This document shows positions 1 through 64,000 of a stretch of 64,000 nt of DNA, piece after piece. This DNA comes from Natrialba magadii ATCC 43099 (GTDB lineage: Archaea; Halobacteriota; Halobacteria; Halobacteriales; Natrialbaceae), in NCBI RefSeq assembly GCF_000025625.1, contig NC_013922.1:3472001-3536000 (forward strand), in the 5' to 3' direction. Numbering within the stretch: the stretch's first letter is position 1; each line of letters opens with the position of its first letter. The notes below the pieces were generated by a model. The model was given only the letters and a program-made list of their open reading frames with translations. It made no database searches and had not been told where the DNA came from. The translations under genes and the position numbers were made by a program.

Positions 1-480
1 CAACGACATCGCCGCGCCGTCGATTTCGGTCCGGGCGACCAGCGGCACCGTCGGCTCGAGTACCCCCACGGCGTCAGCCCCCTCGCGCTCGAGAAGATGG
101 GTGACGGTGTTGCCGATGCGCGCCGCGTGTGTGGAGCCGACCTGGCGTTCGAATCGGACGGGGGCGTCGTCTGCACTGTCGGCAGCGGCGACCGACTCGA
201 GTGCATCCGCAGCGAGCGTTCGGATTTCGGCTTCGGCGTCGGTGTCGGCGTCTGTGTCGGTGTCGGTGTCGATGTTGTCGCCGAACTCGGCGGGAAGTGT
301 GTCCTCGTCGCGGTAGTTGAGCAGCACCTCGCCGCCGCTTTGCTCGGCGGCGCGGAGTGTATCGGTGACGGCGGCTTCGTAGAGCGCGACGGCGTCGGTG
401 TCGGTGAGTGGTGTCGATTCGACGAGCGACGACAGCACGAGTCCCGGACGCGGCGGGTCGACGGAAACGACGACGATCAT
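1..480 (-). CDS. Glycosyltransferase-like (DUF2064-type) protein, partial
   Basis: This minus-strand frame is open for 160 codons from an ATG at 480 to the window edge, so the C-terminus is missing. It begins MIVVVSVDPPRPGL and contains an acidic D-T repeat loop near residues 78-88, then RFERQVGSTHAARIGNTV and GVLEPTVPLVA. The opening beta-strand and the overall pattern recall haloarchaeal nucleotide-sugar-transferase-like proteins of the DUF2064 group, but no catalytic motif is complete in the visible part. The frame has the strong GC third-position bias of its neighbours, whereas the overlapping plus-strand frames do not read as proteins. The family assignment is tentative; that it is a real gene is much surer. 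Confidence 0.6.
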   Translation of the reverse strand, partial: MIVVVSVDPPRPGLVLSSLVESTPLTDTDAVALYEAAVTDTLRAAEQSGGEVLLNYRDEDTLPAEFGDNIDTDTDTDADTDAEAEIRTLAADALESVAAADSADDAPVRFERQVGSTHAARIGNTVTHLLEREGADAVGVLEPTVPLVARTEIDGAAMSL

Positions 481-601
481 GTGCGGTGGTCGGGGCCGTG
501 AACTCTTGAACGCGGCGCTTTGCTGGGCGCTCTGCCGGAGACGAGTCGTGCTGGGGCTATATCGACCCAACTCACGACCCGACAGCACCGCGAAACTCGG
601 A

Positions 602-612
602 CGTATTATAAT
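602..612 (+). promoter_or_regulatory. TATA-like element for small membrane protein
   Basis: The run tattataat lies about 27 bp before the ATG at 635, the normal spacing for a leaderless haloarchaeal transcript. This supports choosing the ATG at 635 instead of the in-frame start further upstream. Confidence 0.5.
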
Positions 613-634
613 CGTGGAGTCTGTGCACTCGCGT

Positions 635-859
635 ATGGCTACTCGATCACTTACGATTCCGGGACTGCTCGGCGCGCTGTCTATCGGCGTGCTGGCCGTC
701 CTCGGCGTCTACGGATTCGTCACTGGCTACCTACTCGAGTCCCCCGGTGCGTTGTTCGTGCCGACGATTGCGACGCTCGGGCTCACGGTGGTTGTCGTGG
801 GAGTGTTGGTTGTTGTCGGCGCGCGCTCGAAGCGCTGGCGGGAGAATCCGTACTGGTAG
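635..859 (+). CDS. Small two-helix membrane protein
   Basis: This encodes 74 residues. Two hydrophobic segments are visible, about residues 7-28 (LLGALSIGVLAVLGVYGFV) and 36-60 (ALFVPTIATLGLTVVVVGVL), followed by a short basic tail (ARSKRWRENPYW) that should be cytoplasmic. The ATG was chosen because a TATA-like element sits at leaderless distance. It stands alone between two minus-strand genes. The function is unknown; short membrane proteins of this shape are common in haloarchaea. Confidence 0.6.
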   Translation: MATRSLTIPGLLGALSIGVLAVLGVYGFVTGYLLESPGALFVPTIATLGLTVVVVGVLVVVGARSKRWRENPYW

Positions 860-892
860 TATAGCGCCTTCTCGTCCGCTCGTTACCGTCCG

Positions 893-1504
893 CTACCGTT
901 CCTGCCGTCCCTTCGTCTGGCGATAATCCGATGCCATCAGCGACGCGAAGTGCTCGACCCACGCCTGCGTCTGGTCCTCTGACTGCTCGCGCGGATCGAT
1001 CATCGGAACCAGTTCGAAGCCACGGCCGCGGATCGTCGTCGCGTGTGCGTCGGGCAGCGTCAACTCGTCTGCAGGCGTCGTGGTGTACTCGGTCCCGAGT
1101 TCTGCCAGCGCGCGTTCGCCAATCGGGATCAGAATCTCGGGGTTGATCATCCGAATCTCGGCGTTGAGGTAGGGTTCACAGGTGTCGATCTCCTCGTCGG
1201 TCGGCGGCCGCTCCGGATCGCGACAGCGCGTGAGGTTCGTCAGGTACACGTTCTCGAGTGCGGGCCGGTCTGCAGGCGAGGTCGCATCGCAGAGCGCGAG
1301 GCGTTCGAGGATGCGACGGAGATCTGTCTCGGTGTCTGTGTCGCCCGCCGCCGGTCGGGCTACCAGCGGAATCCCCGTCTCGTCGGCCGCCTCGGTCGGC
1401 CGCTCGCCGACGAACAGGAAGTCCGCGCCGACGTCGCCGTAGCCGTGGACGACCTGCGTGCGCGTCTCGCAGAGTGCCGGGCAGTTCCGACACTTCTCGT
1501 CCAT
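893..1504 (-). CDS. Uracil-DNA glycosylase family protein
   Basis: This 203-residue protein starts MDEKCRNCPALCETR, and Cys5, Cys8 and Cys12 resemble the N-terminal iron-sulfur ligands of family 4/5-type uracil-DNA glycosylases. The stretch FLFVGERPTEAADETGIPLV matches the glycosylase motif-1 region (G-E-x-P). A later NPEILIPIGERALAEL resembles the conserved strand around the family's central helix. These enzymes remove uracil from deaminated DNA in base excision repair. The motif-1 catalytic region differs from classic family 4 (GEAPG), so substrate and activity are uncertain. The in-frame sequence upstream of this ATG lacks protein character, which is why the start was placed here. Confidence 0.75.
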   Translation of the reverse strand: MDEKCRNCPALCETRTQVVHGYGDVGADFLFVGERPTEAADETGIPLVARPAAGDTDTETDLRRILERLALCDATSPADRPALENVYLTNLTRCRDPERPPTDEEIDTCEPYLNAEIRMINPEILIPIGERALAELGTEYTTTPADELTLPDAHATTIRGRGFELVPMIDPREQSEDQTQAWVEHFASLMASDYRQTKGRQER

Positions 1505-1595
1505 GCTAAACGGGTTCGCCCACGTTTGCTGATTCGCGTCCACAGCGGGTACTCGAGTGGCGAGACTAAAAACGCCGCGACTGTCGCTGTATTGG

Positions 1596-1865
1596 TCAGC
1601 GACCCAGGCCGCCGCGCTCGTTGACCTCGAGAATGAACTTGACGTTGCGGACGATTTCCTCGGGTGACGTGTCTTCGGTCTCGTCGTAGAGGTCGCTGGT
1701 TCGGTAGAGGATGTTCGCGAGTTGCTTGCTCTCACTCGAGTCGCCGCGGACGTCGTCAGCGATGGCGCGGATGCGTTCGACGCGCTCTGGGTCTGGGGCA
1801 AACTCGCCCTCATCGGCGCTTTCGCCGCCGTCCGTCAGTACCGCTGTGCCTTCAGTCCCCGTCAT
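1596..1865 (-). CDS. Conserved haloarchaeal protein downstream of Mrp
   Basis: This encodes 89 acidic residues, with a disordered start and a helical remainder (ERVERIRAIADDVRGDSSESKQLANILYRTSDLYDE, cut here into its two helices by the run of Ser/Glu). Its ATG overlaps the stop codon of the Mrp gene by four bases (ATGA), so the two are almost certainly translationally coupled in one operon. No catalytic motif is visible. A role connected with Fe-S cluster handling can be inferred only from the coupling with Mrp. Confidence 0.7.
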   Translation of the reverse strand: MTGTEGTAVLTDGGESADEGEFAPDPERVERIRAIADDVRGDSSESKQLANILYRTSDLYDETEDTSPEEIVRNVKFILEVNERGGLGR

Positions 1866-2938
1866 TGATCCAGCGACGGCGTGTCGTGCTGTCGGCCCTG
1901 GGAGACGCCCTGCCGGTGGACGATTCCCGTGTTGTTCGCCACGTTCTGGGTGAGCGTTCGGAGTGCATCGCCCGTCTCGCTGTCGTCGTCGAGCACTGTC
2001 GGCTGGCCGCCGTCACCGCCCTCCCGAACCGCAGGATCGAGCGGGATCGAGCCCAGGAACGGCATCTCGTGGGTTTCGGCGAACTCCTCGCCGCCGCCGG
2101 AGCCGAAGATGTCGTGCTCGCCGCCGCAGTCGGGGCAGGCGAACGTCGACATGTTCTCGGCGATGCCCAATACGACGGTGTCGTGTTTGGCGAACATCTC
2201 GAGTCCCTTCCGGGCGTCGTCGAGTGCCACGTCCTGCGGGGTCGTGACAATGACCGCGCCCGTGACGGGCATGGTCTGGAGCATCGTCAGCTGCGTGTCG
2301 CCGGTCCCGGGCGGCAGGTCGACGACGAGGTAGTCGAGGTGGCCCCACTCGACGTCCTCCGTCAGTTGCGTGATGACCTTGTGGACCATCGGGCCGCGCC
2401 AGATGACCGGATCATCCTTCCCGGTGAGGAAGGCCATGCTCATCAGTTTCACGCCGTACTTCTCTGGCGGGACGAGCGTCTCGTCCTCGGTCGCCATCGG
2501 CGGCTCGTCGGCGTCGACCATCCGCGGCACGTTCGGCCCGTAGATGTCGGCGTCGAAGAGGCCGACGCGTGCGCCGAGCTGGGAGAGGCCGGCCGCGAGG
2601 TTGACCGCGACGGTCGACTTGCCGACGCCGCCCTTCCCGGAGGCGACGGCGATGATGTTCTTGACGTTCGGCAGTACCTGTTCGTCGGTTTCGAAGTCGT
2701 CTCGGTCGGGGATGCTCGCGGAGAGGTCCGGCTCGAGTCCCTCGCCTTCGAGCAGGCGGCGAATCTCGGCGGCGATATCGGATTCGGTTGGCGAGTAGGG
2801 TGCACCAAGCGCGAGGTCGATGTCGACTGTGTCGCCCTCGACGGTGAGCTCGTTGACCAGCCCGAGAGAGACAATGTCGTCGCCGAGTTCGGGATCCTCG
2901 ACCGACCGGAGACGGTCGCGAACGGCGGCTTCGTCCAT
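1862..2938 (-). CDS. apbC: Mrp/ApbC/NBP35-family Fe-S carrier ATPase
   Basis: This 358-residue protein has an N-terminal MIP18/DUF59-like domain (about residues 1-85) and a deviant Walker P-loop ATPase domain with SGKGGVGKST at 100-109, FDADIYGPNVP near 128-138 and VVDLPPGTGD near 205-214. Cys268 and Cys271 in the ACPDCGG motif are the CxxC pair that bridges an Fe-S cluster in the dimer. The family binds and transfers Fe-S clusters to target proteins in the cytosol. The C-terminal tail is hydrophilic and probably disordered. It overlaps the following gene by four bases. Confidence 0.93.
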   Translation of the reverse strand: MDEAAVRDRLRSVEDPELGDDIVSLGLVNELTVEGDTVDIDLALGAPYSPTESDIAAEIRRLLEGEGLEPDLSASIPDRDDFETDEQVLPNVKNIIAVASGKGGVGKSTVAVNLAAGLSQLGARVGLFDADIYGPNVPRMVDADEPPMATEDETLVPPEKYGVKLMSMAFLTGKDDPVIWRGPMVHKVITQLTEDVEWGHLDYLVVDLPPGTGDTQLTMLQTMPVTGAVIVTTPQDVALDDARKGLEMFAKHDTVVLGIAENMSTFACPDCGGEHDIFGSGGGEEFAETHEMPFLGSIPLDPAVREGGDGGQPTVLDDDSETGDALRTLTQNVANNTGIVHRQGVSQGRQHDTPSLDQ

Positions 2939-3016
2939 GTGCGAAGGTACTTCCGGGCGTCGAAAAGGGTTGTGTTCGTGTCGGACTGGGTGTTGTGTTC
3001 CTCGAACCAGGTATGA

Positions 3017-3358
3017 TCACGGACTGAAATCGAACCGCGGACCGCCGTACGTCGGTGGATCCGGCTCGAGTTCGACGCCCTGCTCGAAGCGGACGAAGTT
3101 GAGGTAGAACGGCCGGCCACAGCCCTCGATCGGCTCCTCCGCGAGGTCGGTGACGGGGCCGTCCTCGCCGCAGATGAACGCGATGCCGTTGGCGGCCTCC
3201 CGGGTCTCGAAATCGTCCTCGGGCGTGGCGTACTCCCAGCCCGGCTGTGAGTGTTTCGTGACCGAGCGATCCGCGAGGTCGGGACCGCGTTCGATACTGT
3301 GGACGGCGTCGCAGTAGGGACAGGTGTATCGGACGGTGATCGAAGGTGAAGCCGTCAT
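3017..3358 (-). CDS. Small Cys-rich haloarchaeal protein
   Basis: The 113-residue protein begins MTASPSITVRYTCPYCDAVH. The CPYC knuckle plus later FICGEDG and GCGRPFY cysteines suggest one zinc site. An in-frame alternative start lies 60 bases further upstream, but the CPYC domain would normally be near the N-terminus, so the ATG at 3358 is preferred. It lies upstream of Mrp on the same strand, 78 bp away, and may be cotranscribed with it. No function is recognised. Confidence 0.65.
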   Translation of the reverse strand: MTASPSITVRYTCPYCDAVHSIERGPDLADRSVTKHSQPGWEYATPEDDFETREAANGIAFICGEDGPVTDLAEEPIEGCGRPFYLNFVRFEQGVELEPDPPTYGGPRFDFSP

Positions 3359-3470
3359 TAGTGGTTTTAGGACGCCACGCACCGTAAGCGTGCGGTCGCC
3401 GTTGTCGTTGTGCACCACGACGGTCGAGTAGAGCCGAATCGTTTACCGGCTGGGGCTCTCAGGACCGGCT

Positions 3471-3845
3471 ATGGCTGAGCACGAGGATGACATCGAAGCA
3501 GACGCCGAAACCGGGACCGAAACCAAGTTCGACCCCGAAAAGTTCGAGGAGAAGTACGTCTACTACTTCGAGGAACTCGAGACGGCCTACTCGAACGCCT
3601 ACCAGCAACTGCACGGGCGGGTCGACTCCGAAGTCCTGCGCGCGATCGACCGGCAGGTGCTGAGCGAAAGCGAGCCGATCTACGAAGGAAACGGCGAGTT
3701 CAGCGTCGAGCTCCCCGACGATCCGAAATCGCGGGTCGGTGCCATCGGCGCTGATGAGGAACAGTTTGAGGCCGTCCTCTCCGAGTTCACCGACCGGATC
3801 GAAGGAGAGTTGCGGCGACTCTTTGGATTCGACGCCGCAGCATAG
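3471..3845 (+). CDS. DUF5783-like haloarchaeal protein
   Basis: This encodes 124 residues. After a disordered acidic start, FDPEKFEEKYVYYFEEL begins a conserved block of two or three helices, followed by AIDRQVLSESEPIYEG and a final helix EGELRRLFGFD. The pattern matches the small haloarchaeal family I know as DUF5783, whose function is undescribed. It is read divergently from the Cys-rich protein at 3017-3358 and lies 57 bp before the isomerase-family gene, so cotranscription with that gene is possible. Confidence 0.7.
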   Translation: MAEHEDDIEADAETGTETKFDPEKFEEKYVYYFEELETAYSNAYQQLHGRVDSEVLRAIDRQVLSESEPIYEGNGEFSVELPDDPKSRVGAIGADEEQFEAVLSEFTDRIEGELRRLFGFDAAA

Positions 3846-3902
3846 GGTTCGCCGACCGCTCGACCCGGAACACCTTTTGCGCTTACGAGAATCCATGCAG
3901 GT

Positions 3903-4754
3903 ATGATCGACGAGACGGTCGAGGAGATACAGGACATGCAGACGCACAGCTCCTCGGTAGTCGCCGTGAACGCGACACGTGCACTCGAGGACCTGCTCGA
4001 TCGCGAGTTTGCAACTGCCGAGGAGTACATCCGGTCGCTCGAGCGAAACGGCTCGGTTCTCCGGCGGGCGAACCCATCACATGCCTCGCTTCAGAACGCG
4101 GTCCGGGAGGTCGTCACAACCGTCACCGACGCCGACCCCGAGACCGTCGAGGAGGCCAAGAAACTGACGCAGGAACAGATCGACGTGGTCGTTTCGCGGG
4201 TCGAGTCAGCCAAGGACCGCGCCGCGGAGAACGCAGTCGAGCACCTTGCTGACGGTGCGACGCTACTGACCCACGACTACTCCTCGACCGTACTCGAGGC
4301 ACTCGAGCAGGCGACGGCTGCAGGCAAGACCTTCGAGGTCTACGTCACCGAGGCCCGCCCGCGCTACATCGGCCGCAAGACGGTTCGCCAGCTTGCGGAT
4401 CTCGATGGCGTCGAGCCGACGCTGATCACTGATAGTGCGAACGGCTACTACCTAGAAGAGTGCGACCGCGTGATCGTCGGCATGGACTGTATCGTCGACG
4501 AGACGCTCTACAACCGCGTTGGGACGTTCCCGATCGCGGCGACGGCGAGCGAACTCAACGTGCCAGTGACGGTGCTCGGCTCGGCGTCGAAGATTATCAC
4601 CGAGGGCTTCGTCTTCGAGAACGAGTTCCGATCGGGCAGTGAGGTCATGCCCGAACCCGCCGAGGGCTTCGACGTTCGGAATCCAGCCTACGACGCGACG
4701 CCGGTGTCGCTGCTCGAGAGCGTGATTACGGACGAGGGACGACAGGCGTTCTAA
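3903..4754 (+). CDS. eIF2B-alpha / ribose-1,5-bisphosphate isomerase family protein
   Basis: This 283-residue protein has a helical N-domain (1-110) and a Rossmann-like C-domain with FEVYVTEARPRYIGRKT, VIVGMDCIVDE and NRVGTFPIAATA, all typical of the eIF2B-alpha/MtnA/R15P-isomerase superfamily. In archaea the R15P isomerase converts ribose-1,5-bisphosphate to ribulose-1,5-bisphosphate in nucleoside degradation, and haloarchaea are reported to run a non-carboxylating version of this route. The Asp of GMD is present, but the position of the catalytic Cys (THCHS in isomerases) reads THDYS here. It may therefore be a non-catalytic eIF2B-like protein or a variant isomerase. Confidence 0.8.
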   Translation: MIDETVEEIQDMQTHSSSVVAVNATRALEDLLDREFATAEEYIRSLERNGSVLRRANPSHASLQNAVREVVTTVTDADPETVEEAKKLTQEQIDVVVSRVESAKDRAAENAVEHLADGATLLTHDYSSTVLEALEQATAAGKTFEVYVTEARPRYIGRKTVRQLADLDGVEPTLITDSANGYYLEECDRVIVGMDCIVDETLYNRVGTFPIAATASELNVPVTVLGSASKIITEGFVFENEFRSGSEVMPEPAEGFDVRNPAYDATPVSLLESVITDEGRQAF

Positions 4755-4771
4755 AGAGTACAGCGAGAGTT

Positions 4772-4793
4772 CCATGGGTCACCTGACCCGTGG
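4772..4793. repeat. 22-bp palindrome, copy 1
   Basis: Ten-base arms CCATGGGTCA and TGACCCGTGG are separated by CC, with one T/G mismatch. It lies 17 bp after the stop of the eIF2B-like gene, so it could serve as a terminator stem. The second copy 307 bp away differs at only two positions, which argues for a protein-binding site or an element end. Confidence 0.7.
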
Positions 4794-5078
4794 GTGAATC
4801 GCGTACGCCCCTCGTCATAACCCACATTTTATCACAGACTAGATAATTGAATTATACCAGAACTCACCGTTGCCAACCTCTCAAAACCCACGCACTGAAA
4901 CATGGTAAGACGTGGTGAGACTGGTGGTGTCGAGCCATCGTAAAGTGGCTGACCTTCACGGATACGAATGTCGTGTTCGGGTGTTACTGGTTCCACGCGA
5001 CCGAACGGGAGCGCGAAGGGAATTAAAGATTCACACGCTTTACCGCCCGGTTCTGGGCGTGACGCGCCTCTGGGAACG

Positions 5079-5100
5079 CCACGGGTCACCGGACCCGTGG
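5079..5100. repeat. 22-bp palindrome, copy 2
   Basis: Perfect nine-base arms CCACGGGTC and GACCCGTGG flank ACCG. The palindrome touches a TATA-like tactata and lies 90 bp before the DUF389 start codon, a good place for an operator controlling that gene. Confidence 0.7.
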
Positions 5101-5189
5101 TACTATACTCGCCGGAAGATTCGTTCTTCGCGGCAGACAGTCACGACCCCGTGACGACAGACTATGCCACTGTCTGTCGTACAGAGAGC

Positions 5190-6476
5190 ATGCGCCTCGT
5201 TCAGGTGTTCGTCCCAGAGGGTGAGTTGGACCTCGTACTCGAGACGGCCGACGCGGCCGGGGTCGATTACGCCGTGTCGGCGGAGACGAGTCACGACGAG
5301 TTCGAGGCACTCGTCTCGATTCCGGTGCCGCCGGCCGGTGTTGAGCCACTTGTCGCCGAGTTCAGAGATGCGGGCCTGGCCGACGCCTCCTATACTGTTG
5401 TGACGGCTGCAGAGACCGTCGTCTCGGAGCGCACTGACGACCTGCAGGGGCGGTTCACCGGGACGCGAATCTCTCGTGAGGAGTTACAGGCACAGGCGGT
5501 CGACCTCGCGCCCGCGGCCTCTACCTACTACGTTCTGTTGATCGTGAGCACGATTATCGCGACGGCCGGTCTGTTGCTCGACTCCGCTGCGACGATTATC
5601 GGCGCGATGGTGGTCGCCCCGCTCATGGGCCCCGCGCTCGCAGCGAGCGTCGGCGTGGTCGTCGACGACGACGACCTCGCACAGCGAGGGGTCATTTTGC
5701 AGGTCGTCGGCCTGCTCGCCGCCGTCGCGACCGCCGCAATTCTCGGCTGGCTCCTCAGGGGATCGGTGTTGCTCCCGCCGGGGTTCGATATCACGACGGT
5801 TCCACAGATCCAGGAGCGAATCACGCCGAACGTCCTGGCGCTGTTTCTCGCGCTCGGCTCCGGGATTGCGGGCGTCATTAGCCTCATTCGCGACGTCGGG
5901 TCGGTGCTGGTCGGCGTCGCGATTGCCGTCGCACTCATCCCGCCGGCCGCGACGGCGGGGCTTGGAATCGCCTGGGGACACCCCGACGTCGTCGTCACAG
6001 CCGGCACACTCGTCCTCGTCAACCTGCTCTCGATCAACCTCACCGCCTTGCTGTTGCTCTGGCTCTCCGGCTACCGCCCACAGCGCACCGGCAGTGTCGA
6101 CCGCGTGTACGGCCGTCTGCGCGCGCGTGTCACCGTGCTCGTGGTCGCAATCGCCGTCCTCTCACTCGTTCTCGGCGGCGTTACTTACGGCACCTACCAG
6201 ACTGCTGCCGTCGAGCACGACGTCCAGACCGAACTCGCCGCGATGAGCGACGACCCCGCGTTCGGCGACCTCGAGTTTCAGGATGTCTCCGTCCAGTACG
6301 AACTGATCGACGTCTACACTGGCGACCAGCCTGCAGTTACCGTGCTCGTCGAACGCCCACCCGGCGAGACGGAGTCACCCGACTTCGTCGAGGTCGTGCG
6401 CGAGCGGTTAGAGTCGGCGACGGGAACACAACTCGAGGTCGCGACTGAACTGGTAGACACTCAGCGAAGCGGCTGA
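5190..6476 (+). CDS. DUF389 / TIGR00341 family membrane protein
   Basis: This 428-residue protein begins MRLVQVFVPEGELDLVLETAD, an ACT-like cytoplasmic domain of about 85 residues. After a linker come roughly seven hydrophobic segments, beginning STYYVLLIVSTIIATAGLLL and including the DUF389 hallmark SAATIIGAMVVAPLMGP. A C-terminal soluble domain of about 90 residues carries alternating beta-type sequence. The family's molecular function is unknown; transport or sensing is inferred from architecture only. The frame is open further upstream, but the conserved family start and residue composition favour the ATG at 5190. Confidence 0.85.
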   Translation: MRLVQVFVPEGELDLVLETADAAGVDYAVSAETSHDEFEALVSIPVPPAGVEPLVAEFRDAGLADASYTVVTAAETVVSERTDDLQGRFTGTRISREELQAQAVDLAPAASTYYVLLIVSTIIATAGLLLDSAATIIGAMVVAPLMGPALAASVGVVVDDDDLAQRGVILQVVGLLAAVATAAILGWLLRGSVLLPPGFDITTVPQIQERITPNVLALFLALGSGIAGVISLIRDVGSVLVGVAIAVALIPPAATAGLGIAWGHPDVVVTAGTLVLVNLLSINLTALLLLWLSGYRPQRTGSVDRVYGRLRARVTVLVVAIAVLSLVLGGVTYGTYQTAAVEHDVQTELAAMSDDPAFGDLEFQDVSVQYELIDVYTGDQPAVTVLVERPPGETESPDFVEVVRERLESATGTQLEVATELVDTQRSG

Positions 6477-6502
6477 CTGCTGAGGAGTCAATTCACTCCA
6501 AC

Positions 6503-7213
6503 CTATGCGCGCTCGCCGAACGACCGCGGCGCACCCTCACGCGGACTCGCCCACTCGACGGCGTTTCGCAGGACCTGCTGAATCTCTTCGTTCTCGTAGA
6601 TCGGATACGTCTCGTGACCCGGCCGGAAGTAGAAGATGCGGCCACTCCCACGGCGGTAACAACAGCCGCTGCGGAACACCTCGCCGCCCTCGAACCAACT
6701 CGTGAAAACCAGCCGGTCCGGCTCGGGCACGTCGAACGGCTCGCCGTACATCTCCGTCTCCGGCAGCTCGATACACTCGCCGAGGCCGTCCGTGATCGGA
6801 TGTCCGGGATCGACTACCCACAGCCGCTCGGTCTCGCCGTCCTCGCGCCACTGAAGGCTGCAGGTCGTCCCCATGAGCCGCTTGAAAATTTTCGAGTAGT
6901 GTGCCGAGTGGAGAACGAGTAGGCCCATGCCCTCGAGTACCCGCTCCTGCACGCGGTCGACGATGTCGTCGGCGACTTCGTCGTGGGCTTCGTGGCCCCA
7001 CCAGAGGAGCACATCCGTCTCGTCGAGTACGTTCTCGGTGAGCCCGTGTTCTGGCTCGTCGAGCGTGGCTGTCTGGATCTCGTACTCGTCGGCCGTCTCC
7101 TGTGTTCGGAAAATGTCCGCGAGCGCTTCGTGAATGCCGTCCGGATAGACGGCCGCCACCTCGTCGTCCTCGCGCTCGTGTCGGAACTCGTTCCAGACCG
7201 TGATCGTTCGCAT
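6503..7213 (-). CDS. ThuA-like (trehalose utilization family) protein
   Basis: This 236-residue protein begins [13 protein letters not shown] and has [35 protein letters not shown] and [13 protein letters not shown]. These are the ThuA signatures of a glutamine-amidotransferase-like fold lacking the catalytic triad. A GTG six bases upstream is possible, but the ATG gives the standard family start. ThuA in rhizobia acts in oxidation of trehalose and related disaccharides to 3-keto forms. The divergent neighbour is a Gfo/Idh/MocA oxidoreductase, a pairing often seen in sugar or inositol catabolism, so the two likely share a pathway. Confidence 0.85.
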
Positions 7214-7332
7214 GGGCACTCGTCCACCGTCGATCCCCTTAGCTCGCGTGATCTCCGGTGGAAATCATCCATTCGGAACGTATCACGAAGGAAGACTCAC
7301 ATCGTAACCCAATACATTAATCGGTCACAACC

Positions 7333-7340
7333 CTTATTTT
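7333..7340 (+). promoter_or_regulatory. TATA-like element upstream of uORF/Gfo-Idh gene
   Basis: The run cttatttt is centred 25 bp before the ATG at 7362. It predicts a leaderless transcript that starts with the small upstream ORF and leaves 116 bases before the oxidoreductase start. Confidence 0.4.
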
Positions 7341-7361
7341 GATCGCTGACTGCGTCACTCT

Positions 7362-7481
7362 ATGGACTGGGACGGGCTTCGAACACCATCGTTTACGCTG
7401 GCTTCTCGCTGTACGACCTCCTCATCCTCCACACACCGCCGGTCTCGCACGCACCGATCCCGACGGGGTGATCGCCGGTGA
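7362..7481 (+). CDS. Possible leaderless upstream ORF (39 codons)
   Basis: The ATG sits at leaderless distance from a TATA-like element, and the stop overlaps the GTG start of the Gfo/Idh gene by four bases (GTGA), a typical coupling arrangement. The peptide (MDWDGLRTPSFTL, then Ser/Thr/Arg-rich) has no haloarchaeal acidity and looks non-structural. It could act as a regulatory leader or be fortuitous. Confidence 0.3.
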   Translation: MDWDGLRTPSFTLASRCTTSSSSTHRRSRTHRSRRGDRR

Positions 7482-8629
7482 TCGGCACCGACATCGGTGT
7501 CGGGATTGTCGGCCTCGGCGGGATGGGCCACCACCACGCACGAAACGTCACGGACCTCGGCGCGACGGTCGTCGCCGGTGCCGATCTGGTCCCTGACCAG
7601 CGCGAGCGCTTCGCCGCCGAATTCGGCGCAGAAACCTACGAAACCCACGAGGACCTCGTCGTCGACGACGCAGTCGACGCCGTCATCGTCACAACGCCGA
7701 ACCGCTTTCACGAACCAATCACGGTCGACGCACTCGAGGCAGGCTGTGACGTGCTCGTGGAAAAACCGCTCGCGCACACGCTCGACAGTGCAGAGCGGAT
7801 TGCCGAAGCCGAAGCCGAGGCGGACGGCTTCTGCATGGTCGGCTTCCACAACCGCCACGCGGCCTCGATGACGATGTTCGAGGAACACCACGCACGCGGG
7901 CGTTTCGGCGAGCTAACACACATCGAAGCCAACTACGTCCGCCGACGCGGCGTTCCCGGCCCCGGCTCGTGGTTCACCAACGAGGATCTCTCCGGCGGCG
8001 GCGCGCTGCTCGATATCGGCGTCCACGCGCTGGACCTTGCCCTCTACGCGCTCGACTTCCCCGAAATCACCGAAGTCTCGGGCATCGCGCGAACGACCTT
8101 CGGGGCACAAGAAGAGTACGCCGATCCCGAGGGCTTCGGCGACAACTGGGATGCAAGCGCAGAGACGTACGAGGTCGACGATTCCGTCAGTGCCTTCATC
8201 CGGTGTGCTGACGGCCAGACGATCTCGCTGGAAGCCGCCTGGGCGACCAACCGCGAGGAGAGTATGGACTTTCGCATCCGCGGCACCGAAGCCGGTGCCC
8301 AGTTCGACATCGGCGACACCAACATGCAACTCCTCGGTGCCAGTTCGGCCGGCGGCGACCACTACACCGACACCCAGTTCACCGGCGATTCGACTCTAAC
8401 CGGCTACAAAGAACAGGACGAACGCTTCCTCACCGCCGTCGCAACCGACTCCGAACCGTCGACGAACACAATCGGTGAGGCGCTCGTCGTCCAGCGCGTC
8501 ATCGACGCCATCTACCGCTCGAGCGAGAGCGGCCACGCGGAATCGGTCGACTCTGTCGCCAGTGTGCACTCGAGTACGAGCGAAACGGGTGAACTCGAAG
8601 CTGAAGCTGAGGCGGAAGCGGATCTCTGA
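7478..8629 (+). CDS. Gfo/Idh/MocA family NAD(P)-dependent oxidoreductase
   Basis: This 383-residue protein has an N-terminal Rossmann fold with IVGLGGMGHHHARN (residues 10-23), the family EKPLAHT motif near residue 94, and a C-terminal alpha/beta dimer domain with SGGGALLDIGVHALDLALY, where the Lys/His-rich active-site helix normally lies. The family oxidises sugars, inositols or their derivatives with NAD(P). The start is a GTG that overlaps an upstream small ORF. The last 25 residues are an acidic low-complexity tail (ELEAEAEAEAD). Divergence from a ThuA-like gene suggests sugar catabolism. The exact substrate cannot be read from the sequence. Confidence 0.87.
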   Translation: MIGTDIGVGIVGLGGMGHHHARNVTDLGATVVAGADLVPDQRERFAAEFGAETYETHEDLVVDDAVDAVIVTTPNRFHEPITVDALEAGCDVLVEKPLAHTLDSAERIAEAEAEADGFCMVGFHNRHAASMTMFEEHHARGRFGELTHIEANYVRRRGVPGPGSWFTNEDLSGGGALLDIGVHALDLALYALDFPEITEVSGIARTTFGAQEEYADPEGFGDNWDASAETYEVDDSVSAFIRCADGQTISLEAAWATNREESMDFRIRGTEAGAQFDIGDTNMQLLGASSAGGDHYTDTQFTGDSTLTGYKEQDERFLTAVATDSEPSTNTIGEALVVQRVIDAIYRSSESGHAESVDSVASVHSSTSETGELEAEAEAEADL

Positions 8630-8938
8630 GCGGCCGGTACTACTGTTGTCGCTGTCGCTGCTGTCGTTGCTGCTGCTGATACTGTCTTGATCTGTTGACC
8701 GTTTTCGCTCGGTGTGGGCTGTATATTGTGGGCTGCGTGCTGTGCGCTGCGGACCGCACGCTGCGTCCTGTGCCACGTCTTGTGGTTGTGGACAGCCGAC
8801 TGCGAGAAAGAGGAGTGCAGACTGTGGGCTACACAGCTAGTATCCCAAAAAGCGCTGCGTCCAATTGAGTCGAGCGCCCGACGGGCAGGCGGGTCGACCA
8901 GCGATTAGGCGGAGAGACGATCAGACGGCTTAGACGGC
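8630..8938. other. Intergenic low-complexity region
   Basis: No gene is supported between the oxidoreductase and the convergent proteasome gene. The stretch is G/T-rich and repetitive, with many tgctg and gtgctg words, and shows no acidic coding frame on either strand. Confidence 0.55.
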
Positions 8939-9670
8939 TTAGACGACTTCGTCGAAGTCGTGGTGGCCGTGGATGTCGACGCCCTCGTCGGTGATTTCAC
9001 AGAGGAAGACACCGTTACCGGAGCCGGTGTCACGCTCTGCAGCAGACTTGATTGCGCGGGCAGCGACCGTCGTCGCCTCGTCGTTCGAGAGGTCCTCTTC
9101 GAACTCCTGCTCGAGGAGACCGTAGGCGAGTTGCATCCCGGAGCCGGTGACGGTGTAATCGTCTTCCATGACGCCGCCGGCTGGGTCGATGCTGTAGACG
9201 TGGCTCCCTTCCTCGTCGACGCCGCCCAGAATCGGGTGGATCGCAAAGAACGGGCCGCCGCGGGCGAAGTTGCCGGCGAGGGTCGCGAGTGCGTCCATGC
9301 TGATCGGCTCGCCGCGACGGGCCTCGTAGAGGTTAACCTCGGCGCGGAGGCTGCCGATGAACGACTGGGCACCGCCGACGCTGCCAACCATCGTCAGCGC
9401 GCCCGTTGGGTGGATCTGTTCGACCTTCTGGACGTTCTTGTTCGAGACGAAGCGCCCGCCGAGGCTGGCGCGCATGTCCGTCGCGATGACGACGCCGTCC
9501 TCGGTCGTGATACCGATCGTCGTCGTCCCCGTCTTGTTCACGTTGTCGAGGTCTGCACGCGAGAACTCGTTCTTGGGCATCGAGCCGACTTCCGGCTCGT
9601 ATGGGTTCGGGTCGTCGGCCAGCTGGTTGACCGTCCGGGAGAAGTCCGAATTATGCTGTGGTGCTCGCAT
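8939..9670 (-). CDS. psmB: 20S proteasome beta subunit
   Basis: This 243-residue protein has a propeptide of 48 residues ending NKTG. The mature chain begins with catalytic Thr49 (TTTIGITTEDGVVIATDMRAS), and the conserved Asp (ATDMRAS) and Lys (SNKNVQKVEQI) follow. GSVGGAQSF and SGNGVFLCEITDEG are further proteasome signatures. With the alpha subunits it forms the cytosolic 20S core that degrades unfolded and tagged proteins. The Cdc48-type ATPase at 53-55 kb is a possible unfoldase partner. The ATG at 9670 is supported by a TATA-like element about 28 bp upstream. Confidence 0.95.
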   Translation of the reverse strand: MRAPQHNSDFSRTVNQLADDPNPYEPEVGSMPKNEFSRADLDNVNKTGTTTIGITTEDGVVIATDMRASLGGRFVSNKNVQKVEQIHPTGALTMVGSVGGAQSFIGSLRAEVNLYEARRGEPISMDALATLAGNFARGGPFFAIHPILGGVDEEGSHVYSIDPAGGVMEDDYTVTGSGMQLAYGLLEQEFEEDLSNDEATTVAARAIKSAAERDTGSGNGVFLCEITDEGVDIHGHHDFDEVV

Positions 9671-9692
9671 TGACCGAACGTTACGACCGGCA

Positions 9693-9703
9693 CGATATAA
9701 AAC
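9693..9703 (-). promoter_or_regulatory. TATA box of psmB
   Basis: On the minus strand this reads GTTTTATATCG, centred about 28 bp before the psmB ATG, as expected for a leaderless transcript. It is one of the clearest core promoters in the window. Confidence 0.6.
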
Positions 9704-9876
9704 ACCGGCGGTCATCGTCCTTGTTTCCGGTTTGTCCGCCGCCCTGTTTGTCCCTGTTCGCTGTCGAGTGCGAACGGCGAGACCCAACAGAACGCGTCGG
9801 ACAGCGCCCAGACCAGCGACACCGCTCAGGATGGCGTTGAATGCAGCCGCAAAACGAGCGTCGTGTTAGTGCCTGA

Positions 9877-10047
9877 TCAGTGCTGTGCGCCCTCGTAGGC
9901 GTTCTCGACGGTGTCGATGAGGCGGTGGACCGGGAGCGTAACCCCGGCCTGGCGGGCGGCGATGGCGAGTGGCATGGCGACGATGCCAACCATGATGCAC
10001 AGTTGATACAGCGCGAACAGCGTTGCGTGGTACACGCGGGAGATCAT
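9877..10047 (-). CDS. Small (56 aa) membrane-associated haloarchaeal protein
   Basis: The minus-strand ATG opens a 56-codon frame that begins MISRVYHATLFALYQLCIMV and continues through GIVAMPLAIAARQAG to a polar tail VHRLIDTVENAYEGAQH. It has one hydrophobic segment (about 8-31) preceded by an amphipathic start. The frame has normal haloarchaeal codon use, and a strong TATA box lies at leaderless distance (10073-10088). It is upstream of psmB but 206 bp away with its own promoter. The function is unknown. Confidence 0.7.
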   Translation of the reverse strand: MISRVYHATLFALYQLCIMVGIVAMPLAIAARQAGVTLPVHRLIDTVENAYEGAQH

Positions 10048-10420
10048 CAGCGTTCAGGCGTGGCTCAGACGAGGGTTATATATAAAAGTTCGTTATTTCT
10101 AATATTCATAATGATTGTGCCTGTTGGATCAGGTCGGCGCAGTCATGCGATTCAAGGGTGGTTGTGCTCGGGGAAACTCAAGGTGTACTCGAGTCGAAAT
10201 CTGACTAAGTGGGTGGCAATCGATACGCTGAATTCGCATAACTTATAGAATTCATTTCGTTCCCGTGCGCGCTCGTCGACGCGTCTGTAGTCTGTACTCT
10301 GTAGTCTATACCATGTTCAGCAGTCGCATGCGAGTGTGCGTGATGGGGTGCACCGATATTTCCGCGATGGCGGCGCGGACGAACCGCAAGACAAGAAACC
10401 CCCCGGACCGACCACGACAT
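10048..10420. other. Divergent intergenic region with 14-bp tandem repeat
   Basis: No protein gene is supported here. The region is AT-rich near 10080-10110 and holds a TATA-like cttatagaatt at about 10240. Two tandem copies of TCTGTAGTCTRTAC lie at 10284-10297 and 10298-10311, upstream of the UPF0212 gene. Confidence 0.5.
10073..10088 (-). promoter_or_regulatory. TATA box of the 56-aa protein gene
   Basis: The minus strand reads CTTTTATATATAACCC, centred about 33 bp before the ATG at 10047. This strong element makes the short gene credible. Confidence 0.6.
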
Positions 10421-10774
10421 ATGGGCAACTATCTCGTCGCGATGGAAGCAGCGTGGCTCGTTCGTGACGTCGATTCGATAGACGACGCGATCGGTGTCGC
10501 AGTAAGCGAAGCCGGAAAGCGACTCAACAGCGAGAATATGGACTACGTCGAGGTCGAAGTCGGCGCGACGGGCTGTCCGGCCTGCGGTGAGCCGTTCGAC
10601 TCCGCGTTCGTCGCGGCCCAGACTGCACTCGTCGGCCTGGGACTCGAGATGGAAGTGTTCAACGCCGACAGCGAGGAACACGCCTCTCGCATTGCAAAGA
10701 GCGAAGTCGGCGGCGCACTGCGTGACGTGCCGCTGTCGGTCGTCGAGATTATGGAAACGCCAGCGGACGAGTAA
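10421..10774 (+). CDS. UPF0212 (DUF555) family protein
   Basis: This 117-residue protein begins MGNYLVAMEAAWLVRDVDSIDDAIGVAVSEAGKRLN and contains GATGCPACGEPFDSAF, the zinc-knuckle-like CPAC motif that marks UPF0212. The family is archaeal and of unknown function. The ATG at 10421 fits the usual family start; longer in-frame extensions are Arg- and Cys-rich and do not look real. It is a single gene, followed 146 bp later by an HTH-CBS regulator with its own promoter. Confidence 0.88.
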   Translation: MGNYLVAMEAAWLVRDVDSIDDAIGVAVSEAGKRLNSENMDYVEVEVGATGCPACGEPFDSAFVAAQTALVGLGLEMEVFNADSEEHASRIAKSEVGGALRDVPLSVVEIMETPADE

Positions 10775-10892
10775 CGGACGACCGCGACCACAGCGGTCGT
10801 CTTATCCCCGAGATCGTAGTGCGAAAGAGCGGGTGCCAGCAGGTATCGCTCGCCACTTCTCGACCACGAAGATTCACTCCCACCCAAAGCTC

Positions 10893-10902
10893 TTTCTATA
10901 AC
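10893..10902 (+). promoter_or_regulatory. TATA-like element of the HTH-CBS gene
   Basis: The run tttctataac is centred about 24 bp before the ATG at 10921, which supports a leaderless start at MELPTPADLRQRR over an upstream in-frame ATG. Confidence 0.5.
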
Positions 10903-10920
10903 CCCTGGTTATTGGCTGCT

Positions 10921-11460
10921 ATGGAGCTGCCAACCCCTGCGGACCTGCGCCAGCGACGGACCGACCTCGGGTTGACTCAGAGCGAACTCGCCGAGACGGC
11001 AGACGTCTCCCAGCCGCTGATCGCCCGCATCGAGGGCGGCGACGTCGATCCGCGCCTCTCGACGCTGCGTCGAATCGTCAACGCACTCGAGAAGGCCGAG
11101 AGCGACGTGGTTCGCGCGGAGGATCTGATGAACGAGGCCGTGGTGAACGTAACGCCGGACGATCCGGTGAAGGAAGCGGCGCGAAAGATGGAAGAGGAGG
11201 CCTACTCACAACTCGCCGTGATTCAGGACGGCATTCCGGTTGGCTCGATCAGTCAGAGCGATCTGGTCCACCTCGATTCCGCCGCCCGCGACGAACCGAT
11301 CGCGGACCACATGAGCGAGAGTTTCCCGACGGTGTCGAAAGACGCGACCCTAGACGAGATCAGCAACCTGCTGGAGCACTACAAGGCCGTGATGATCACG
11401 GAAGCGGGAGAAACGGTTGGGATCATTACCGAGGCAGACGTCGCGTCGCGGTTCTCCTGA
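10921..11460 (+). CDS. XRE-type HTH regulator with paired CBS domains
   Basis: This 179-residue protein has a Cro/C1-type helix-turn-helix at about residues 5-58 (LRQRRTDLGLTQSELAETADVSQPLIARIEGG). Two CBS repeats follow, at about 62-118 (AEDLMNEAVVNVTPDDPVKEAARKM) and 122-179 (ADHMSESFPTVSKDATLDEIS, then VGIITEADVASRF). CBS pairs bind adenine nucleotides, so this is plausibly an energy- or AMP-sensing DNA-binding regulator in the cytoplasm. Targets are unknown. Similar HTH-CBS proteins are widespread in archaea. Confidence 0.9.
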   Translation: MELPTPADLRQRRTDLGLTQSELAETADVSQPLIARIEGGDVDPRLSTLRRIVNALEKAESDVVRAEDLMNEAVVNVTPDDPVKEAARKMEEEAYSQLAVIQDGIPVGSISQSDLVHLDSAARDEPIADHMSESFPTVSKDATLDEISNLLEHYKAVMITEAGETVGIITEADVASRFS

Positions 11461-11586
11461 GCACCGGAGATGCTGCGCTCCCGCGAGCGAGGGCGGGAGC
11501 GTGAGCGGGAGCGTGAGCGTGAGCACTTGAACGGGTGGGTGATTCGGCGCTTAGTCGCTGTGGCAGGGCAGCCGGCCGGCTACCGT

Positions 11587-12000
11587 CTACTCGAGTGCAG
11601 GTCGCGGTGCGTTTTCGTAGCGGATCATTTTCTCCGGTTTGTCGGAGATGGTCTCGTACAGTTGCTGGAGGGTTTCCTCTGCGGCAAGGACGTTGTGTTC
11701 GTCGAGGAACTGCCGGCCGTCGTCGGTGAGCGCGTAGAATTTCCAGGGATAGCCCTGCTGGCGCTCGTCTTCGGGGAGGGAGACCTCGCGAACGACGCCG
11801 ACGTCGATCAGTTTCTGGACGTGTTTGTAGACGGTTGCGTCGCTCACGCTGGGGTTCAACTGCTCGAGTTCGTACATCGAAGGCAGTTGTTCTGGGTGTT
11901 GAACGATATTCGTGAGCAGTGCGAACCGGGTCTGTTGGGTGACGAAGTGGAGGAGTTCGCGCGCGTTCGACCCCTCGGTGGTCCCAAGCCGGGTACTCAT
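11587..12000 (-). CDS. Winged-helix (PadR/ArsR-like) transcriptional regulator
   Basis: This 137-residue protein has a winged helix at about 20-95: ARELLHFVTQQTRFALLTNIVQHP, then PSMYELEQLNPSVSDATVYKHVQKLIDVG, whose SDATVYKHVQ is the recognition helix, and a wing with GYPWKFYALTDDG. A C-terminal helix (ETLQQLYETI) probably dimerises. The start MSTRLGTTEG was chosen because the longer form adds non-conserved residues. Its upstream region carries several 15-bp direct repeats that could be operators for autoregulation and for the divergent gene at 12226. Confidence 0.82.
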   Translation of the reverse strand: MSTRLGTTEGSNARELLHFVTQQTRFALLTNIVQHPEQLPSMYELEQLNPSVSDATVYKHVQKLIDVGVVREVSLPEDERQQGYPWKFYALTDDGRQFLDEHNVLAAEETLQQLYETISDKPEKMIRYENAPRPALE

Positions 12001-12021
12001 ACAGCGGCCTACGGACTGTAT

Positions 12022-12081
12022 CACCAAGTAGTTTACCCTGGAGTGAACTACTCTGGAGTGACTTACCGTAGAGTAAACAAC
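12022..12081. repeat. 15-bp tandem repeats in divergent promoter region
   Basis: Three clear units, CCTGGAGTGAACTAC (12037-12051), TCTGGAGTGACTTAC (12052-12066) and CGTAGAGTAAACAAC (12067-12081), follow a degenerate unit ending AGTAGTTTAC. They start 22 bp before the regulator ATG at 12000, reading in its own direction, and look like an operator array. Confidence 0.65.
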
Positions 12082-12196
12082 TCTCGAAGAGTCGCTGCAA
12101 AAGAATCGGAAATAGGTTTTCTGCCAATATGCGCTGTTTCAGGGCCTGTACCCAGTATCGGAAGAATCGGAAGAATCGGAAACGACCCGGAAACGA

Positions 12197-12205
12197 CTAT
12201 AATGG
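12197..12205 (+). promoter_or_regulatory. TATA-like element for the gene at 12226
   Basis: The run ctataatgg is centred 25 bp before the ATG at 12226. That makes the in-frame ATG at 12202 part of the promoter and favours the later start. Just upstream are direct repeats of ggaagaatc. Confidence 0.5.
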
Positions 12206-12225
12206 CGTGCCGATACGCATTGGAT

Positions 12226-12780
12226 ATGACCAACACCGAGCCACCCGTCCCCGAGTCGGTCCTGACGAGCGCTCGCGAGCGCTTAGAGCAGGAAGAACTC
12301 ACCCTCGCCGACAACGAGGCCATCCTCCACTCACTGAGCGAACTCACGCCAGTCTACGAGAACGAACGCTCCTACTTCGTCCTCGGGAGCTACGACCGCG
12401 AGCCGATCCGCCGGCTCAACCTCGTCGTCGACCGGCTCAACCGTCGCCCCGACGCCTACGCCTTCCGCATGGTCGACGTCCGCGGCGAGTGGGAAAACGG
12501 CATCCAAAAGTTTTGTCTCATTGCGGACCTCGTCACCCACGTCGTCGGCATCGCCGAGAAGGAGCCAAGTGACTTCCTCGTCGAACAGGGCCTCCTCGCG
12601 GGCACCACCGAGTTCTTCGAGAAGAGCTACGTCCTGAAACGCGAGTACCCAGACACCGAGGAGGACCATCCCTTCGGCTGGATGCAAGATGGCGTCTTCG
12701 AGCTACTCGAGTCCGAGGGCCGACTCCACCGGTGGGAGACAGAGGCGGACCTCACCGAAGCGGCAGAAAAGCTTCCCTGA
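12226..12780 (+). CDS. Conserved haloarchaeal protein of unknown function
   Basis: This 184-residue acidic protein starts MTNTEPPVPESVLTSARERLEQEEL. A region near 40-60 reads LTPVYENERSYFVLGSYDREPIRRLNLVVDRLNRR, followed by FRMVDVRGEWENGIQKFCLIADLVTHVVGIAEKE. This looks like a small alpha/beta fold of the kind found in haloarchaeal nuclease-like or effector-like hypotheticals, but no catalytic set can be named. It is divergent from the winged-helix regulator at 11587-12000, which may control it through the repeat array between them. Confidence 0.7.
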   Translation: MTNTEPPVPESVLTSARERLEQEELTLADNEAILHSLSELTPVYENERSYFVLGSYDREPIRRLNLVVDRLNRRPDAYAFRMVDVRGEWENGIQKFCLIADLVTHVVGIAEKEPSDFLVEQGLLAGTTEFFEKSYVLKREYPDTEEDHPFGWMQDGVFELLESEGRLHRWETEADLTEAAEKLP

Positions 12781-12816
12781 GCGCTGCTTTAGTGTGTAGC
12801 TATCTTTTCCGGAAGA

Positions 12817-13797
12817 TCAGGTGTGACCCGACACCGAAACCGGTTCGTAGGGTTCTTCCAGGTACGCCATATCCGACGCTGACAGCGAGATGTCGAGCGC
12901 CTCGACGGCCTGTTCCAGGTGCTCGACGCTCGTCGTCCCGATAATCGGTGCGTCGACCCAGTCTTTGTGCAGGAGCCAGGCGAGGGAGATCTGAGCCATC
13001 GTGACACCCTTCTCGGCCGCGAGTTCGGCGACACGTTCGTTGATCTCTCTGCCGCCACCCTCGCGGTAGGGGTGATTGTACATGTGCTCCTCTGCTTCCC
13101 CGCGGGTCGTCGCGTCGATGTCCTCGTGCGGGCGCGTGAGATATCCTCGGGCGAGCGGAGACCAGGGGAGGACACCGATATCTTCTTTCGCACAGAGCGG
13201 CAGCATCTCGCGTTCCTCCTCGCGGTAGACGAGGTTGTAGTGGTTCTGCATCGTGACGAACTGATTGAGAGCCAGTTGGTCGCTCGTGTGTAACGCATCG
13301 GCGAACTGGTGAGCCCACATCGAGGAAGCCCCCACGTACCGCACGTGACCCCGGCGGACGGCGTCGTCGAGTGCCCGCATGGTCGTCTCGATTGGCGTCT
13401 CGTCGTCCCAGCGGTGGATCTGGTAGAGATCAATCGTATCTACGCCCAGGCGCTCGCGGCTGGCCGCGAGTTCCTGCTCAATCGTTTTTCGGGAGAGTCC
13501 CCCCGAGTTGGGGTCGTCGTCGCGCATCGGATGGTAGACTTTGGTCGCGACGACGGCCTCCTGCTGGTAGTCGAACTCCGCAAGGGCATCGCCGAGGATG
13601 CGCTCGGACTCCCCTCGCGAGTACATGTTCGCGGTATCAAAGAAGTTGATCCCGAGGTCGATTGCGCGTTCGATGATTTCCTTGCTCTCCTCGTCTTCGA
13701 GTACCCACTCCCGCCAGTCCGAGGAGCCGAAGCTCATGCAGCCGAGACAGAGGCGACTCACTTCCATACCAGTGGTGCCGAGTGTCGTGTACTCCAT
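12817..13797 (-). CDS. Aldo/keto reductase
   Basis: This 326-residue protein begins MEYTTLGTTGMEVSRLCLGCM. The AKR catalytic tetrad is visible: Asp and Tyr in FFDTANMYSRGESE, Lys in AVVATKVYHP and His in LYQIHRWDD. ALNQFVTMQNHYNLVYREEE and GVLPWSPLARGYLT are further family blocks. It reduces carbonyls with NADPH in the cytosol; the sequence best resembles the YajO/YghZ-like class, but the substrate is not evident. The first usable ATG is 13797, since the longer frame is read through the promoter. Confidence 0.9.
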   Translation of the reverse strand: MEYTTLGTTGMEVSRLCLGCMSFGSSDWREWVLEDEESKEIIERAIDLGINFFDTANMYSRGESERILGDALAEFDYQQEAVVATKVYHPMRDDDPNSGGLSRKTIEQELAASRERLGVDTIDLYQIHRWDDETPIETTMRALDDAVRRGHVRYVGASSMWAHQFADALHTSDQLALNQFVTMQNHYNLVYREEEREMLPLCAKEDIGVLPWSPLARGYLTRPHEDIDATTRGEAEEHMYNHPYREGGGREINERVAELAAEKGVTMAQISLAWLLHKDWVDAPIIGTTSVEHLEQAVEALDISLSASDMAYLEEPYEPVSVSGHT

Positions 13798-13911
13798 ACG
13801 CGTGCCTCGACGAGAAGGGTGAAAACAGTACTGTCCGTCGACTACCGGTTTCGGAGAGTCTGTCTGGCTCCACCAGATTTTAGTGTCGAATGAGCATACA
13901 GTCACGTGCAT

Positions 13912-14004
13912 ATGACGGACGAACACACTGACCGAGAGACCCAGCGCACCGACGAGGACAGTGGTATCGTCTCGCGCATCAAGAACGTGTTCGACCGCGA
14001 CTAG
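13912..14004 (+). CDS. Tiny acidic protein (30 aa), likely leaderless
   Basis: The ATG opens MTDEHTDRETQRTDEDSG followed by an amphipathic basic end IVSRIKNVFDRD. Composition fits a haloarchaeal protein, and a TATA-like gattttagtg at 13876-13885 lies about 32 bp upstream. It occupies the gap between two minus-strand genes. No function is known. It is short enough to be chance, hence moderate confidence. Confidence 0.45.
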   Translation: MTDEHTDRETQRTDEDSGIVSRIKNVFDRD

Positions 14005-14095
14005 CGGCACAAACGCGGACACGACAGCACAGTCGATCGGCCGTTCTTCCGTCATCCCCGCTTTCTTGGGCCGCACCAAACCCTGACAGCCTCAG

Positions 14096-14593
14096 CTACA
14101 CGATTCCGCGTACCAGCGAGCCGAACACTGGCAACCCAATCGCCGCCCCCACGATGAGGTAGACGACCGGGGCCATCTCGAGTACCTGCGCTGTCGCCCC
14201 GCCCAGGCTGATCACGAACAGACCGAGAACGACGAGGCCGAACCCAGCTGCGGTGACGAGCGCTCGCCAGAAGGTCGTCGAGACGAGTCCAACGAGCGCA
14301 CCGCCGAGGACGAGACCGATCCAGTGGAACCACGCGAACACGACGCCGAGTCCACCGGCGAGGACGAGCGCGACGGCGCGACGGCGCGGCGTCGTTCGAA
14401 TGGACTCGAGTTCCTGTTCCACGCTGGCGGGGATGCCGTCGCCGCCGAGTGTGCTGGTCGTTCTTCGTTCCAGTGTGGGGTCTGATTGCGATTTCGAGTC
14501 GGGTTCGGATTCCGGATCCGACTCCGGTTCCGATTTGTGGTTCAGGTCCCCGTCCTCTCTCCCGCTGTCGTCACGATCAGGTTGTGACGTCAT
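14096..14593 (-). CDS. Membrane protein coupled to penicillin-acylase-family gene
   Basis: This 165-residue protein has a long acidic, disordered N-terminus with SEPESDPESEPDSKSQSD, then three or four hydrophobic helices (AVALVLAGGLGVVFAWFHWI, LGGALVGLVSTTF, LVTAAGFGLVVLGLFVISLG, VVYLIVGAAIGLPVF). Its ATG overlaps the stop of the upstream penicillin-acylase-family gene by four bases (ATGA), so the two are cotranslated. A role in anchoring, export or tolerance of the hydrolase's product is only inferred from this coupling. Confidence 0.75.
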   Translation of the reverse strand: MTSQPDRDDSGREDGDLNHKSEPESDPESEPDSKSQSDPTLERRTTSTLGGDGIPASVEQELESIRTTPRRRAVALVLAGGLGVVFAWFHWIGLVLGGALVGLVSTTFWRALVTAAGFGLVVLGLFVISLGGATAQVLEMAPVVYLIVGAAIGLPVFGSLVRGIV

Positions 14594-17091
14594 TGGTCAC
14601 CCTCCGCGACGAACGAGACATCCGGCTCACCGTCGCCAGTCGTGCGGTCCATCGGCTTCTGCTCGCCGTTTCGCCACTGATCGAACTGATCGTCGTAATG
14701 CGGCGAGAAGTAGTCACCCGAGTTCCCACCGGGCAGGACCGCCGTCGCGTCGCCACCGGGTTCGACGACCATTCGCCAGCTCGCGCCAACTGCCGACTCG
14801 ACGCGGTAGTTCTTGACCGTCGCCCGCGAGCCGTCCGTCGGTGCCGTCTCGTAGTCCAGAAACGGCGCTTCGACGGCAAATGGGTGCTCGATCGTCCGCG
14901 TCGAGTTCCAGTCACCGTAGGTTTCCCAGCCTTCGGCGTCGATTTCCGAGCGGGCGTTCTCGAGTGCCCCGAGCATCGCTTCCGCCTTCGACTGGTCGTC
15001 AAAGACCTCGCTATCCTCAGGCAACGTCGCGATGATCCAGTCGTTCGGATAGTACGACTCGTCGAGCCCCGCATCCTCGAATCCGTCCTCGAAAAGCCGG
15101 TGGCGGTAGTGGTCGAACCACCGGGCGAACACGAGCGCGCCGCGAGAGTCGCGGTCCATCCGGTAGTCCCAGTCTTCGAGGGTGTCGAAAACGTCGCCGA
15201 ACTCGTCCGTGTTGCTCTCTGCGAGTGCGTCGAGCAGGTCCGGCACGAGCTGTGCTGCCCGCCCGTCGTACGTATCGTTCTGCAACTCGCGATGGAAGTC
15301 GAGGTCTGTCGGCTCGCCGCGCTCGAGTTGCTCGTCGAGGCGGTCGTAAATCCGCTCGCCCCGGTAAGGTGCCGCGTAGGCGACGCCGACGTAGTGTTCG
15401 GGGTCGTCAGCCACGCGCTGGTTCGCCGTCGCGAGCACGTCCGGATCGATCGCGTGCGGCTTCTCCTCGAAGGGGACGAAGCCGTCCCAGGAGGATTCGC
15501 CGAACGGCGTAAAGCCCTCCCACTCGCCCTCGCCCGCGGAGCCGTCGAAGATCTGATTACCGGATACCGGTTCGCCGTCTATTTCCCGAATCGGGAGTTT
15601 TCCAGTCGCGTAGTACATCGTCCGTCCGTCCGCGTCCGCGTAGACGAGATTCTGTGTGGGCAGGTCGAACTTCCGGGTGGACTCGAGTACCTCGTCCAGT
15701 CCGTCACTGCGCTCGAATTCGTAGATTGCGTCGGTCGTCCGCGTGGCAGTGTGGCCGGTCCAGGCGACGCCGACGGTCTGGCCCTCGCGCTCGAGGACGG
15801 GGCCGTGGACGGTTTTCCGGAGTGTCAGCGTTCGATTCTCGCCGCCTGCGACGGCGATTTCGCGTTCCTCGGTGTCAAAATCGCGCCACTCGCCCTGGTA
15901 GCGGTAGCGCTCGCCGTCCTCGTCGATGTCGTACTCGTAGCAGTCGAGGACGTCCGCACCGACGTTGGTGAACGACCAGGTGCCGCTGTCGTTCGCGCCG
16001 GTGATGACGAACGGGACGCCGGGGAAGGTTGCCCCACGGACCGATGTATTGGGTGTCTCGACGTGCTGTTCGTACCACAGCGGCGGCGTCATCAGGGTGA
16101 GATGGGGGTCGTAGGCGACGATTGGGAGTCCGCTCTCGGTGTGGTCGCCGGAGACGACCCAGCTGTTTGAGCCGACGCCGGGCGGTGATTCGAACCCTGA
16201 GAGCCAGCTGGTTAGTGCTGGACCGATGCTGGCGGTGGTGGTTGTGTCGGTTTCGCTGTCCTCGGGTGAGGAGTTGCTAGCAGAACCGACGGAATCAGAC
16301 CGCGGCGCAGTCGCTGTCGACACAGAACTGTTCCCAGCGGATTCGCTGTCGCCAGTGTCTCCCTCGCCGTTCTCGTCCAGTCGATCCGCGTCGATCTCTT
16401 CTCGGAGAATAGGGACGTCGTGATCCAGCCGATCCGGATAGAGTTCCGCGACGACATCGTCACCGAGCCGTTCCGCAATCAACGCCTCACGTAGTTCGCC
16501 GAAATTCCCCGTCAGATCCCACGAAATCTGCTTCTCCATCAGCATCGAATCCACCGGCGTCCACGGCTCGGGCTCGGCTCCGAGCAGTTCGAACTCGAGT
16601 GGCAACTGTTCGTTTTCGATCACTGCGTTGACGCCGTCGGTGTAGGCCTGGACCAGCGGGCCGGCGGGCGTGTCGGCGACGTGTTCCCAGGTGGCCTCGG
16701 CCGCGCCCGCGAAGTCCATCGCGACGTGGAACTCGTCGTCTTCGAGCATGGCTTCGCCGACGAGTTCGGACACCTGCCCGCGCATGACTCGTCGCTGAAG
16801 ATCGAGCTGGAAGAGGCGGTCGAACGCCTGCGCGTAGCCAACGGCGAAGTAGGCCGCTTCCTCGTCGTCGGCGCTGATCGTCGGCACGCCGAACTCGTCG
16901 TAGTGGATGCTGGCCTCGCCGTGAGGACTCTCGACGGTCCCTGGGAGTGTGCGGTCGGCCGCGTCCCAGGCGTCGCCCGACAGCGGGGCGAACTGGTCGA
17001 GCAGGTCGTGCGCATCGGTCAGCGCCAGTCCCCCGACACCGGCGGCGAGCACCCCGGCAAGGACAGTTCGCCGTGTGGTATCGTTCGTCAC
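14590..17091 (-). CDS. Penicillin acylase (Ntn-hydrolase) family protein, secreted
   Basis: This 833-residue precursor begins MTNDTTRRTVLAGVLAAGVGGLALT, a twin-arginine-type signal. Residues 50-235 form the alpha-chain-like part (GEASIHYDEFGVPTISADDE; EEAAYFAVGYAQAFDRLFQLD). A Glu/Ser/Thr-rich spacer at about 238-290 precedes GVGSNSWVVSG, where Ser308 is the predicted autocleavage nucleophile and beta-chain N-terminus. Beta-chain blocks such as PHLTLMTPPLWYEQH and PGGNSGDYFSPHYDDQFDQW follow. The family hydrolyses amides such as penicillins, acyl-homoserine lactones and other N-acyl compounds. Substrate is not determined by sequence. Confidence 0.88.
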   Translation of the reverse strand: MTNDTTRRTVLAGVLAAGVGGLALTDAHDLLDQFAPLSGDAWDAADRTLPGTVESPHGEASIHYDEFGVPTISADDEEAAYFAVGYAQAFDRLFQLDLQRRVMRGQVSELVGEAMLEDDEFHVAMDFAGAAEATWEHVADTPAGPLVQAYTDGVNAVIENEQLPLEFELLGAEPEPWTPVDSMLMEKQISWDLTGNFGELREALIAERLGDDVVAELYPDRLDHDVPILREEIDADRLDENGEGDTGDSESAGNSSVSTATAPRSDSVGSASNSSPEDSETDTTTTASIGPALTSWLSGFESPPGVGSNSWVVSGDHTESGLPIVAYDPHLTLMTPPLWYEQHVETPNTSVRGATFPGVPFVITGANDSGTWSFTNVGADVLDCYEYDIDEDGERYRYQGEWRDFDTEEREIAVAGGENRTLTLRKTVHGPVLEREGQTVGVAWTGHTATRTTDAIYEFERSDGLDEVLESTRKFDLPTQNLVYADADGRTMYYATGKLPIREIDGEPVSGNQIFDGSAGEGEWEGFTPFGESSWDGFVPFEEKPHAIDPDVLATANQRVADDPEHYVGVAYAAPYRGERIYDRLDEQLERGEPTDLDFHRELQNDTYDGRAAQLVPDLLDALAESNTDEFGDVFDTLEDWDYRMDRDSRGALVFARWFDHYRHRLFEDGFEDAGLDESYYPNDWIIATLPEDSEVFDDQSKAEAMLGALENARSEIDAEGWETYGDWNSTRTIEHPFAVEAPFLDYETAPTDGSRATVKNYRVESAVGASWRMVVEPGGDATAVLPGGNSGDYFSPHYDDQFDQWRNGEQKPMDRTTGDGEPDVSFVAEGDQ

Positions 17092-17442
17092 TACACACAG
17101 CCTGTTTTGCGGGTTACATAAACATCCCTGTGTTCCTCGGCCTGGACCAGCGTGCGAAACACAATATTATTCTATGTAGTGGCGACTGGACGGCCATACC
17201 ATGGGTAGCAGGGGTGATTCGTGCGTAATCGGCGCGACAGTAGCGATACCGTCCGTTCGGTCACAGCGTTGTCTATCAGCTCCGTTCACATACCGAATAG
17301 GAAAATAAGCAACTAGAATTGTACTAGGACAATCTAGGATTAGTTTTATCACTGACATCGGCGATGCAGTGTATGTAGTGATTGATGATGAGGAATCGGG
17401 CAGATACTGACGTGCTGTGGGAAAACCACCTCCAGAACACAC
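17092..17442. other. AT-rich intergenic region upstream of aceA locus
   Basis: No supported gene is present. The region has AT-rich tracts (acaatattattcta near 17161, gaaaataagcaac near 17301), and an imperfect palindrome with arms CTAGAATTGT and ACAATCTAG lies at 17313-17337. It divides the divergent penicillin-acylase gene from the glyoxylate-shunt genes. Confidence 0.5.
17313..17337. repeat. Imperfect palindrome, possible operator
   Basis: Arms CTAGAATTGT and ACAATCTAG are separated by six bases, with one unpaired A. It is followed closely by an AT-rich gattagttttatc. It may be a regulator site for the downstream genes. Confidence 0.4.
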
Positions 17443-17733
17443 ATGACTCGCACCACCGAGACGACAGAAACCGATAGTTTGCACCGCTCTCAATCGGATC
17501 CCCCCGACAGGTCACTCACAACGTGCAGTGGCACCGATGGTATCGAAGATGCGGGCGCACCACTCGTTCCAGTGAGCCCGATGAGTGACACGGCACCATC
17601 CGGGCCGCAAGTCACCGGGAGCATCTCGCCGAAGCGGTCCCGGACCAGCGTGTTAGAAGCCGAGTGTGACGCCCCACTCGTTCCGGATCTGCGGCCACTC
17701 GAACAGAACCGGCGATCAAAAACAAGCGACTAG
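17443..17733 (+). CDS. Possible small protein preceding aceA
   Basis: This 96-codon frame starts MTRTTETTETDSLHRSQSD and contains an internal partial duplication, APLVPVSPMSD and APLVPDLRPLE. It ends nine bases before the aceA ATG. It lacks a recognisable domain and a good TATA element, and its composition (Ser, Thr, Pro, Arg) is not strongly acidic. It may be a genuine orphan or only part of the aceA leader region. Confidence 0.3.
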   Translation: MTRTTETTETDSLHRSQSDPPDRSLTTCSGTDGIEDAGAPLVPVSPMSDTAPSGPQVTGSISPKRSRTSVLEAECDAPLVPDLRPLEQNRRSKTSD

Positions 17734-17742
17734 TACCAGACA

Positions 17743-18780
17743 ATGCACCCATCAGAACTCGACGACGACGTTTATGCACGACGTATTGACAATCCAGCTG
17801 GAAGACAGTTCCGGGACCTGCTCGATTCACAATCGTACACGTTCGCGCCGGGCATCTACCACGCACTCGATGCCCGCCTGGCCGAAATGGCAGGAATCGA
17901 TGCTGCATACATGAGCGGCTATTCGACTGTCCTCGGCCAGTTCGGCTTCCCTGACCTTGAGATGGTCACGATGACGGAGATGGTCGAAAACGCCAAACGA
18001 ATGGTCGAAGCAACGAACCTTCCCGTAATCGCCGACTGTGACACCGGCTACGGTGGCATACACAACGTTCGCCGTGCTGTTCGTGAATACGAGAAAGCGG
18101 GCGTTGCTGCCGTCCACATCGAAGACCAGACCTCCCCAAAGCGCTGCGGTCACATCGCTGGGAAGCAGATCGTCGGCCGCGAGGAAGCCAGATCGCGATT
18201 CGAAGCCGCGGTCGATGCGAAACAGAGTGAGGACACGGTCATCATCGCTCGAACCGACGCGTACGGGTCGGCCAACGGTGACTGGGAGGAACATCTCGAG
18301 CGAGGCCGGATCTACGCCGACGCCGGCGTCGACCTCGTCTGGCCCGAGATGCCGGACCCGTCTCGTGAGGATGCGATCAACTATGCCGAAACGATCCACG
18401 AGACACATCCTGACCTGGATCTCGCGTTCAACTATTCATCGTCGTTCGCGTGGAGCGAAGAGGACGACCCACTAACGTTTTCGGAGCTCGGCTCGCTCGG
18501 CTATCGCTACATATTCATCACCCTCTATGGGCTCCACTCCGGGGCGCATGCCGTCTATGAGGATCTGGTGAACATCGCCGAAAACGCCGAAGCAGCACAG
18601 TTCGACCTCGAAAGCCGGTACCTCGATCACGAGACCGAAAGCCACCACGAGCTTTCGTTCGTTCCGCGGTACCAGAACATCGAGTCCGAATTCGATCCAG
18701 ATGCACGTGAGCGGATGACGGAATCCGCGGGGTTCAGCGAAGAGCAGTCCGAGCCGCTCACGTCGGACACCAGTGACTAA
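17743..18780 (+). CDS. aceA: Isocitrate lyase
   Basis: This 345-residue protein belongs to the isocitrate lyase/PEP mutase superfamily. The catalytic loop KRCGH at 133-137 is the isocitrate lyase signature (K-K/R-C-G-H), and metal-binding residues appear in [11 protein letters not shown] and [11 protein letters not shown]. It cleaves isocitrate to glyoxylate and succinate. At about 345 residues it matches the short haloarchaeal enzyme. The malate synthase gene follows after 20 bp, so the glyoxylate shunt is encoded as a two-gene operon, used for growth on acetate, fatty acids or stored polyester. Confidence 0.92.
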
Positions 18781-18800
18781 ATCAGTACCACAACTCTCCC

Positions 18801-20126
18801 ATGTCAATCCAGACTACCACCATGCGGTCTGACGGACAGCAGGATCGATCGTTTGTGCGAACGTTCTTTACCTCCCCAGCGGCGGTGGAGGGCGAGACTG
18901 ATTCCGCAAAGATGCTCCGGCGTGCGGTCCAGCTTCGCGGAATGCGCGCACCAGATGTGTGGGTTCCGGACAACGAGGACGCGACAGCCCCCTCGATGCG
19001 CGACGACGGTATCGAGAATATCGTCGACATCGTCGCGGAGCACGGGGAATCGTTCCCCGGCGAGATTCACCCGCGGATCGTCTGGCACCGAGACCGACCC
19101 GACACCAGATACCAGGGTCTCCAACAGATGCTGTATATCGCCGATCCCGAGCGGGGTGCCATCGAGTACATCGACGGCTTCGTCGTCCCAGAAGTCGGCG
19201 ACATCGACGACTGGAAAAAAGCCGACGAGTGTCTCACTATCATCGAAACCGAGTACGGCTTAGACGAAGGGCGACTGTCCATGTCCGTCATCGTCGAAAG
19301 CGGACAGGCAGAACTGGCGCTTGCAGACCTCCGTGACGAGATCGGGAAACCAACGAACAATCTCGAGCGTCTGTCTCTCCTCGTCGACGGCGAAGTCGAC
19401 TACACGAAGGACATGCGAGCAATCACGCCCACGGGAGAGTTACCAGCGTGGCCGGAGCTACGGCACAACACTTCCAGGAGTGCAAGTGCCAACGGGTTGA
19501 TTGCGATCGACGGACCCTACGATGATATCCGGGATATCGACGGCTATCACGAGCGCATGACCACCAACCAGGCGAAAGGACTGCTCGGCATCTGGGCGTT
19601 GACGCCCGAACAGGTGATTGAAGCGAATACAGCTCCGTTACCACCGAAAACCGGGTCCTGGCTACTCGACGTGAACGGCCATACGGTCGAACTGTACATG
19701 GAAGACGATGTTCACATCTACGATGGCGAGCGACTGGCACTCGAGAAGACCGAGACTGATCGCTACAGGTTCCGAGTTGGCTCTGAGGAGCAAGCGGTAT
19801 GCGACGACGAACTCCACGAAGAACTTCTGAATCTGACCGACTACGTCCCGAGTCTCACCGACATCGTGGATTCGATGGAAACCTTCGAAGAGGCCACGGA
19901 AGCCGGCAAGGGCGCAATTGCGATGGAGCAGTCGACGACACTCAGCATCGATGGAGTCGAGGTTTCAATCTCCGAGGAGCGAATGTGGGACGAGGCAACG
20001 TACCAGGCAGCACAGACACCGATCAGCCTGTTTCAGGATGTCTACGAGAATCGTCCAGATCAACGCGAGGAGTTGCGGGAGATGTACGGAGAACACGTCC
20101 TAAAGCGGGCGATGAACGTCGGCTAA
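18801..20126 (+). CDS. aceB: Malate synthase, haloarchaeal type
   Basis: This 441-residue protein begins with SFVRTFFTSPAAVEGETDSAKMLRRAVQLRGMRAPDVWVPDNEDATAPS. It resembles the CitE/HpcH aldolase fold rather than classic malate synthases A or G (530-730 residues), as known for the unusually small enzyme of Haloferax volcanii. GEIHPRIVWHRDRPDTRYQG and FVVPEVGDIDDW carry likely substrate and Mg2+ residues. It condenses glyoxylate with acetyl-CoA to malate. Direct linkage to aceA is strong support. A start six codons later (MRSDGQQ) is possible. Confidence 0.9.
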   Translation: MSIQTTTMRSDGQQDRSFVRTFFTSPAAVEGETDSAKMLRRAVQLRGMRAPDVWVPDNEDATAPSMRDDGIENIVDIVAEHGESFPGEIHPRIVWHRDRPDTRYQGLQQMLYIADPERGAIEYIDGFVVPEVGDIDDWKKADECLTIIETEYGLDEGRLSMSVIVESGQAELALADLRDEIGKPTNNLERLSLLVDGEVDYTKDMRAITPTGELPAWPELRHNTSRSASANGLIAIDGPYDDIRDIDGYHERMTTNQAKGLLGIWALTPEQVIEANTAPLPPKTGSWLLDVNGHTVELYMEDDVHIYDGERLALEKTETDRYRFRVGSEEQAVCDDELHEELLNLTDYVPSLTDIVDSMETFEEATEAGKGAIAMEQSTTLSIDGVEVSISEERMWDEATYQAAQTPISLFQDVYENRPDQREELREMYGEHVLKRAMNVG

Positions 20127-20348
20127 TCCTGGTTCAGAAACCGGGCTCCTGGGCCGCAACTCCTGGGACGCAGTCATTCGTTTGCAAGCGCGGGTCGCTT
20201 CGTGAGCCAGTCGGTACGCAGACTCTCGGTGAGCAGTTTCTCTCGTCCCCACTGTAACAGATCACACACTGACCGCACAGCAGTTGTGCACTGACGTGTG
20301 GGGGGGCTTCGACGGAGAGCGTGGTCGATAGCTAACACAATGTCAGCT

Positions 20349-20364
20349 AGTTCGGTTCCGAACT
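20349..20364. promoter_or_regulatory. Palindromic operator candidate upstream of HxlR gene
   Basis: AGTTCGG and CCGAACT are perfect seven-base arms around TT, ending 36 bp before the ATG at 20400. Position and symmetry suit binding of a dimeric winged-helix regulator, possibly the HxlR protein itself. Confidence 0.5.
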
Positions 20365-20399
20365 GCTATGGGGGTCCAGTGTGTACGAACGGGTGAACG

Positions 20400-20753
20400 A
20401 TGTCATCGCCGCAAACGAAAAACCGCGACACAGACGCCAATGCGTGCCCCGTCATCCAGTCGCTCGAACAGATCGGCTCGCAGTGGCGACTGGCCGTCCT
20501 CCACGAACTACTGACCGGCGAACAGCGCTTCAACGAACTCAAGCGCTCGACCGGTGCGAACGCGCGAACACTCTCGCGCGTTCTGGACGACCTCGGCGAG
20601 ATGGGGTTCGTCGAGCGCCGCATCGAAGAAGACGCTCCGATCGCGACCTACTATAGCCTCACCGACAAGGGCGAGTCACTCGAGCCGGTGTTCGACGAAA
20701 TCGAGTGCTGGGCGGGGAGTTGGCTCGACGAGGACGTGTTGACTCGAGAGTAA
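20400..20753 (+). CDS. HxlR family transcriptional regulator
   Basis: This 117-residue protein has the full HxlR winged helix: NACPVIQSLEQIGSQWRLAVLHELLTGEQRFNELKRSTGANARTLSRVLDDLGEMGFVERR, with Cys15 at the position often used for redox or thiol sensing in this family. The wing IATYYSLTDKGESLEPVFDEIECW follows. It binds DNA as a dimer. The palindrome just upstream suggests autoregulation. Whether it governs the preceding aceAB genes is unknown. Confidence 0.9.
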   Translation: MSSPQTKNRDTDANACPVIQSLEQIGSQWRLAVLHELLTGEQRFNELKRSTGANARTLSRVLDDLGEMGFVERRIEEDAPIATYYSLTDKGESLEPVFDEIECWAGSWLDEDVLTRE

Positions 20754-20784
20754 GGTTGCCAACAGGCCCTCACAACAGGCCGTA

Positions 20785-21231
20785 TCAGCCGTCCAGATCC
20801 AGTTCGACCAGCTGCAGCGACCGGTCGAGATGACAGACCTCGTGTGGCGGATCACCGAGAATCTCGCTGATCCGGTGTTCCTCGTCGAACGCCACACCGT
20901 CTGGCTCACAGAACTCGTGGCTCGGACACTCGACGTACGGACACGGCCCCGAAAGGCTCGCCTTGCTGCCGGCGAACGACCCCTTACTCGGGATGTTCGC
21001 GCGCACGGACGCAGGCTCGACTTCGACAGCGCGGACGCCGCCGTCGTGCATGGCGCACTCGAGTGTCTGTGCGTTTTCGCGGACGGCGGTGACGCGGTAC
21101 TTGGTGTCGGATGAGAGATTGAGACACTGGCTCCGGTAGGGACAGCCCGCGCAGCCGTCGGCCTCGCCCTCGTAGACGAATTCGGTTCCCGGATCGGCGA
21201 GGCGGGAGCCGATGAGCGTGACGGTGGTCAT
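20785..21231 (-). CDS. UPF0179 family protein
   Basis: This 148-residue protein begins MTTVTLIGSRLADPGTEFVYEGE. It is Cys-rich: CAGCPYRSQCLN in the N-terminal half and CPYVECPSHEFCEPDG in the C-terminal half, two sets of three to four cysteines that suggest metal or Fe-S binding. This is the archaeal UPF0179 pattern, of unknown function. The gene is single and converges with the HxlR gene. Confidence 0.88.
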   Translation of the reverse strand: MTTVTLIGSRLADPGTEFVYEGEADGCAGCPYRSQCLNLSSDTKYRVTAVRENAQTLECAMHDGGVRAVEVEPASVRANIPSKGSFAGSKASLSGPCPYVECPSHEFCEPDGVAFDEEHRISEILGDPPHEVCHLDRSLQLVELDLDG

Positions 21232-21286
21232 ACCCTGGAGTATTCACCACTCGCGGTTAAGCCTCACGTCACTGGGGAGGCGTTCG

Positions 21287-21706
21287 TTACGCATCACGTG
21301 GTGCGGTCGATCCACGGCCCGTAAGCTCGTCTAACCGCTCGAAGTAGTCCTCTCGCGGCACCTGATAGCACGCGCGATAGTCGACCTCACCGGCGTCGAA
21401 CTGTTCGGCAAGGTCGACCGTCGCTGTGAGTGCCTCGCTCCGGGTCGGAAAACTGGTACCGCCCTCGAGTGTCACCTCGGGTTCGAGATAGAACGTGACG
21501 TACCAGTCGGTCTGGCCCGTCGTATCACTCGGGTTCTGTCCTGGGCGACGGGTTCGCTTGCCGTGCGTGAGATACAGCGTCGGCAAACAGGGGGCAGGAA
21601 AGTCGTCGCCGTTGAACACGTCTGGTCGGTAGGCGAGGACGAGTCGGCCGTCCTCACCTTCGGACCAGACGTCCCAGGAATCCGGCAGGGACTCGAGTGC
21701 GGTCAT
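21287..21706 (-). CDS. DUF5820-like haloarchaeal protein
   Basis: This 139-residue protein starts MTALESLPDSWDVWSEGEDGRLVLAYRPDVFNGDDFPAPCLPTLYLTHG (here two conserved blocks), followed by WYVTFYLEPEVTLEGG and a helical end ATVDLAEQFDAGEVDYRACYQVP. It fits the small haloarchaeal family I know as DUF5820, of unknown function. The longer in-frame start at 21886 adds residues that do not resemble haloarchaeal protein, so the ATG at 21706 is used. Confidence 0.72.
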   Translation of the reverse strand: MTALESLPDSWDVWSEGEDGRLVLAYRPDVFNGDDFPAPCLPTLYLTHGKRTRRPGQNPSDTTGQTDWYVTFYLEPEVTLEGGTSFPTRSEALTATVDLAEQFDAGEVDYRACYQVPREDYFERLDELTGRGSTAPRDA

Positions 21707-22411
21707 GGCTACGAATTGGTGAAGCGTCCCTATAGGTTCGTCGTGATCTGCCTCGGTGTGGCCAACTTCGGAGACGGTGTGGTCGAATTCGCAGCAGCTA
21801 TGTCGAACATTCGCAGTCGGTGCGAGAGAACCAGAGACACATTGTGATGAACGTATCACCGTCTCTAGGAGAGCGCGCGCGAGCAAACCACGGCAATGCA
21901 GGCCGAGAATTTACATCGATAGTCGCGAAATGGGTGTCGTGGTATCAGTTGACAGCACCGTGTATAGGAACTGTTTGCCGGTAGTCTGATCCTAATAAAT
22001 ATCTTTTGGGGCCAAGGTTAAGTACCTGGATTACTCACTCATTAAATACTATCGGTATCCGACTGACGGACCGATTACCCACGCCCGATCGTGGAACGCC
22101 GTCGTGTGACACCGCAGACGCGGTCGTTGCACACAGGTGCGTGGTGGAAGTTCGCACATGACACGACTGACCGTCGTCGCCACTGCTCAGACGAGCACGC
22201 CCTCGCCGGGAGACCCCGTCTCGGAACAGGGGGCATCCACGAGAGTCACCGACGGGCCGGCTGTAAGTGGCAGCCGACCCGCCGACGAGCCGCTACTGTT
22301 GGACCCGTGCCAACCCGTTGCCTCGTGCGCTTGTGATCACGGATCGAGACGCGATACGGACGACCGACGAACGCGACCCAATCGACGGGGATCCACAACT
22401 GGCAAGATAAC
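21707..22411. other. Long leader/promoter region of the prkA operon
   Basis: About 700 bp separate the DUF5820-like gene from the kinase operon. AT-rich candidates for the core promoter are cctaataaatatc (about 21990) and cattaaatactatc (about 22041). This implies a 5' leader of up to roughly 350 bases before the first kinase. A low-confidence ORF (22158-22415) lies in it. Confidence 0.5.
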
Positions 22412-22415
22412 ATGA
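22158..22415 (+). CDS. Possible leader ORF coupled to first PrkA gene
   Basis: An 85-codon frame begins MTRLTVVATAQTSTPSPG and ends in ATGA overlap with the start of the first PrkA gene. The overlap suggests translational coupling, but the peptide is rich in Ser, Pro and Arg, and has no known domain. It may be a chance reading frame in the operon leader. Confidence 0.25.
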   Translation: MTRLTVVATAQTSTPSPGDPVSEQGASTRVTDGPAVSGSRPADEPLLLDPCQPVASCACDHGSRRDTDDRRTRPNRRGSTTGKIT

Positions 22416-24484
22416 CTGGTGACATCGAGACGCTCGAGGAACTCAGTGCGGAGTACAAGGAATCGATGCCCGCAGACCTGCGGGAGACCAAATCCTTCGA
22501 CTGGTACCTAGAAGAGGTGTACGCAGACCCCAAGGTGACCCGCAACGCCCACCAACGCGTTGCGGATATGTTCGACTACTACGGCACCACCTACGACGAG
22601 ACAGAGGGTGTCGTCGAGTACCAGCTGGCGAGCGAGGACCCGCTAAACGACGGTGAGAATACCTTCTACGGGAAGGTTATTCACCAGTCGATTCACGAGT
22701 TCGTCAACAAGGTGAAATCGGGTGCCCGCCGCCTCGGTCCCGAGCGGCGTATTAAACTCCTGCTCGGCCCAGTCGGGTCGGGGAAGTCCCACTTCGACAA
22801 GCAGGTTCGGGAGTACTTCGAGGACTACACGCTCCGCGAGGAGGGACGGATGTACACCTTCCGCTGGACGAACCTCTGTGACGTTATCAAAGACCAGGAT
22901 CCGGCCGACGACACCGTTCGATCTCCGATGAATCAGGATCCGCTCGTTCTCCTGCCACGTGAGCAGCGCCAACGCGTGATCGACGACATCAACGAGCGCC
23001 TCGACGCACCCTACACGATCCAGAACGAGCAGTCGCTCGATCCCGAGAGCGAGTTCTACATGGACAAGCTGCTGGCGTACTACGACGACGACCTCCAGCA
23101 GGTACTCGAGAACCACGTCGAGATCATCCGTTTCATCGCCGACGAGAACAAGCGCCAGGGCCTGGAGACGTTCGAACCAAAGGACAAGAAGAACCAGGAC
23201 GAGACCGAGCTAACGGGTGACGTCAACTACTCGAAGATCGCCATCTACGGCGAGTCCGACCCGCGCGCGTTCGATTACTCGGGTGCATTCTGTAACGCGA
23301 ACAGGGGTATTTTCAGCGGTGAAGAGCTCCTGAAGCTCCAGCGGGAATTCCTCTACGACTTCCTGCACGCGACCCAGGAGCAGACGATCAAACCGAAGAA
23401 CAACCCGCGGATCGACATCGACCAGGTGATCGTCGGCCGGACGAACATGCCCGAGTACAAGGACAAGAAGGGCGACGAGAAGATGGAGGCGTTCAACGAC
23501 CGCACGAAGCGGATCGACTTCCCGTACGTCCTCTCCTACGAAGACGAGTCGATGATCTACGAGAAGATGCTGAACAACGCCGACGTGCCGGACATCAACG
23601 TCGAACCCCACACGCTCGAGATGGCCGGCCTCTTCGGCGTCCTCACGCGGGTCGAAGAACCCGACAGCGAGACGGTCGACCTCCTCTCGAAGGCGAAAGC
23701 GTACAACGGCGAAATCGACGAGGGCGACGATATCGACATCAAAAAGCTCCGCGACGAAGCCGAGCAGAAGGCCGAAATCGGCGAGGGCATGGTCGGCGTC
23801 TCACCCCGGTTCATCGGCGACGAGATTGCGGAGGCGATCATGGACTCCAAACACCGCTCGCGCGGCTTCCTGTCGCCGTTGACGGTGTTCAACTTCTTCG
23901 AGGAGAACCTAGAGCACCACGGCTCCATCCCCGAAGACAACTTCGAGAAGTACTACCGATACCTCGAGGTTGTCCGTGAAGAGTACAAAGAGCGCGCCAT
24001 CGAGGACGTGCGCCACGCGCTCGCCTACGATCTGGACGAGATCCAGCGCCAGGGCGAGAAGTACATGGACCACGTGATGGCCTACATCGACGACGACACC
24101 ATCGAGGACGAGTTGACCGGCCGCGAGCAAGAACCCGACGAGACCTTCCTTCGCTCGGTCGAGGAGAAACTCGACATTCCCGAAGACCGCAAAGAGGACT
24201 TCCGCCAGGAGGTCTCGAACTGGGTCAGCCGCAGAGCGCGCGAAGGCGAGGCGTTCAACCCGCAGGACAACGAGCGCCTGCGCCGCGCACTGGAGCGCAA
24301 GCTCTGGGAGGACAAGAAACACAACATCAACTTCTCCGCGCTGGTGTCGGCCAACGAGTTCGACGACGACGAACGCTCCGCCTGGATCGACGCGCTGATG
24401 GAACAGGGCTACTCCGAAGACGGTGCCAAGGAGGTACTCGAGTTCGCCGGCGCCGAGGTCGCCAAGGCAGAGATGGAAGACTAA
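22412..24484 (+). CDS. prkA: PrkA-type serine protein kinase (AAA-like), first copy
   Basis: This 690-residue protein has the PrkA AAA-like ATPase core: GPVGSGKS Walker A at 119-126, and a central region with NANRGIFSGEELLKLQREFLYDFLHATQE and the motif IVGRTNMPEYKDKKGDEKMEAFNDR. The C-terminal half contains the kinase-like PrkA domain (SPRFIGDEIAEAIMDSKHRSRGFLSPLTVF). Bacterial PrkA/YeaG is a cytosolic Ser/Thr kinase or AAA protease-like protein expressed in stationary phase, starvation or sporulation. Here it heads a four-gene operon with a second PrkA, a VWA protein and SpoVR. Confidence 0.9.
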   Translation: MTGDIETLEELSAEYKESMPADLRETKSFDWYLEEVYADPKVTRNAHQRVADMFDYYGTTYDETEGVVEYQLASEDPLNDGENTFYGKVIHQSIHEFVNKVKSGARRLGPERRIKLLLGPVGSGKSHFDKQVREYFEDYTLREEGRMYTFRWTNLCDVIKDQDPADDTVRSPMNQDPLVLLPREQRQRVIDDINERLDAPYTIQNEQSLDPESEFYMDKLLAYYDDDLQQVLENHVEIIRFIADENKRQGLETFEPKDKKNQDETELTGDVNYSKIAIYGESDPRAFDYSGAFCNANRGIFSGEELLKLQREFLYDFLHATQEQTIKPKNNPRIDIDQVIVGRTNMPEYKDKKGDEKMEAFNDRTKRIDFPYVLSYEDESMIYEKMLNNADVPDINVEPHTLEMAGLFGVLTRVEEPDSETVDLLSKAKAYNGEIDEGDDIDIKKLRDEAEQKAEIGEGMVGVSPRFIGDEIAEAIMDSKHRSRGFLSPLTVFNFFEENLEHHGSIPEDNFEKYYRYLEVVREEYKERAIEDVRHALAYDLDEIQRQGEKYMDHVMAYIDDDTIEDELTGREQEPDETFLRSVEEKLDIPEDRKEDFRQEVSNWVSRRAREGEAFNPQDNERLRRALERKLWEDKKHNINFSALVSANEFDDDERSAWIDALMEQGYSEDGAKEVLEFAGAEVAKAEMED

Positions 24485-24485
24485 T

Positions 24486-26771
24486 ATGACCGGGAACGAC
24501 TACGTCTCCGAGGCCGACCGGGAACTCGAGGAGACCTACGAGAAGCCGATGGCGCTCGCGGCGTACGTCGACCGGATCTTCGAGAATCCGACGATTGCAT
24601 CCCACGCCTCGAAGTACCTGCTCGAAGCGATCGAAGCGGCCGGGACACGCACGGTGGTCGAGGAGGGCGAGGAGAAGGAACGCTACCGTTTCTTCGACGA
24701 TCCACACAACGACGGTGAGCACGCGATTCTCGGCAACACCGAGGTGCTCAACCGGTTCGTCGACGACCTCCGTTCGATCGCCGCGGGTCGAGCGAAAGAC
24801 GAGAAGATCATCTGGTTCGAGGGACCGACCGCGACGGGCAAGTCCGAACTCAAGCGCTGTCTCGTCAACGGCCTCCGGGAGTACTCGAAGACACCAGAGG
24901 GACGCCGGTACACCATCGAGTGGAACGTCGCCACCGCCGAGACGAGCGACCGCAGCCTGAGCTACGGCGTCGATCCGACGGCTGGAGACGACCAGAACTG
25001 GTACCAGAGCCCCGTCCAGTCCCACCCGCTGTCGGTCTTTCCGGAGCAAGTTCGCTCGCAGGTGCTCGCCGATCTGAACGAGCAACTCGAGGACCACGTT
25101 CCGGTTCGGGTCGACACCGAACTCGATCCGTTCTCCCGGGAGGCGTACGACTTCCTGGAGGAGCGTTACCGCAGAGAGGGCAGCGAGGACCTGTTCTCGG
25201 CGATTGCGGACAGTGAGCACTTGCGGGTGAAGAACTACGTCGTCGACATCGGCCAGGGCGTCGGCGTCCTGCACTCGGAGGACGAGGGTCGTCCCAAGGA
25301 ACGCCTCGTCGGCTCCTGGATGCACGGCATGCTCCAGGAACTGGACTCGCGCGGGCGCAAGAACCCGCAGGCGTTCAGCTACGACGGCGTACTGTCGCAG
25401 GGTAACGGCGTCCTCACGATCGTTGAGGACGCCGCCCAGCACGCCGACCTGCTGCAGAAGCTGCTGAACGTGCCCGACGAGCAGTCTGTCAAACTGGACA
25501 AGGGCATCGGGATGGACGTCGACACCCAGTTGCTGATCATCTCGAATCCCGACCTCGAGGCCCAGCTGAACCAGCACGCCGACCGAAACGGTATGGACCC
25601 GCTGAAGGCACTCAAACGCCGGCTCGACAAGCACCGCTTTGGCTACCTGACGAACCTCAGCCTCGAAACCGAACTTATCCGCCGCGAACTGACCAACGAG
25701 ACCGAGGTCTGGGAGGCCGACAGCTACGACGAACTCGAGAACCGGATCCGCGAGCCGGTGCGGGCGACGATCAAGGGCCAGGATGGTCGGACGCGAACGC
25801 GCGAGTTCGCCCCACACGCCATCGAAGCGGCGGCCCTGTACGCCGTCGTCACCCGCCTCGACGAGGAAGACCTGCCAAACGGGCTCGACCTGGTCGACAA
25901 GGCGCTGATCTACGATCAGGGCTACCTGCAGGAGGGCGACACCCGTCGCGAAAAGGACGAGTTCGACTTCGACGACGACGGCCACGACGGCGACCACGGC
26001 ATCCCGGTCACCTACACCCGCGATACGCTCGCCGAGTTGCTCCAGACCGAACGAGACCGCCACCACGGCGACCTCTCCGTCGAGGACGTCGTCATGCCTC
26101 GCGACGTGCTGAACGCGATGGCCGAGGGGATGGCGAACGCACCGGTGTTCTCGACCGGCGAACGCTCGGAGTTCGAGAACCGCGTCGTTCCGGTCAAGAA
26201 CTACATCTTCGACCGCCAGGAGTCGGACGTCATCGAGGCAATCATGCACGAGAAACGCGTCGACGAGGAGACCGTCGGCGAGTACGTCGAACAGGTCTAC
26301 GCCTGGGAGACCGACGAACCGCTGTACAACGACCGTGGCGAACGGGTCGAGCCCGATCCGCTGAAGATGAAGCTGTTCGAAATCGAGCACCTCGGCCGGT
26401 TCTCCGAGGACGAGTATCAGGGGAATCTCCCCCGGGAGAGCGTCAGGAACTTCCGCCGCGAGAAGGTGATCACTTCCCTGAATCGCCACGCCTGGGAGCA
26501 CCGCGACGAGGACTTCTCGGTGGCTGATGTCGACCTGGCAGCGATTCCCGTGATCAAGTCGGTTCTGGAGAGCCACGACTGGGACGACGTGAGTCGTACC
26601 TTCGAGGACTTCGACCCACGTCAGTGGGACGATCCGCCGAGCGGGACCGAGACGGCGTCCGTCAAAGAGAACACGATCGAGACGATGGTGGCGGAGTTCG
26701 ATTACTCCGAGGCGTCGGCCGAACTGACCAGCAGACACGTCATGGGACAGGTGAGCTACAGATGGGACTGA
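24486..26771 (+). CDS. prkA: PrkA-type protein kinase, second divergent copy
   Basis: This 761-residue protein begins one base after the stop of the first kinase and is not a simple duplicate. Walker A is GPTATGKS at 113-120, and the PrkA-like central region reads GVLSQGNGVLTIVEDAAQHADLLQKLLNVPDEQ and LLIISNPDLEAQL. The C-terminal part is helical with DVVMPRDVLNAMAEGMANAP. The pair of unequal PrkA paralogues suggests a hetero-oligomeric ring or kinase and regulator. The tight spacing shows cotranscription. Confidence 0.87.
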   Translation: MTGNDYVSEADRELEETYEKPMALAAYVDRIFENPTIASHASKYLLEAIEAAGTRTVVEEGEEKERYRFFDDPHNDGEHAILGNTEVLNRFVDDLRSIAAGRAKDEKIIWFEGPTATGKSELKRCLVNGLREYSKTPEGRRYTIEWNVATAETSDRSLSYGVDPTAGDDQNWYQSPVQSHPLSVFPEQVRSQVLADLNEQLEDHVPVRVDTELDPFSREAYDFLEERYRREGSEDLFSAIADSEHLRVKNYVVDIGQGVGVLHSEDEGRPKERLVGSWMHGMLQELDSRGRKNPQAFSYDGVLSQGNGVLTIVEDAAQHADLLQKLLNVPDEQSVKLDKGIGMDVDTQLLIISNPDLEAQLNQHADRNGMDPLKALKRRLDKHRFGYLTNLSLETELIRRELTNETEVWEADSYDELENRIREPVRATIKGQDGRTRTREFAPHAIEAAALYAVVTRLDEEDLPNGLDLVDKALIYDQGYLQEGDTRREKDEFDFDDDGHDGDHGIPVTYTRDTLAELLQTERDRHHGDLSVEDVVMPRDVLNAMAEGMANAPVFSTGERSEFENRVVPVKNYIFDRQESDVIEAIMHEKRVDEETVGEYVEQVYAWETDEPLYNDRGERVEPDPLKMKLFEIEHLGRFSEDEYQGNLPRESVRNFRREKVITSLNRHAWEHRDEDFSVADVDLAAIPVIKSVLESHDWDDVSRTFEDFDPRQWDDPPSGTETASVKENTIETMVAEFDYSEASAELTSRHVMGQVSYRWD

Positions 26772-26817
26772 TTGCTGAGGGCGCGACTGAGCCCGAGAGT
26801 ACAACCGAGGTGCAAGC

Positions 26818-28146
26818 ATGGGACTGAGAGACGACCTCGACCGATTCCGTGAGGTTGGCGAACAGCGCCGCGAAGACCTGGCTGACTTCATCCAGTACGG
26901 CGAACTCGGGAGCGGCCGACCCGACCAGATCAACATTCCGGTCAAGATCGTCTCGCTGCCCGAGTTCGAGTACGACCAGCGCGACCAGGGCGGCGTCGGC
27001 CAGGGTGAAGACGGCACACCGCAACCCGGCCAGCCGGTCGGCCAGCCACAGCCTCAGCCGGGCGACGACGGTGACGAGGACGGCGAGCCGGGCGAGGAGG
27101 GCAGCGAGCACGAGTACTACGAGATGGATCCCGAGGAGTTCGCCGAAGAACTCGACGAGGAACTCGGACTCGACCTCGAGCCGAAGGGGAAACGCGTCAT
27201 CGAAGAGAAGGAGGGTCCATTCACCGACCTCACCCGAACCGGTCCGGACAGCACGCTCGACTTCGAGCGGATGTTCAAGGAGGGCCTCAAGCGCAAACTC
27301 ACGATGGACTTCGACGAAGACTTCCTCCGCGAACTCTGCAAGGTCGAGGGCATCACCCCGCGGGACGTGTTCGAGTGGGCCCGCAACGAGAACATCCCGG
27401 TCTCGATGGCCTGGGTCGAAGAAGCCTACAGCGACATTCCCGAGTCCGAACGGGGCACGTGGAGTTCGATCTCAGAAGTCGAAGCAAACGTCGAACGCGA
27501 GAGCGTCCAGCAGCAGATCCGACGCGAGGGGATCAAGCACGTCCCCTTCCGCCGCGAGGACGAACGCTACCGCTACCCCGAGATCATCGAGGAGAAAGAG
27601 AAGAACGTCGTCGTCGTCAACATCCGCGACGTTTCCGGCTCGATGCGCGAGAAGAAACGCGAACTCGTCGAGCGCACCTTCACGCCGCTCGACTGGTATC
27701 TCCAGGGCAAGTACGACAACGCCGAGTTCGTCTACATCGCCCACGACGCCGAGGCCTGGGAGGTCGAGCGCGACGACTTCTTCGGCATCCGCTCCGGCGG
27801 CGGCACGAAGATCTCGAGTGCGTACGACCTCGCCGCCGAGCTGTTAGAGGAGTACCCCTGGAGCGACTGGAACCGCTACGTCTTCGCGGCGGGCGACTCC
27901 GAGAACTCCTCGAACGACACCGAAGAGCGCGTGATCCCGATGATGGAACAGATCCCCGCGAACCTCCACGCCTACGTGGAAACCCAGCCCAGCGGGAACG
28001 CGATCAACGCGACCCACGCCGAGGAACTCGAGCGCCACTTCGGCACCGACGCCGACGACGTGGCGATCGCGTACGTCAACGACGCCAACGACGTGACCGA
28101 CGCGATCTACGAGATTCTCAGCACGGAGAGTGAGTCAGATGAGTAA
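26818..28146 (+). CDS. yeaH: YeaH/YhbH-type (DUF444, UPF0229) VWA protein
   Basis: This 442-residue protein has an N-terminal helical segment, an acidic Pro/Gln/Gly-rich linker at about 55-98 and a C-terminal von Willebrand A-like domain. DVSGSM at 271-276 is the MIDAS metal site; [18 protein letters not shown] supplies the second loop. It resembles E. coli YeaH, the partner of YeaG (PrkA) in nitrogen starvation and stationary phase. It is cytosolic and probably scaffolds or is a substrate of the kinases. It follows the second PrkA gene by 46 bp. Confidence 0.9.
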
Positions 28147-28172
28147 CGACCCCGCGAAACCCGGTGGTTTCC

Positions 28173-30212
28173 ATGAGTAAACGAAACACCAACGCCGACA
28201 GATTCCGCAAACAGGCGATTGCGACCGAACTCGAGGAGCCGGTCACCGAGGCCCGCAACCTGGCGATAAAGCTCGGGCTCGAGCCGTACCCGGTCAACTA
28301 CTGGATCATCGACTACGACGAGATGAACGAACTCATCGCCTACGGCGGGTTCCAGTCGCGGTACCCACACTGGCGGTGGGGGATGCAGTACGACCGGCAG
28401 CAAAAACAGGGCCAGTACGGCGGCGGCAAGGCCTTCGAAATCGTCAACAACGACAACCCGGCCCACGCGTTCCTCCAGGAGTCGAACACGATCGCCGATC
28501 AGAAGGCCGTCATCACCCACGTCGAGGCCCACTCGGACTTCTTCGCGAAGAACGAGTGGTTCGGCCTCTTCACCAGCGGCCGGGCCGACGAGGAGCAGGT
28601 CAACGCCGCGGCCATGCTCGAACGACACGCCCGCGCGATCGACGAGTACATGTCCGACCCCGAAATCGACCGCGCCGAGGTCGAGAAGTGGATCGACCAC
28701 TGTCTCAGTCTCGAGGACAACATCGACCAGCACCAGGTGTTCGAACGACGGCTCGATGTCGACGGCCCCGCGGTGACGGCCGACCTCGACGAGGATCTGG
28801 CCGAAAAACTGGACGAACTCGAGCTCTCCGACGAGATCAAAGGCGAGGTGTTCGACGAGGAGTGGCTCGAACACCTCGAAGGCGAGGACGGCGGCGTCAC
28901 GTTCCCCGAGGTGCCCCAGAAGGACGTCCTCGCGTTCGTCCGCGAGCACGGCAAACAGTACGACCCCGAGGCCGAGCGCGCCGTCGAGATGGAAGAGTGG
29001 CAACGCGACGTACTCGACATGATGCGCGCCGAGGCGTACTACTTCGCCGCCCAGAAGATGACCAAGGTCATGAACGAGGGCTGGGCGGCCTACTGGGAGT
29101 CGACGATGATGACCGACGAGGGCTTCGCCGGCGCAGACGAGTTCATGAACTACGCCGACCACATGGCGAAGGTGCTGGCCTCCGGCGGCCTCAACCCCTA
29201 CAGCCTCGGCATGGAGCTATGGGAGTACGTCGAGAACACGACGAACCGCCAGGAGGTCCTAGAGCACTTGCTCCGCGTCGAGGGCATCTCCTGGCGCAAC
29301 CTGACGGACGTGGTCGACTTCGACGACGTACGCGACCAGCTCGAGCCGCCCACCGAACTCGACTCGATCACGTCGGAGACGATCGACGACCTCGCAACGG
29401 CAGACGTGCCCGACGACTGGCTCGACCACGAAGCACTCGAGTTGGCCCGCGAGGGCGAGATCGATGTCGACCGCTACCCCTGGAAGGTACTCACCTACGA
29501 GGGGCTCGCGCGTCGTCACTACTCGCTCGTCAAGCGCCAGAACCGCGGGTTCCTGCGTCGGGTGAACCAGAACGAACTCGAGCGCATCGGACGGTACCTG
29601 TTCGACGACGCCCGGTACTCCTCGGTCGAAGAGGCGCTCGCCGAGGTTAACTACACGGCGGGCTGGGATCGCCTCTTCGACGTGCGAGAGAGCCACAACG
29701 ACGTGACGTTCCTGGACGAGTTCCTCACGCAGGAGTTCATCACGGAGAACAACTACTTCACGTACGAACACTCGAAGGCGACGGGGCAGTTCCACGTCGC
29801 GAGCGACGAGGCAGACGACGTGAAGAAGAAACTCCTGTTGCAGTTCACCAACTTCGGCAAGCCGACGATCGCGGTCTACGACGGCAACTACAACAACGCG
29901 AACGAACTGCTGCTGGGCCACCAGTACAACGGCGTGATGCTCGATCTTGGGAAGGCCAGGGAGACGCTAAAGCGCATCTTCGAACTCTGGGGGCGACCGG
30001 TGAACCTGCTGACGATCGTCAAGGAGGTCAACGAGCACGATATCGAGGTCGCAAAGCGACGGAACCGCGAACCCGAGGCCGAAGAGCAGGGCAAGCTCAT
30101 CCGGTACGACGGCGAGCAAGTGACGATCGAGGATGTGCGCTGGGACACGGTCGAACACCTTGCAGCCGACGACGTGGATTACGACACGAAGCCGGAGGAT
30201 TGGCTGGCCTGA
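28173..30212 (+). CDS. spoVR: SpoVR family protein
   Basis: This 679-residue protein begins MSKRNTNADRFRKQAIATELEEP and contains SpoVR blocks: YPVNYWIIDYDEMNELIAYGGFQSRYPHWRWGMQYDRQQ, then NPAHAFLQESNTIADQKAVITHV. Its central region has MRAEAYYFAAQKMTKVMNEGWAAYWES. SpoVR/YcgB is linked to spore cortex formation in Bacillus and to starvation in Gammaproteobacteria; its biochemical activity is unknown. The ATG three codons after an in-frame GTG is preferred. It completes the PrkA-PrkA-YeaH-SpoVR operon, with a 26-bp gap from the VWA gene. Confidence 0.9.
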   Translation: MSKRNTNADRFRKQAIATELEEPVTEARNLAIKLGLEPYPVNYWIIDYDEMNELIAYGGFQSRYPHWRWGMQYDRQQKQGQYGGGKAFEIVNNDNPAHAFLQESNTIADQKAVITHVEAHSDFFAKNEWFGLFTSGRADEEQVNAAAMLERHARAIDEYMSDPEIDRAEVEKWIDHCLSLEDNIDQHQVFERRLDVDGPAVTADLDEDLAEKLDELELSDEIKGEVFDEEWLEHLEGEDGGVTFPEVPQKDVLAFVREHGKQYDPEAERAVEMEEWQRDVLDMMRAEAYYFAAQKMTKVMNEGWAAYWESTMMTDEGFAGADEFMNYADHMAKVLASGGLNPYSLGMELWEYVENTTNRQEVLEHLLRVEGISWRNLTDVVDFDDVRDQLEPPTELDSITSETIDDLATADVPDDWLDHEALELAREGEIDVDRYPWKVLTYEGLARRHYSLVKRQNRGFLRRVNQNELERIGRYLFDDARYSSVEEALAEVNYTAGWDRLFDVRESHNDVTFLDEFLTQEFITENNYFTYEHSKATGQFHVASDEADDVKKKLLLQFTNFGKPTIAVYDGNYNNANELLLGHQYNGVMLDLGKARETLKRIFELWGRPVNLLTIVKEVNEHDIEVAKRRNREPEAEEQGKLIRYDGEQVTIEDVRWDTVEHLAADDVDYDTKPEDWLA

Positions 30213-30377
30213 ACTCGGTGCTCAGGTCTACCGCGTACAGCACATTGTAGCGCGGTTTCGTTGGTCAGAATCGTTCCTGGGATTGAATCGACCAGATCTG
30301 TCTATATAGTGTTTTTAAAGATGAAACATACAACCCCGTACAGGAGAGAACGAAGCAACGAGCCAATACGTATGCAG

Positions 30378-30974
30378 TCAGTCTAATTTCGTTCGAATGA
30401 TGACATTGTCGTCAGCCAGCAATCTGTCGCCTGCCTCCAGACCTTTCGTCATCGTTCGAAAGCCGATACACACACATTTCCCGACATCCATAGTGAGCGC
30501 GGTCTTTTCGCTGTCTACACGATTGCTGGGATTGTCGCCTTGATAAAAGATTACCCTGTCTTCCCTCGCGTACTCTTTGAACTCTTTGTCGGCTTTGAGT
30601 CGGCTTGCCGGCTTCCGTGCTGTCGCCTCGATCCAGACCTTCACCGGCTCTTTGCCCCGATTGCAAACCTGAAAGACGTTGTGAAAATAGGTGAATGAGT
30701 CGGAGTTGACACCGGTTCCGGTCGCCGCTTTCCCTGACCCGATAGTCGAATTCGACGGAGAAAGGTCAATCTCGAGGTGTCCGCGCTCGTCGAGACGCGT
30801 GTAGCTCGCGTTCGAGGAGCCGGGACAACCGTCTAGTCCCAGATAGGCATCCGGATCGCGCTCGATCACGAGCTCTGCGCCCCGTTGTGTCTGGACGCTC
30901 GAGAACGCGCCCGAACCGATGAGGGCGCTGGCGCTGCCACCGCCAACGGCGAGCAGGAGTGTTCGTCGACGCAT
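30378..30974 (-). CDS. Secreted TasA/DUF1102-like fibre subunit candidate 1
   Basis: This 198-residue protein begins MRRRTLLLAVGGGSASALIG with a Tat-like twin Arg, then SGAFSSVQTQRGAELVIERD and PDAYLGLD. A second signature is GVNSDSFTYFHNVFQVCNRG. These two signatures recur in three other proteins nearby and resemble the DUF1102/TasA-camelysin group of exported beta-sandwich proteins, in which a mature N-terminal strand can act as donor strand. It has extra cysteines (Cys in GLDGCPGSS, FQVCNRG, GKCVCIGF), unlike its relatives, so a disulphide is possible. It is a single gene read toward SpoVR. Confidence 0.75.
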   Translation of the reverse strand: MRRRTLLLAVGGGSASALIGSGAFSSVQTQRGAELVIERDPDAYLGLDGCPGSSNASYTRLDERGHLEIDLSPSNSTIGSGKAATGTGVNSDSFTYFHNVFQVCNRGKEPVKVWIEATARKPASRLKADKEFKEYAREDRVIFYQGDNPSNRVDSEKTALTMDVGKCVCIGFRTMTKGLEAGDRLLADDNVIIRTKLD

Positions 30975-31336
30975 GACATTCAGGGTCCGATTACCGTTTC
31001 GGTGACTGTCCGTTCGACCCCGAGTATCGCCGCCATCTGGGGCGCCATACCTATCCCCTCGGTGCGTTCGCCCTTTGGTATACGCCGCCCGACGGGTGGC
31101 TAGTCTCGCCCTGTGAGGGGGTCGATCCGCAGACGGTAATCCACGGTCGGTCTCCGATAGGCGGTGCTTTCGCCGCTCGAGACTGGCTTTAGGAGGTGAG
31201 TGTCACTGATTCTGCTAGTTCGTACTTAACTGCCCGGCTGTTGCACCTGTGATCGAATGCTGGGAATGACAGTGATGCGTTCGACTCCCTCGAGGCACAG
31301 TCCACCGACGATCGCTAGTCGATCGGTGAGAGACCC
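30975..31336. other. Divergent regulatory region between fibre-like genes
   Basis: No gene is supported in this 362-bp stretch between two divergently read fibre-like genes. A TATA-like gtacttaac lies near 31223, about 105 bp before the plus-strand start, implying a leadered transcript if used. Confidence 0.45.
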
Positions 31337-31936
31337 ATGAAACGACGAAAGCTCCTGCTCGGCAGCGGGTCGGCGTTCGCGGCGACCGCGTTCATCGGCA
31401 CGGGTGCGTTCTCGAGGGTGGAATCCCAGCGAAGCGTGACGGTCGAGGTCGAGGAGGACGAAGACGCTTACCTCGGTCTCGCACCATCTGATTCGGAGCA
31501 CGGTGACAACTTCGCTGAAATTGACGATAACGGCCACCTCGAGATCGATATCGGCGAGATCGACGACGAAGACGACAATACCGGCAGTGGAGTCAACTCG
31601 AATTCGATTACCTGGTTCGACTGCGTGTTCACCATCACGAATCAAGGGAAAGACGAGGCCAATGTCTACGTCGAAGAAGAGGATAATTTCGTGGAAGAGG
31701 AAGGGGACGAGGGAACGATCGATTTCTACACCGATGAGGCATCCGGAAGTCAGGGTGATGACGGGATCGACTCGATCGTCGGCAGCGATAACGAGATTAC
31801 GTTGCCCGTTGGCGATAGCGAATGTATTGGTATCCGTGTAAACTCCGAGGAAGAGAACTCAGACGACATCGACGGCGATGTCACGATCGTCGCTGATTCA
31901 GAAGATGCAGGTGACGAGGAGAACAACAACACGTAA
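31337..31936 (+). CDS. Secreted TasA/DUF1102-like fibre subunit candidate 2
   Basis: This 199-residue, very acidic protein begins MKRRKLLLGSGSAFAATAFI, then GTGAFSRVESQRSVTVEVEE and DAYLGLAP. The second family signature is GVNSNSITWFDCVFTITNQG. Predicted signal processing before AFS leaves a hydrophilic N-terminal beta-strand (RSVTVEVE), the shape expected of a donor strand. The body is beta-rich and ends in a long disordered Glu/Asp/Asn tail (DAGDEENNNT). It is read divergently from candidate 1 with its own promoter region. Confidence 0.77.
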   Translation: MKRRKLLLGSGSAFAATAFIGTGAFSRVESQRSVTVEVEEDEDAYLGLAPSDSEHGDNFAEIDDNGHLEIDIGEIDDEDDNTGSGVNSNSITWFDCVFTITNQGKDEANVYVEEEDNFVEEEGDEGTIDFYTDEASGSQGDDGIDSIVGSDNEITLPVGDSECIGIRVNSEEENSDDIDGDVTIVADSEDAGDEENNNT

Positions 31937-32196
31937 TCTCCCCTTCATCCTACGGCTGTAACTCCGGTTCCAGAATTTTGCCGACGATAACGACTCCTGA
32001 CAGACGACGGAGATGGTTGTTACATTGCCGGACACCACAGTTCACACGCCGATCGCACTTGAGGACGCCGTCACCGAACGTGGCGTCGAGACGTGGACGG
32101 GAGATCACTGCCATCGCCCAGTAGTATTCGGAGACACGAGTGAGGTTCGCGGTTCGAAGCGATGGGCTCGTACCACCTTCGAAGAGGGACAGTCGA

Positions 32197-33966
32197 TCAC
32201 ACGTCTTGCCACTGGAGTTCGGGGTAGTCGTCTGGATCTTCGACCGTCCGCCAGACGTCGTCGAAGTCGAGGGCGTCCATTTCGGTCTCGGCGTCGGCAC
32301 CCTGCATATCGTCTGTCGTGAGTGCCGTCAGATCGACGTCCCCCGCATCTCCTTCCCCGATCCCCGGGCCCGGTGGCTCGAGGAGTTCTTCGTCCCAGTA
32401 CGATCCCTCGATCGTTCCGAGTAAGTCCGAGATCAGGAGGCCAGAAATTTCGTTCACACCGGCGAATCCGCCGCGGAAATCACCGCCAGTTTCGGCGGTT
32501 TCGACCGCTGCATACGAGGTGTAGATCTCGCCTTCGATGTCCTCGACGATCTCTCGGTCGGGATCTGCGGGACCGAACAACAATAGACTGACGAGACCGA
32601 CCAGCAACTCGACGAGACCACAGATGAGCGGCCCCAGGATCGGTATCGCGCAGATCAGCGGATCGTCCTCGCCCAGGACGTTCGTCCCGACGAGGCCACC
32701 AACTGATTCCTCGTCGGCGACGACGTCGCCTCGAGCGTAGGTGTCAGTGATCGTTCCGGTGTTGATCCCGACGAGACCGCCGGCGCTCTCTTCGTCTCCG
32801 GTCACGTCACCGACCGCGTACGACTGCGTGATCGTTCCGGGAATCTCGTCCCCGTTCTCCTCGGTCGTGATGTTCGCACCTGCGAGCCCGCCGACGAGGT
32901 TCTCTCCGGTGACCGCACAGCCGGCGAACGACGTCGCTACGTCGCCGTCATTAAGTCCGACCACCCCACCGACGGCGTCGTCACCGGTGACCGTGCCATT
33001 GGGTACGGCCGCCATCTCGATAGTGCCACCGACGCCGGGATCGGGAAAGCCGACGTTCACGCCGACTACACCTCCGACGCCGTCGTCGCCAGTAATCTCG
33101 GGATCGACGATGTCGACCTCTTCGATCGTTCCCGCGTTGTTTCCAGCGGTGCCACCAACGACGTTCTCGCCTGTGATCGTCGAGTGCGTGAGAGTGAGGT
33201 CTGTGATCGTTCCAGAGTTCACGCTGAACAGGCCGACACCCTCCTCTCCGGGTCGATCGATGGTGAGTCCACAGATCTCGTATCCATTCCCGTCAAGGAC
33301 GCCTTCGAACTCGTCGGGGTCTTCGTCGCCGATCGGATCGAACCCGTCGCCGCCGTGCCACTGATCGGTCTCGCTGGCGTCGATGTTCCGTCCGAGTTCG
33401 TAGTGCGCGTCGAGGTCGCCGGCCATCGCCTGGAGTTCCTGGTCGTCGGTGATCACGTACGGGTCGCTCTCGGTGCCGTTGCCCTCTGCGTCGTCAAGGA
33501 TGTCGTCGTAGTCCGCTTCGTCAGGTTCCGTCCCGGAAGGCTCGCTCCAGTCTTCGATCGCGGCTTCCCTCGTGACGGTTGCCTCGATGCTCGCCGGATC
33601 GGTGATGGCCTCGATTTCGATCTCGCCGGACTCGTCCTCGTCGACGCTGACGACCACCGTCTCTGAGTCGGTCTCATCGAGGGGGAACGTGTGTGGCTCG
33701 AAATCGAACTCGTCGGACGACAGCGTTATTGTCGCGTCCTCGCCGAGTTGGTTCGTGATGGTAAACTCGTTGACGACACCGCAGTCGTTCGCCGCCTCGC
33801 CGAGTTCGCCGACGTTCTCGAGGGCAAGGAAGGCGTCTTCGTCCTCGAGGGCGCTGACATCGGTAAGTCGGTTAGACTCCGTCCGTGAAAATCCGAGCGT
33901 ATCCGTCACGAGCACGGCTCCGGAGCCAGCCATCACCACCAGTGCACCGCGACGAGTTACGTTCAC
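32197..33966 (-). CDS. Secreted GLUG-repeat protein with fibre-type N-terminus
   Basis: With the GTG at 33966 this is 589 residues. It starts (V/M)NVTRRGALVVMAGSGAVLV, then GFSRTESNRLTDVSALEDED and AFLALEN, matching the fibre proteins nearby; VVNEFTITNQLGEDATITL matches their second signature. From about residue 180 it turns into a GLUG-type repeat domain (VGGVVGLNDGDV, VGGLAGANITTE, AGGLVGINTGTI, VGGLVGTN), usually a beta-helix-like adhesin fold. A hydrophobic insert LICAIPILGPLICGLVELLVGLVSLLLF breaks the repeats. It could be a tip adhesin or cap of the fibre. The GTG is chosen because a TATA element lies 29 bp upstream. Confidence 0.8.
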   Translation of the reverse strand: MNVTRRGALVVMAGSGAVLVTDTLGFSRTESNRLTDVSALEDEDAFLALENVGELGEAANDCGVVNEFTITNQLGEDATITLSSDEFDFEPHTFPLDETDSETVVVSVDEDESGEIEIEAITDPASIEATVTREAAIEDWSEPSGTEPDEADYDDILDDAEGNGTESDPYVITDDQELQAMAGDLDAHYELGRNIDASETDQWHGGDGFDPIGDEDPDEFEGVLDGNGYEICGLTIDRPGEEGVGLFSVNSGTITDLTLTHSTITGENVVGGTAGNNAGTIEEVDIVDPEITGDDGVGGVVGVNVGFPDPGVGGTIEMAAVPNGTVTGDDAVGGVVGLNDGDVATSFAGCAVTGENLVGGLAGANITTEENGDEIPGTITQSYAVGDVTGDEESAGGLVGINTGTITDTYARGDVVADEESVGGLVGTNVLGEDDPLICAIPILGPLICGLVELLVGLVSLLLFGPADPDREIVEDIEGEIYTSYAAVETAETGGDFRGGFAGVNEISGLLISDLLGTIEGSYWDEELLEPPGPGIGEGDAGDVDLTALTTDDMQGADAETEMDALDFDDVWRTVEDPDDYPELQWQDV

Positions 33967-34348
33967 GAAATCGTGTATGTCTGGCACCACTACTAAATAC
34001 ACCCCGAGTTCTCCATGACTGTGAACCGGCGTCAGCGTTTTGAGTACGATTACCGTCGATGTTCATACTGCCGGACAGAACGAGTCGAAGATCGGCCGCG
34101 CTTCTGTGCCATTACCTTCGGGGACGGTCGCGACTTCGCGACCGACTTCTCACTGACTTCTATCCAGCAGTATCAGCCACGGGTCATGTTCATCCAAATT
34201 GAGTGTGGTTCTCACGTCATATTACTCGCCACGAGAATTTTATAACAGACAATGGTACTGGGAGGCAGATACTCTCACGCTCAGCCTTGTAAGATCGAGA
34301 ATATGAAGAGAACGGGCCAGACGAACGACACAACCAAAAATATACATC
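33967..34348. other. Divergent region before the fibre-signal peptidase operon
   Basis: This carries two core promoters back to back: the GLUG gene TATA box and, on the plus strand, gaattttataac at 34235-34246, about 110 bp before the first operon gene. A short Cys-containing plus frame (34015-34245) lacks protein-like composition and was not called. Confidence 0.5.
33991..34000 (-). promoter_or_regulatory. TATA box deciding the start of the GLUG protein
   Basis: On the minus strand this reads GTATTTAGTA, centred 29 bp before the GTG at 33966. Any longer start at 34002 would lie inside or above the promoter, so the GTG start is preferred. Confidence 0.5.
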
Positions 34349-34852
34349 ATGAGTACAAGTCGACGAACGTTCCTCGCCGGTTGTGGTGTGCTAGCTGCCA
34401 GCTCGCTTCTCGGTTCGGCGGCGTTCAGCCGCACCAGCGCCGACCGATCCGTCACGGTTGATGTCGCAGTTGACACTGACGCCTACCTCGGACTCGAGCC
34501 AACCTCGCCGTTTGCGACCCTCGTCGACGGGCACCTCGAGTTGACGTTCGACGACACTCCCCAAGACATCGCAGGGGAGGGTGTCAACGTAAACAGCGAG
34601 TATCTGTTCGTCGACACCTTCGGGCTTATCAACCAGGGTGTGAAGACGATCGAAATCCTATCGGTGGAGGTTGATGAACCCAGCCCCGATCTCGAGGTAA
34701 CGTTTCTCGTCGAGAACAACCCGTGGATGCCGCTGGGAGACGCTGTTCCGCTCGATCCTGGCGATTCAATCAACGTGACGGTCGAAGTCGACGTTGCGGA
34801 CATCGGGTACGGTGACTATCAGGTTCCCATTACGATTGTAGCGAGTGCATAG
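34349..34852 (+). CDS. Secreted TasA/DUF1102-like fibre subunit candidate 3
   Basis: This 167-residue protein begins MSTSRRTFLAGCGVLAASSL, a near-ideal Tat motif (SRRTFLAG), then GSAAFSRTSADRSVTVDVAV and DAYLGLEP, and later GVNVNSEYLFVDTFGLINQG. It is the shortest and most compact of the set, with regular beta-strands (VEVDVADIGYGDYQVPITIVASA), and lies 5 bp before a dedicated signal peptidase, so it is the best candidate for the main repeating fibre subunit. Processing is predicted near SAAFS. The Cys in the signal could alternatively hint at a lipobox, but the +1 context is not typical. Confidence 0.8.
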   Translation: MSTSRRTFLAGCGVLAASSLLGSAAFSRTSADRSVTVDVAVDTDAYLGLEPTSPFATLVDGHLELTFDDTPQDIAGEGVNVNSEYLFVDTFGLINQGVKTIEILSVEVDEPSPDLEVTFLVENNPWMPLGDAVPLDPGDSINVTVEVDVADIGYGDYQVPITIVASA

Positions 34853-34857
34853 TAACC

Positions 34858-36051
34858 ATGGATCGACCTCCACTTGTCACCACCGCGCGCACGCTGGCTG
34901 TCCGCGGGATACAACTCGCGGTTGTTCTCGTCCTTCTGGCGCTCGCCGCTGGATACCTCCTCGGACAACCAATCTTGCTCGGGTACGTGACGAGTGGTAG
35001 TATGGAACCGACGATCGACACTGGGGACGGGTACGTGGCGATTCCAGCCGCGCTGGCTGGTGAGCCTGAACCCGGTGACGCCGTCGTCTTCGAGGCGGAG
35101 ACGCATGGTGATGACGACCTAACGGTCCACCGCGTTGTCGACGCGGACAACACCGGCTATGTGACTCAGGGCGACGCAAATCCGAGAACCGACCAGGAGA
35201 TGGGTGAACCGCCGGTCCGAGAGAGTCAAGTCGTTGCAACGGCTGTTCAGATCGACGACGAGGTAGTTACGATCCCCAACCTCGGCACCGCGGTCGTCGA
35301 AGCCGAGCACACTGCCGAGCGAGTCCAGAATTGGGTCGCAGTTACGTTGGGGATCCGGTGGCTCTCCGGCGCGAGTAGTCTCGCATTCGTCGTTCTGATC
35401 GCCTCAACCACCCTGTACCTCGCTGAAACGATCCGCGAACGATGGTCGCCAACCCAGCCGAGTGATACCGTCAAGGAGACGAATTCAGGGGGGATTGAGC
35501 CTCGATACGTCTGTGTCGGACTGGCGGTACTGGTCGCGACAGCGGCCCTGGCTGCCATGACCGTTCCGGTTGGAGCCCACTCTATCGAGGTCGTGAGTTC
35601 CGACCGACCGTCGGAACAACCAAGAGTGATTGAAGCAGGCACGACGGCCGAGGCCACGTACAAGACGACGAACGCCGGCCCCGTACCCGTCGTCTCCTAT
35701 CTCGAAACCGACGGTGACGACATGGCAGTCGACACCACGGAGTTGTCGTTGGGCTATCGCGAGGAATTCGAGACCACGGTCGAACTCACGGCACCGGAGG
35801 AAACAGGCTACTACCAGATGTTTGTGGTTGAACAGCGGTACCTGTACGTGCTCCCGGCACCGGTGATCGAGACGCTACACGGGATTCACCCCTGGATAGC
35901 ACGCGGAACGATTGTCGGCATTCTCGGGGGAATGACGTACGTCCTCACTCGATCGCTGATCGGCACCGCGCCCGCCTACTCACAGTTGAACCGATCGTCA
36001 GCCTCTCCAAACGGCTCACTATGCCGTCGACTCCTCCGGCGGCTCTATTGA
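34858..36051 (+). CDS. sipW: ER-type (SipW-like) signal peptidase I with extra C-terminal domain
   Basis: This 397-residue protein has a first membrane helix (18-40) and the catalytic motif YVTSGSMEPTI, with Ser48 as nucleophile. Instead of Lys the general base is His91 (LTVHRVVDAD), and Asp106 lies in YVTQGDANPR; this is the Ser/His type of archaeal, ER and SipW signal peptidases. A second helix follows at about 178-194, a third at about 220-239. The last 150 residues form an exported beta-domain (EVVSSDRPSEQPRVIEAGTT) closed by another helix. It most likely matures the three fibre-like proteins and the GLUG protein. Confidence 0.87.
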   Translation: MDRPPLVTTARTLAVRGIQLAVVLVLLALAAGYLLGQPILLGYVTSGSMEPTIDTGDGYVAIPAALAGEPEPGDAVVFEAETHGDDDLTVHRVVDADNTGYVTQGDANPRTDQEMGEPPVRESQVVATAVQIDDEVVTIPNLGTAVVEAEHTAERVQNWVAVTLGIRWLSGASSLAFVVLIASTTLYLAETIRERWSPTQPSDTVKETNSGGIEPRYVCVGLAVLVATAALAAMTVPVGAHSIEVVSSDRPSEQPRVIEAGTTAEATYKTTNAGPVPVVSYLETDGDDMAVDTTELSLGYREEFETTVELTAPEETGYYQMFVVEQRYLYVLPAPVIETLHGIHPWIARGTIVGILGGMTYVLTRSLIGTAPAYSQLNRSSASPNGSLCRRLLRRLY

Positions 36052-36067
36052 CACAGGGTAACACATT

Positions 36068-37276
36068 ATGAGAGAACATGTCCTCCGAATTCGTGGTGCA
36101 GTGATGAAATATCACCGCCTATTGCTGGTCCTGTCCATTCTTGCAATAGCAGCAGGTCTCTGGATCGGATACGGTGCGTACGTTGCTCCTGGCGAAGCAA
36201 CAGAAGAGCAAACAGTCCTGACCACGTCGGGGGAGATCGAACACCGGGCGGTCGTTAGCGAGTCGAACTCACTGTATCCAACCGATACCGTGCTGGAGAA
36301 CGAGCCATTATATTATACTACGATCGCGCCGACCGTCGAAGGAGAATTCCACAGCCGTTACGGTTCCGTCCAAGAGGGGAACGCGACGGTGACACACGAA
36401 CTCGAACTCGTGATACGGTCAGTAGACGGCGATGAGACGTACTGGATGACGAGGTCGTCGCTCGGGAGCGACACCGGACAGGCCATCGAACCCGGCGAAG
36501 AAACGACGACTGCCTTCGAGATCAACATGACCGAAGTTCAGGATCGAATCAGTGAAATCGAGAGCGACCTCGAGGATGATCCCGGTGAATCGTCCGTCGC
36601 CGTCGAAACGACAGTCACACTCGAGGGCGTCTTTGACGGCGAAGAGCGAACGGTGACGACGACGGATCAGATCCCAGTTCAACTTACTGGTGGCACGTAC
36701 AGTCTCGATGACGACGAACTGTCTGGTGAGCAGATTACCGAACACGAGACCGAGTCCGCCACTCCCGTCCTGACGCGAGCGATCGGTGGGCCGCTGTTGC
36801 TACTCGGTGGCCTTGTCGGGACCGGCGGGCTTGTAGTTTTCCGACCAGACGAGTACGGCCTATCCGCGACCGAACGCGCCTGGCTCGCCTATCGTGACGA
36901 CCGGGCCGAGTTCGATGCGATCATCGCGACGCTCTCTCCTCCCGAGGAGGCGTTTGACCGTCCTCGAACGTCGGTGGATTCACTCGCAAAGCTCGTTCAA
37001 GTTGGTTCCAATACGGACTCGACAGTCGTCTACGACCCGACCCGTGAGGTGTATGTCGTCGTTGGTGAGTTCCTGTACGTGTTCGAACCACCTCAGAAAC
37101 CGGACAGCACTGAGCGAGGACCCGAATCTGTGAGAGGGAGTAAATCTGCCGAAACGAAATCTGAGCATGATAAGGAACCGGACCAAAGTGAAGATCAAGA
37201 CGTCCTCGCACTTCCGGCGCACGACACTGATACCCACACAGAGACAATTTCCGACAAAAACACTAACGAGGCTTGA
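36068..37276 (+). CDS. DUF5305-like membrane protein
   Basis: This 402-residue protein has an N-terminal helix (about 17-40), an exported beta-rich domain (about 41-235) with TTTAFEINMTEVQDRISEIES and VTLEGVFDGEERTVTTTD, and a second helix (about 244-264, AIGGPLLLLGGLVGTGGLVVF). A cytoplasmic region of about 140 residues follows, with YRDDRAEFDAIIATLSPPEEA, STVVYDPTREVYVVVGEFLYVF and an acidic tail. The pattern fits the DUF5305 family, which I recognise as a partner of haloarchaeal signal peptidases. It starts 16 bp after the peptidase, so it is cotranscribed; a platform or anchor role is inferred. Confidence 0.75.
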   Translation: MREHVLRIRGAVMKYHRLLLVLSILAIAAGLWIGYGAYVAPGEATEEQTVLTTSGEIEHRAVVSESNSLYPTDTVLENEPLYYTTIAPTVEGEFHSRYGSVQEGNATVTHELELVIRSVDGDETYWMTRSSLGSDTGQAIEPGEETTTAFEINMTEVQDRISEIESDLEDDPGESSVAVETTVTLEGVFDGEERTVTTTDQIPVQLTGGTYSLDDDELSGEQITEHETESATPVLTRAIGGPLLLLGGLVGTGGLVVFRPDEYGLSATERAWLAYRDDRAEFDAIIATLSPPEEAFDRPRTSVDSLAKLVQVGSNTDSTVVYDPTREVYVVVGEFLYVFEPPQKPDSTERGPESVRGSKSAETKSEHDKEPDQSEDQDVLALPAHDTDTHTETISDKNTNEA

Positions 37277-37373
37277 ACTGAGTAACGGGGTTTCGAAGGT
37301 TCTCGCGACCTCGGCCCCATCAACGCACCAGCCAATCTCGATTGCTGACAACACTACTTACTGAACACCGTCT

Positions 37374-37383
37374 GTTATTTATT
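37374..37383 (+). promoter_or_regulatory. TATA-like element for the 60-aa membrane protein
   Basis: The run gttatttatt is centred 29 bp before the ATG at 37407. The gene may therefore be transcribed on its own as well as from the upstream operon. Confidence 0.5.
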
Positions 37384-37406
37384 CTACCAGTTGGTGGAGT
37401 ACGCGC

Positions 37407-37589
37407 ATGGTCTCCGAACTGGCTGTGAGCTTCGTTATCGGCTTCGGAATCCTCCTCCTTGCGTCGTTCCTTGGGACGACATTGGCATTACGGTCGTTTT
37501 TCGGTCCCGATCATGTCGACCCCGTCTTGAAGAACTTCACGCTGGATAGTGACAATAGGGAGATAGACTCCGACCGAGGCAATCGGTAA
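37407..37589 (+). CDS. Small single-helix membrane protein of the fibre locus
   Basis: This encodes 60 residues: MVSELAVSFVIGFGILLLASFLGTTLALRSF forms one long helix (two runs here: residues 4-19 and 20-31), and a polar cytoplasmic or exported tail HVDPVLKNFTLDSDNREIDSD follows. It is 130 bp after the DUF5305-like gene and has its own TATA element. A part in the fibre or signal-peptidase machinery is plausible from position only. Confidence 0.6.
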   Translation: MVSELAVSFVIGFGILLLASFLGTTLALRSFFGPDHVDPVLKNFTLDSDNREIDSDRGNR

Positions 37590-37659
37590 GTCCAGTTACT
37601 GTACTTGCCACGGGCTTCACGGTTCACTTTGAATAAAGAAACCGTAGTCCCAACGACTG

Positions 37660-38319
37660 CTAGACGCGAACCGGCCGATCAGCCGAAATACAATCGACAC
37701 CGCGAAGGCCGAGCACCAGCGCCGTCAGTCGCCGCTCGATCGACCACGCGTGGACCTCGAGATCCACCGCCTTCGCTCGCGGCACCAACTGCGTCGTCAA
37801 ACAGCGCCAGTAGTTCGCCCCGATCACGTCACAGTCGAGTTCGACCGCCGTCGTCACCGGCGTCTCGAGTCGCCGGCTGACGAGCAATCCCGTTGGCTGG
37901 CTCGAATCCAACTCGCGGATCGTCCGCAACTCCGGCGCGAGAAACGAGGTCGTCACCACGCGGTTCTCGACACCCTCGAGCGCATCGAGCACGTCCGCCG
38001 CAATTCCCTGTTCCTTCATTTCGAGGTTGATTTCAACGCCAGGCGGGACGGCCTCGAGCATCTCCTCAAGTGTCGGAATTTGCTCGCCGGACTCGAGTAC
38101 GGTGTGGGTTTTGAGGTCCGAAAGGGAGGCCTCTGCGACGGTGACGTCGCCGCCGGTGACGCGCTCGATTGTCTCGTCGTGGATGACGACGAGTTCGCCC
38201 GAGCCACAGCGTCGGACGTCGAATTCGACGGCGTCGGCGTACTCGGCGGCGGACTGGATGGCGTCGATAGTGTTCTCGGGGGCCGTCGCGGCGAAGCCGC
38301 GGTGAGCGATCAGTCGCAT
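37660..38319 (-). CDS. ugpQ: Glycerophosphodiester phosphodiesterase family protein
   Basis: This 219-residue protein starts MRLIAHRGFAATAPENTIDAI, the GDPD signature with His6, Arg7 and Glu15. VEFDVRRCGSGELVVIHDETIERVT supplies the metal-binding Glu/Asp and second catalytic His. It hydrolyses glycerophosphodiesters to glycerol-phosphate (sn-glycerol-1-phosphate chemistry in archaea) and alcohols, in lipid turnover. It is cytosolic, with no signal peptide. An in-frame ATG 69 bases upstream adds a non-conserved tail and is not used. Confidence 0.9.
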   Translation of the reverse strand: MRLIAHRGFAATAPENTIDAIQSAAEYADAVEFDVRRCGSGELVVIHDETIERVTGGDVTVAEASLSDLKTHTVLESGEQIPTLEEMLEAVPPGVEINLEMKEQGIAADVLDALEGVENRVVTTSFLAPELRTIRELDSSQPTGLLVSRRLETPVTTAVELDCDVIGANYWRCLTTQLVPRAKAVDLEVHAWSIERRLTALVLGLRGVDCISADRPVRV

Positions 38320-38584
38320 TCGATCCGGTTGATGGTGGCCAGTGGCTTCAGTGTCACGTCCGGTAGCGTGGGGTGCTGTGCTCGTCACCGCCAGTAGATG
38401 GGCTGGAACGAGTCAAACACGTGTGTACTTTACCCGGGAGAGACTCCGAAATCCATCACAAACACGCGACCATCCAAAGCGTTTAGCACCCACGTTTAAA
38501 CGAGTCGGCTGAGAACGTTGCGGCAGGTGTTTCCAGCGATGTGTCGTCGACGAGTAGCAAGTCCCCAGAGCAACAGTGACTTCG

Positions 38585-39040
38585 ATGAGTAGTCGACGAA
38601 CAGAACCGTTCGATGTCCTGCTGGTCGAAGACGACCCGACCGATAGAGACCTCACCCGCGATGCCTTCGAGCAGTTGCCCGTCGACGTGACGTTTACCGT
38701 CACCCCCGACGGTGAAACTGCACTCGAGGAACTTTCCCAGCGACAGGCCGACGAGAGCGCCGAGTTACCCGCGCTCGTATTGCTCGACCTCGATTTGCCG
38801 AACGTCGACGGGTACGCGTTCCTCGAGACGATCCGAGAGGATGCGTCGCTCGTTCGGCTGCCGGTGATCGTGCTGGCGAGTTCAGACACCGAGGAGGACG
38901 TGCAGCGCAGCTACGAACTGGCCGCGAACGCGTATCTGACCAAGCCCACAGAACCGGAGGCGTTTTACTCGCTCGCGAAAGCTGTCTCGGAGTTCTGGTT
39001 CGAGCACGTGTTGTTGCCGCCGGCTTCTGGTTCGAAGTAG
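38585..39040 (+). CDS. Single-domain response regulator receiver
   Basis: This 151-residue protein has the full receiver set: acidic pair in VLLVEDDPTDRD, phospho-acceptor Asp68 in LVLLDLDLPNVDG and Lys120 in NAYLTKPTEP. It has no output domain, so it likely works as a phosphorelay or sensor-kinase partner, as is common in haloarchaea. The ATG at 38585 is preferred over a GTG three codons earlier. A TATA-like cacgtttaaac lies about 90 bp upstream. Confidence 0.9.
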   Translation: MSSRRTEPFDVLLVEDDPTDRDLTRDAFEQLPVDVTFTVTPDGETALEELSQRQADESAELPALVLLDLDLPNVDGYAFLETIREDASLVRLPVIVLASSDTEEDVQRSYELAANAYLTKPTEPEAFYSLAKAVSEFWFEHVLLPPASGSK

Positions 39041-39140
39041 CGATAGCGCTAGCGAGGGAGGGCGAGAAAAGAATCGGGGGAGACAGTCGGGACAAGAAGC
39101 GGCACCTAGATTCATCCCGCCGCTCGTTGGAGTCTGTTCC

Positions 39141-39875
39141 ATGTCGCCACAGCATACTGCCGACGTCGACTTCACGGATAGGGTCGCAATCGTCACCGGC
39201 GCGAGTGGGGCGCTCGGAAGCGCCGTCGTCGAACGATTCCGTGCAGACGGTGCGACCGTCTGTGCAGTCGATATCGTCACACCCGACGAGGAGGACAGCC
39301 TGCTCGAGCAAGAGCCAGCAGAAACGTCGGAGTTGGAGTTCTACGAGGCAAATCTGACCGACGAGGCGGATGTCTCTGCCGTGATCTCACAGATCGTCGA
39401 CGATCACGGCCGAATCGATCACCTGCTGAACATCGCCGGTACCTGGCGCGGCGGCGACCCCATCGAGGACACCGATCTCGACGAGTTCGAACTACTGCTC
39501 GACGTGAACCTGAAATCGGCGTTTCTCATGTCGAAATATGCGCTCCCACACCTACAAGACAGCGAGGGATCGATCGTCAGCGTCAGCGCTCGCGCGGCAC
39601 TCGAGGGCGGCGAGGGCGACGGCCCCTATCGGATCACGAAAGCAGGGATCAAACTGCTCACCGAGACGCTCGCGGCGGAGAATCGAGGCACCGTTCGGGC
39701 GAACTGCGTGCTCCCGAGTGTGATCGATACGCCGATGAATCGAGAGATGATGGCCGACGCGGATCACGACTCGTGGGTCGAACCCGGTGAAATCGCGTCC
39801 ATGATGGCGTTTCTCTGCAGCGATGGGGCGGCAGCCACGAGCGGGGCGGCGGTGCCGGTATACGGCGAAGCCTGA
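39141..39875 (+). CDS. Short-chain dehydrogenase/reductase
   Basis: This 244-residue protein has the SDR cofactor motif VTGASGALGSAVVERFRADG (residues 18-37), NIAGTW, and the catalytic set Ser in IVSVSARAALEGG and Tyr/Lys in GPYRITKAGIKLLTE. PSVIDTPMNREMM and SGAAVPVYG complete the family pattern. It is an NAD(P)-dependent oxidoreductase of unknown substrate, similar in shape to FabG-type or 3-oxoacyl reductases. Confidence 0.9.
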   Translation: MSPQHTADVDFTDRVAIVTGASGALGSAVVERFRADGATVCAVDIVTPDEEDSLLEQEPAETSELEFYEANLTDEADVSAVISQIVDDHGRIDHLLNIAGTWRGGDPIEDTDLDEFELLLDVNLKSAFLMSKYALPHLQDSEGSIVSVSARAALEGGEGDGPYRITKAGIKLLTETLAAENRGTVRANCVLPSVIDTPMNREMMADADHDSWVEPGEIASMMAFLCSDGAAATSGAAVPVYGEA

Positions 39876-40046
39876 GACGGATTGCTGTCCCGATTTCCCG
39901 GCGGTGAGTCGAACCGTGTGAGACGAGTCTCGGTGGGGGAGTGCAGCGAGTCCACCGCTGCAACCGCGACCCATGCGGCGGTTGCGGCGGAACTGACGTA
40001 CAGGAAACCGTAAGAGTTGATACCCGATTCGCGACCACACATCCGG

Positions 40047-40403
40047 CTACTCGTCTGCGAGTCGGACGGTTTCTGACTTGATTTCGTCGTCCTCGCGCCA
40101 CTGATAGTACCGGTATCGCTCGCCCGCAATCTCGACCACGGAGACGGCTGCACGCTCCGGAACGGACGGTGGCGACTCCGAGGGCGGCTCCGACGGCGGG
40201 TGCTGAGACGTGGACGTGGACGTGGATGTGGACGAGGACGAGGACGAAGCATCAGCAGCTGCCGATTCTTTCCACTCCGCAAACGACAGCGCATACTCTG
40301 CGACCGACAGCAACGTCTCGCTGTCGTGGGACTCGAGTGCCTCGACAAGTTCATCGTCGAGTGCGGCTGGTGGCTGCGGGGGAGTGGGGTCGTGTTCAGT
40401 CAC
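40047..40403 (-). CDS. Conserved haloarchaeal protein with Ser/Thr linker
   Basis: This 118-residue protein has a helical N-part (DDELVEALESHDSETLLSVAEYALSFAEWKE), a low-complexity linker (SSSSSSTSTSTSTSQ) at about 54-68, and a beta-rich C-part (RAAVSVVEIAGERYRYYQWRE). Both halves are of haloarchaeal type, and the linker may vary among strains. No function is known. Confidence 0.65.
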   Translation of the reverse strand: MTEHDPTPPQPPAALDDELVEALESHDSETLLSVAEYALSFAEWKESAAADASSSSSSTSTSTSTSQHPPSEPPSESPPSVPERAAVSVVEIAGERYRYYQWREDDEIKSETVRLADE

Positions 40404-40567
40404 GGGTTTGCTCTCACCGACGAGTGGGCGGACGAGCCCAAAACAGTCTCCGGTCTCGACTCGGTCGCAGCCCGGGTCTGGGTCGAAAGGAAAAGTAAAT
40501 CAAGTGCCACAGAGCTGAACGCCACAGGGTGCAGACGACTCCCCGAGATCAGACCACTGGGAGCGGC

Positions 40568-41923
40568 TCAGAACGTCTCGAGGTAGCGGTCGAGTTCCCA
40601 CTGGGAGACGTCGATCAGGTACTCCTCGAACTCCTGGCGCTTTGCCTCGACGAACTTCGGTCCGACGTGCTCGCCGAGTGCGCTGTAGATTGCCTCGTCC
40701 TCTTCGAGTGCGTCGACAGCTTCGCCGAGGTTCGACGGCAGCGTGTCGATGCCGTACTCTTCGCGCTTGTGCTCGTCGAACTCGTAGATGTTCTCACGCA
40801 CTGGGTCGGGACACTCGAGATCGTTCTCGATGCCGTTCAGTCCGGCGTGGATCATAACCGCGATGGCGAGGTACGGGTTACACGATGGGTCGGGCGAGCG
40901 CAGTTCGACGCGCGAGGCGGCCGGAACGCGGGCAGCCGGCTTGCGGATCAGCGCCGAGCGGTTGCGGTCGGACCAGGCGACGTAGACAGGAGCTTCGTAG
41001 CCCGGAACGAGGCGTTTGTAGCTGTTGACAGTCGGGTTCGCGACGGCGGTGATTGCCGGTGCGTGCTCCAGGATACCAGCGAGGAACGAGTGCGCAGTGT
41101 CTGAGAGGTCGAACTCGTCGTCGCTGTCGTGGAACGCGTTCTCACCGTCCTCGGTGAACAGTGAGAGGTGCGTGTGCATCCCCGAGCCGTTGATCTTCGG
41201 AATCGGCTTTGGCATGAACGTCGCGTGGTAGTCGTGCTGGGCGGCGATTGCGCGGACGACCGTCCGGAACGTTCCAACGTTGTCCGCGGTCGTCAGCGCG
41301 TCGTCGTACTCGAAGTTGATCTCGTGCTGGCCCTCCGCAACCTCGTGGTGGCTGGCTTCGACTTCGAAGCCCATGCTCTCGAGGCCGTAGATGATATCGC
41401 GGCGAACGTCGCTCGCGAGGTCCTTCGGCGCGAGGTCGAAGTAGCCGCCGGCGTCGTTCGTTTTCGTCGTCGCGCGACCTTCCTCGTCCTCCTCGAAGAG
41501 GAAGAACTCCGGTTCTGGCGCGGCGTTGACCGTATAGCCCATCTCCTTGGCGCGTTCGAGTGCGTTCTTCAGCACGTAGCGTGGGTCGCCCTCGAACGGT
41601 TCGCCCGTCGAGGTATCGTAGACGTCACAGATCATCCGGGCTGCTGCGCTATCCTCGTCGTTGCGCCACGGGAGAATCGCGAACGTTTCCGGGTCCGGCT
41701 TGAGACGCATGTCCGATTCCTGAATGCGGACGAAGCCCTCGATCGAGGAGCCGTCGAAGTAAATACCCTCTGTGAACGCCTTCTCGGCCTGACGGGCCGG
41801 GACGGAGACGTTCTTGACCGTTCCCAGGATGTCCGTAAACTGCAGTCGGAGGAAGTCGACGTCCTCTGACTCGATTTTCTCCAGTACCGATTCTTCCGTT
41901 GAGGTCAGGTTCCCATCTGTCAT
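40568..41923 (-). CDS. glnA: Glutamine synthetase type I
   Basis: This 451-residue enzyme contains [49 protein letters not shown] and [11 protein letters not shown], the metal and substrate sites of type I enzymes, and [15 protein letters not shown]. It makes glutamine from glutamate, ammonia and ATP. The regulatory adenylylation loop of enterobacterial enzymes is not obvious; haloarchaeal GS is thought to be regulated by PII proteins. The commonly adjacent lrp-type regulator gene is absent here. A TATA-like element lies about 33 bp upstream of the start. Confidence 0.95.
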
Positions 41924-42322
41924 CTTCTACTCGGTTCAGACAACTACTTCCACTACTAAAGCTCTACTGTTGTGGGCGAATATACTGAGAACGAGCGGAT
42001 AGTGTATGATTGTCCAAATAGATTGTTGATCAGTAGAGAGAGCGATACTGGACTGGCAACAATTGCACGCCGAGTGGAAGAACGTGTGAGTCGAGGGTTC
42101 ACCTCGCATACGTTCATGCAGACACCATGCGAGTTCCTCACTGCTCGAGTGCACGTGTGCACCGCGTTCGATCGGACACCAACTTGACGCCGACCCGCAA
42201 CTGATGCCTCACAGTCTCCCTCCCACTTCTCCCACTCCTCCTACTCCCTCCACTCCAACCACACCAACCACTCCAACCACCACAGCCGCCAGTTGTTTCG
42301 CACTTCAGCCCCACTCTCCAGT
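41924..42322. other. Intergenic region between glnA and thioredoxin genes
   Basis: Nothing beyond the glnA promoter is clear. A 71-codon plus frame from a GTG at 41972 has no recognisable features. At 42230-42290 there is a pyrimidine-rich cactcc/accaac low-complexity run just before the thioredoxin gene. Confidence 0.5.
41952..41961 (-). promoter_or_regulatory. TATA-like element of glnA
   Basis: Minus-strand CTTTAGTAGT is centred about 33 bp before the glnA ATG at 41923. It is consistent with a short or leaderless transcript. Confidence 0.45.
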
Positions 42323-42694
42323 ATGGACGACCAGACATCGACACCGACGCCGACACCGATACCGGTCCACCTCGACGACGGCGACGCACTCGAGTCCTTC
42401 GTCGCGAGTCACGGAACGTGCCTCGTCGAGTTCTACACGAAGGGGTGCTCGCTGTGTCAGGCGATGGAGTCGGTGCTCGGCAACGTTGCACGGTCAACGG
42501 GCGTCTCCGTCGGGATGATGAATCCAAGAGACGATCCCGAACTGATCGAGCGGTTCGGCGTTCGGTCGGTGCCGAAGTTCGTGGTATTTCACGACGGAGA
42601 GCAGGTCGCGAGCCGCGCGGATGGGTTCCTGGGTGGTGACGAACTGACTGCATTTCTCGAGACGCACGCGCCCGCGATGGACGAGCGTGCGTAA
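42323..42694 (+). CDS. Thioredoxin family protein
   Basis: This 123-residue protein has the thioredoxin fold with redox site GCSLCQAM (Cys42 and Cys45), cis-Pro in VRSVPKFVVFHDG and a helical end ELTAFLETHAP. The active site CSLC differs from CGPC, so the redox potential probably does too. It has no signal peptide and is cytosolic. The start at MDDQTSTPTPT was chosen because the upstream in-frame codons are read from the pyrimidine-rich repeat. Confidence 0.87.
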   Translation: MDDQTSTPTPTPIPVHLDDGDALESFVASHGTCLVEFYTKGCSLCQAMESVLGNVARSTGVSVGMMNPRDDPELIERFGVRSVPKFVVFHDGEQVASRADGFLGGDELTAFLETHAPAMDERA

Positions 42695-42762
42695 CTACAA
42701 GCGAGCGTAACCCGGGTGCGTAACTGCACACCTGCGAAGCGACGTAGCAGAACCGATCGAGG

Positions 42763-43410
42763 TTAGTTGTCTCGAGTATCGGTATCGGCACTGCTGTCGG
42801 TATCTTCGCCTGCATTAGAGTCGGCGTTTCTATCGGTGGCATCGGCAGCGTCGATAGTACCAACAACATCAGCAGCGCCGGCTTCGACGTCGTCTTTACT
42901 GACGGCTCCCTCGGCAGACTCCTCGCCGCTAGTCTCCGACCCATCCTCACTCTCCGACTCGTCGTCAGCCTCGCCCTCCGTACCATCATCACCGAGTTCA
43001 GCCAGTTCGACCTCGCCCGCGAGAACCTGCTCGCCGAGATCTGTGATATCGTAGACGCCAGGCATATGCTTCATCAGGAGCCCACGCTTGGTGAGTTCGC
43101 GACAGCGGTAGGCCGCATGGGGACCGCGACAGACGTCTTCACCAGCGATCTGATCGGGGGAGAAGTACTCTTCGCGACCGATGTACTCGAGTACTGTTTC
43201 ATCGATTGGGTCGATCCAGTCTGCGTCGGTAGTATCGGCGGTGTCGTCAGTGTCGTCAGTGTCGACAGTACCGGACGTGTCGGCGGTTCCGGCGGTGTCG
43301 GTAGCGTTGGCTGCGTCGGCCGGTTTAGTTTCGGTGCGATTTCCATCTCCGTTGCCAGTGCTATCGCCATCTCCCTTTCCGTCTCTGTCTCCGTTTCCGG
43401 CTGCAGTCAT
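42763..43410 (-). CDS. PhiH1-repressor-like winged-helix protein with low-complexity arms
   Basis: This 215-residue protein has a central winged helix at about 62-130: DWIDPIDETVLEYIGREEYFSPDQIAGED, then AAYRCRELTKRGLLMKHMPGVYDITDLGEQVLAGEV. This is the haloarchaeal PhiH1-repressor/MarR-like domain common in the group. It is flanked by Asp/Thr/Gly-rich arms, N-terminal with repeated GDGDGN and TDDTDDTADTTD and C-terminal with Asp/Ser/Glu-rich runs. The arms look unstructured. It is probably a DNA-binding regulator. The longer in-frame start at 43665 adds unlike sequence and is not used. Confidence 0.82.
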   Translation of the reverse strand: MTAAGNGDRDGKGDGDSTGNGDGNRTETKPADAANATDTAGTADTSGTVDTDDTDDTADTTDADWIDPIDETVLEYIGREEYFSPDQIAGEDVCRGPHAAYRCRELTKRGLLMKHMPGVYDITDLGEQVLAGEVELAELGDDGTEGEADDESESEDGSETSGEESAEGAVSKDDVEAGAADVVGTIDAADATDRNADSNAGEDTDSSADTDTRDN

Positions 43411-43525
43411 AGTCGGCAGTACTCGTTCGTGGGCCAAGAAAGAATTGATCGGACGAGTGTAACGGTGACAGGTGGCCAGAGGCGGCTTCTGGAGGGTGCT
43501 GACACCGTGTGCGCTCGCGGCTCGC

Positions 43526-43933
43526 TCAGCTGGTACTGTAGTCGACGTGAACGTGCGGTGCGGCACTCGGCGAAAGGCCGGTGATACCGCGGTCGACGAA
43601 GGTGACATCGGTGAGGTCACCCGTAAACTCGAACTCGACGGTGCCGTCTTCGATGGTACCCTCAACTGTCGATCCGGAAAGCACGGACGTGTCGGTCGTC
43701 GCCGTTGCGTCGCAGCCCTCGATGCGTCCTTCGACCGTAATCTCGAAACTCGTTGGAACGCCGCGGCCGATGATCGTCAGCGTTCGACTGGAGCCGTCGG
43801 ACGCGCCAGTTGCGACGATGGTCGCCGGCGATGGGTCAGTCGTCGCCGCTGGCGTTTCGGGGTAGCTACCCTGTACTGGCTCTCCGAGCGGGGTGTGTTC
43901 GTCTCGCACCACATCAGCATCATCCTGTGCCAT
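43526..43933 (-). CDS. Haloarchaeal beta-rich protein of unknown function
   Basis: This 135-residue protein begins MAQDDADVVRDEHTPLGEPVQGSYP. The rest alternates beta-strands (SRTLTIIGRGVPTSFEITVEG, TVEGTIEDGTVEFEFTG, DVTFVDRGITGLSPSAAPHVHVDY). The closing PHVHVDY resembles haloarchaeal small beta-barrel proteins with a possible metal-binding HVHVD. There is no signal peptide. Function unknown. Confidence 0.7.
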   Translation of the reverse strand: MAQDDADVVRDEHTPLGEPVQGSYPETPAATTDPSPATIVATGASDGSSRTLTIIGRGVPTSFEITVEGRIEGCDATATTDTSVLSGSTVEGTIEDGTVEFEFTGDLTDVTFVDRGITGLSPSAAPHVHVDYSTS

Positions 43934-44108
43934 ACCCTTCGAAAGCAGGGTAATTACTCATAAATCTTCCCACTGAATTATCGGCACGGCTAATTGAATG
44001 TTTTCCCGTCTTACTGGTTCTGTATGGGGATACTCTGTGCGTAAGGACAAACAGAAGGTAGTGATAGAGAGACAACGGAGACCACAAAATCGCCAGGGAG
44101 GAATACGA

Positions 44109-44273
44109 TCACGATGGATGCTGATGAGAGATTCGCTCAGCGATTGTACTCGGAACCGGCGTTCCGCAGTCGGTGCACTTCCAACTCCGTGAGACCGTCC
44201 CCGATTCCTTCTGGAGGTCCTGTCTGTACTGTAGGCGAGCACCACACTGGCACGTGTACGTCGTTCGGGACAT
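44109..44273 (-). CDS. Small zinc-ribbon protein (54 aa)
   Basis: A minus-strand ATG opens 54 codons: MSRTTYTCQCGARLQYRQDL, then QKESGTVSRSWKCTDCGTPV and a basic end PSTIAERISHQHPS. TCQC and KCTDC give two cysteine pairs (Cys8, Cys10; Cys33, Cys36), a typical zinc-ribbon arrangement. Such tiny zinc proteins are abundant in haloarchaea. It sits between the beta-rich protein gene and the repeat at 44351 with no clear TATA box. The CxxC pairs in frame make a chance ORF unlikely. Confidence 0.65.
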   Translation of the reverse strand: MSRTTYTCQCGARLQYRQDLQKESGTVSRSWKCTDCGTPVPSTIAERISHQHPS

Positions 44274-44350
44274 GGGACGTTCAAATCAGCGTGCTGGCAC
44301 CGACGAGACGGTAACAACCGGACCGAGCACGCGACGGTCGTGCTAACAGC

Positions 44351-44385
44351 CAGTCGCCAGTCGCCAGTCGCCAGTCGCCAGTCGA
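44351..44385. repeat. 7-bp tandem repeat (cagtcgc) x5
   Basis: Four perfect units of cagtcgc and a fifth ending in a (cagtcga) run without interruption. It lies in the intergenic space between the zinc-ribbon gene and the small basic protein gene, and is probably a slipped-strand expansion. Confidence 0.85.
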
Positions 44386-44488
44386 TCGTCGGGACCTACT
44401 CAGAGGCGAATAGGCTCCACTCCGAAATGACGGCATGGGTTTCGATCTCAAGCCGCGGACTCGTCCCCGCAGGGATACGAGACGCGCT

Positions 44489-44647
44489 ATGGACTCGAAA
44501 CGACCCGACGTACAAGTGGACGAACAGCCGGACGAAGAGGGCCGCGTGACGACGACACGAACGGATGACGCCGACAGCGAGTCGGGGTTCCGAGCACGGC
44601 TGTCCGCACTGGCTCGTCGACTACACGATGCACTCGTTCGGCGGTGA
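44489..44647 (+). CDS. Tiny protein with acidic start and basic amphipathic end
   Basis: This encodes 52 residues: MDSKRPDVQVDEQPDEEGRV is acidic and disordered, and SGFRARLSALARRLHDALVR is a basic amphipathic helix. The layout resembles the 30-residue protein at 13912-14004. No TATA element is evident. It could be a DNA- or membrane-binding microprotein or a chance ORF. Confidence 0.35.
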   Translation: MDSKRPDVQVDEQPDEEGRVTTTRTDDADSESGFRARLSALARRLHDALVRR

Positions 44648-44673
44648 GGAGACAGAACGTCCGTGCGAGGACG

Positions 44674-44889
44674 CTACGAGTCCTCGAGAAGGCCAAGTTC
44701 GGTCGCAACCAGATCAGCGATCTGATCGGCAATGTCGGGATCAACCTGTGCGATGTCCTCGCCGTCGTGAAGCTGGTCGTTGTGGCGCTCGACTGCGTCT
44801 GCAACACTCGAGAGCGGCACACGCGAGGTCGTCTCACAGGCGCTACAGACGATCGGAACCTGTGGGCCGTCCGTGTCGTCGGTCGTCAT
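44674..44889 (-). CDS. Small haloarchaeal protein with one CxxC
   Basis: This 71-residue protein begins MTTDDTDGPQVPIVCSACETTSRVPLSSVADAVERHN (in two blocks) and ends DIADQIADLVATELGLLED. The single VCSAC knuckle near residue 15 is not enough for a zinc site on its own, so it may dimerise or bind metal with a partner. The start was chosen over a longer in-frame one because the added residues are Arg/Cys-rich. Function unknown. Confidence 0.6.
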   Translation of the reverse strand: MTTDDTDGPQVPIVCSACETTSRVPLSSVADAVERHNDQLHDGEDIAQVDPDIADQIADLVATELGLLEDS

Positions 44890-44983
44890 TTGTCGGCAGT
44901 CTCGTGGCAACCGTCATAGGTTCGTTGGTTCGGGCAGTGGGCACGAGACAGTGCGCTGCTGCGTGCAGGCTCGATCTGCGCAC

Positions 44984-46072
44984 TCAGGGCCGCCGCAGGG
45001 CGGCAATCAACAGCGCGCCGAGCGCAGCGAGCACCGGCAGGACGCCGAATCCGGGGACGGTATCGGTTGCGCCGTCGTCAGTTCCGTTGGACTCGCTGGA
45101 ATCATCATTTGTCGAGTCGTCGGCACCATCGTCCGGGTTCTCGTCTCTCTCACCATCAGTATCGACGGCTTCGTCACCGAGTTCTTCGTCTTGATCGACC
45201 GGAATGTCGGCATCACCGTCAAGTTGGAGGACGACGACCACCTGTCCGTGTGAGCCGTCAGGGTGGTACGTCCAACCACCGCCAGCCTCCTCGTAGGAGA
45301 CGGCCGACTCGAGTGGGTCGATATCAGTCTCCCAGGATTCGTGTGGCTGCTCGATGTAGCCGACGAGGTCGATCTGGTCCGCGTGTGGGCCCTCGATTTG
45401 GGCTTCTCCGTACTCGACGGTCTCGTCCTCGGGGAGACCGTGCCACTCGATGCAGTGAGAGTCGAGGTAGCCGTCGCCCTGCGGAAGGTCGGCGCTGGTG
45501 CCGAACTGGTCGGCGTCGAGCGGTCGGTTGTAATGCTCGGACAGCGGGTACTCGACGACGAACGGATCGACGTCGTCGTGCCAGGACAGCGACTCGCCGG
45601 TTGGCACCGTGACGGTCGTGCCGGGAACGGAGGTTCCCTCGACGGGCTGGCCAGCCTCGTTCAACAGCGTGACGCACATTTTTCCGGAGGCATCACCGAG
45701 GTAGGGCATCCGATACTCGTCGCGTGGATTGGTGTAGCTGATCCACTCGCCGTCCGGATCTTCCATTTCGAAGTACGGGTCTCCCTCTTCGGGGACCGGT
45801 TCGACGACTGCTTCTTCGGAGACGTACACTGTCTCGTCGTCGCTCTCGCTCTCTTGTACCGCTGGTACCGGCTGACCTGTCTCTTCACTTGCACTTGCAC
45901 TTGCAATTGCACTCGCACTCGCACTCGCGCCGCCGACTGCGCCGACACTCAGCGCGACGACGACGCCGATGAGGAGCACGAGGGCGACGAACGCGATCGA
46001 GTGGAGGGATGCAAAGCGGGATCGTCTCGAACGAGTTGGATGAGATGACTGTCTTCGATCTGGAGGTGTCAT
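44984..46072 (-). CDS. Secreted surface protein with PGF-CTERM sorting signal
   Basis: With the ATG at 46072 this is 362 residues. A basic start (SRRSRFASLHS) leads to a hydrophobic segment (FVALVLLIGVVVALSVGAVG) acting as signal peptide. An acidic exported body follows, with VYVSEEAVVEPVPEEG and YIEQPHESWETDIDPLESAV. A Thr/Asp/Ser linker leads to the C-terminal signal TVPGFGVLPVLAALGALLIA plus a short Arg tail: the PGF motif, hydrophobic helix and Arg of archaeosortase A substrates. Such proteins are trimmed and lipid-anchored at the cell surface. Function otherwise unknown. Confidence 0.8.
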   Translation of the reverse strand: MTPPDRRQSSHPTRSRRSRFASLHSIAFVALVLLIGVVVALSVGAVGGASASASAIASASASEETGQPVPAVQESESDDETVYVSEEAVVEPVPEEGDPYFEMEDPDGEWISYTNPRDEYRMPYLGDASGKMCVTLLNEAGQPVEGTSVPGTTVTVPTGESLSWHDDVDPFVVEYPLSEHYNRPLDADQFGTSADLPQGDGYLDSHCIEWHGLPEDETVEYGEAQIEGPHADQIDLVGYIEQPHESWETDIDPLESAVSYEEAGGGWTYHPDGSHGQVVVVLQLDGDADIPVDQDEELGDEAVDTDGERDENPDDGADDSTNDDSSESNGTDDGATDTVPGFGVLPVLAALGALLIAALRRP

Positions 46073-46476
46073 TGCCGGGGGTTCTGGAACACAGGATGTA
46101 GATATAGGTCGCCTACTCCCGGGTAGGACCTGCATACCTGCGGACATGTTCGGTGCTGTGAATCGGGCGCGAGATGGGGAAGGCAGATGGGTGGGGTGAG
46201 AGAAGGTGAGATGTAGTGAGGCGAGAGGGAGTGCGGTAAGGTGCGACGGTAGGAGCCGGCGGTAAGATGCGACGGTAAGATGCGGCGATGGGATGCGACG
46301 GTAAGATGCGGCGATGGGATGCGACGGTAAGATGCGGCGATGGGATGCGACGCAACGATAAGGCCACCACGAACACCGACTACGACAGAACCAAAGACTG
46401 TCCCGAGAGCTGTTCGTACAGTGCTGAGCAGCGCAGAACGTGGCTCTTATGCCTCGCTCGCTCATAGAAACGAGTC
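46073..46476. other. Purine-rich intergenic region with 26-bp tandem repeats
   Basis: No gene is supported between the divergent PGF-CTERM and helicase genes, although a long minus-strand frame crosses the region through the repeats. The notable content is the 26-bp tandem array at 46266-46343 with degenerate G/A-rich sequence on its left. Confidence 0.6.
46266..46343. repeat. 26-bp tandem repeat x3
   Basis: Three identical copies of a 26-bp unit beginning gatgcgacggtaagatgcgg and ending cgatgg lie head to tail at 46266, 46292 and 46318, followed by a partial copy. Each unit contains the sub-repeats gatgcgacgg and gatgcggcga. There are no spacers, so it is not a CRISPR array. Confidence 0.85.
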
Positions 46477-49341
46477 ATGACTGAGGGGGACGTCGCGGCC
46501 TTTTCCCAGCTCGGTACGATGGTTCGCGGGGCGCTCTCCGAGCGCGGGTTCTCGACGCCAACGGCACCACAACGGCTTGCGATTCCGCCGCTCGCCGCCG
46601 GCGAGAACACGCTCGTCATTGCCCCCACCGGGAGTGGCAAGACCGAGACCGCCATGCTCCCCGTCTTCGACGACCTCGTCGACGAGCGCCCAGAAGGGTT
46701 CGGTGCGCTCTACATCACCCCACTTCGGGCGCTCAACCGCGACATGCTCGACCGACTCGAGTGGTGGGGCGACTTTCTCGACCTCGAGGTCGACGTTCGC
46801 CACGGCGACACGACGGACTACCAGCGCAGCAAGCAGGCCGAGGACCCGCCTGACGTGCTCATTACGACGCCCGAAACCGTCCAGGCGATGCTCACCGGTG
46901 ACCGCCTCCGCGACGCGCTCGCGGACCTCTCACATGTCGTCATCGACGAGGTGCACGAACTCGCGGCCTCAAAGCGCGGCGCGCAGCTTTCGATCGGGCT
47001 CGAGCGCCTCCGCGATCTGTCCGGTGGCTTCCAGCGGATCGGGCTCTCCGCGACGGTCGGCGATCCGAGTGAGGTCGGCCAGTTCCTCACCGGCGGTCGG
47101 CGCTGTGAAATCCGCGAAATCGACGTCGGGAGCAACGTTGACGTGACCGTTCGCCAGCCCGAGATCCGGCCAGAAGACGAGCAACTCGCCGGCCAACTGA
47201 TGACCGAGGCCGACACGGCGAGCCACGTCCGACTGATTCGGGACCTCGTCGAGGAACACGAATCCACGCTCATCTTCGTCAATACGCGCCAGACAGCAGA
47301 AGCACTGGGATCGCGGTTCACCGAGCTCGACCTCCCCATCGGCGTCCACCACGGCTCGCTCTCAAAAGAAGCCCGAATCGACGTCGAGGATCGGTTCAAG
47401 GCGGGCGACCTCGACGGCCTGCTCTGTACGTCCTCGATGGAGCTCGGAATCGACGTCGGCCGGGTCGATCACGTAATCCAGTACAAGAGCCCCCGGCAGG
47501 TCGCTCGCCTGCTCCAGCGGATCGGCCGCGCGGGCCACCGACGGGACGAGGTCTCGATTGGGACCATCGTCACGACCCGACCGGACGACACTTTCGAGGC
47601 GCTGTCGATCGCCCGCCGCGCTCGCGACGGGGAGGTCGAACCGGCCCGAATCCACGAGGGGAGCCTCGACGTGGTCGCAAATCAGATTCCGGGACTCGTC
47701 CACAGCCGCGGCTCAGTGCACGTTCGGGACGCCTACGAGACGATCAGCCGGGCGTATCCGTTCCGTGACCTCGAACTGGAGACGTTCCGCGAAGTTCTCG
47801 GCGAACTCCACCGCAATCGAATCGTCTGGTTCGACGAGGGCGAAGACCGCATCGAGACCTCAGGCGGCACCTGGCAGTACGTCTACGCCAACCTCTCGAT
47901 GATCCCCGACGAGGAGACCTACGAGGTCCACGACATCGCCTCGAGTTCCCAGATTGGAACCTTAGACGAGCGATTCGTCGTCAACTTCGCCCAGCCCGGC
48001 GAGGTGTTCATCCAGCGCGGCGAGATGTGGCGTATCGCCGAAATCGACGACGACGAGAGCCGCGTGAAGGTCAGCCCAATCGAGGACCCCGCCGGCGAAG
48101 TCCCCTCCTGGATCGGCCAGGAGATTCCGGTCCCCGCGGCGGTCGCACAGGAGGTCGGCGAGATCCGCGCCGTCGCCGAGCCACAACTCGAGGCGGGTGC
48201 CGACGCACGCGCCGTCGGTCGCGAACTCTCGGGCCGCTACCCCGGCGACGAGTACACCCTGACCGAGGCCTGCACACAACTCGAACGACAGGTCGATGCT
48301 GACGCCGACACCGACGCCGCGGACACCTCGCCGATGCCCATGCCCACCGCAGACCGAATCGTCCTCGAACGACAGGGCAGAACCATCGTTCTCAACGCCT
48401 GCTACGGCCACATGGCAAACGAGACGCTCGGTCGCCTCCTCTCGTCGCTGCTCGGCCAGCGTGCCGGCTCCTCGGTCGGCCTCGAGACGGACCCGTACCG
48501 GATCGAACTCGAGGTTCCCACGTCGGTCGCGACGAGCGACGTCCTCGAAGTGATCGAAGAGACGGATCCCGACCACGTCCAGGCGATCATCGAACTCGGC
48601 CTCAAGAACTCCGACGCGCTCGCCTTCCGCCTGGCGCAGGTCTCGGCCAAGTTCGGCGCGCTCAAGCGCTGGCAAGGTCAGGGTTCGGGCCGGCTTTCGA
48701 ACGACCGACTGCTCGCCGCACTCGAGGACACCCCGATGTACGAGGAGGCGATTCGGGAGGTGTTCCACGAGGATCTGGATGTCGAGCGAGCGGCAGCAGT
48801 GTTAGAAGGGCTGCAGTCGGGCGAGATCGAACTCGTTACTCACCGCGGACGGACACCGGTTGGACAGGGCGGTCGCTCCAGCGGCGGAAAGGAACTGCTC
48901 GCGCCGGAGAACGCCGACGCGGGCGTGATCGAGACGGTCAAGGAACGCCTGCAGGACGACCGCGTCATCCTGCTGTGTACCCACTGCACGGAGTGGAAGG
49001 CCCGGACGAAAGTAAAGCGCGTCCAGGAGCAGCCGAAGTGCCCCGAGTGTGGCTCGACTCGCATCGCCTCGCTGAACCCGTGGGCCGACGAGGTCGTCCA
49101 GGCGGTCCGTGCCGCCGAAAAGGACGACGAACAGGAGCAGATGACCGAACGCGCGTTTCGGGCCGCAAGTCTCGTCCAGAGCCACGGCAAGCAGGCTGTG
49201 ATCGCGATGGCAGCCCGTGGCGTCGGCCCGCACAACGCCGCCCAGATCATCAACAAGCTTCGAGAGGACGAAACCGAGTTTTACCGGGACATTCTCTCGA
49301 AGGAGCGAGAGTACGCTCGGACGCAGGCGTTCTGGGACTGA
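46477..49341 (+). CDS. lhr: Lhr-type DEAD/DEAH-box helicase
   Basis: This 954-residue superfamily 2 helicase has motif I IAPTGSGKTE (48-57), motif Ia TPLRALNRDM, motif II DEVH (157-160), motif III LSATVG, and helicase C motifs VNTRQTAEAL, GVHHGSLSKE and QRIGRAGHRRDE. The C-terminal part contains the Lhr winged-helix and core domains, and near 830 a zinc ribbon with CTHC and CPEC. Lhr proteins unwind DNA and DNA-RNA hybrids in DNA repair and RNA metabolism. At 954 residues it is of archaeal Lhr2/Lhr-core size. An acidic insertion DADADTDAADTSPMPMP breaks the C-terminal part. Confidence 0.92.
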   Translation: MTEGDVAAFSQLGTMVRGALSERGFSTPTAPQRLAIPPLAAGENTLVIAPTGSGKTETAMLPVFDDLVDERPEGFGALYITPLRALNRDMLDRLEWWGDFLDLEVDVRHGDTTDYQRSKQAEDPPDVLITTPETVQAMLTGDRLRDALADLSHVVIDEVHELAASKRGAQLSIGLERLRDLSGGFQRIGLSATVGDPSEVGQFLTGGRRCEIREIDVGSNVDVTVRQPEIRPEDEQLAGQLMTEADTASHVRLIRDLVEEHESTLIFVNTRQTAEALGSRFTELDLPIGVHHGSLSKEARIDVEDRFKAGDLDGLLCTSSMELGIDVGRVDHVIQYKSPRQVARLLQRIGRAGHRRDEVSIGTIVTTRPDDTFEALSIARRARDGEVEPARIHEGSLDVVANQIPGLVHSRGSVHVRDAYETISRAYPFRDLELETFREVLGELHRNRIVWFDEGEDRIETSGGTWQYVYANLSMIPDEETYEVHDIASSSQIGTLDERFVVNFAQPGEVFIQRGEMWRIAEIDDDESRVKVSPIEDPAGEVPSWIGQEIPVPAAVAQEVGEIRAVAEPQLEAGADARAVGRELSGRYPGDEYTLTEACTQLERQVDADADTDAADTSPMPMPTADRIVLERQGRTIVLNACYGHMANETLGRLLSSLLGQRAGSSVGLETDPYRIELEVPTSVATSDVLEVIEETDPDHVQAIIELGLKNSDALAFRLAQVSAKFGALKRWQGQGSGRLSNDRLLAALEDTPMYEEAIREVFHEDLDVERAAAVLEGLQSGEIELVTHRGRTPVGQGGRSSGGKELLAPENADAGVIETVKERLQDDRVILLCTHCTEWKARTKVKRVQEQPKCPECGSTRIASLNPWADEVVQAVRAAEKDDEQEQMTERAFRAASLVQSHGKQAVIAMAARGVGPHNAAQIINKLREDETEFYRDILSKEREYARTQAFWD

Positions 49342-49417
49342 ACGACAGACCTGTCGGCACAAACGATTGAATCTGCAAGAAGAATTATTAGACGAACCTG
49401 TGTCACCGGTCTAGTGG

Positions 49418-49807
49418 ATGCCATCTCACAGCGTTCTCCTCGTCGAAGACAGCGAGTTCATCACCGAACACGTCAGCACGGCGCTTGAATCTGCACACGG
49501 ATTCGACGTCGACGCCGTGACGACCGGCGAGGCGACGCGAGCGACACTCGCGGACGAAGCACAGTCGTTCGACTGCATCGTCTCGAGCTACGAACTGCCC
49601 GACGAGACGGGGATCGACCTGGCAGCCTCTCTGGAGGAGGAGTCGGTGCCGTTCGTGCTGTTTACGGGGAACCCACTCGAGCCGCTGGTCGACGAAGCGC
49701 TGTCGGCCGGCGTCTCGGCGTTCGTCAGCAAGAGCACGCACGCGACGGGTGAGATGAACGTGTTCGCAAACCGGATTCGACTGGCGATCGAGGCCCACGG
49801 CAACTGA
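49418..49807 (+). CDS. Pseudo-receiver (response-regulator-like) protein
   Basis: This 129-residue protein has a receiver fold: acidic pair in VLLVEDSEF, switch Thr in VLFTGNP and Lys105 in AFVSKSTHA. The usual phospho-acceptor position (D in D-Y-x-L-P) is Ser57 in FDCIVSSYELPDETG. Without that Asp it cannot be phosphorylated in the normal way, so it probably acts as a constitutive or ligand-controlled partner. It is a single gene following the helicase by 76 bp. Confidence 0.85.
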   Translation: MPSHSVLLVEDSEFITEHVSTALESAHGFDVDAVTTGEATRATLADEAQSFDCIVSSYELPDETGIDLAASLEEESVPFVLFTGNPLEPLVDEALSAGVSAFVSKSTHATGEMNVFANRIRLAIEAHGN

Positions 49808-49848
49808 GCATCGTAACGACCATACAACTCGCAGGTCTCAGAAGTCGT

Positions 49849-50496
49849 ATGAACTTCGCGCCGGGAGCGTGGAAGTACGCGCTCGTTCCCCTTCTCGCCG
49901 CACCGTTCGCGTTCATCTTCAGCGTGACGGCGAGCGTCGTCGCGCTCGCACTCGGCCTCGGGACACTCGCGTTCTTTCGTGATCCCGAGCGGACGCCGCC
50001 GGCATCAGGTGTCGTCGCGCCCGCAGACGGCACCGTCTCGGTACTCCGTGAGGAGGGCGACCGCGTTCGCCTCGGCATCTTCATGAACGTCTGGCACGTC
50101 CACGTCGTCCGTGCGCCCTTCAGCGGCACCGTCACCGACGTCGAGCACATCGACGGCGCGAACCGTCCCGCTTTCTCCAAGGAATCAGACCGGAACGAAC
50201 GGGTGCACGTCGAGTTCGAGACCGGCAAAACCGATAATACATATTCTACGCCGTTACCGGCAGACAGCCCCGCCACTGTCACCTTCATCGCCGGCGCGTT
50301 CGCCCGCCGCATCCACCCCTACCGCGACCCCGGCGACACCCTCGCTCGCGGCGACCGCCTCGGCCACATCGCATTCGGCAGCCGCGTCGACGTCCTCTTC
50401 CCACCGGACGTTAGCCTCGACGACATCGCCGTCGACCCTGGCGACTCGATGACCGCCGGCGAAACCGTGGTGCTCGAGTCCGACCCACTCGAGTAG
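49849..50496 (+). CDS. pssD: Archaetidylserine/phosphatidylserine decarboxylase-like enzyme
   Basis: This 215-residue protein has one or two N-terminal membrane helices (12-40), RDPERTPPASGVVAPADGTVS, FMNVWHVHVVRAPFSGTV and AFGSRVDVLFP. Self-cleavage at Gly177-Ser178 should make the pyruvoyl group, as in the short PSD proteins. In haloarchaea this family, called the protein-sorting-system archaetidylserine decarboxylase, supplies archaetidylethanolamine for archaeosortase ArtA-dependent lipid anchoring of PGF-CTERM proteins. A PGF-CTERM protein is encoded 4 kb upstream. It is membrane bound. Confidence 0.88.
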   Translation: MNFAPGAWKYALVPLLAAPFAFIFSVTASVVALALGLGTLAFFRDPERTPPASGVVAPADGTVSVLREEGDRVRLGIFMNVWHVHVVRAPFSGTVTDVEHIDGANRPAFSKESDRNERVHVEFETGKTDNTYSTPLPADSPATVTFIAGAFARRIHPYRDPGDTLARGDRLGHIAFGSRVDVLFPPDVSLDDIAVDPGDSMTAGETVVLESDPLE

Positions 50497-50822
50497 CTGA
50501 GCCAAACCCCAAACTGAAGCCGGCTTGCAGCGTAGTGGCTCGGCTTTATTCTGTTAGTACTGGTCGGTAGGCAGGAAGCGAGCGACTGGCTGACACAGCA
50601 TCGCTTCGCAGCCATGGGAGACCCAGTGTGCCTGTTCCGTTCGACACCGATCCGATACCGTCGCGATGCGCCCCCGCCGGCGAGCACCAGCGATCCAGCG
50701 TACTCCCCCAGTACTCGAGTGGAGGGCGAGCGGTGCTGAGAAGATGGCCGACGGGCGGCCTGACGGATGCCCGATGAGTAGAATTAGGCGAGACTGGGCT
50801 CCGAGACCGAGAGCGAGAATAC
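50497..50822. other. Intergenic region before the catalase gene
   Basis: No gene is supported in this stretch. A TATA-like agaattaggcg at about 50780 lies 38 bp before the catalase start and is the likely core promoter. Confidence 0.45.
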
Positions 50823-53114
50823 ATGCCCGACACACCACACGACGATCAGCCGGACGGTGGAACCGAGCGCGAACACGACCAGCCAGGCGAGCGTGGAGAC
50901 CCAACAGACGGAGACCAGGACCCGGTCGCCGACGGCGGCTCCGACTCGAGTACGCCTGGGACCAGCGACAGCCACGACGGTGAGATTGACGAGACCAGCA
51001 AACACGACCAGCTCGATGAGGTTCGTGAGAATCCCGAGGGAGAGGAGTTGACGAGCGACCACGGTGTCAAGATCAGTGACACGGATAACTCCCTGAAGGC
51101 CGGCGAGCGCGGGCCGACGATCATGGAGGACTTCCACTTCCGGGAGAAGATGACCCAGTTCGACCACGAGTCGATCCCGGAGCGCGTGGTCCACGCCCGC
51201 GGGACGGGTGCGCACGGCTACTTTCAGCCCTACGAGGACCCGGACTTGGGCGACGAGTACGACGACATAGAGGAGGTGACGAAGGCGAAGGTGCTGACCG
51301 ATTCTGACCAGAAGACACCGGTTTTCACCCGGTTTTCGACCGTCGTCGGCTCACGTGGGTCCTCGGACACCGTCCGGGACGTCCGTGGCTTCGCGACGAA
51401 GTTCTATACGGAGGAGGGCAACTGGGACCTCGTCGGGAACAACATGCCGCCCTTTTTCATCCAGGACGCGATGGAGTTCCCGGACCTCGTCCACGCGATC
51501 AAACCCGAACCCGACGACGGGATGCCCCAGGCCTCTGCGGCCCACGACACGTTCTGGGACTTCGCCTCCCTCAAGCCGGAAATCAGCCACATGATCATGT
51601 GGGTGCTCTCAGGTCGCGCCCTCCCACGGGCCTACCGGATGATGCAGGGTTTCGGCGTCCACACCTTCCGACTGGTCAACGACGATGGCGAGTCGGTGTT
51701 CGTCAAGTTCCACTGGACGCCCGAACTCGGCACCCATCAGCTCGTCTGGGACGAGACGACGAAGCTCTGGGGGAAGAGCTCGGATTTCAACCGAAAAGGG
51801 CTCTACGACGTCATCGAGGAGGGGTACGATCCCGAATGGGAACTCGGCATCCAGATCTTCGACGAGGAACAGGCCGAGGAGTTCGACTTCGACGTCCTCG
51901 ATCCGACGAAGATCGTCCCCGAGACCGAGGTTCCAGTACGGCCGATCGGCAAGATGGTCTTGAACGAAACGCCGGACAACTTCTTCGCCGAAGTAGAGCA
52001 GGTCGCGTTCCACCCCGGCAACGTCGTCCCCGGCATCGACTTCTCGAACGACCCGCTCTTGCAGGGCCGGCTGTTCTCCTACCAGGACACCCAGCTCAAC
52101 CGCTTCGGCAGCGCCAACTGGGACGAAATCCCGATCAACCGGCCCGTCGCCGAACGGCACAACAACCAGCGCGCCGGGTTCATGCGCCAGGAGATCAACG
52201 AGGGGAAGGCTTCCTACAAGCCGAACTCGATCGGCGACGACGACCCACAGGAGGTTCCCGAGGAGGAAGGCGGCTACGAACACTACGCCGAGAAAATCTC
52301 CGGGAAGAAGATTCGCAATCGCAGCGACAGCTTCGAGGACCACTTTACGCAGGCGCGGCTGTTCTGGAACAGCATGTCCGAGCCCGAAAAACAGAACATC
52401 GTCGACGCCGCCCACTTCGAGCTCGGCAAGGTCGATCGCATGGAGATTCGCGAGCGGATGGTCTACGACCTGTTCAACAACGTCGACCACGGGTTCGCGA
52501 AACGGGTCGCCGAAGGGATCGGCGTCGAGCCACCCGAATCGCCCGGTGACGAGCTGCCGGACCACGACCGGGAGGATCCGTCGCTCAGCATGGAAAACCG
52601 GACCCCAGACACGATCGAGACCCGCAAAATCGCGATGCTAATCGACGATGACTTCGACGACGAACACGTCTCGGAGCTTCGATCGGCACTGGAGGACGAG
52701 GGCGCTCGAGTGAAGATCATCTCGAAGGTCCTCGGCGAGAAATCGGGGGCTAACGGTGAGACGGTCGAACCGGACAAACACCACGTCGCGGCGGCCTCGG
52801 TTTCGTTCGACGCGGTCCTCGTTCCCGGCGGCAGCGAGAGCGTCGACGCAATGACCCAGCAGGGCGATCCGAAGCACTTCGTCGCCGAGGCGTTCAAACA
52901 CTACAAGCCAATCGCCGCAGTCGGCGAGGGAACGGAGCTGTTCGAGGCGGTCGACCTGCCGGATACGGATATCGCCGACGATGGCGACCTCGTCTCGGAC
53001 GCCGGCGTCGTTACCTGTCGGAACGACGATCTGGACGAGTTCGCCGAAAAATTCATCGACGCGATTGCCCAGCACCGCCACTGGGACCGGGATCCGGAAG
53101 CAGTCCCAGCGTAG
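50823..53114 (+). CDS. katE: Large-subunit catalase (KatE type)
   Basis: This 763-residue protein has an acidic N-terminal extension of about 85 residues. The heme-catalase core includes distal His in RVVHARGTGAHGYF, Asn in GNNMPPFFIQDAMEFPD and the proximal heme ligand Tyr in GRLFSYQDTQLNRFG. From about 595 a C-terminal class I glutamine-amidotransferase/DJ-1-like domain (KIAMLIDDDFDDEHVSELRSAL; AVLVPGGSESVDAM) follows, as in HPII of E. coli. It destroys hydrogen peroxide in the cytosol. Promoter at about 50780. Confidence 0.95.
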   Translation: MPDTPHDDQPDGGTEREHDQPGERGDPTDGDQDPVADGGSDSSTPGTSDSHDGEIDETSKHDQLDEVRENPEGEELTSDHGVKISDTDNSLKAGERGPTIMEDFHFREKMTQFDHESIPERVVHARGTGAHGYFQPYEDPDLGDEYDDIEEVTKAKVLTDSDQKTPVFTRFSTVVGSRGSSDTVRDVRGFATKFYTEEGNWDLVGNNMPPFFIQDAMEFPDLVHAIKPEPDDGMPQASAAHDTFWDFASLKPEISHMIMWVLSGRALPRAYRMMQGFGVHTFRLVNDDGESVFVKFHWTPELGTHQLVWDETTKLWGKSSDFNRKGLYDVIEEGYDPEWELGIQIFDEEQAEEFDFDVLDPTKIVPETEVPVRPIGKMVLNETPDNFFAEVEQVAFHPGNVVPGIDFSNDPLLQGRLFSYQDTQLNRFGSANWDEIPINRPVAERHNNQRAGFMRQEINEGKASYKPNSIGDDDPQEVPEEEGGYEHYAEKISGKKIRNRSDSFEDHFTQARLFWNSMSEPEKQNIVDAAHFELGKVDRMEIRERMVYDLFNNVDHGFAKRVAEGIGVEPPESPGDELPDHDREDPSLSMENRTPDTIETRKIAMLIDDDFDDEHVSELRSALEDEGARVKIISKVLGEKSGANGETVEPDKHHVAAASVSFDAVLVPGGSESVDAMTQQGDPKHFVAEAFKHYKPIAAVGEGTELFEAVDLPDTDIADDGDLVSDAGVVTCRNDDLDEFAEKFIDAIAQHRHWDRDPEAVPA

Positions 53115-53198
53115 GAATAGCGGCCCCAAGTGTCGAACAGGCGTCCATCACCACGATTTCCGTCTCGGTGGTGGTCGGACGGCGACTCGCCAGCAGTA

Positions 53199-55439
53199 CT
53201 AGACGTCCACGTCCTCGCGGGCCGCCTCGAGATGCCGACGCTCGACGACGACCTGGTCCGCCCGCTCGTTCGCTTCCTCGGGGCTGTACTCGTCTGCTAC
53301 TTCTCGAATCGCCTTCATCGAGGCGTCTCGAACGAGTGCCTCCAGATCCGCGCCGGTGTAGCCTTCGAGTTCACCCGCGAGTTCAGCGAGGTCGACGTCG
53401 TCGCCAAGCGGCTTGCCGCGGCTGTGGACCTCGAGAATCTTCTCGCGGGCCGCGTGGTCTGGTTCGCCGACGTAGACGTGGGTGTCGAGTCGGCCCGGCC
53501 GCAGCAGAGCGGGGTCGATCTGATCCTTTCGGTTGGTCGCCGCGAGCACGACGAGGTTCGGATTCTCGCGCATGCCGTCGAGTTCGGTGAGCAACTGGCT
53601 CACAACGCGTTCGGTCACCTCGTGTCCCTCGCCGCGGGCGGCGGTGATGGCGTCGATTTCGTCGAAGAAGACGATCGAGGGCGCGGCCTGACGGGCGCGC
53701 TCGAACACCTTGCGGATGGCTTTCTCGCTCTCGCCGACGTAGCGGTCGATGATTTCGGGGCCGTCGACGCGGACGAAATTAACGTCCGTCTCGCCGGCCA
53801 GTGCGCGGGCGAGCAGCGTCTTTCCGGTGCCGGGCGGACCGTGCAGCAGGACACCCGAGGGCGGCTCGGTGTTGGTCTCCTCGAAGAGTTTGTCGTAGGT
53901 CAGCGGCCATTCGACGGATTCCCGAAGCGTCTGCTTTGCGGTCTCGAGACCACCAACGTTACCGAAGTTCGTATCGGGCGACTCGGCGACATACTCGCGC
54001 ATCGCAGAGGGCTCGACCGATGCGAGCGCCTCGTCGAAGTGGCGCTTTTGCACCGTCGGATTCTGGTTCCACGTCGCGAGTTCGTCTTCGTCAGCCGGCC
54101 GGTTGCGAATCGCGGCCATCGCAGCTTCGCTCGCGACGGCGTCGAGGTCCGCCCCGACGAAGCCGTGCGTTCGCCGCGCGAGCGCGTCCACGCTGACGTC
54201 CTCCGCGAGCGGCATTCCGCGGGTGTGGACCTCGAGGATCTCCTTTCGGCCGGTCTCGTCGGGAACCCCGATCTGAATTTCGCGGTCGAATCGGCCGCCA
54301 CGCCGGAGTGCCGGGTCGATGCTGTCGACACGGTTCGTCGCCCCGATGACGATGACCTCGCCTCGGGCATCGAGCCCGTCCATCAGCGTCAACAACTGGC
54401 CAACGATCCGGTTTTCGGCGTCGCCCTCGTCGTCTCGCGTTCCCGCGATGGAGTCGATTTCGTCGAAGAAGATGATCGTCGGCGCGTTCTCCCTTGCCTC
54501 CTCGAAGGTCCGGCGAAGCTGCTCTTCGGACTCCCCCTTGTACTTCGACATGATCTCCGGCCCCGAAATCGTCACGAAATGGGCGTCGACCTCGTTCGCA
54601 ACCGCGCGAGCGATCAGCGTCTTCCCGGTGCCAGGCGGGCCGTAGAGGAGCACGCCCGAAGGCGGCTCGACACCCAGACGCTGGAACAGCTCCGGCTCTG
54701 AAAGCGGCAACTCGATCATCTCGCGGACCAACTCGAGTTCCTCGTCCAGGCCACCGATGTCCTCGTAGGTGACGCCGGAGGGCGAACTCGAGTCGGCGCT
54801 GGTCTCGACGGTTTCATCCAGCTCCGCTGGTGGCGTTCCACTCGAGTCGGCCGCCGATTCCGTGTCGGTTGCACTCCCCCCGGACGAAGTGCCGGTCTGG
54901 CTCGTGCTGGCAGCACCAGACTGTCCCGCGATACGGACTGTGGTCGAGCCCGTGATCCGAACGTCGCCGTCCGGCGTCGTGTCGACGACGGTGAACGGCT
55001 CCTGATCGACGCCTTCGACGCGGATCTGTTCGCCGGTACGAACCGGTCGGTTTCGCAACGTCTTGGTAGCTTCGTGCTCTGCGACCTGGCGCTGGCTGGT
55101 GGTGAGTCCCGGTGGCGCGGTCAGCGTCACGCGCTCGGCATCACGGATGGTGGACGTGTCCTTCGTGCGGACGGTGACCGTGTCGCCGACGTGGACGCCC
55201 GCGTTGGCGCGGGTGTCGCCGTCGATCTGGATCGCACGCTCGGGAATCGACGGGTCGGCGGGCCACATCTTCGCGACGGTCGTCTTGCCGTTCTCGCCCT
55301 CGATGACGATCGTGTCGCCGCTCAGGACGCCCAGTTGTCGCCGGGCCATTTCAGGAATGCGAGCGACGCCGCGGCCAGCGTCGCGCTTCTCGGCTGCTCG
55401 TACCGACAGCGTGACGCCGTCGGAATCCGACCCACTCAT
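53199..55439 (-). CDS. cdc48: Cdc48/VCP-type two-domain AAA+ ATPase
   Basis: This 746-residue protein has the Cdc48 N-domain (about 8-170), then a Ser/Thr/Gly-rich linker (about 172-222), D1 (Walker A GPPGTGKT at 267-274, Walker B IIFFDEID) and D2 (Walker A GPPGTGKT at 534-541). Arg finger regions appear in RRGGRFDRE and LRPGRLDTH. It unfolds proteins and may feed the 20S proteasome. The linker is long compared with most archaeal Cdc48. It converges with the katE gene. Confidence 0.94.
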
Positions 55440-55628
55440 ACCCGGTTCTTTTCGCTGGGAGGTCTTGAGAATTGCCCACTTCTGTGGAGGGATTCGAGTG
55501 AGATTGCAGAGGGGCAAGCGGTCGGTCGGCTCGAGTTGAGACGGATCGAACCTGTGTCCCGGCACAGAGTGGCGCGTAGCCAAGCATGCCGGAGAAACGC
55601 ATTTGGGTGTCGCTGTTGGAACTCCAAT

Positions 55629-55763
55629 ATGGTGGTCCAGACCGAACGGGACGACGCCACCTGGTTCGAGTGTGAGACCTGCGGGCTGCTCTTCGACGAG
55701 AAGGAAGACGCCGCAGAGCACGAAAAACGATGTGATGGAGAAGAGCCGTCCTACATCCAGTGA
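55629..55763 (+). CDS. Small zinc-finger protein (44 aa)
   Basis: This 44-residue protein reads MVVQTERDDATWFECETCGL then LFDEKEDAAEHEKRCDGEEP. Cys15, Cys18, His and Cys of HEKRC form a C2HC-type zinc finger resembling C2H2 fingers. It belongs to the small haloarchaeal families of the DUF7128 type. It is read divergently from cdc48. The short, motif-containing frame and matched acidic composition make it a confident microprotein. Confidence 0.75.
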   Translation: MVVQTERDDATWFECETCGLLFDEKEDAAEHEKRCDGEEPSYIQ

Positions 55764-55815
55764 GGAGTGCGGACAACGGGTGGCCAGAAGGACACCTACA
55801 CCTGCAACTGACAAC

Positions 55816-56061
55816 CTACTCGAGTCGGTCCCGATGCTCGTCGGCAAGCTCCCCAGCCTGGTCCAGGGTGTGCGTTTCGGTCCAGCGGACGCGCTCACCG
55901 TCGCCGTAGGCGAGTACAGTCTTGAGTTCGTCGCGCAGGACGCCGTGATCGATTGAGAGCACGGTTCCTGACGCGTCGCCGAGTTCGTAGACGCCGGGGC
56001 GATTCGGCGCGCTGGCGACGGCGTCGCGGTCGAGTGAGCGCCAGGGTTTCTGGAGTGGCAT
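55816..56061 (-). CDS. Small haloarchaeal protein of GIY-YIG-like opening
   Basis: This 81-residue protein begins MPLQKPWRSLDRDAVASAPN, then RPGVYELGDASGTVLSIDHG. The strand RPGVYELGD recalls the first strand of GIY-YIG folds, but catalytic residues are not evident, so it may be a diverged or inactive domain. It starts one base before the stop of the DUF5796-like gene upstream, so the two are cotranscribed and coupled. Confidence 0.65.
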   Translation of the reverse strand: MPLQKPWRSLDRDAVASAPNRPGVYELGDASGTVLSIDHGVLRDELKTVLAYGDGERVRWTETHTLDQAGELADEHRDRLE

Positions 56062-56062
56062 T

Positions 56063-56503
56063 TTAGCTGTCCGTTTCCGACTCGGCGACGAGTTCGTAGG
56101 CGTGCTCGCTCATCTCGTCCTCGGCGAAGACGAACACTCGCCCGTCGACGAGCGAAAGGTCCGCATCGACCCGGATCGAGTAGGCCTCGGTCGTGACCGT
56201 AACGCCCGGGAACAGCACTTCCTCGTCGTCGTCGCTGAGCATGACACGGCCGACGCCAGTTCCCTCGAGAATGTCGTCGTGTGTGTCCCGGTCGTTGACG
56301 TAGGTCATGACGCCCTCGACGCCGTCGGGATCAGTGACGAGCACGTGGACGTCCTTGCCCGGCGGCGTTGTGATCGACTCCGCGACGGGCTCTGGCGGTC
56401 CATGGTAGAAGACCTCCCGGCCGTCGAGGTACTGGACGACGATGCCACCATCGACGAGGTCGACGGTGATCGTACTCGGGGCGACGTTACTGCGCGCGCT
56501 CAT
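56063..56503 (-). CDS. DUF5796-like haloarchaeal protein
   Basis: This 146-residue protein begins MSARSNVAPSTITVDLVDGG and continues IVVQYLDGREVFYHGPPEPV and GVGRVMLSDDDEEVLFPGVTV. It is beta-rich and acidic, like the family known as DUF5796. Function unknown. It is upstream of, and coupled with, the 81-residue gene. Confidence 0.72.
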   Translation of the reverse strand: MSARSNVAPSTITVDLVDGGIVVQYLDGREVFYHGPPEPVAESITTPPGKDVHVLVTDPDGVEGVMTYVNDRDTHDDILEGTGVGRVMLSDDDEEVLFPGVTVTTEAYSIRVDADLSLVDGRVFVFAEDEMSEHAYELVAESETDS

Positions 56504-57088
56504 TAGTCAGCCGTTCGGTCGGAGGTGGGAAAAGCAGTGCGTTCTCGCTGGTCGTTGTTGTGCTGCAAACAGTGAGCCAGCGGGTACTATCGATGATCGG
56601 CTACAGTCACACCCAAGAAGAGACAGAACCCACTCACGACCGACCGTCCCAGCAAAGCGATGGTCCACCTGATTTGGTGAACTCTCAATTACCATGTTCG
56701 AATACACTTACCCGGGATGTCAGGTCTGAGAAGACGTGGTGAACTGTAGCTAGCAGTCAGTTATATGAATAGCATTATCTATCAAACGTCTCGTTCACCT
56801 GTTTATTCTGGCATGTCGTTTGAGCGGGAGCGGTGCCGAAATAAAAATTTATTGTATATTTTATATAGGATCTGTAGTGACATCTCACATACACGCATCT
56901 CTTGATATCAACCGCCGGTCACCTCCTATCGACACGCCATTCGAGGGGCAGCCGTGGTACACGAGCCGTTCCGGCGCTGGTCGGACCCGCTTGGACGTAC
57001 TCGTGTGGCTATGGGACAGCGTTCCAGTGACACGAGAAGAGTTGTCGGAACCGCCAGCCGTAAATACATTCTCTGAGAGTATGTTCGT
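56504..57088. other. AT-rich intergenic region
   Basis: No supported gene lies in this 585-bp gap. It is unusually AT-rich at 56760-56880 (taaaaatttattgtatattttatatagg), unlike the surroundings, so it may be a promoter-rich or foreign stretch. The shikimate kinase promoter (cgtaaatac at 57059-57067) closes it. Confidence 0.5.
57059..57067 (+). promoter_or_regulatory. TATA-like element of shikimate kinase gene
   Basis: The run cgtaaatac is centred 26 bp before the ATG at 57089, as for leaderless haloarchaeal genes. Confidence 0.5.
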
Positions 57089-58018
57089 ATGGATGGTCGC
57101 GCCGTCGCACCTGCTGCCGGAACCGTTCTCAACGCGCTCGCAACGGGAACCGGTTCGGCGTTCGCGATCGATCTCGAGACGACTGCGACAGTCGAACTCG
57201 AGCAACACGAGAAACTCGCGGAACACGAAATCGACACCGTCGATGGCCACATCGTAGGCCACCCCGACGCCGACACCGACCTCATCGAACGCTGTGTCGA
57301 ACTCACAATTGCGGCGTTTGCCGCCGACGCCGGACTCGACCCGGAAACTGTCGGCGGTCGCGTCCGAACCGAAAGTGAGGTTCCACTGGCCGCCGGCCTC
57401 AAAAGTTCGAGCGCGGCCGCCAACGCGACGGTGCTCGCCACCCTCGACGCACTCGGCGTCGCCGATGCGGTCGACCGAATCGACGCCTGCCGACTCGGCG
57501 TCCGTGCCGCCCGCGAAGCCGGTGTCACCGCCACCGGCGCGTTCGACGACGCCAGCGCCAGCATGCTCGGCGGCGTGACGATCACTGACAACACGGGCGA
57601 CGAACTACTCGCCCGCGAAGCGTTCGACGACGACCTGCAAGCACTCGTCTACACCCCGCCAGAACAGGCCTTCAGCGCCGACGCCGACATCGACGCCTGC
57701 AAGCGCGTCGCGCCGATGGCACGCCTGGTCGAAGAACTCGCACTCGACGGCCGCTATGGCGAGGCGATGACCGTCAACGGGTTTGCGTTCTGCGGGGTAC
57801 TCGAGTTCCCGACGGGACCGATGGTCGAGGCACTCCCGGATGTGAAGGGCGTGTCGCTGTCGGGGACGGGGCCGAGTTACGTTGCGATTGGCGAACAGGA
57901 GTCACTCGAAGCCGTCCGCGAACGGTGGGATGATCGCGACGGAACGACGCGGATTTTGCAGTTGCGGACGGATGGAACACGAGTGCAGGACAGGTCCAGG
58001 GAGGGCGGAGAGATATGA
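57089..58018 (+). CDS. aroK: Archaeal GHMP-type shikimate kinase
   Basis: This 309-residue protein begins MDGRAVAPAAGTVLNALATGTGSAFAIDLET (two blocks) with GHMP motif VPLAAGLKSSSAAANA at 98-113. Unlike bacterial P-loop AroK, archaea use this GHMP kinase to phosphorylate shikimate in chorismate synthesis. GVSLSGTGPSYVAIG is the third GHMP motif. The chorismate mutase gene follows after 55 bp, so the two aromatic amino acid steps form an operon. Confidence 0.93.
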   Translation: MDGRAVAPAAGTVLNALATGTGSAFAIDLETTATVELEQHEKLAEHEIDTVDGHIVGHPDADTDLIERCVELTIAAFAADAGLDPETVGGRVRTESEVPLAAGLKSSSAAANATVLATLDALGVADAVDRIDACRLGVRAAREAGVTATGAFDDASASMLGGVTITDNTGDELLAREAFDDDLQALVYTPPEQAFSADADIDACKRVAPMARLVEELALDGRYGEAMTVNGFAFCGVLEFPTGPMVEALPDVKGVSLSGTGPSYVAIGEQESLEAVRERWDDRDGTTRILQLRTDGTRVQDRSREGGEI

Positions 58019-58073
58019 ACTGGCGAGCGGGAAAGCGGAGCGACGAAGTCAACTGACTGAGAGACGAGATAGT

Positions 58074-58400
58074 ATGACTCGAAACACAGCCACAGATGGC
58101 GGATCGGAGACGGAGAAACGAACACCGGAGGAGATGGATCTCGAAGAACTCCGTGAGGAAATTCAGACGATTGATCGAGAGATTGTCGAATTGATCGCCC
58201 AGCGCACCTACGTCGCGGATACAATCGCGGCGGTCAAAGACGAGAAGGATCTGCCGACGACCGACGAGAAACAAGAAGAGCAGGTGATGGACCGGGCGGG
58301 TCGAAACGCAGAGCAGTTCGACGTGGATGCGAACCTCGTGAAAGCGATCTTCCGACTCTTGATCGAGTTGAACAAAGTTGAGCAAAGGAGTACTAGATAA
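58074..58400 (+). CDS. aroQ: Chorismate mutase (AroQ class)
   Basis: This 108-residue protein has the AroQ helical fold: MDLEELREEIQTIDREIVELIAQRTYVADTIAAVKDEKD (two helices), RAGRNAEQFDVDANLV and LLIELNKVEQRSTR. The catalytic Arg in REEIQ, QRT and Lys in AAVKDEK are in the expected places. It converts chorismate to prephenate for Phe and Tyr synthesis. Its final codons are repeated twice downstream at the edges of two toxin-antitoxin cassettes. The start MTRNTATDGGSE is preferred over longer frames. Confidence 0.9.
   Translation: MTRNTATDGGSETEKRTPEEMDLEELREEIQTIDREIVELIAQRTYVADTIAAVKDEKDLPTTDEKQEEQVMDRAGRNAEQFDVDANLVKAIFRLLIELNKVEQRSTR
58358..58400 (+). repeat. aroQ 3' end, repeat copy R1
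   Basis: This is the last 14 codons of aroQ, including TTGAACAAAGTTGAGCAAAG, which encodes L-N-K-V-E-Q-R and then S-T-R-stop. It is copy 1 of a triplicated sequence found again at 59536 and 60314. Confidence 0.8.
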
Positions 58401-58562
58401 GCACTAAATGGGTTTCTGAGCGTGTTTACGCTACTGATTAGGGTTTCGTAATCTTTCGGTTGCTGTTCAGTTGGTTCGTATTGAACGGATTAAGCAAAAG
58501 ACCGATCACCAGAACCAGCGGTCACTACACGTGCGAACAGTACGAATCTGTTCCTACGTTTG

Positions 58563-58775
58563 CTATAAGAAAGATTTCTCTGAATGTCGATAATAGTATG
58601 TCCCGAGTCCTCCAGCAACAATAGCAATACTGAGAAAGAGCAGAAGCAGTGGGTGAATACTCATCTGGAACATCGCTACAAGGTACGCGATAGCAAATGA
58701 GGTTACGTAAACGAGTACTGCTACGACGAGAACCCGCCCGATTTGGTCGATGAGGTCACGTTGTCTAGTAGTCAT
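58563..58775 (-). CDS. Small two-helix membrane protein in TA cassette 1
   Basis: This 70-residue protein begins MTTRQRDLIDQIGRVLVVAVL and has helices at about 13-34 (GRVLVVAVLVYVTSFAIAYLV) and 40-60 (HPLLLLFLSIAIVAGGLGTYYY), with a basic tail. It has AT-rich coding compared with its neighbours (many A/T third positions), which suits recent acquisition. It lies between aroQ and the MazF-type gene and is read on the opposite strand to aroQ. Confidence 0.65.
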   Translation of the reverse strand: MTTRQRDLIDQIGRVLVVAVLVYVTSFAIAYLVAMFQMSIHPLLLLFLSIAIVAGGLGTYYYRHSEKSFL

Positions 58776-58860
58776 TCTCTCAATATTAGTGTGCTGAATG
58801 TATATGTTTTGTCACTCGCTGCTGTTCCATGTTTCACCTATACTGATCGCAACGCATACG

Positions 58861-59214
58861 TCAGTCTAGTCCGAGACTCAGTTTCAACGCCTCGTCCACC
58901 GCCTCCATCGTTTCTGTGTCGAGGCTTCCAAGAACTGAGTGAATCCGCTTTTCGATGGAGACGACACGCACCTGGTCGAGACGGATCGAGGAATCTTTCT
59001 CAAACGGCGACTTCGCTGCCTCAACAAGAACCTCGAACGGATAACCTCGATACGTTCCCGTCGCAGGTGCAACGATTGTCGTACTGGCATTTTTGTTCCC
59101 AACGTCGTTCTGGACGACGACTGCAGGACGAGTCTTTTTCATCTCGTGCCCTTCTGCTGGATCAAGGCGAACGATAACGACGTCACCGCGACGAACCTCC
59201 GTATCCTCGCTCAT
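58861..59214 (-). CDS. MazF/PemK-type toxin
   Basis: This 117-residue protein begins MSEDTEVRRGDVVIVRLDPAEGHE, then KKTRPAVVVQNDVGNKNAST and TIVAPATGTYRGYPFEVLV, followed by DSSIRLDQVRVVSIEKR. This is the PemK/MazF endoribonuclease pattern with RRGDVV and RPAVVVQND. It presumably cleaves RNA unless bound by its antitoxin. Its ATG overlaps the antitoxin stop by four bases (59211-59214), so the pair is coupled. Confidence 0.9.
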   Translation of the reverse strand: MSEDTEVRRGDVVIVRLDPAEGHEMKKTRPAVVVQNDVGNKNASTTIVAPATGTYRGYPFEVLVEAAKSPFEKDSSIRLDQVRVVSIEKRIHSVLGSLDTETMEAVDEALKLSLGLD

Positions 59215-59450
59215 TCATCCAGCCCGTCCCACGCCTCGTCCGATGCTTCGTCCCACTCTTCTGCAAGCTCTTCCGCGCTCTCAGAAGCCTCGCGATACGC
59301 GGCAGCCAGTTCGTCCTCGTCAGGATGATCAGATTCTACTTCGACGACGGCGACAGTCACACGTTTGTTCGCATATTCCGTTCCGAGATAGATTCGACCT
59401 CGGTCATCGGTCTCGTTCGTTCGGAGGTCCTGAGCATCTACTTTCGTCAT
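59211..59450 (-). CDS. Antitoxin of the MazF-type module
   Basis: This 79-residue protein has a short AbrB-like start (NETDDRGRIYLGTEYANKRV, with DRGRIYL) then an acidic helix DEDELAAAYREASESAEELA and EEWDEASDEAWDG. It precedes and overlaps the toxin gene, the order typical of antitoxins. The acidic tail could bind the toxin groove. It resembles the N-terminal motif of the VapB-type antitoxin 520 bp away. Confidence 0.75.
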   Translation of the reverse strand: MTKVDAQDLRTNETDDRGRIYLGTEYANKRVTVAVVEVESDHPDEDELAAAYREASESAEELAEEWDEASDEAWDGLDE

Positions 59451-59535
59451 GTTACCGTCTTGGATCGACTGCTGAATAAGTGTTGCCCACTATTACCCAC
59501 GACAGGTATTTTCTGTGACTCGTGCCATGGATTTC

Positions 59536-59591
59536 ATCTACCTGAACAAAGTAGAGCAGCGTAAGAATCGGTAGCACGTGATGGAGATATT
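59536..59591 (+). repeat. aroQ 3' end, repeat copy R2
   Basis: ATCTACCTGAACAAAGTAGA and onward encodes I-Y-L-N-K-V-E-Q-R-K-N-R then TAG (59536-59574), the aroQ C-terminus without the rest of the gene. Similarity to copy R3 continues past the stop to GAGATATT at 59591. It separates cassette 1 (MazF type) from cassette 2 (VapBC). Confidence 0.85.
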
Positions 59592-59592
59592 G

Positions 59593-59976
59593 TCATTCAT
59601 CAGTAGGTTCTAGCGGGACTCGTTCCACCTCGATGTCTTCGTAGTCTTTCTCCGATGAGAGTACGTCCAGCGTCCGAGTTTCTGCAGTCGCGGCGTGGAA
59701 CGCATCGAACGCCGTCATTCCCTCGTCGTAGTAGTTGACGGCCTTCAGAACGATCTGTCGTTCTTCCTCGTTCCGGACAGGGACGAGTTCGAGCAGATTT
59801 GCCACGAGTGGGACGTAATCAAACTCGTACCGTTCTCGGGCGAGAAGGAGTTCGAGATAGGAGAAGGCCGACGTTTCTACGTCGTACTCGTCGAGTGCTT
59901 CTTCTGCTGATTGCTGCAACCAGTCTGAGTCTTTGGCGAGCGCGAGTAAAAAGTCGGTTTCGACGTAGACCGTCAT
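59593..59976 (-). CDS. vapC: PIN-domain (VapC-like) toxin
   Basis: This 127-residue protein begins MTVYVETDFLLALAKDSDWL, with Asp8 (metal ligand), SAFSYLELLLARERYEF (Glu at about 42) and EGMTAFDAFHAATA (Asp at about 94), the acidic residues of a PIN nuclease. It probably cleaves RNA. It overlaps the VapB-type antitoxin gene by four bases and ends two bases after repeat copy R2. Confidence 0.87.
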   Translation of the reverse strand: MTVYVETDFLLALAKDSDWLQQSAEEALDEYDVETSAFSYLELLLARERYEFDYVPLVANLLELVPVRNEEERQIVLKAVNYYDEGMTAFDAFHAATAETRTLDVLSSEKDYEDIEVERVPLEPTDE

Positions 59977-60218
59977 CTATCGTCCCCTTTCTCGCGGACC
60001 TCAGCTTTCGCTTCTGCTTCGATGTCCGCGCGAATATCGTCGATGGATGCGTCACGTAACTCGCCTGCCGCTTCGCGGACTGCAGCGAGTGGGTCGTCTG
60101 CAACCGGAACGAGTTCAATTCTGTCCTCGTACGTGACGATGTGGTACTTCTCCCCGTATTTTTCTCGTACGTCTTTGGGGATGTACAACCTCCCCTGCCC
60201 GTCCGTTTCTGCTGACAT
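59973..60218 (-). CDS. vapB: AbrB-type (VapB-like) antitoxin
   Basis: This 81-residue protein begins MSAETDGQGRLYIPKDVREKYG, a swapped-hairpin AbrB DNA-binding domain (D-x-x-GRLYIP), with a helical acidic C-terminus DIRADIEAEAKAEVREKG for toxin binding. Its stop overlaps the PIN toxin start, giving a coupled operon. The start is chosen at MSAETD because longer versions add hydrophobic, Cys-rich residues. Confidence 0.87.
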   Translation of the reverse strand: MSAETDGQGRLYIPKDVREKYGEKYHIVTYEDRIELVPVADDPLAAVREAAGELRDASIDDIRADIEAEAKAEVREKGDDR

Positions 60219-60313
60219 AGATATGACTATGATGCCATAGACAAAGAATCTTACCACCAATAGGAAATCGATGGTACAGCCCCAGTGTTTCATCTGTTCG
60301 CACATTGGATATT

Positions 60314-60369
60314 ATCTATCTGAACAAGGTCGAGCAACGAGAGAATCGGTAACACTCGCCAGAGATATT
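60314..60369 (+). repeat. aroQ 3' end, repeat copy R3
   Basis: ATCTATCTGAACAAGGTCGA and onward encodes I-Y-L-N-K-V-E-Q-R-E-N-R then TAA (60314-60352), again the aroQ C-terminus, with similarity to R2 continuing to AGAGATATT. It closes the VapBC cassette. R2 and R3 match each other better than the present aroQ end. Confidence 0.85.
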
Positions 60370-60490
60370 TCGATAGCGTTCAGCAGCCGATTTTTGGATG
60401 GGACTCTCCCTGTTGTCCGCTTGAACAAGGGAGGGCAGATACGTCAGTCCTTTATCCGCGTGGGCGTCGTACGAGAACCGATCACCACCC

Positions 60491-61072
60491 ATGCTATCGC
60501 TCCTCATTTACTACGGCACTGGAGAGGGTCAGACGGCCACTGTTGCCGACCGAATCGCCGACGTGCTTCGCAACCGCGGTCACGATGCGACTACGGTCGA
60601 CGCTGCGGATGGGCTGGGAGATCATGCTCCCGAGTCGTTCGACGCCGTTCTCGTCGGGGCATCGGTCCACATGGGAACGCACCAGTCGACTGTGAGTGAG
60701 TTCGTGCGGACCGAACGCGAGGCGCTGGCGTCGCGACCGACCGCGTTCTTCCAGTTGTCGCTTGCCTCAGCCGTCGACGACGACTCAGCACGGGCGGACG
60801 CAGCGGAGTACGTCGACGAGTTCCTCGAGAAGACCGACTGGCAGCCGGACCGAATCGGACTCTTCGGTGGCGCGCTTCGGTACTCAAAGTACGGCTTCCT
60901 CAAACGGCTCGTGATGAAACGAATCGCGAAGGGGGCGACCGGCGATAGCGATACGTCCCGGGATTACGAGTACACGGACTGGTACGAGGTCGAGGCGTTC
61001 ACCGCGGATTTCGCTGCGTTCGTCGAGGGGCGGCTCGATACATCAGCCGCCTCCGACCGAACCCAGGAGTAG
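60491..61072 (+). CDS. Flavodoxin / HemG-like protein
   Basis: This 193-residue protein begins MLSLLIYYGTGEGQTATVAD, an FMN phosphate-binding loop (TGEGQTA), and has DAVLVGASVHMGTHQS and IGLFGGALRYSKYGFLKRLVMKRIA, the HemG-type flavodoxin pattern. HemG-type proteins oxidise protoporphyrinogen IX, but other flavodoxins share the fold. It lies just after R3. Confidence 0.85.
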   Translation: MLSLLIYYGTGEGQTATVADRIADVLRNRGHDATTVDAADGLGDHAPESFDAVLVGASVHMGTHQSTVSEFVRTEREALASRPTAFFQLSLASAVDDDSARADAAEYVDEFLEKTDWQPDRIGLFGGALRYSKYGFLKRLVMKRIAKGATGDSDTSRDYEYTDWYEVEAFTADFAAFVEGRLDTSAASDRTQE

Positions 61073-61125
61073 GACTCAGCGTAGACAGGAGATGGCTCGA
61101 TCTGACCCTACGTCGCGTTCCAACT

Positions 61126-61426
61126 ATGCTAGCCGCGCTACTCGCAGCGCTCTGGCTCTCGGCGTACTGGCTCTGGAGAATCGCCTCTGGGGATACGTCT
61201 TCACCACTGTGTTCCTCGTCAAACTCGCCACGCTCGGCGGCACTATCCTCGCGATGGCCGCTTTCGAGATCCGCACCGGTGACCCATCCCGTGGCCGCAG
61301 CTCGTCATCTGCAACGAGGTGACCGCCGCTAGCGTACTACTGACGGTTCGACTCCTGCTCTCGATCGATTCCAGTACGGGGTACTCGAGTACCTCGCCGA
61401 CACTCGAGACGGACCGAAGCACGTAG
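61126..61426 (+). pseudogene. Frameshifted remnant of a small membrane protein
   Basis: Three pieces in different frames form one plausible membrane protein: MLAALLAALWLSAYWLWRIA at 61126, then WGYVFTTVFLVKLATLGGTI in the next frame (about 61187-61285), then PIPWPQLVICNEVTAASVLL and TVRLLLS to a stop at 61426. Each is hydrophobic and continues the pattern of haloarchaeal multi-helix membrane proteins. The frame changes imply at least two indels, so the gene is broken. Confidence 0.55.
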
Positions 61427-61436
61427 CGAGGAGACC

Positions 61437-62279
61437 CTAGCAGTACGGCAGTGGACTCACTGGACAGAACAGCGGCGCTGTCGCAAACAGATGCCGAAGC
61501 ACGGGTACGTGTCCGTTGCCGACGAGAAGGAGGACCCGTTCGTCGTCCGGTTCAATCGCCCGCCAGACGTTGTGCACGATTCGGATGTTGCGGTCGTACC
61601 AGGTTGAGAGTACTCGAGGGCCGCCGAAGTTGTCGTTCTCTCCCCATCGAAGGTACGCATCGAACAGTGATTCGTCGTTTATGCCGAGTTGCTCCTCTTG
61701 GTTCAGCCAGTGGTGGAACTCCGGAATCGTCGATGATTGCAGCTGGGTCGCCATCATTTCCAACTGCTGTTCTGGATCGGACTCGAGTGCACTCTCCTTC
61801 TCGTCCGGTTCGAACCCCTGGTCGCGAAGCGATTCGAGCGAGTCGTTTCCAAGCCGTACCGGGTAGTCAACTGGAGACACCTGTTCGTGCGCCAGTTCGT
61901 CCGCGACTCGAAAGCCAAGCTGAACGACTTCACTCCGACACTCGGTGTCGGTCTCGTCTCGAAACGGGTGTGGTGGCTCGATTCGTTCTTCTGTATCGTA
62001 TCGACGCTCGCCGGACCGGTACTCGTCGTAGAGGCTGTTCACCGCCTCGAACCGGTCATATGGCCGTTCGACGGCAATGCGGTCGGCGTTCCAGCGAGCG
62101 AGGTCTGTAGCGAAGGACTCGAGTTCGGTCTGTCTCTGTGCGGTGAGTACGTCGTCGCTTTCGAGATTTAGTTCGTCCAGCCTCGGATTGTCCATATGGT
62201 ACGTCCCGAGGAGCATCACCTGGAGATCCGTCGAGTCGGGGGATGGCCAGCCAGTAGGGGCAGTGTCGGTCTCCGCCAT
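61437..62279 (-). CDS. DUF5694 (TraB-like) family protein
   Basis: This 280-residue protein begins MAETDTAPTGWPSPDSTDLQ, then VMLLGTYHMDNPRLDELNLE, whose GTYHM motif is typical of DUF5694/TraB/PrgY-like proteins. VERPYDRFEAVNSLYDEYRSG and LLLVGNGHVPVLRHLF complete the pattern; the GxH near each end resembles metal-binding histidines. Function is unclear. No signal peptide is visible. Confidence 0.75.
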   Translation of the reverse strand: MAETDTAPTGWPSPDSTDLQVMLLGTYHMDNPRLDELNLESDDVLTAQRQTELESFATDLARWNADRIAVERPYDRFEAVNSLYDEYRSGERRYDTEERIEPPHPFRDETDTECRSEVVQLGFRVADELAHEQVSPVDYPVRLGNDSLESLRDQGFEPDEKESALESDPEQQLEMMATQLQSSTIPEFHHWLNQEEQLGINDESLFDAYLRWGENDNFGGPRVLSTWYDRNIRIVHNVWRAIEPDDERVLLLVGNGHVPVLRHLFATAPLFCPVSPLPYC

Positions 62280-62409
62280 TATGATACTGTTTCACTCTGA
62301 CACGAAAACAGTTCGGATAGTGAGAAGTCCGCTAATTGGACGCGATCCACGACAGAAACTCGTGATCGGCGTGGGTACGGTGAGTGACGAGTGTGAGCGT
62401 GCAGTCACA

Positions 62410-63216
62410 CTACCGATTCGTTTCGAACCACTCCGTCGCGAAGTCGACGAGCGCCGGCTGCTCGAGTAGGGTGGCCGTCGCAGCGCCAACGGCACCCTCG
62501 CGATAGTCGTGCTGGGCTTCGAACGCGGCTCCAACCTCGGGGAAATCGTCCGTTGACGTTTCGAGTTCCTCGGTGTCACGAAGGACTCGCTCACCGTCCT
62601 CGAGGACCGGCACGGTTGTCGTCGACGTTCCAAGATCGAGGTCAGCACGGTACTCGGCCAGGTGCAGCGACGTGTTTGTACTGTAGTCCGTGCCGAGCAT
62701 GAGTACGTCACCGTCTCGCTCGTAGACGGACGCGAGCGGGGACTCCTCGCCGAGTCCGTAGTCGAACGGGTGGTCGGCGACGATCTCGTCGGCTGCCGAG
62801 CCCCACGCAGCGAACGAGTAGATGGGGTGTGAACTCCGGACGACGCCAGGATAGGTTCGGAAACATTCCGGAATTGCGCCCATGCCTCGCGTCGGTGTCG
62901 CGGCTGGCCGAAATGCGGGACGCTCCGTCCGGATCGTCTCGACCCAATCCGACGGAACGGGCGGATTCGACCAGACGGATGGGTCAGTATACTGTGACGT
63001 GTGCGTCGGCATCACGAGCGTTCCATCGGGAGTTACGGCGTTCTGGAGCGCCTCGACGACGGCCTGGGCGTCACCTGCAACCCAGCCCAGTGACGAGAGC
63101 GAGGAGTGAACGAGGAGGGTCTGTCCCGGCTCTACGCCCAGATCGCGCAGTTCTTCGGTTAGCGACGAGATCGTACACGGCTCCTGCACGCGATCGATGG
63201 CGTCTGCTTCGCCCAT
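62410..63216 (-). CDS. Aminoglycoside N3-acetyltransferase (AAC(3)) family protein
   Basis: This 268-residue protein begins MGEADAIDRVQEPCTISSLT, and has LVHSSLSSLGWVAGDAQAVVEAL, LVMPTHTSQYTDPSVW, GMGAIPECFRTYPGVVRSSHPIYSFAAWG and VLMLGTDYSTNTSLHLAE, the antibiotic/YokD AAC(3) pattern with HPIYSFAAWG as the conserved motif. It acetylates aminoglycosides or related amines with acetyl-CoA. The native role in haloarchaea is unknown. Promoter at 63241-63248. Confidence 0.87.
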   Translation of the reverse strand: MGEADAIDRVQEPCTISSLTEELRDLGVEPGQTLLVHSSLSSLGWVAGDAQAVVEALQNAVTPDGTLVMPTHTSQYTDPSVWSNPPVPSDWVETIRTERPAFRPAATPTRGMGAIPECFRTYPGVVRSSHPIYSFAAWGSAADEIVADHPFDYGLGEESPLASVYERDGDVLMLGTDYSTNTSLHLAEYRADLDLGTSTTTVPVLEDGERVLRDTEELETSTDDFPEVGAAFEAQHDYREGAVGAATATLLEQPALVDFATEWFETNR

Positions 63217-63240
63217 AGCTGTCACTACCGAGGAGTCATT

Positions 63241-63248
63241 GTAATTTC
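63241..63248 (-). promoter_or_regulatory. TATA-like element of the AAC(3)-family gene
   Basis: Minus-strand GAAATTAC is centred 28 bp before the ATG at 63216. A plus-strand TATA-like attatac at 63253-63259 lies back to back with it. Confidence 0.45.
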
Positions 63249-63252
63249 TCCG

Positions 63253-63259
63253 ATTATAC
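63253..63259 (+). promoter_or_regulatory. TATA-like element of the low-GC ORF
   Basis: The run attatac is centred about 35 bp before the ATG at 63291, slightly long but acceptable for a leaderless or short-leader gene. Confidence 0.4.
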
Positions 63260-63290
63260 GTTGGAACGAAGGAAAAACCGCTCTCTGTGT

Positions 63291-63572
63291 ATGATACCTC
63301 AAAAGGCGAGGTATACAAAAGTAGAGATAGTAATTAAGGAGATAGACCGTGCTACTGAGACAAAAGCACTCTCGCACGGTGAATTATCTGAGTTACTCCC
63401 TTCTGGATGGCAGGATATCACCTTTGTACAGACTCGTCCCGTAGGAGATTCTCTTCGGAGGCCGGCACATATCCTCTCGGATAGTCTCTGTTCGTGGTGC
63501 TTCGACACTCTAGTAAACATTCTGCCATTTTTGGCAGTGACTGTTCACACTCGCCGTAAAACCGACATTTAA
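63291..63572 (+). CDS. Low-GC orphan ORF (93 aa)
   Basis: This reads MIPQKARYTKVEIVIKEIDR and ATETKALSHGELSELLPSGW, then QDITFVQTRPVGDSLRRPAH and a hydrophobic stretch FDTLVNILPFLAVTVH. Codon use is AT-rich and not acidic, unlike its neighbours, pointing to foreign origin or to a random frame. A TATA-like element stands upstream. No family is recognised. Confidence 0.35.
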   Translation: MIPQKARYTKVEIVIKEIDRATETKALSHGELSELLPSGWQDITFVQTRPVGDSLRRPAHILSDSLCSWCFDTLVNILPFLAVTVHTRRKTDI

Positions 63573-63577
63573 ATAAT
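63567..63577 (+). promoter_or_regulatory. TATA box of the MBL-fold gene
   Basis: The run atttaaataat is centred 27 bp before the ATG at 63599. It is one of the clearest in the window and supports that start. Confidence 0.55.
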
Positions 63578-63598
63578 GAGACACCGTCGTCTGCGACG

Positions 63599-64000
63599 AT
63601 GGAGACGACGGACGAGCGCTCGCCATCCCAGCGTGGTGAGCGCGTCGAGCGACTCGAGTTCAGCGTCGAGTGGCCGCCGAACCACGCCGCCGCATATCTC
63701 GTCGAGGGGCCAACAGGGGAACGGGTGCTCGTCGATGCGGGACCGCCCGGCGAGCAGGCAACGGAGACGATGCGAACCCAACTGAACGGGCTCGGCGTCG
63801 CCCTCGAAACGATCGATGCAGTCGTTATCACACACCCCCATAGCGACCACATCGGACAGGTACCGGCGCTGCGCGCAGCTGGTGTGACGGTCTACGCGCC
63901 CGAACCCGCGCTCGAGCAGGTCCGACGCGACGAGGACGACCTCGCAGCGCGCGTTCGCGAGACGACACGCTCCGCGGGCTACGAGGATGCGGCACTCGAG
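63599..64000 (+). CDS. Metallo-beta-lactamase-fold hydrolase, partial
   Basis: The visible 134 codons begin METTDERSPSQRGERVERLE and include NHAAAYLVEGPTGERVLVDAG and VVITHPHSDHIGQVPALRAAG, in which the HxHxDH zinc motif is complete. The rest continues beyond the window. MBL-fold enzymes hydrolyse thioesters, phosphodiesters or lactones; the class cannot be fixed from this part. Confidence 0.85.
   Translation, partial: METTDERSPSQRGERVERLEFSVEWPPNHAAAYLVEGPTGERVLVDAGPPGEQATETMRTQLNGLGVALETIDAVVITHPHSDHIGQVPALRAAGVTVYAPEPALEQVRRDEDDLAARVRETTRSAGYEDAALE

Follow-up and report, generated by a model that had tools for sequence, protein, structure and literature searches.

A genomic islet of Natrialba magadii most likely encodes a Tat-fimbria of a separate lineage

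Introduction

What is built by the 7.4-kb block of genes that lies between a SpoVR-like and a GDPD-like gene in Natrialba magadii ATCC 43099? The block is part of a window of 64,000 nucleotides, the whole stretch of DNA analysed here. A sequence-only reading had proposed a locus for a surface fibre, comprising several related subunits exported by Tat, a signal peptidase of its own and a repeat protein, had likened it to the TasA and AbpA systems, and had taken it for a fibre system not yet described.

Taf stands for Tat-fimbria. According to the account in PMC12687288, the haloarchaeal Tat system exports the components of thin filamentous appendages named ‘tafi’, of which TafA is the core component; the same source cites Galeva et al. 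(iScience 2025, 28:111793) for the original description.

The block is most likely the builder of a thin surface fibre of this Tat-fimbria kind. We consider it highly probable, as a whole, that the locus is a divergent tafi cluster, in which the subunits would be exported by Tat, cut by a peptidase of its own and assembled through donor strands into a fibre capped by a GLUG protein. The families of the parts, the predicted fold, the conserved linkage, the homology to a solved Tafi pilin, the separate lineage and the insertion site are established here (Table 1). The locus is known from its genes and models, and the surface filament itself is a prediction.

Table 1. Features of the locus, in window coordinates, with the evidence for each.
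Feature	Coordinates	Strand	Evidence or boundary
Islet with the whole locus	30220..37640		between SpoVR-like gene (stop 30212) and GDPD-like 3' end (37660)
Subunit 1, Tat-exported, 198 aa, DUF1102/TafE-like	30378..30974	-	DUF1102, TafE, subunit HMM, 9P0A
Subunit 2, Tat-exported, 199 aa, DUF1102/TafE-like	31337..31936	+	DUF1102, TafE, subunit HMM, 9P0A
TafC-position GLUG-repeat protein with Tat-like signal	32197..33966	-	TafC, Glug PF07581
Subunit 3, Tat-exported, 167 aa, first gene of subunit/peptidase/DUF5305 operon	34349..34852	+	TafE, AF2 model
Predicted donor strand of subunit 3, AFSRTSADRSVTVDV, first 15 residues of predicted mature protein	34421..34465	+	conservation, model
Dedicated signal peptidase, 397 aa, N-terminal SPase I and C-terminal beta domain	34858..36051	+	TIGR02228, AF2, tree
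DUF5305 membrane protein, 402 aa	36068..37276	+	PF17231
Single-helix ORF, 60 aa, inside the islet	37407..37589	+	no homologue

Results

Four secreted proteins share an N-terminal signature

Scanning the 499 ORFs of the window (at least 45 aa, six frames) with the pattern RR-(8..28)-[AGS]FS-(12..30)-DA[YF]L returned exactly four, which are the three subunits and the GLUG protein. The same composite pattern occurred in 0 of 80,000 composition shuffles. All four carry the RR motif followed by a hydrophobic stretch, and all four show a later F-x(1-4)-N-[QR] motif (FQVCNRG, FTITNQG, FTITNQL and FGLINQG). The set of four secreted proteins with a common signature, as first read from the sequence, was thus recovered in full at the positions given for it. 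Tat-signal models matched weakly, in subunit 3 only and under their cut-offs. Judged from their signal sequences, the three subunits and the GLUG protein would be exported folded via Tat.

Pfam DUF1102 (cut-off 22.2 bits) matches subunits 1, 2 and 3 with 22.8, 34.9 and 22.5 bits, and NCBIfam TafE, the ‘fimbrial adapter protein’ (cut-off 155 bits), gives 44.7, 65.5 and 41.4 bits. An independent subunit HMM scores 86 bits on subunit 1 and 124 bits on subunit 2. The genes of subunit 3, the peptidase and the DUF5305 protein are spaced as an operon, only 5 and 16 bp apart.

The subunits are homologous to a solved Tafi pilin

We aligned 42 mature subunits from loci in named haloarchaea and compared the resulting profile with all PDB sequences. 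One strong match was found, the ‘Pilin’ of 9P0A (E = 1.6e-19), with an alignment that begins at AFSSVEADR and extends almost to the C-terminus. The entry bears the title ‘Structure of Natrinema sp. J7-2 Tafi pilus’ in Foldseek and was released on 2025-07-23. Single window subunits find it as well, at E values of 1.1e-7 for subunit 2, 3.3e-6 for subunit 3 and 0.0016 for subunit 1, so that subunit 2 is the one most similar to the solved pilin.

AlphaFold2, run on the same alignment, predicted an all-beta model for subunit 3 (pLDDT 84.6, pTM 0.78). Its best VIA match is again 9P0A (Z 8.6, 3.0 Å, 116 residues, 29% identity), followed by FimA (8.1), AbpA 7UEG (7.7, over 115 residues) and the Sulfolobus thread 7PNB (7.4). 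Unrelated Ig-like folds are interspersed among these matches, and rows within 1 Z unit count as tied. Because of the ties, and because common Ig-like folds stand close behind, the fold match carries little weight by itself; the case for tafi identity is made from the sequence match.

The frequency of Ig-like beta folds bears on a different reading, according to which the subunits do not polymerise at all and are small surface proteins exported by Tat, such as enzyme inhibitors, binding proteins or members of a signalling set, with a private signal peptidase to process them. Some tafi-type proteins with other domains, for example NosL, would fit this. However, the pilus structure of a direct homologue with the same core of genes has been solved, and within the mature domain conservation peaks at the donor-strand-like N-terminus, so we regard a non-polymerising set as unlikely.

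The 9P0A pilin gene was located in Natrinema gari with 100% identity. It stands in an array of subunit, TafF-like, signal peptidase and DUF5305 genes, with a divergent DUF7344-type gene nearby, and the core of subunit, peptidase and DUF5305 is common to this locus and the window. Since the gene of the solved Tafi pilin sits in the same locus core, the window locus belongs with the Tat-fimbriae and not with the TasA system. Another divergent gene near the N. gari pilin gene (L164:10977-13685) encodes a 902-aa DUF7289 protein of unknown function.

The TasA kinship put forward earlier found no support at the sequence level. Membership was supported neither by Pfam, as camelysin/TasA matched none of the 42 subunits and DUF1102 matched 21 of them, nor by hhalign, which gave the 42 subunits a probability of 0.8% against TasA; the TasA sequence used matches PDB 8AUR over residues 28-261. 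Among the fold matches listed for subunit 3 there were no TasA chains, which counts neither for nor against kinship. A true TasA/camelysin-family matrix fibre locus of the TasA-SipW kind would pair a fibre subunit with a signal peptidase of its own, by the same gene logic as here, and its subunit would carry a similar AF motif behind the signal. The likeness to AbpA suggested by the earlier reading is borne out by the subunit 3 fold, and a structural relationship between archaeal bundling pili and TasA has been described (PMC9674648). Against this stand the sequence comparisons, the Tat export signal and the existence of a much closer solved relative, 9P0A. We therefore hold a true TasA locus to be highly improbable. 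A function like that of TasA or AbpA remains likely; that the window proteins are TasA is, from their sequences, not likely.

A conserved N-terminal strand may serve donor-strand assembly

By analogy with TasA, we predict that the mature protein starts at the AFS motif. Residues 1-27 of the mature domain are the most conserved, with a mean of 2.72 bits versus 1.42 bits for residues 81-143. Positions 5, 7, 11, 13 and 15 are hydrophobic across the family, and Arg9 is invariant. We set aside the invariance of Ala1 and Phe2, because the alignment rows were picked by a regular expression requiring the motif; Arg9 and Asp18 lie outside this selection.

In the monomer model of subunit 3, strand E9-15 is part of the domain of the same chain. 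From residue 2-3 on, the model can be superposed on some self-complemented FimA monomers, but it aligns with the filament subunits of 9P0A, 7UEG and 7PNB only from residue 19-22. An exchanged strand would be expected to produce this contrast in where the alignments start, which is an indirect indication taken from the model. TasA fibres assemble by donor strand (PMC9674648). In the window locus, the freed N-terminal strand AFSxVxAxRxVxVxV may likewise complete the beta-sandwich of the neighbouring subunit, which would result in a donor-strand-type fibre.

The signal peptidase is dedicated and forms a separate lineage

The peptidase passes TIGR02228 with 55.5 bits (cut-off 51.85), and the SipW model matches it weakly (35 bits, cut-off 190). 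The earlier description as a SipW-like, ER-type peptidase is right as to a dedicated signal peptidase; a SipW-specific enzyme was considered and dropped, since the archaeal model fits better. Archaea ordinarily have signal peptidases of the ER type with Ser and His, and this type is no trait specific to SipW. Ser48 and His91 are invariant in 26 homologues, and the AF2 model resembles LepB (Z 11.5) and SipA (Z 11.4). As the gene linkage suggests, this two-domain peptidase would cut the signal next to the AFS motif.

In the model, a second beta domain at about residues 240-330 lies between predicted transmembrane helices, and this C-terminal, extracellular beta domain is the distinguishing feature of the window peptidase. 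Its fold matches are weak and of the Ig/MSP/PapD type, including the donor-strand chaperones Caf1M and CupB2. We do not read the likeness to PapD/Caf1M as homology, since the Z scores are about 7 and tied with MSP and other Ig-like folds. A bolder idea is that the peptidase doubles as an assembly machine, its beta domain being a tethered chaperone that complements the cut subunits until they are handed over to the fibre base. We find this doubtful; if true, signal cleavage and pilus chaperoning would fall to one protein.

In a tree of 62 peptidases, the window enzyme and that of Natronolimnohabitans sp. A-GB9 (locus L071) form their own long branch with 100/100 support. This branch is apart from the clade of the canonical taf locus, the 9P0A locus and a second locus of the host (L033). 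The two SPases of the genome that are probably housekeeping enzymes stand apart from the window peptidase, which groups with those of the tafi and 9P0A loci. Only four SPases of the host exceed the TIGR02228 cut-off, and they are those of its four tafi-type loci.

The DUF5305 protein is a probable partner in assembly

The suggested DUF5305-like membrane protein was confirmed by PF17231, with 199.1 bits against a gathering cut-off of 29. It is a probable assembly or anchor partner. To our knowledge, no function has been assigned to DUF5305, and as a nearly constant partner of the peptidase it is worth testing as an assembly component. We speculate that DUF5305 and the membrane-tethered beta domain of the peptidase hold the subunits at the membrane or hand them over there.

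None of the loci compared, the orthologous L071 among them, has an ORF homologous to the 60-aa single-helix ORF, once thought to be linked to the system. The membership of this ORF is unsupported, and we dropped it as a part of the system.

The GLUG protein takes the TafC position

The GLUG repeats are confirmed by Glug PF07581. The N-terminal part of the protein is matched by NCBIfam TafC with 29.7 bits over residues 16-177 of its longer reading (cut-off 410) and by our own TafC HMM with 39 bits, and relatives of this part in other genomes are mostly TafC-sized. The C-terminal module at the TafC position is Laminin_G_3 in L048 and L049, bactofilin in L050 and GLUG in the window and L071. This exchange of modules suggests a changeable adhesin, and the position would fit a tip adhesin with an exchangeable head. 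The GLUG protein is a probable tip or adhesin, which may cap the fibre and bind surfaces or other cells.

We also notice large subunit fusions of 400 to 1276 aa in further haloarchaeal loci (L152, L153, L102 and L130), some of them side by side, which are possibly alternative tips.

The curated Taf models seem to cover a single branch

No window protein reaches the equivalog cut-offs of TafA, TafC, TafE or TafF. The top window scores against the cut-offs are 66/155 bits for TafE, 30/410 for TafC, 26/190 for TafA and 20/420 for TafF. The solved Tafi pilin likewise falls under the curated cut-offs (TafE 77.6 bits, TafA 53.1 bits), and the TafA and TafE models therefore seem to cover one branch only; the same seems to hold for the Taf equivalog models in general. 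In the broad sense, the locus belongs to tafi by its pilin-homologous subunit, its twin-Arg signals and its linked tafi-lineage peptidase; it lies outside the NCBIfam TafA/C/E/F equivalogs.

The window locus has no TafF-like gene and no DUF7344 regulator gene. Together with a subunit and GLUG gene order unlike that of L071, this could speak for a decaying or unfinished tafi cluster, left without a fibre for want of TafF, regulator and TafA. On the other hand, all frames are open, and the orthologous locus has neither of the same two genes. Between window and L071, the DUF5305 proteins are 82% and the peptidases 77% identical, and both are therefore under constraint. A decayed cluster is very unlikely in our judgement, and we keep the reading of a working, divergent tafi cluster.

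The linkage is conserved in other haloarchaea

With a profile of the peptidase we gathered 80 loci in named haloarchaea, the neighbouring genes playing no part in the choice, and counted linkage in the 60 loci with full flanks. A subunit gene lies within 7 kb of the peptidase in 60 of 60 loci, and DUF5305 follows directly 3' of it in 54; the linkage pointed out by the sequence-only reading is conserved. DUF7344-type genes are neighbours in 51 of the 60, TafF-like genes in 28 and TafC-like genes in 26. A subunit is found in 46 of the 61 sampled genomes of the host's family. The tafi family is wide in haloarchaea, and a single genome can hold four old lineages; the host carries four peptidase-bearing loci and one solo subunit gene.

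The orthologous locus L071 has three subunits and a Tat-GLUG protein. Beyond the machinery proteins compared above, the GLUG orthologue (L071:5702-7831) is 57% identical over 447 aa, and the subunits are 54% (subunit 3), 51% over 117 aa (subunit 2) and about 31% (subunit 1) identical. Identity decreases outward from the machinery, the fibre parts evolving faster than the assembly parts.

Further loci of the host have peculiarities of their own. In L034 (C3), the gene at 6649-8088 encodes a tafi-type subunit fused to NosL (Pfam 34 bits), a copper-binding domain; it adjoins a DUF5305/peptidase pair and is a possible metal-binding head on a fibre subunit. The solo subunit at L035:2681-3529 (C1, 1.65 Mb) has a C-terminal beta-rich extension, and the 7 kb around it hold no peptidase or DUF5305. 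The other chromosomal locus shows, by eye, a transposase-looking ORF (L032:3488-4822) between its DUF5305 gene and a shorter peptidase of 338 aa, and this cluster may be interrupted.

The locus is a genomic islet

The stretch that lacks DNA similarity to congeners runs from about 30,219 to about 37,640, so that islet and locus coincide. The flanking order in the congeners is that of the window (SpoVR-like, GDPD-like, response-regulator-like, SDR-like, GlnA). In two congeners (G178 and G194) the flanks are about 110 bp apart and the site is empty, and in three others it is filled with 3.7 to 5.6 kb of unrelated genes, none of them a tafi gene. The G+C content is 58.0% in the islet versus 61.9% and 61.6% in the 10-kb flanks. 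One tafi cluster thus behaves as an insertable islet.

The SpoVR-GDPD interval (window 30212-37660) is a variable cargo site: G161 and G192 carry methyltransferase- and dehydrogenase-like genes, and G195 several other unrelated genes. A virus-borne origin was considered and dropped, as a scan of viral contigs with the peptidase profile returned no relative.

Comparison with known systems

The type of system is already known, since it is the Tat-fimbria, a kind described in 2025, and the claim of a fibre system not yet described gives way to the match with haloarchaeal tafi and a solved pilus. The novelty is modest. It lies in the deep, separate peptidase lineage, the GLUG protein in the TafC position, the islet insertion, the scores of all Taf models under their cut-offs and the missing TafF and DUF7344 regulator.

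Bacillus TasA/SipW has in common with the window a fibre subunit with its own signal peptidase and an AF motif after the signal. In contrast, there is no detectable sequence kinship, the window signal is Tat and that of Bacillus non-Tat, and no TapA counterpart was identified. AbpA (7UEG) has a similar beta-sandwich and forms a donor-strand fibre, but yielded no sequence match in the PDB search with the subunit profile.

The canonical tafABCDEF-type cluster (NF052520-NF052523; L048) shares Tat subunits, a TafC-type protein and a long dedicated peptidase with the window. It differs in having TafA, TafF and DUF7344, all absent from the window, where the best TafE score is 65.5 against a cut-off of 155, and in a TafC module that is Laminin_G_3 instead of GLUG. 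The N. gari locus has one subunit gene beside a TafF-like gene and a divergent DUF7344 gene, whereas the window has three subunits, neither of these two, and the GLUG protein in addition. The Tafi pilus 9P0A is made of a homologous Tat-exported beta-sandwich subunit, and its locus, like that of the window, arrays the subunit gene together with DUF5305 and a signal peptidase gene of the same long type.
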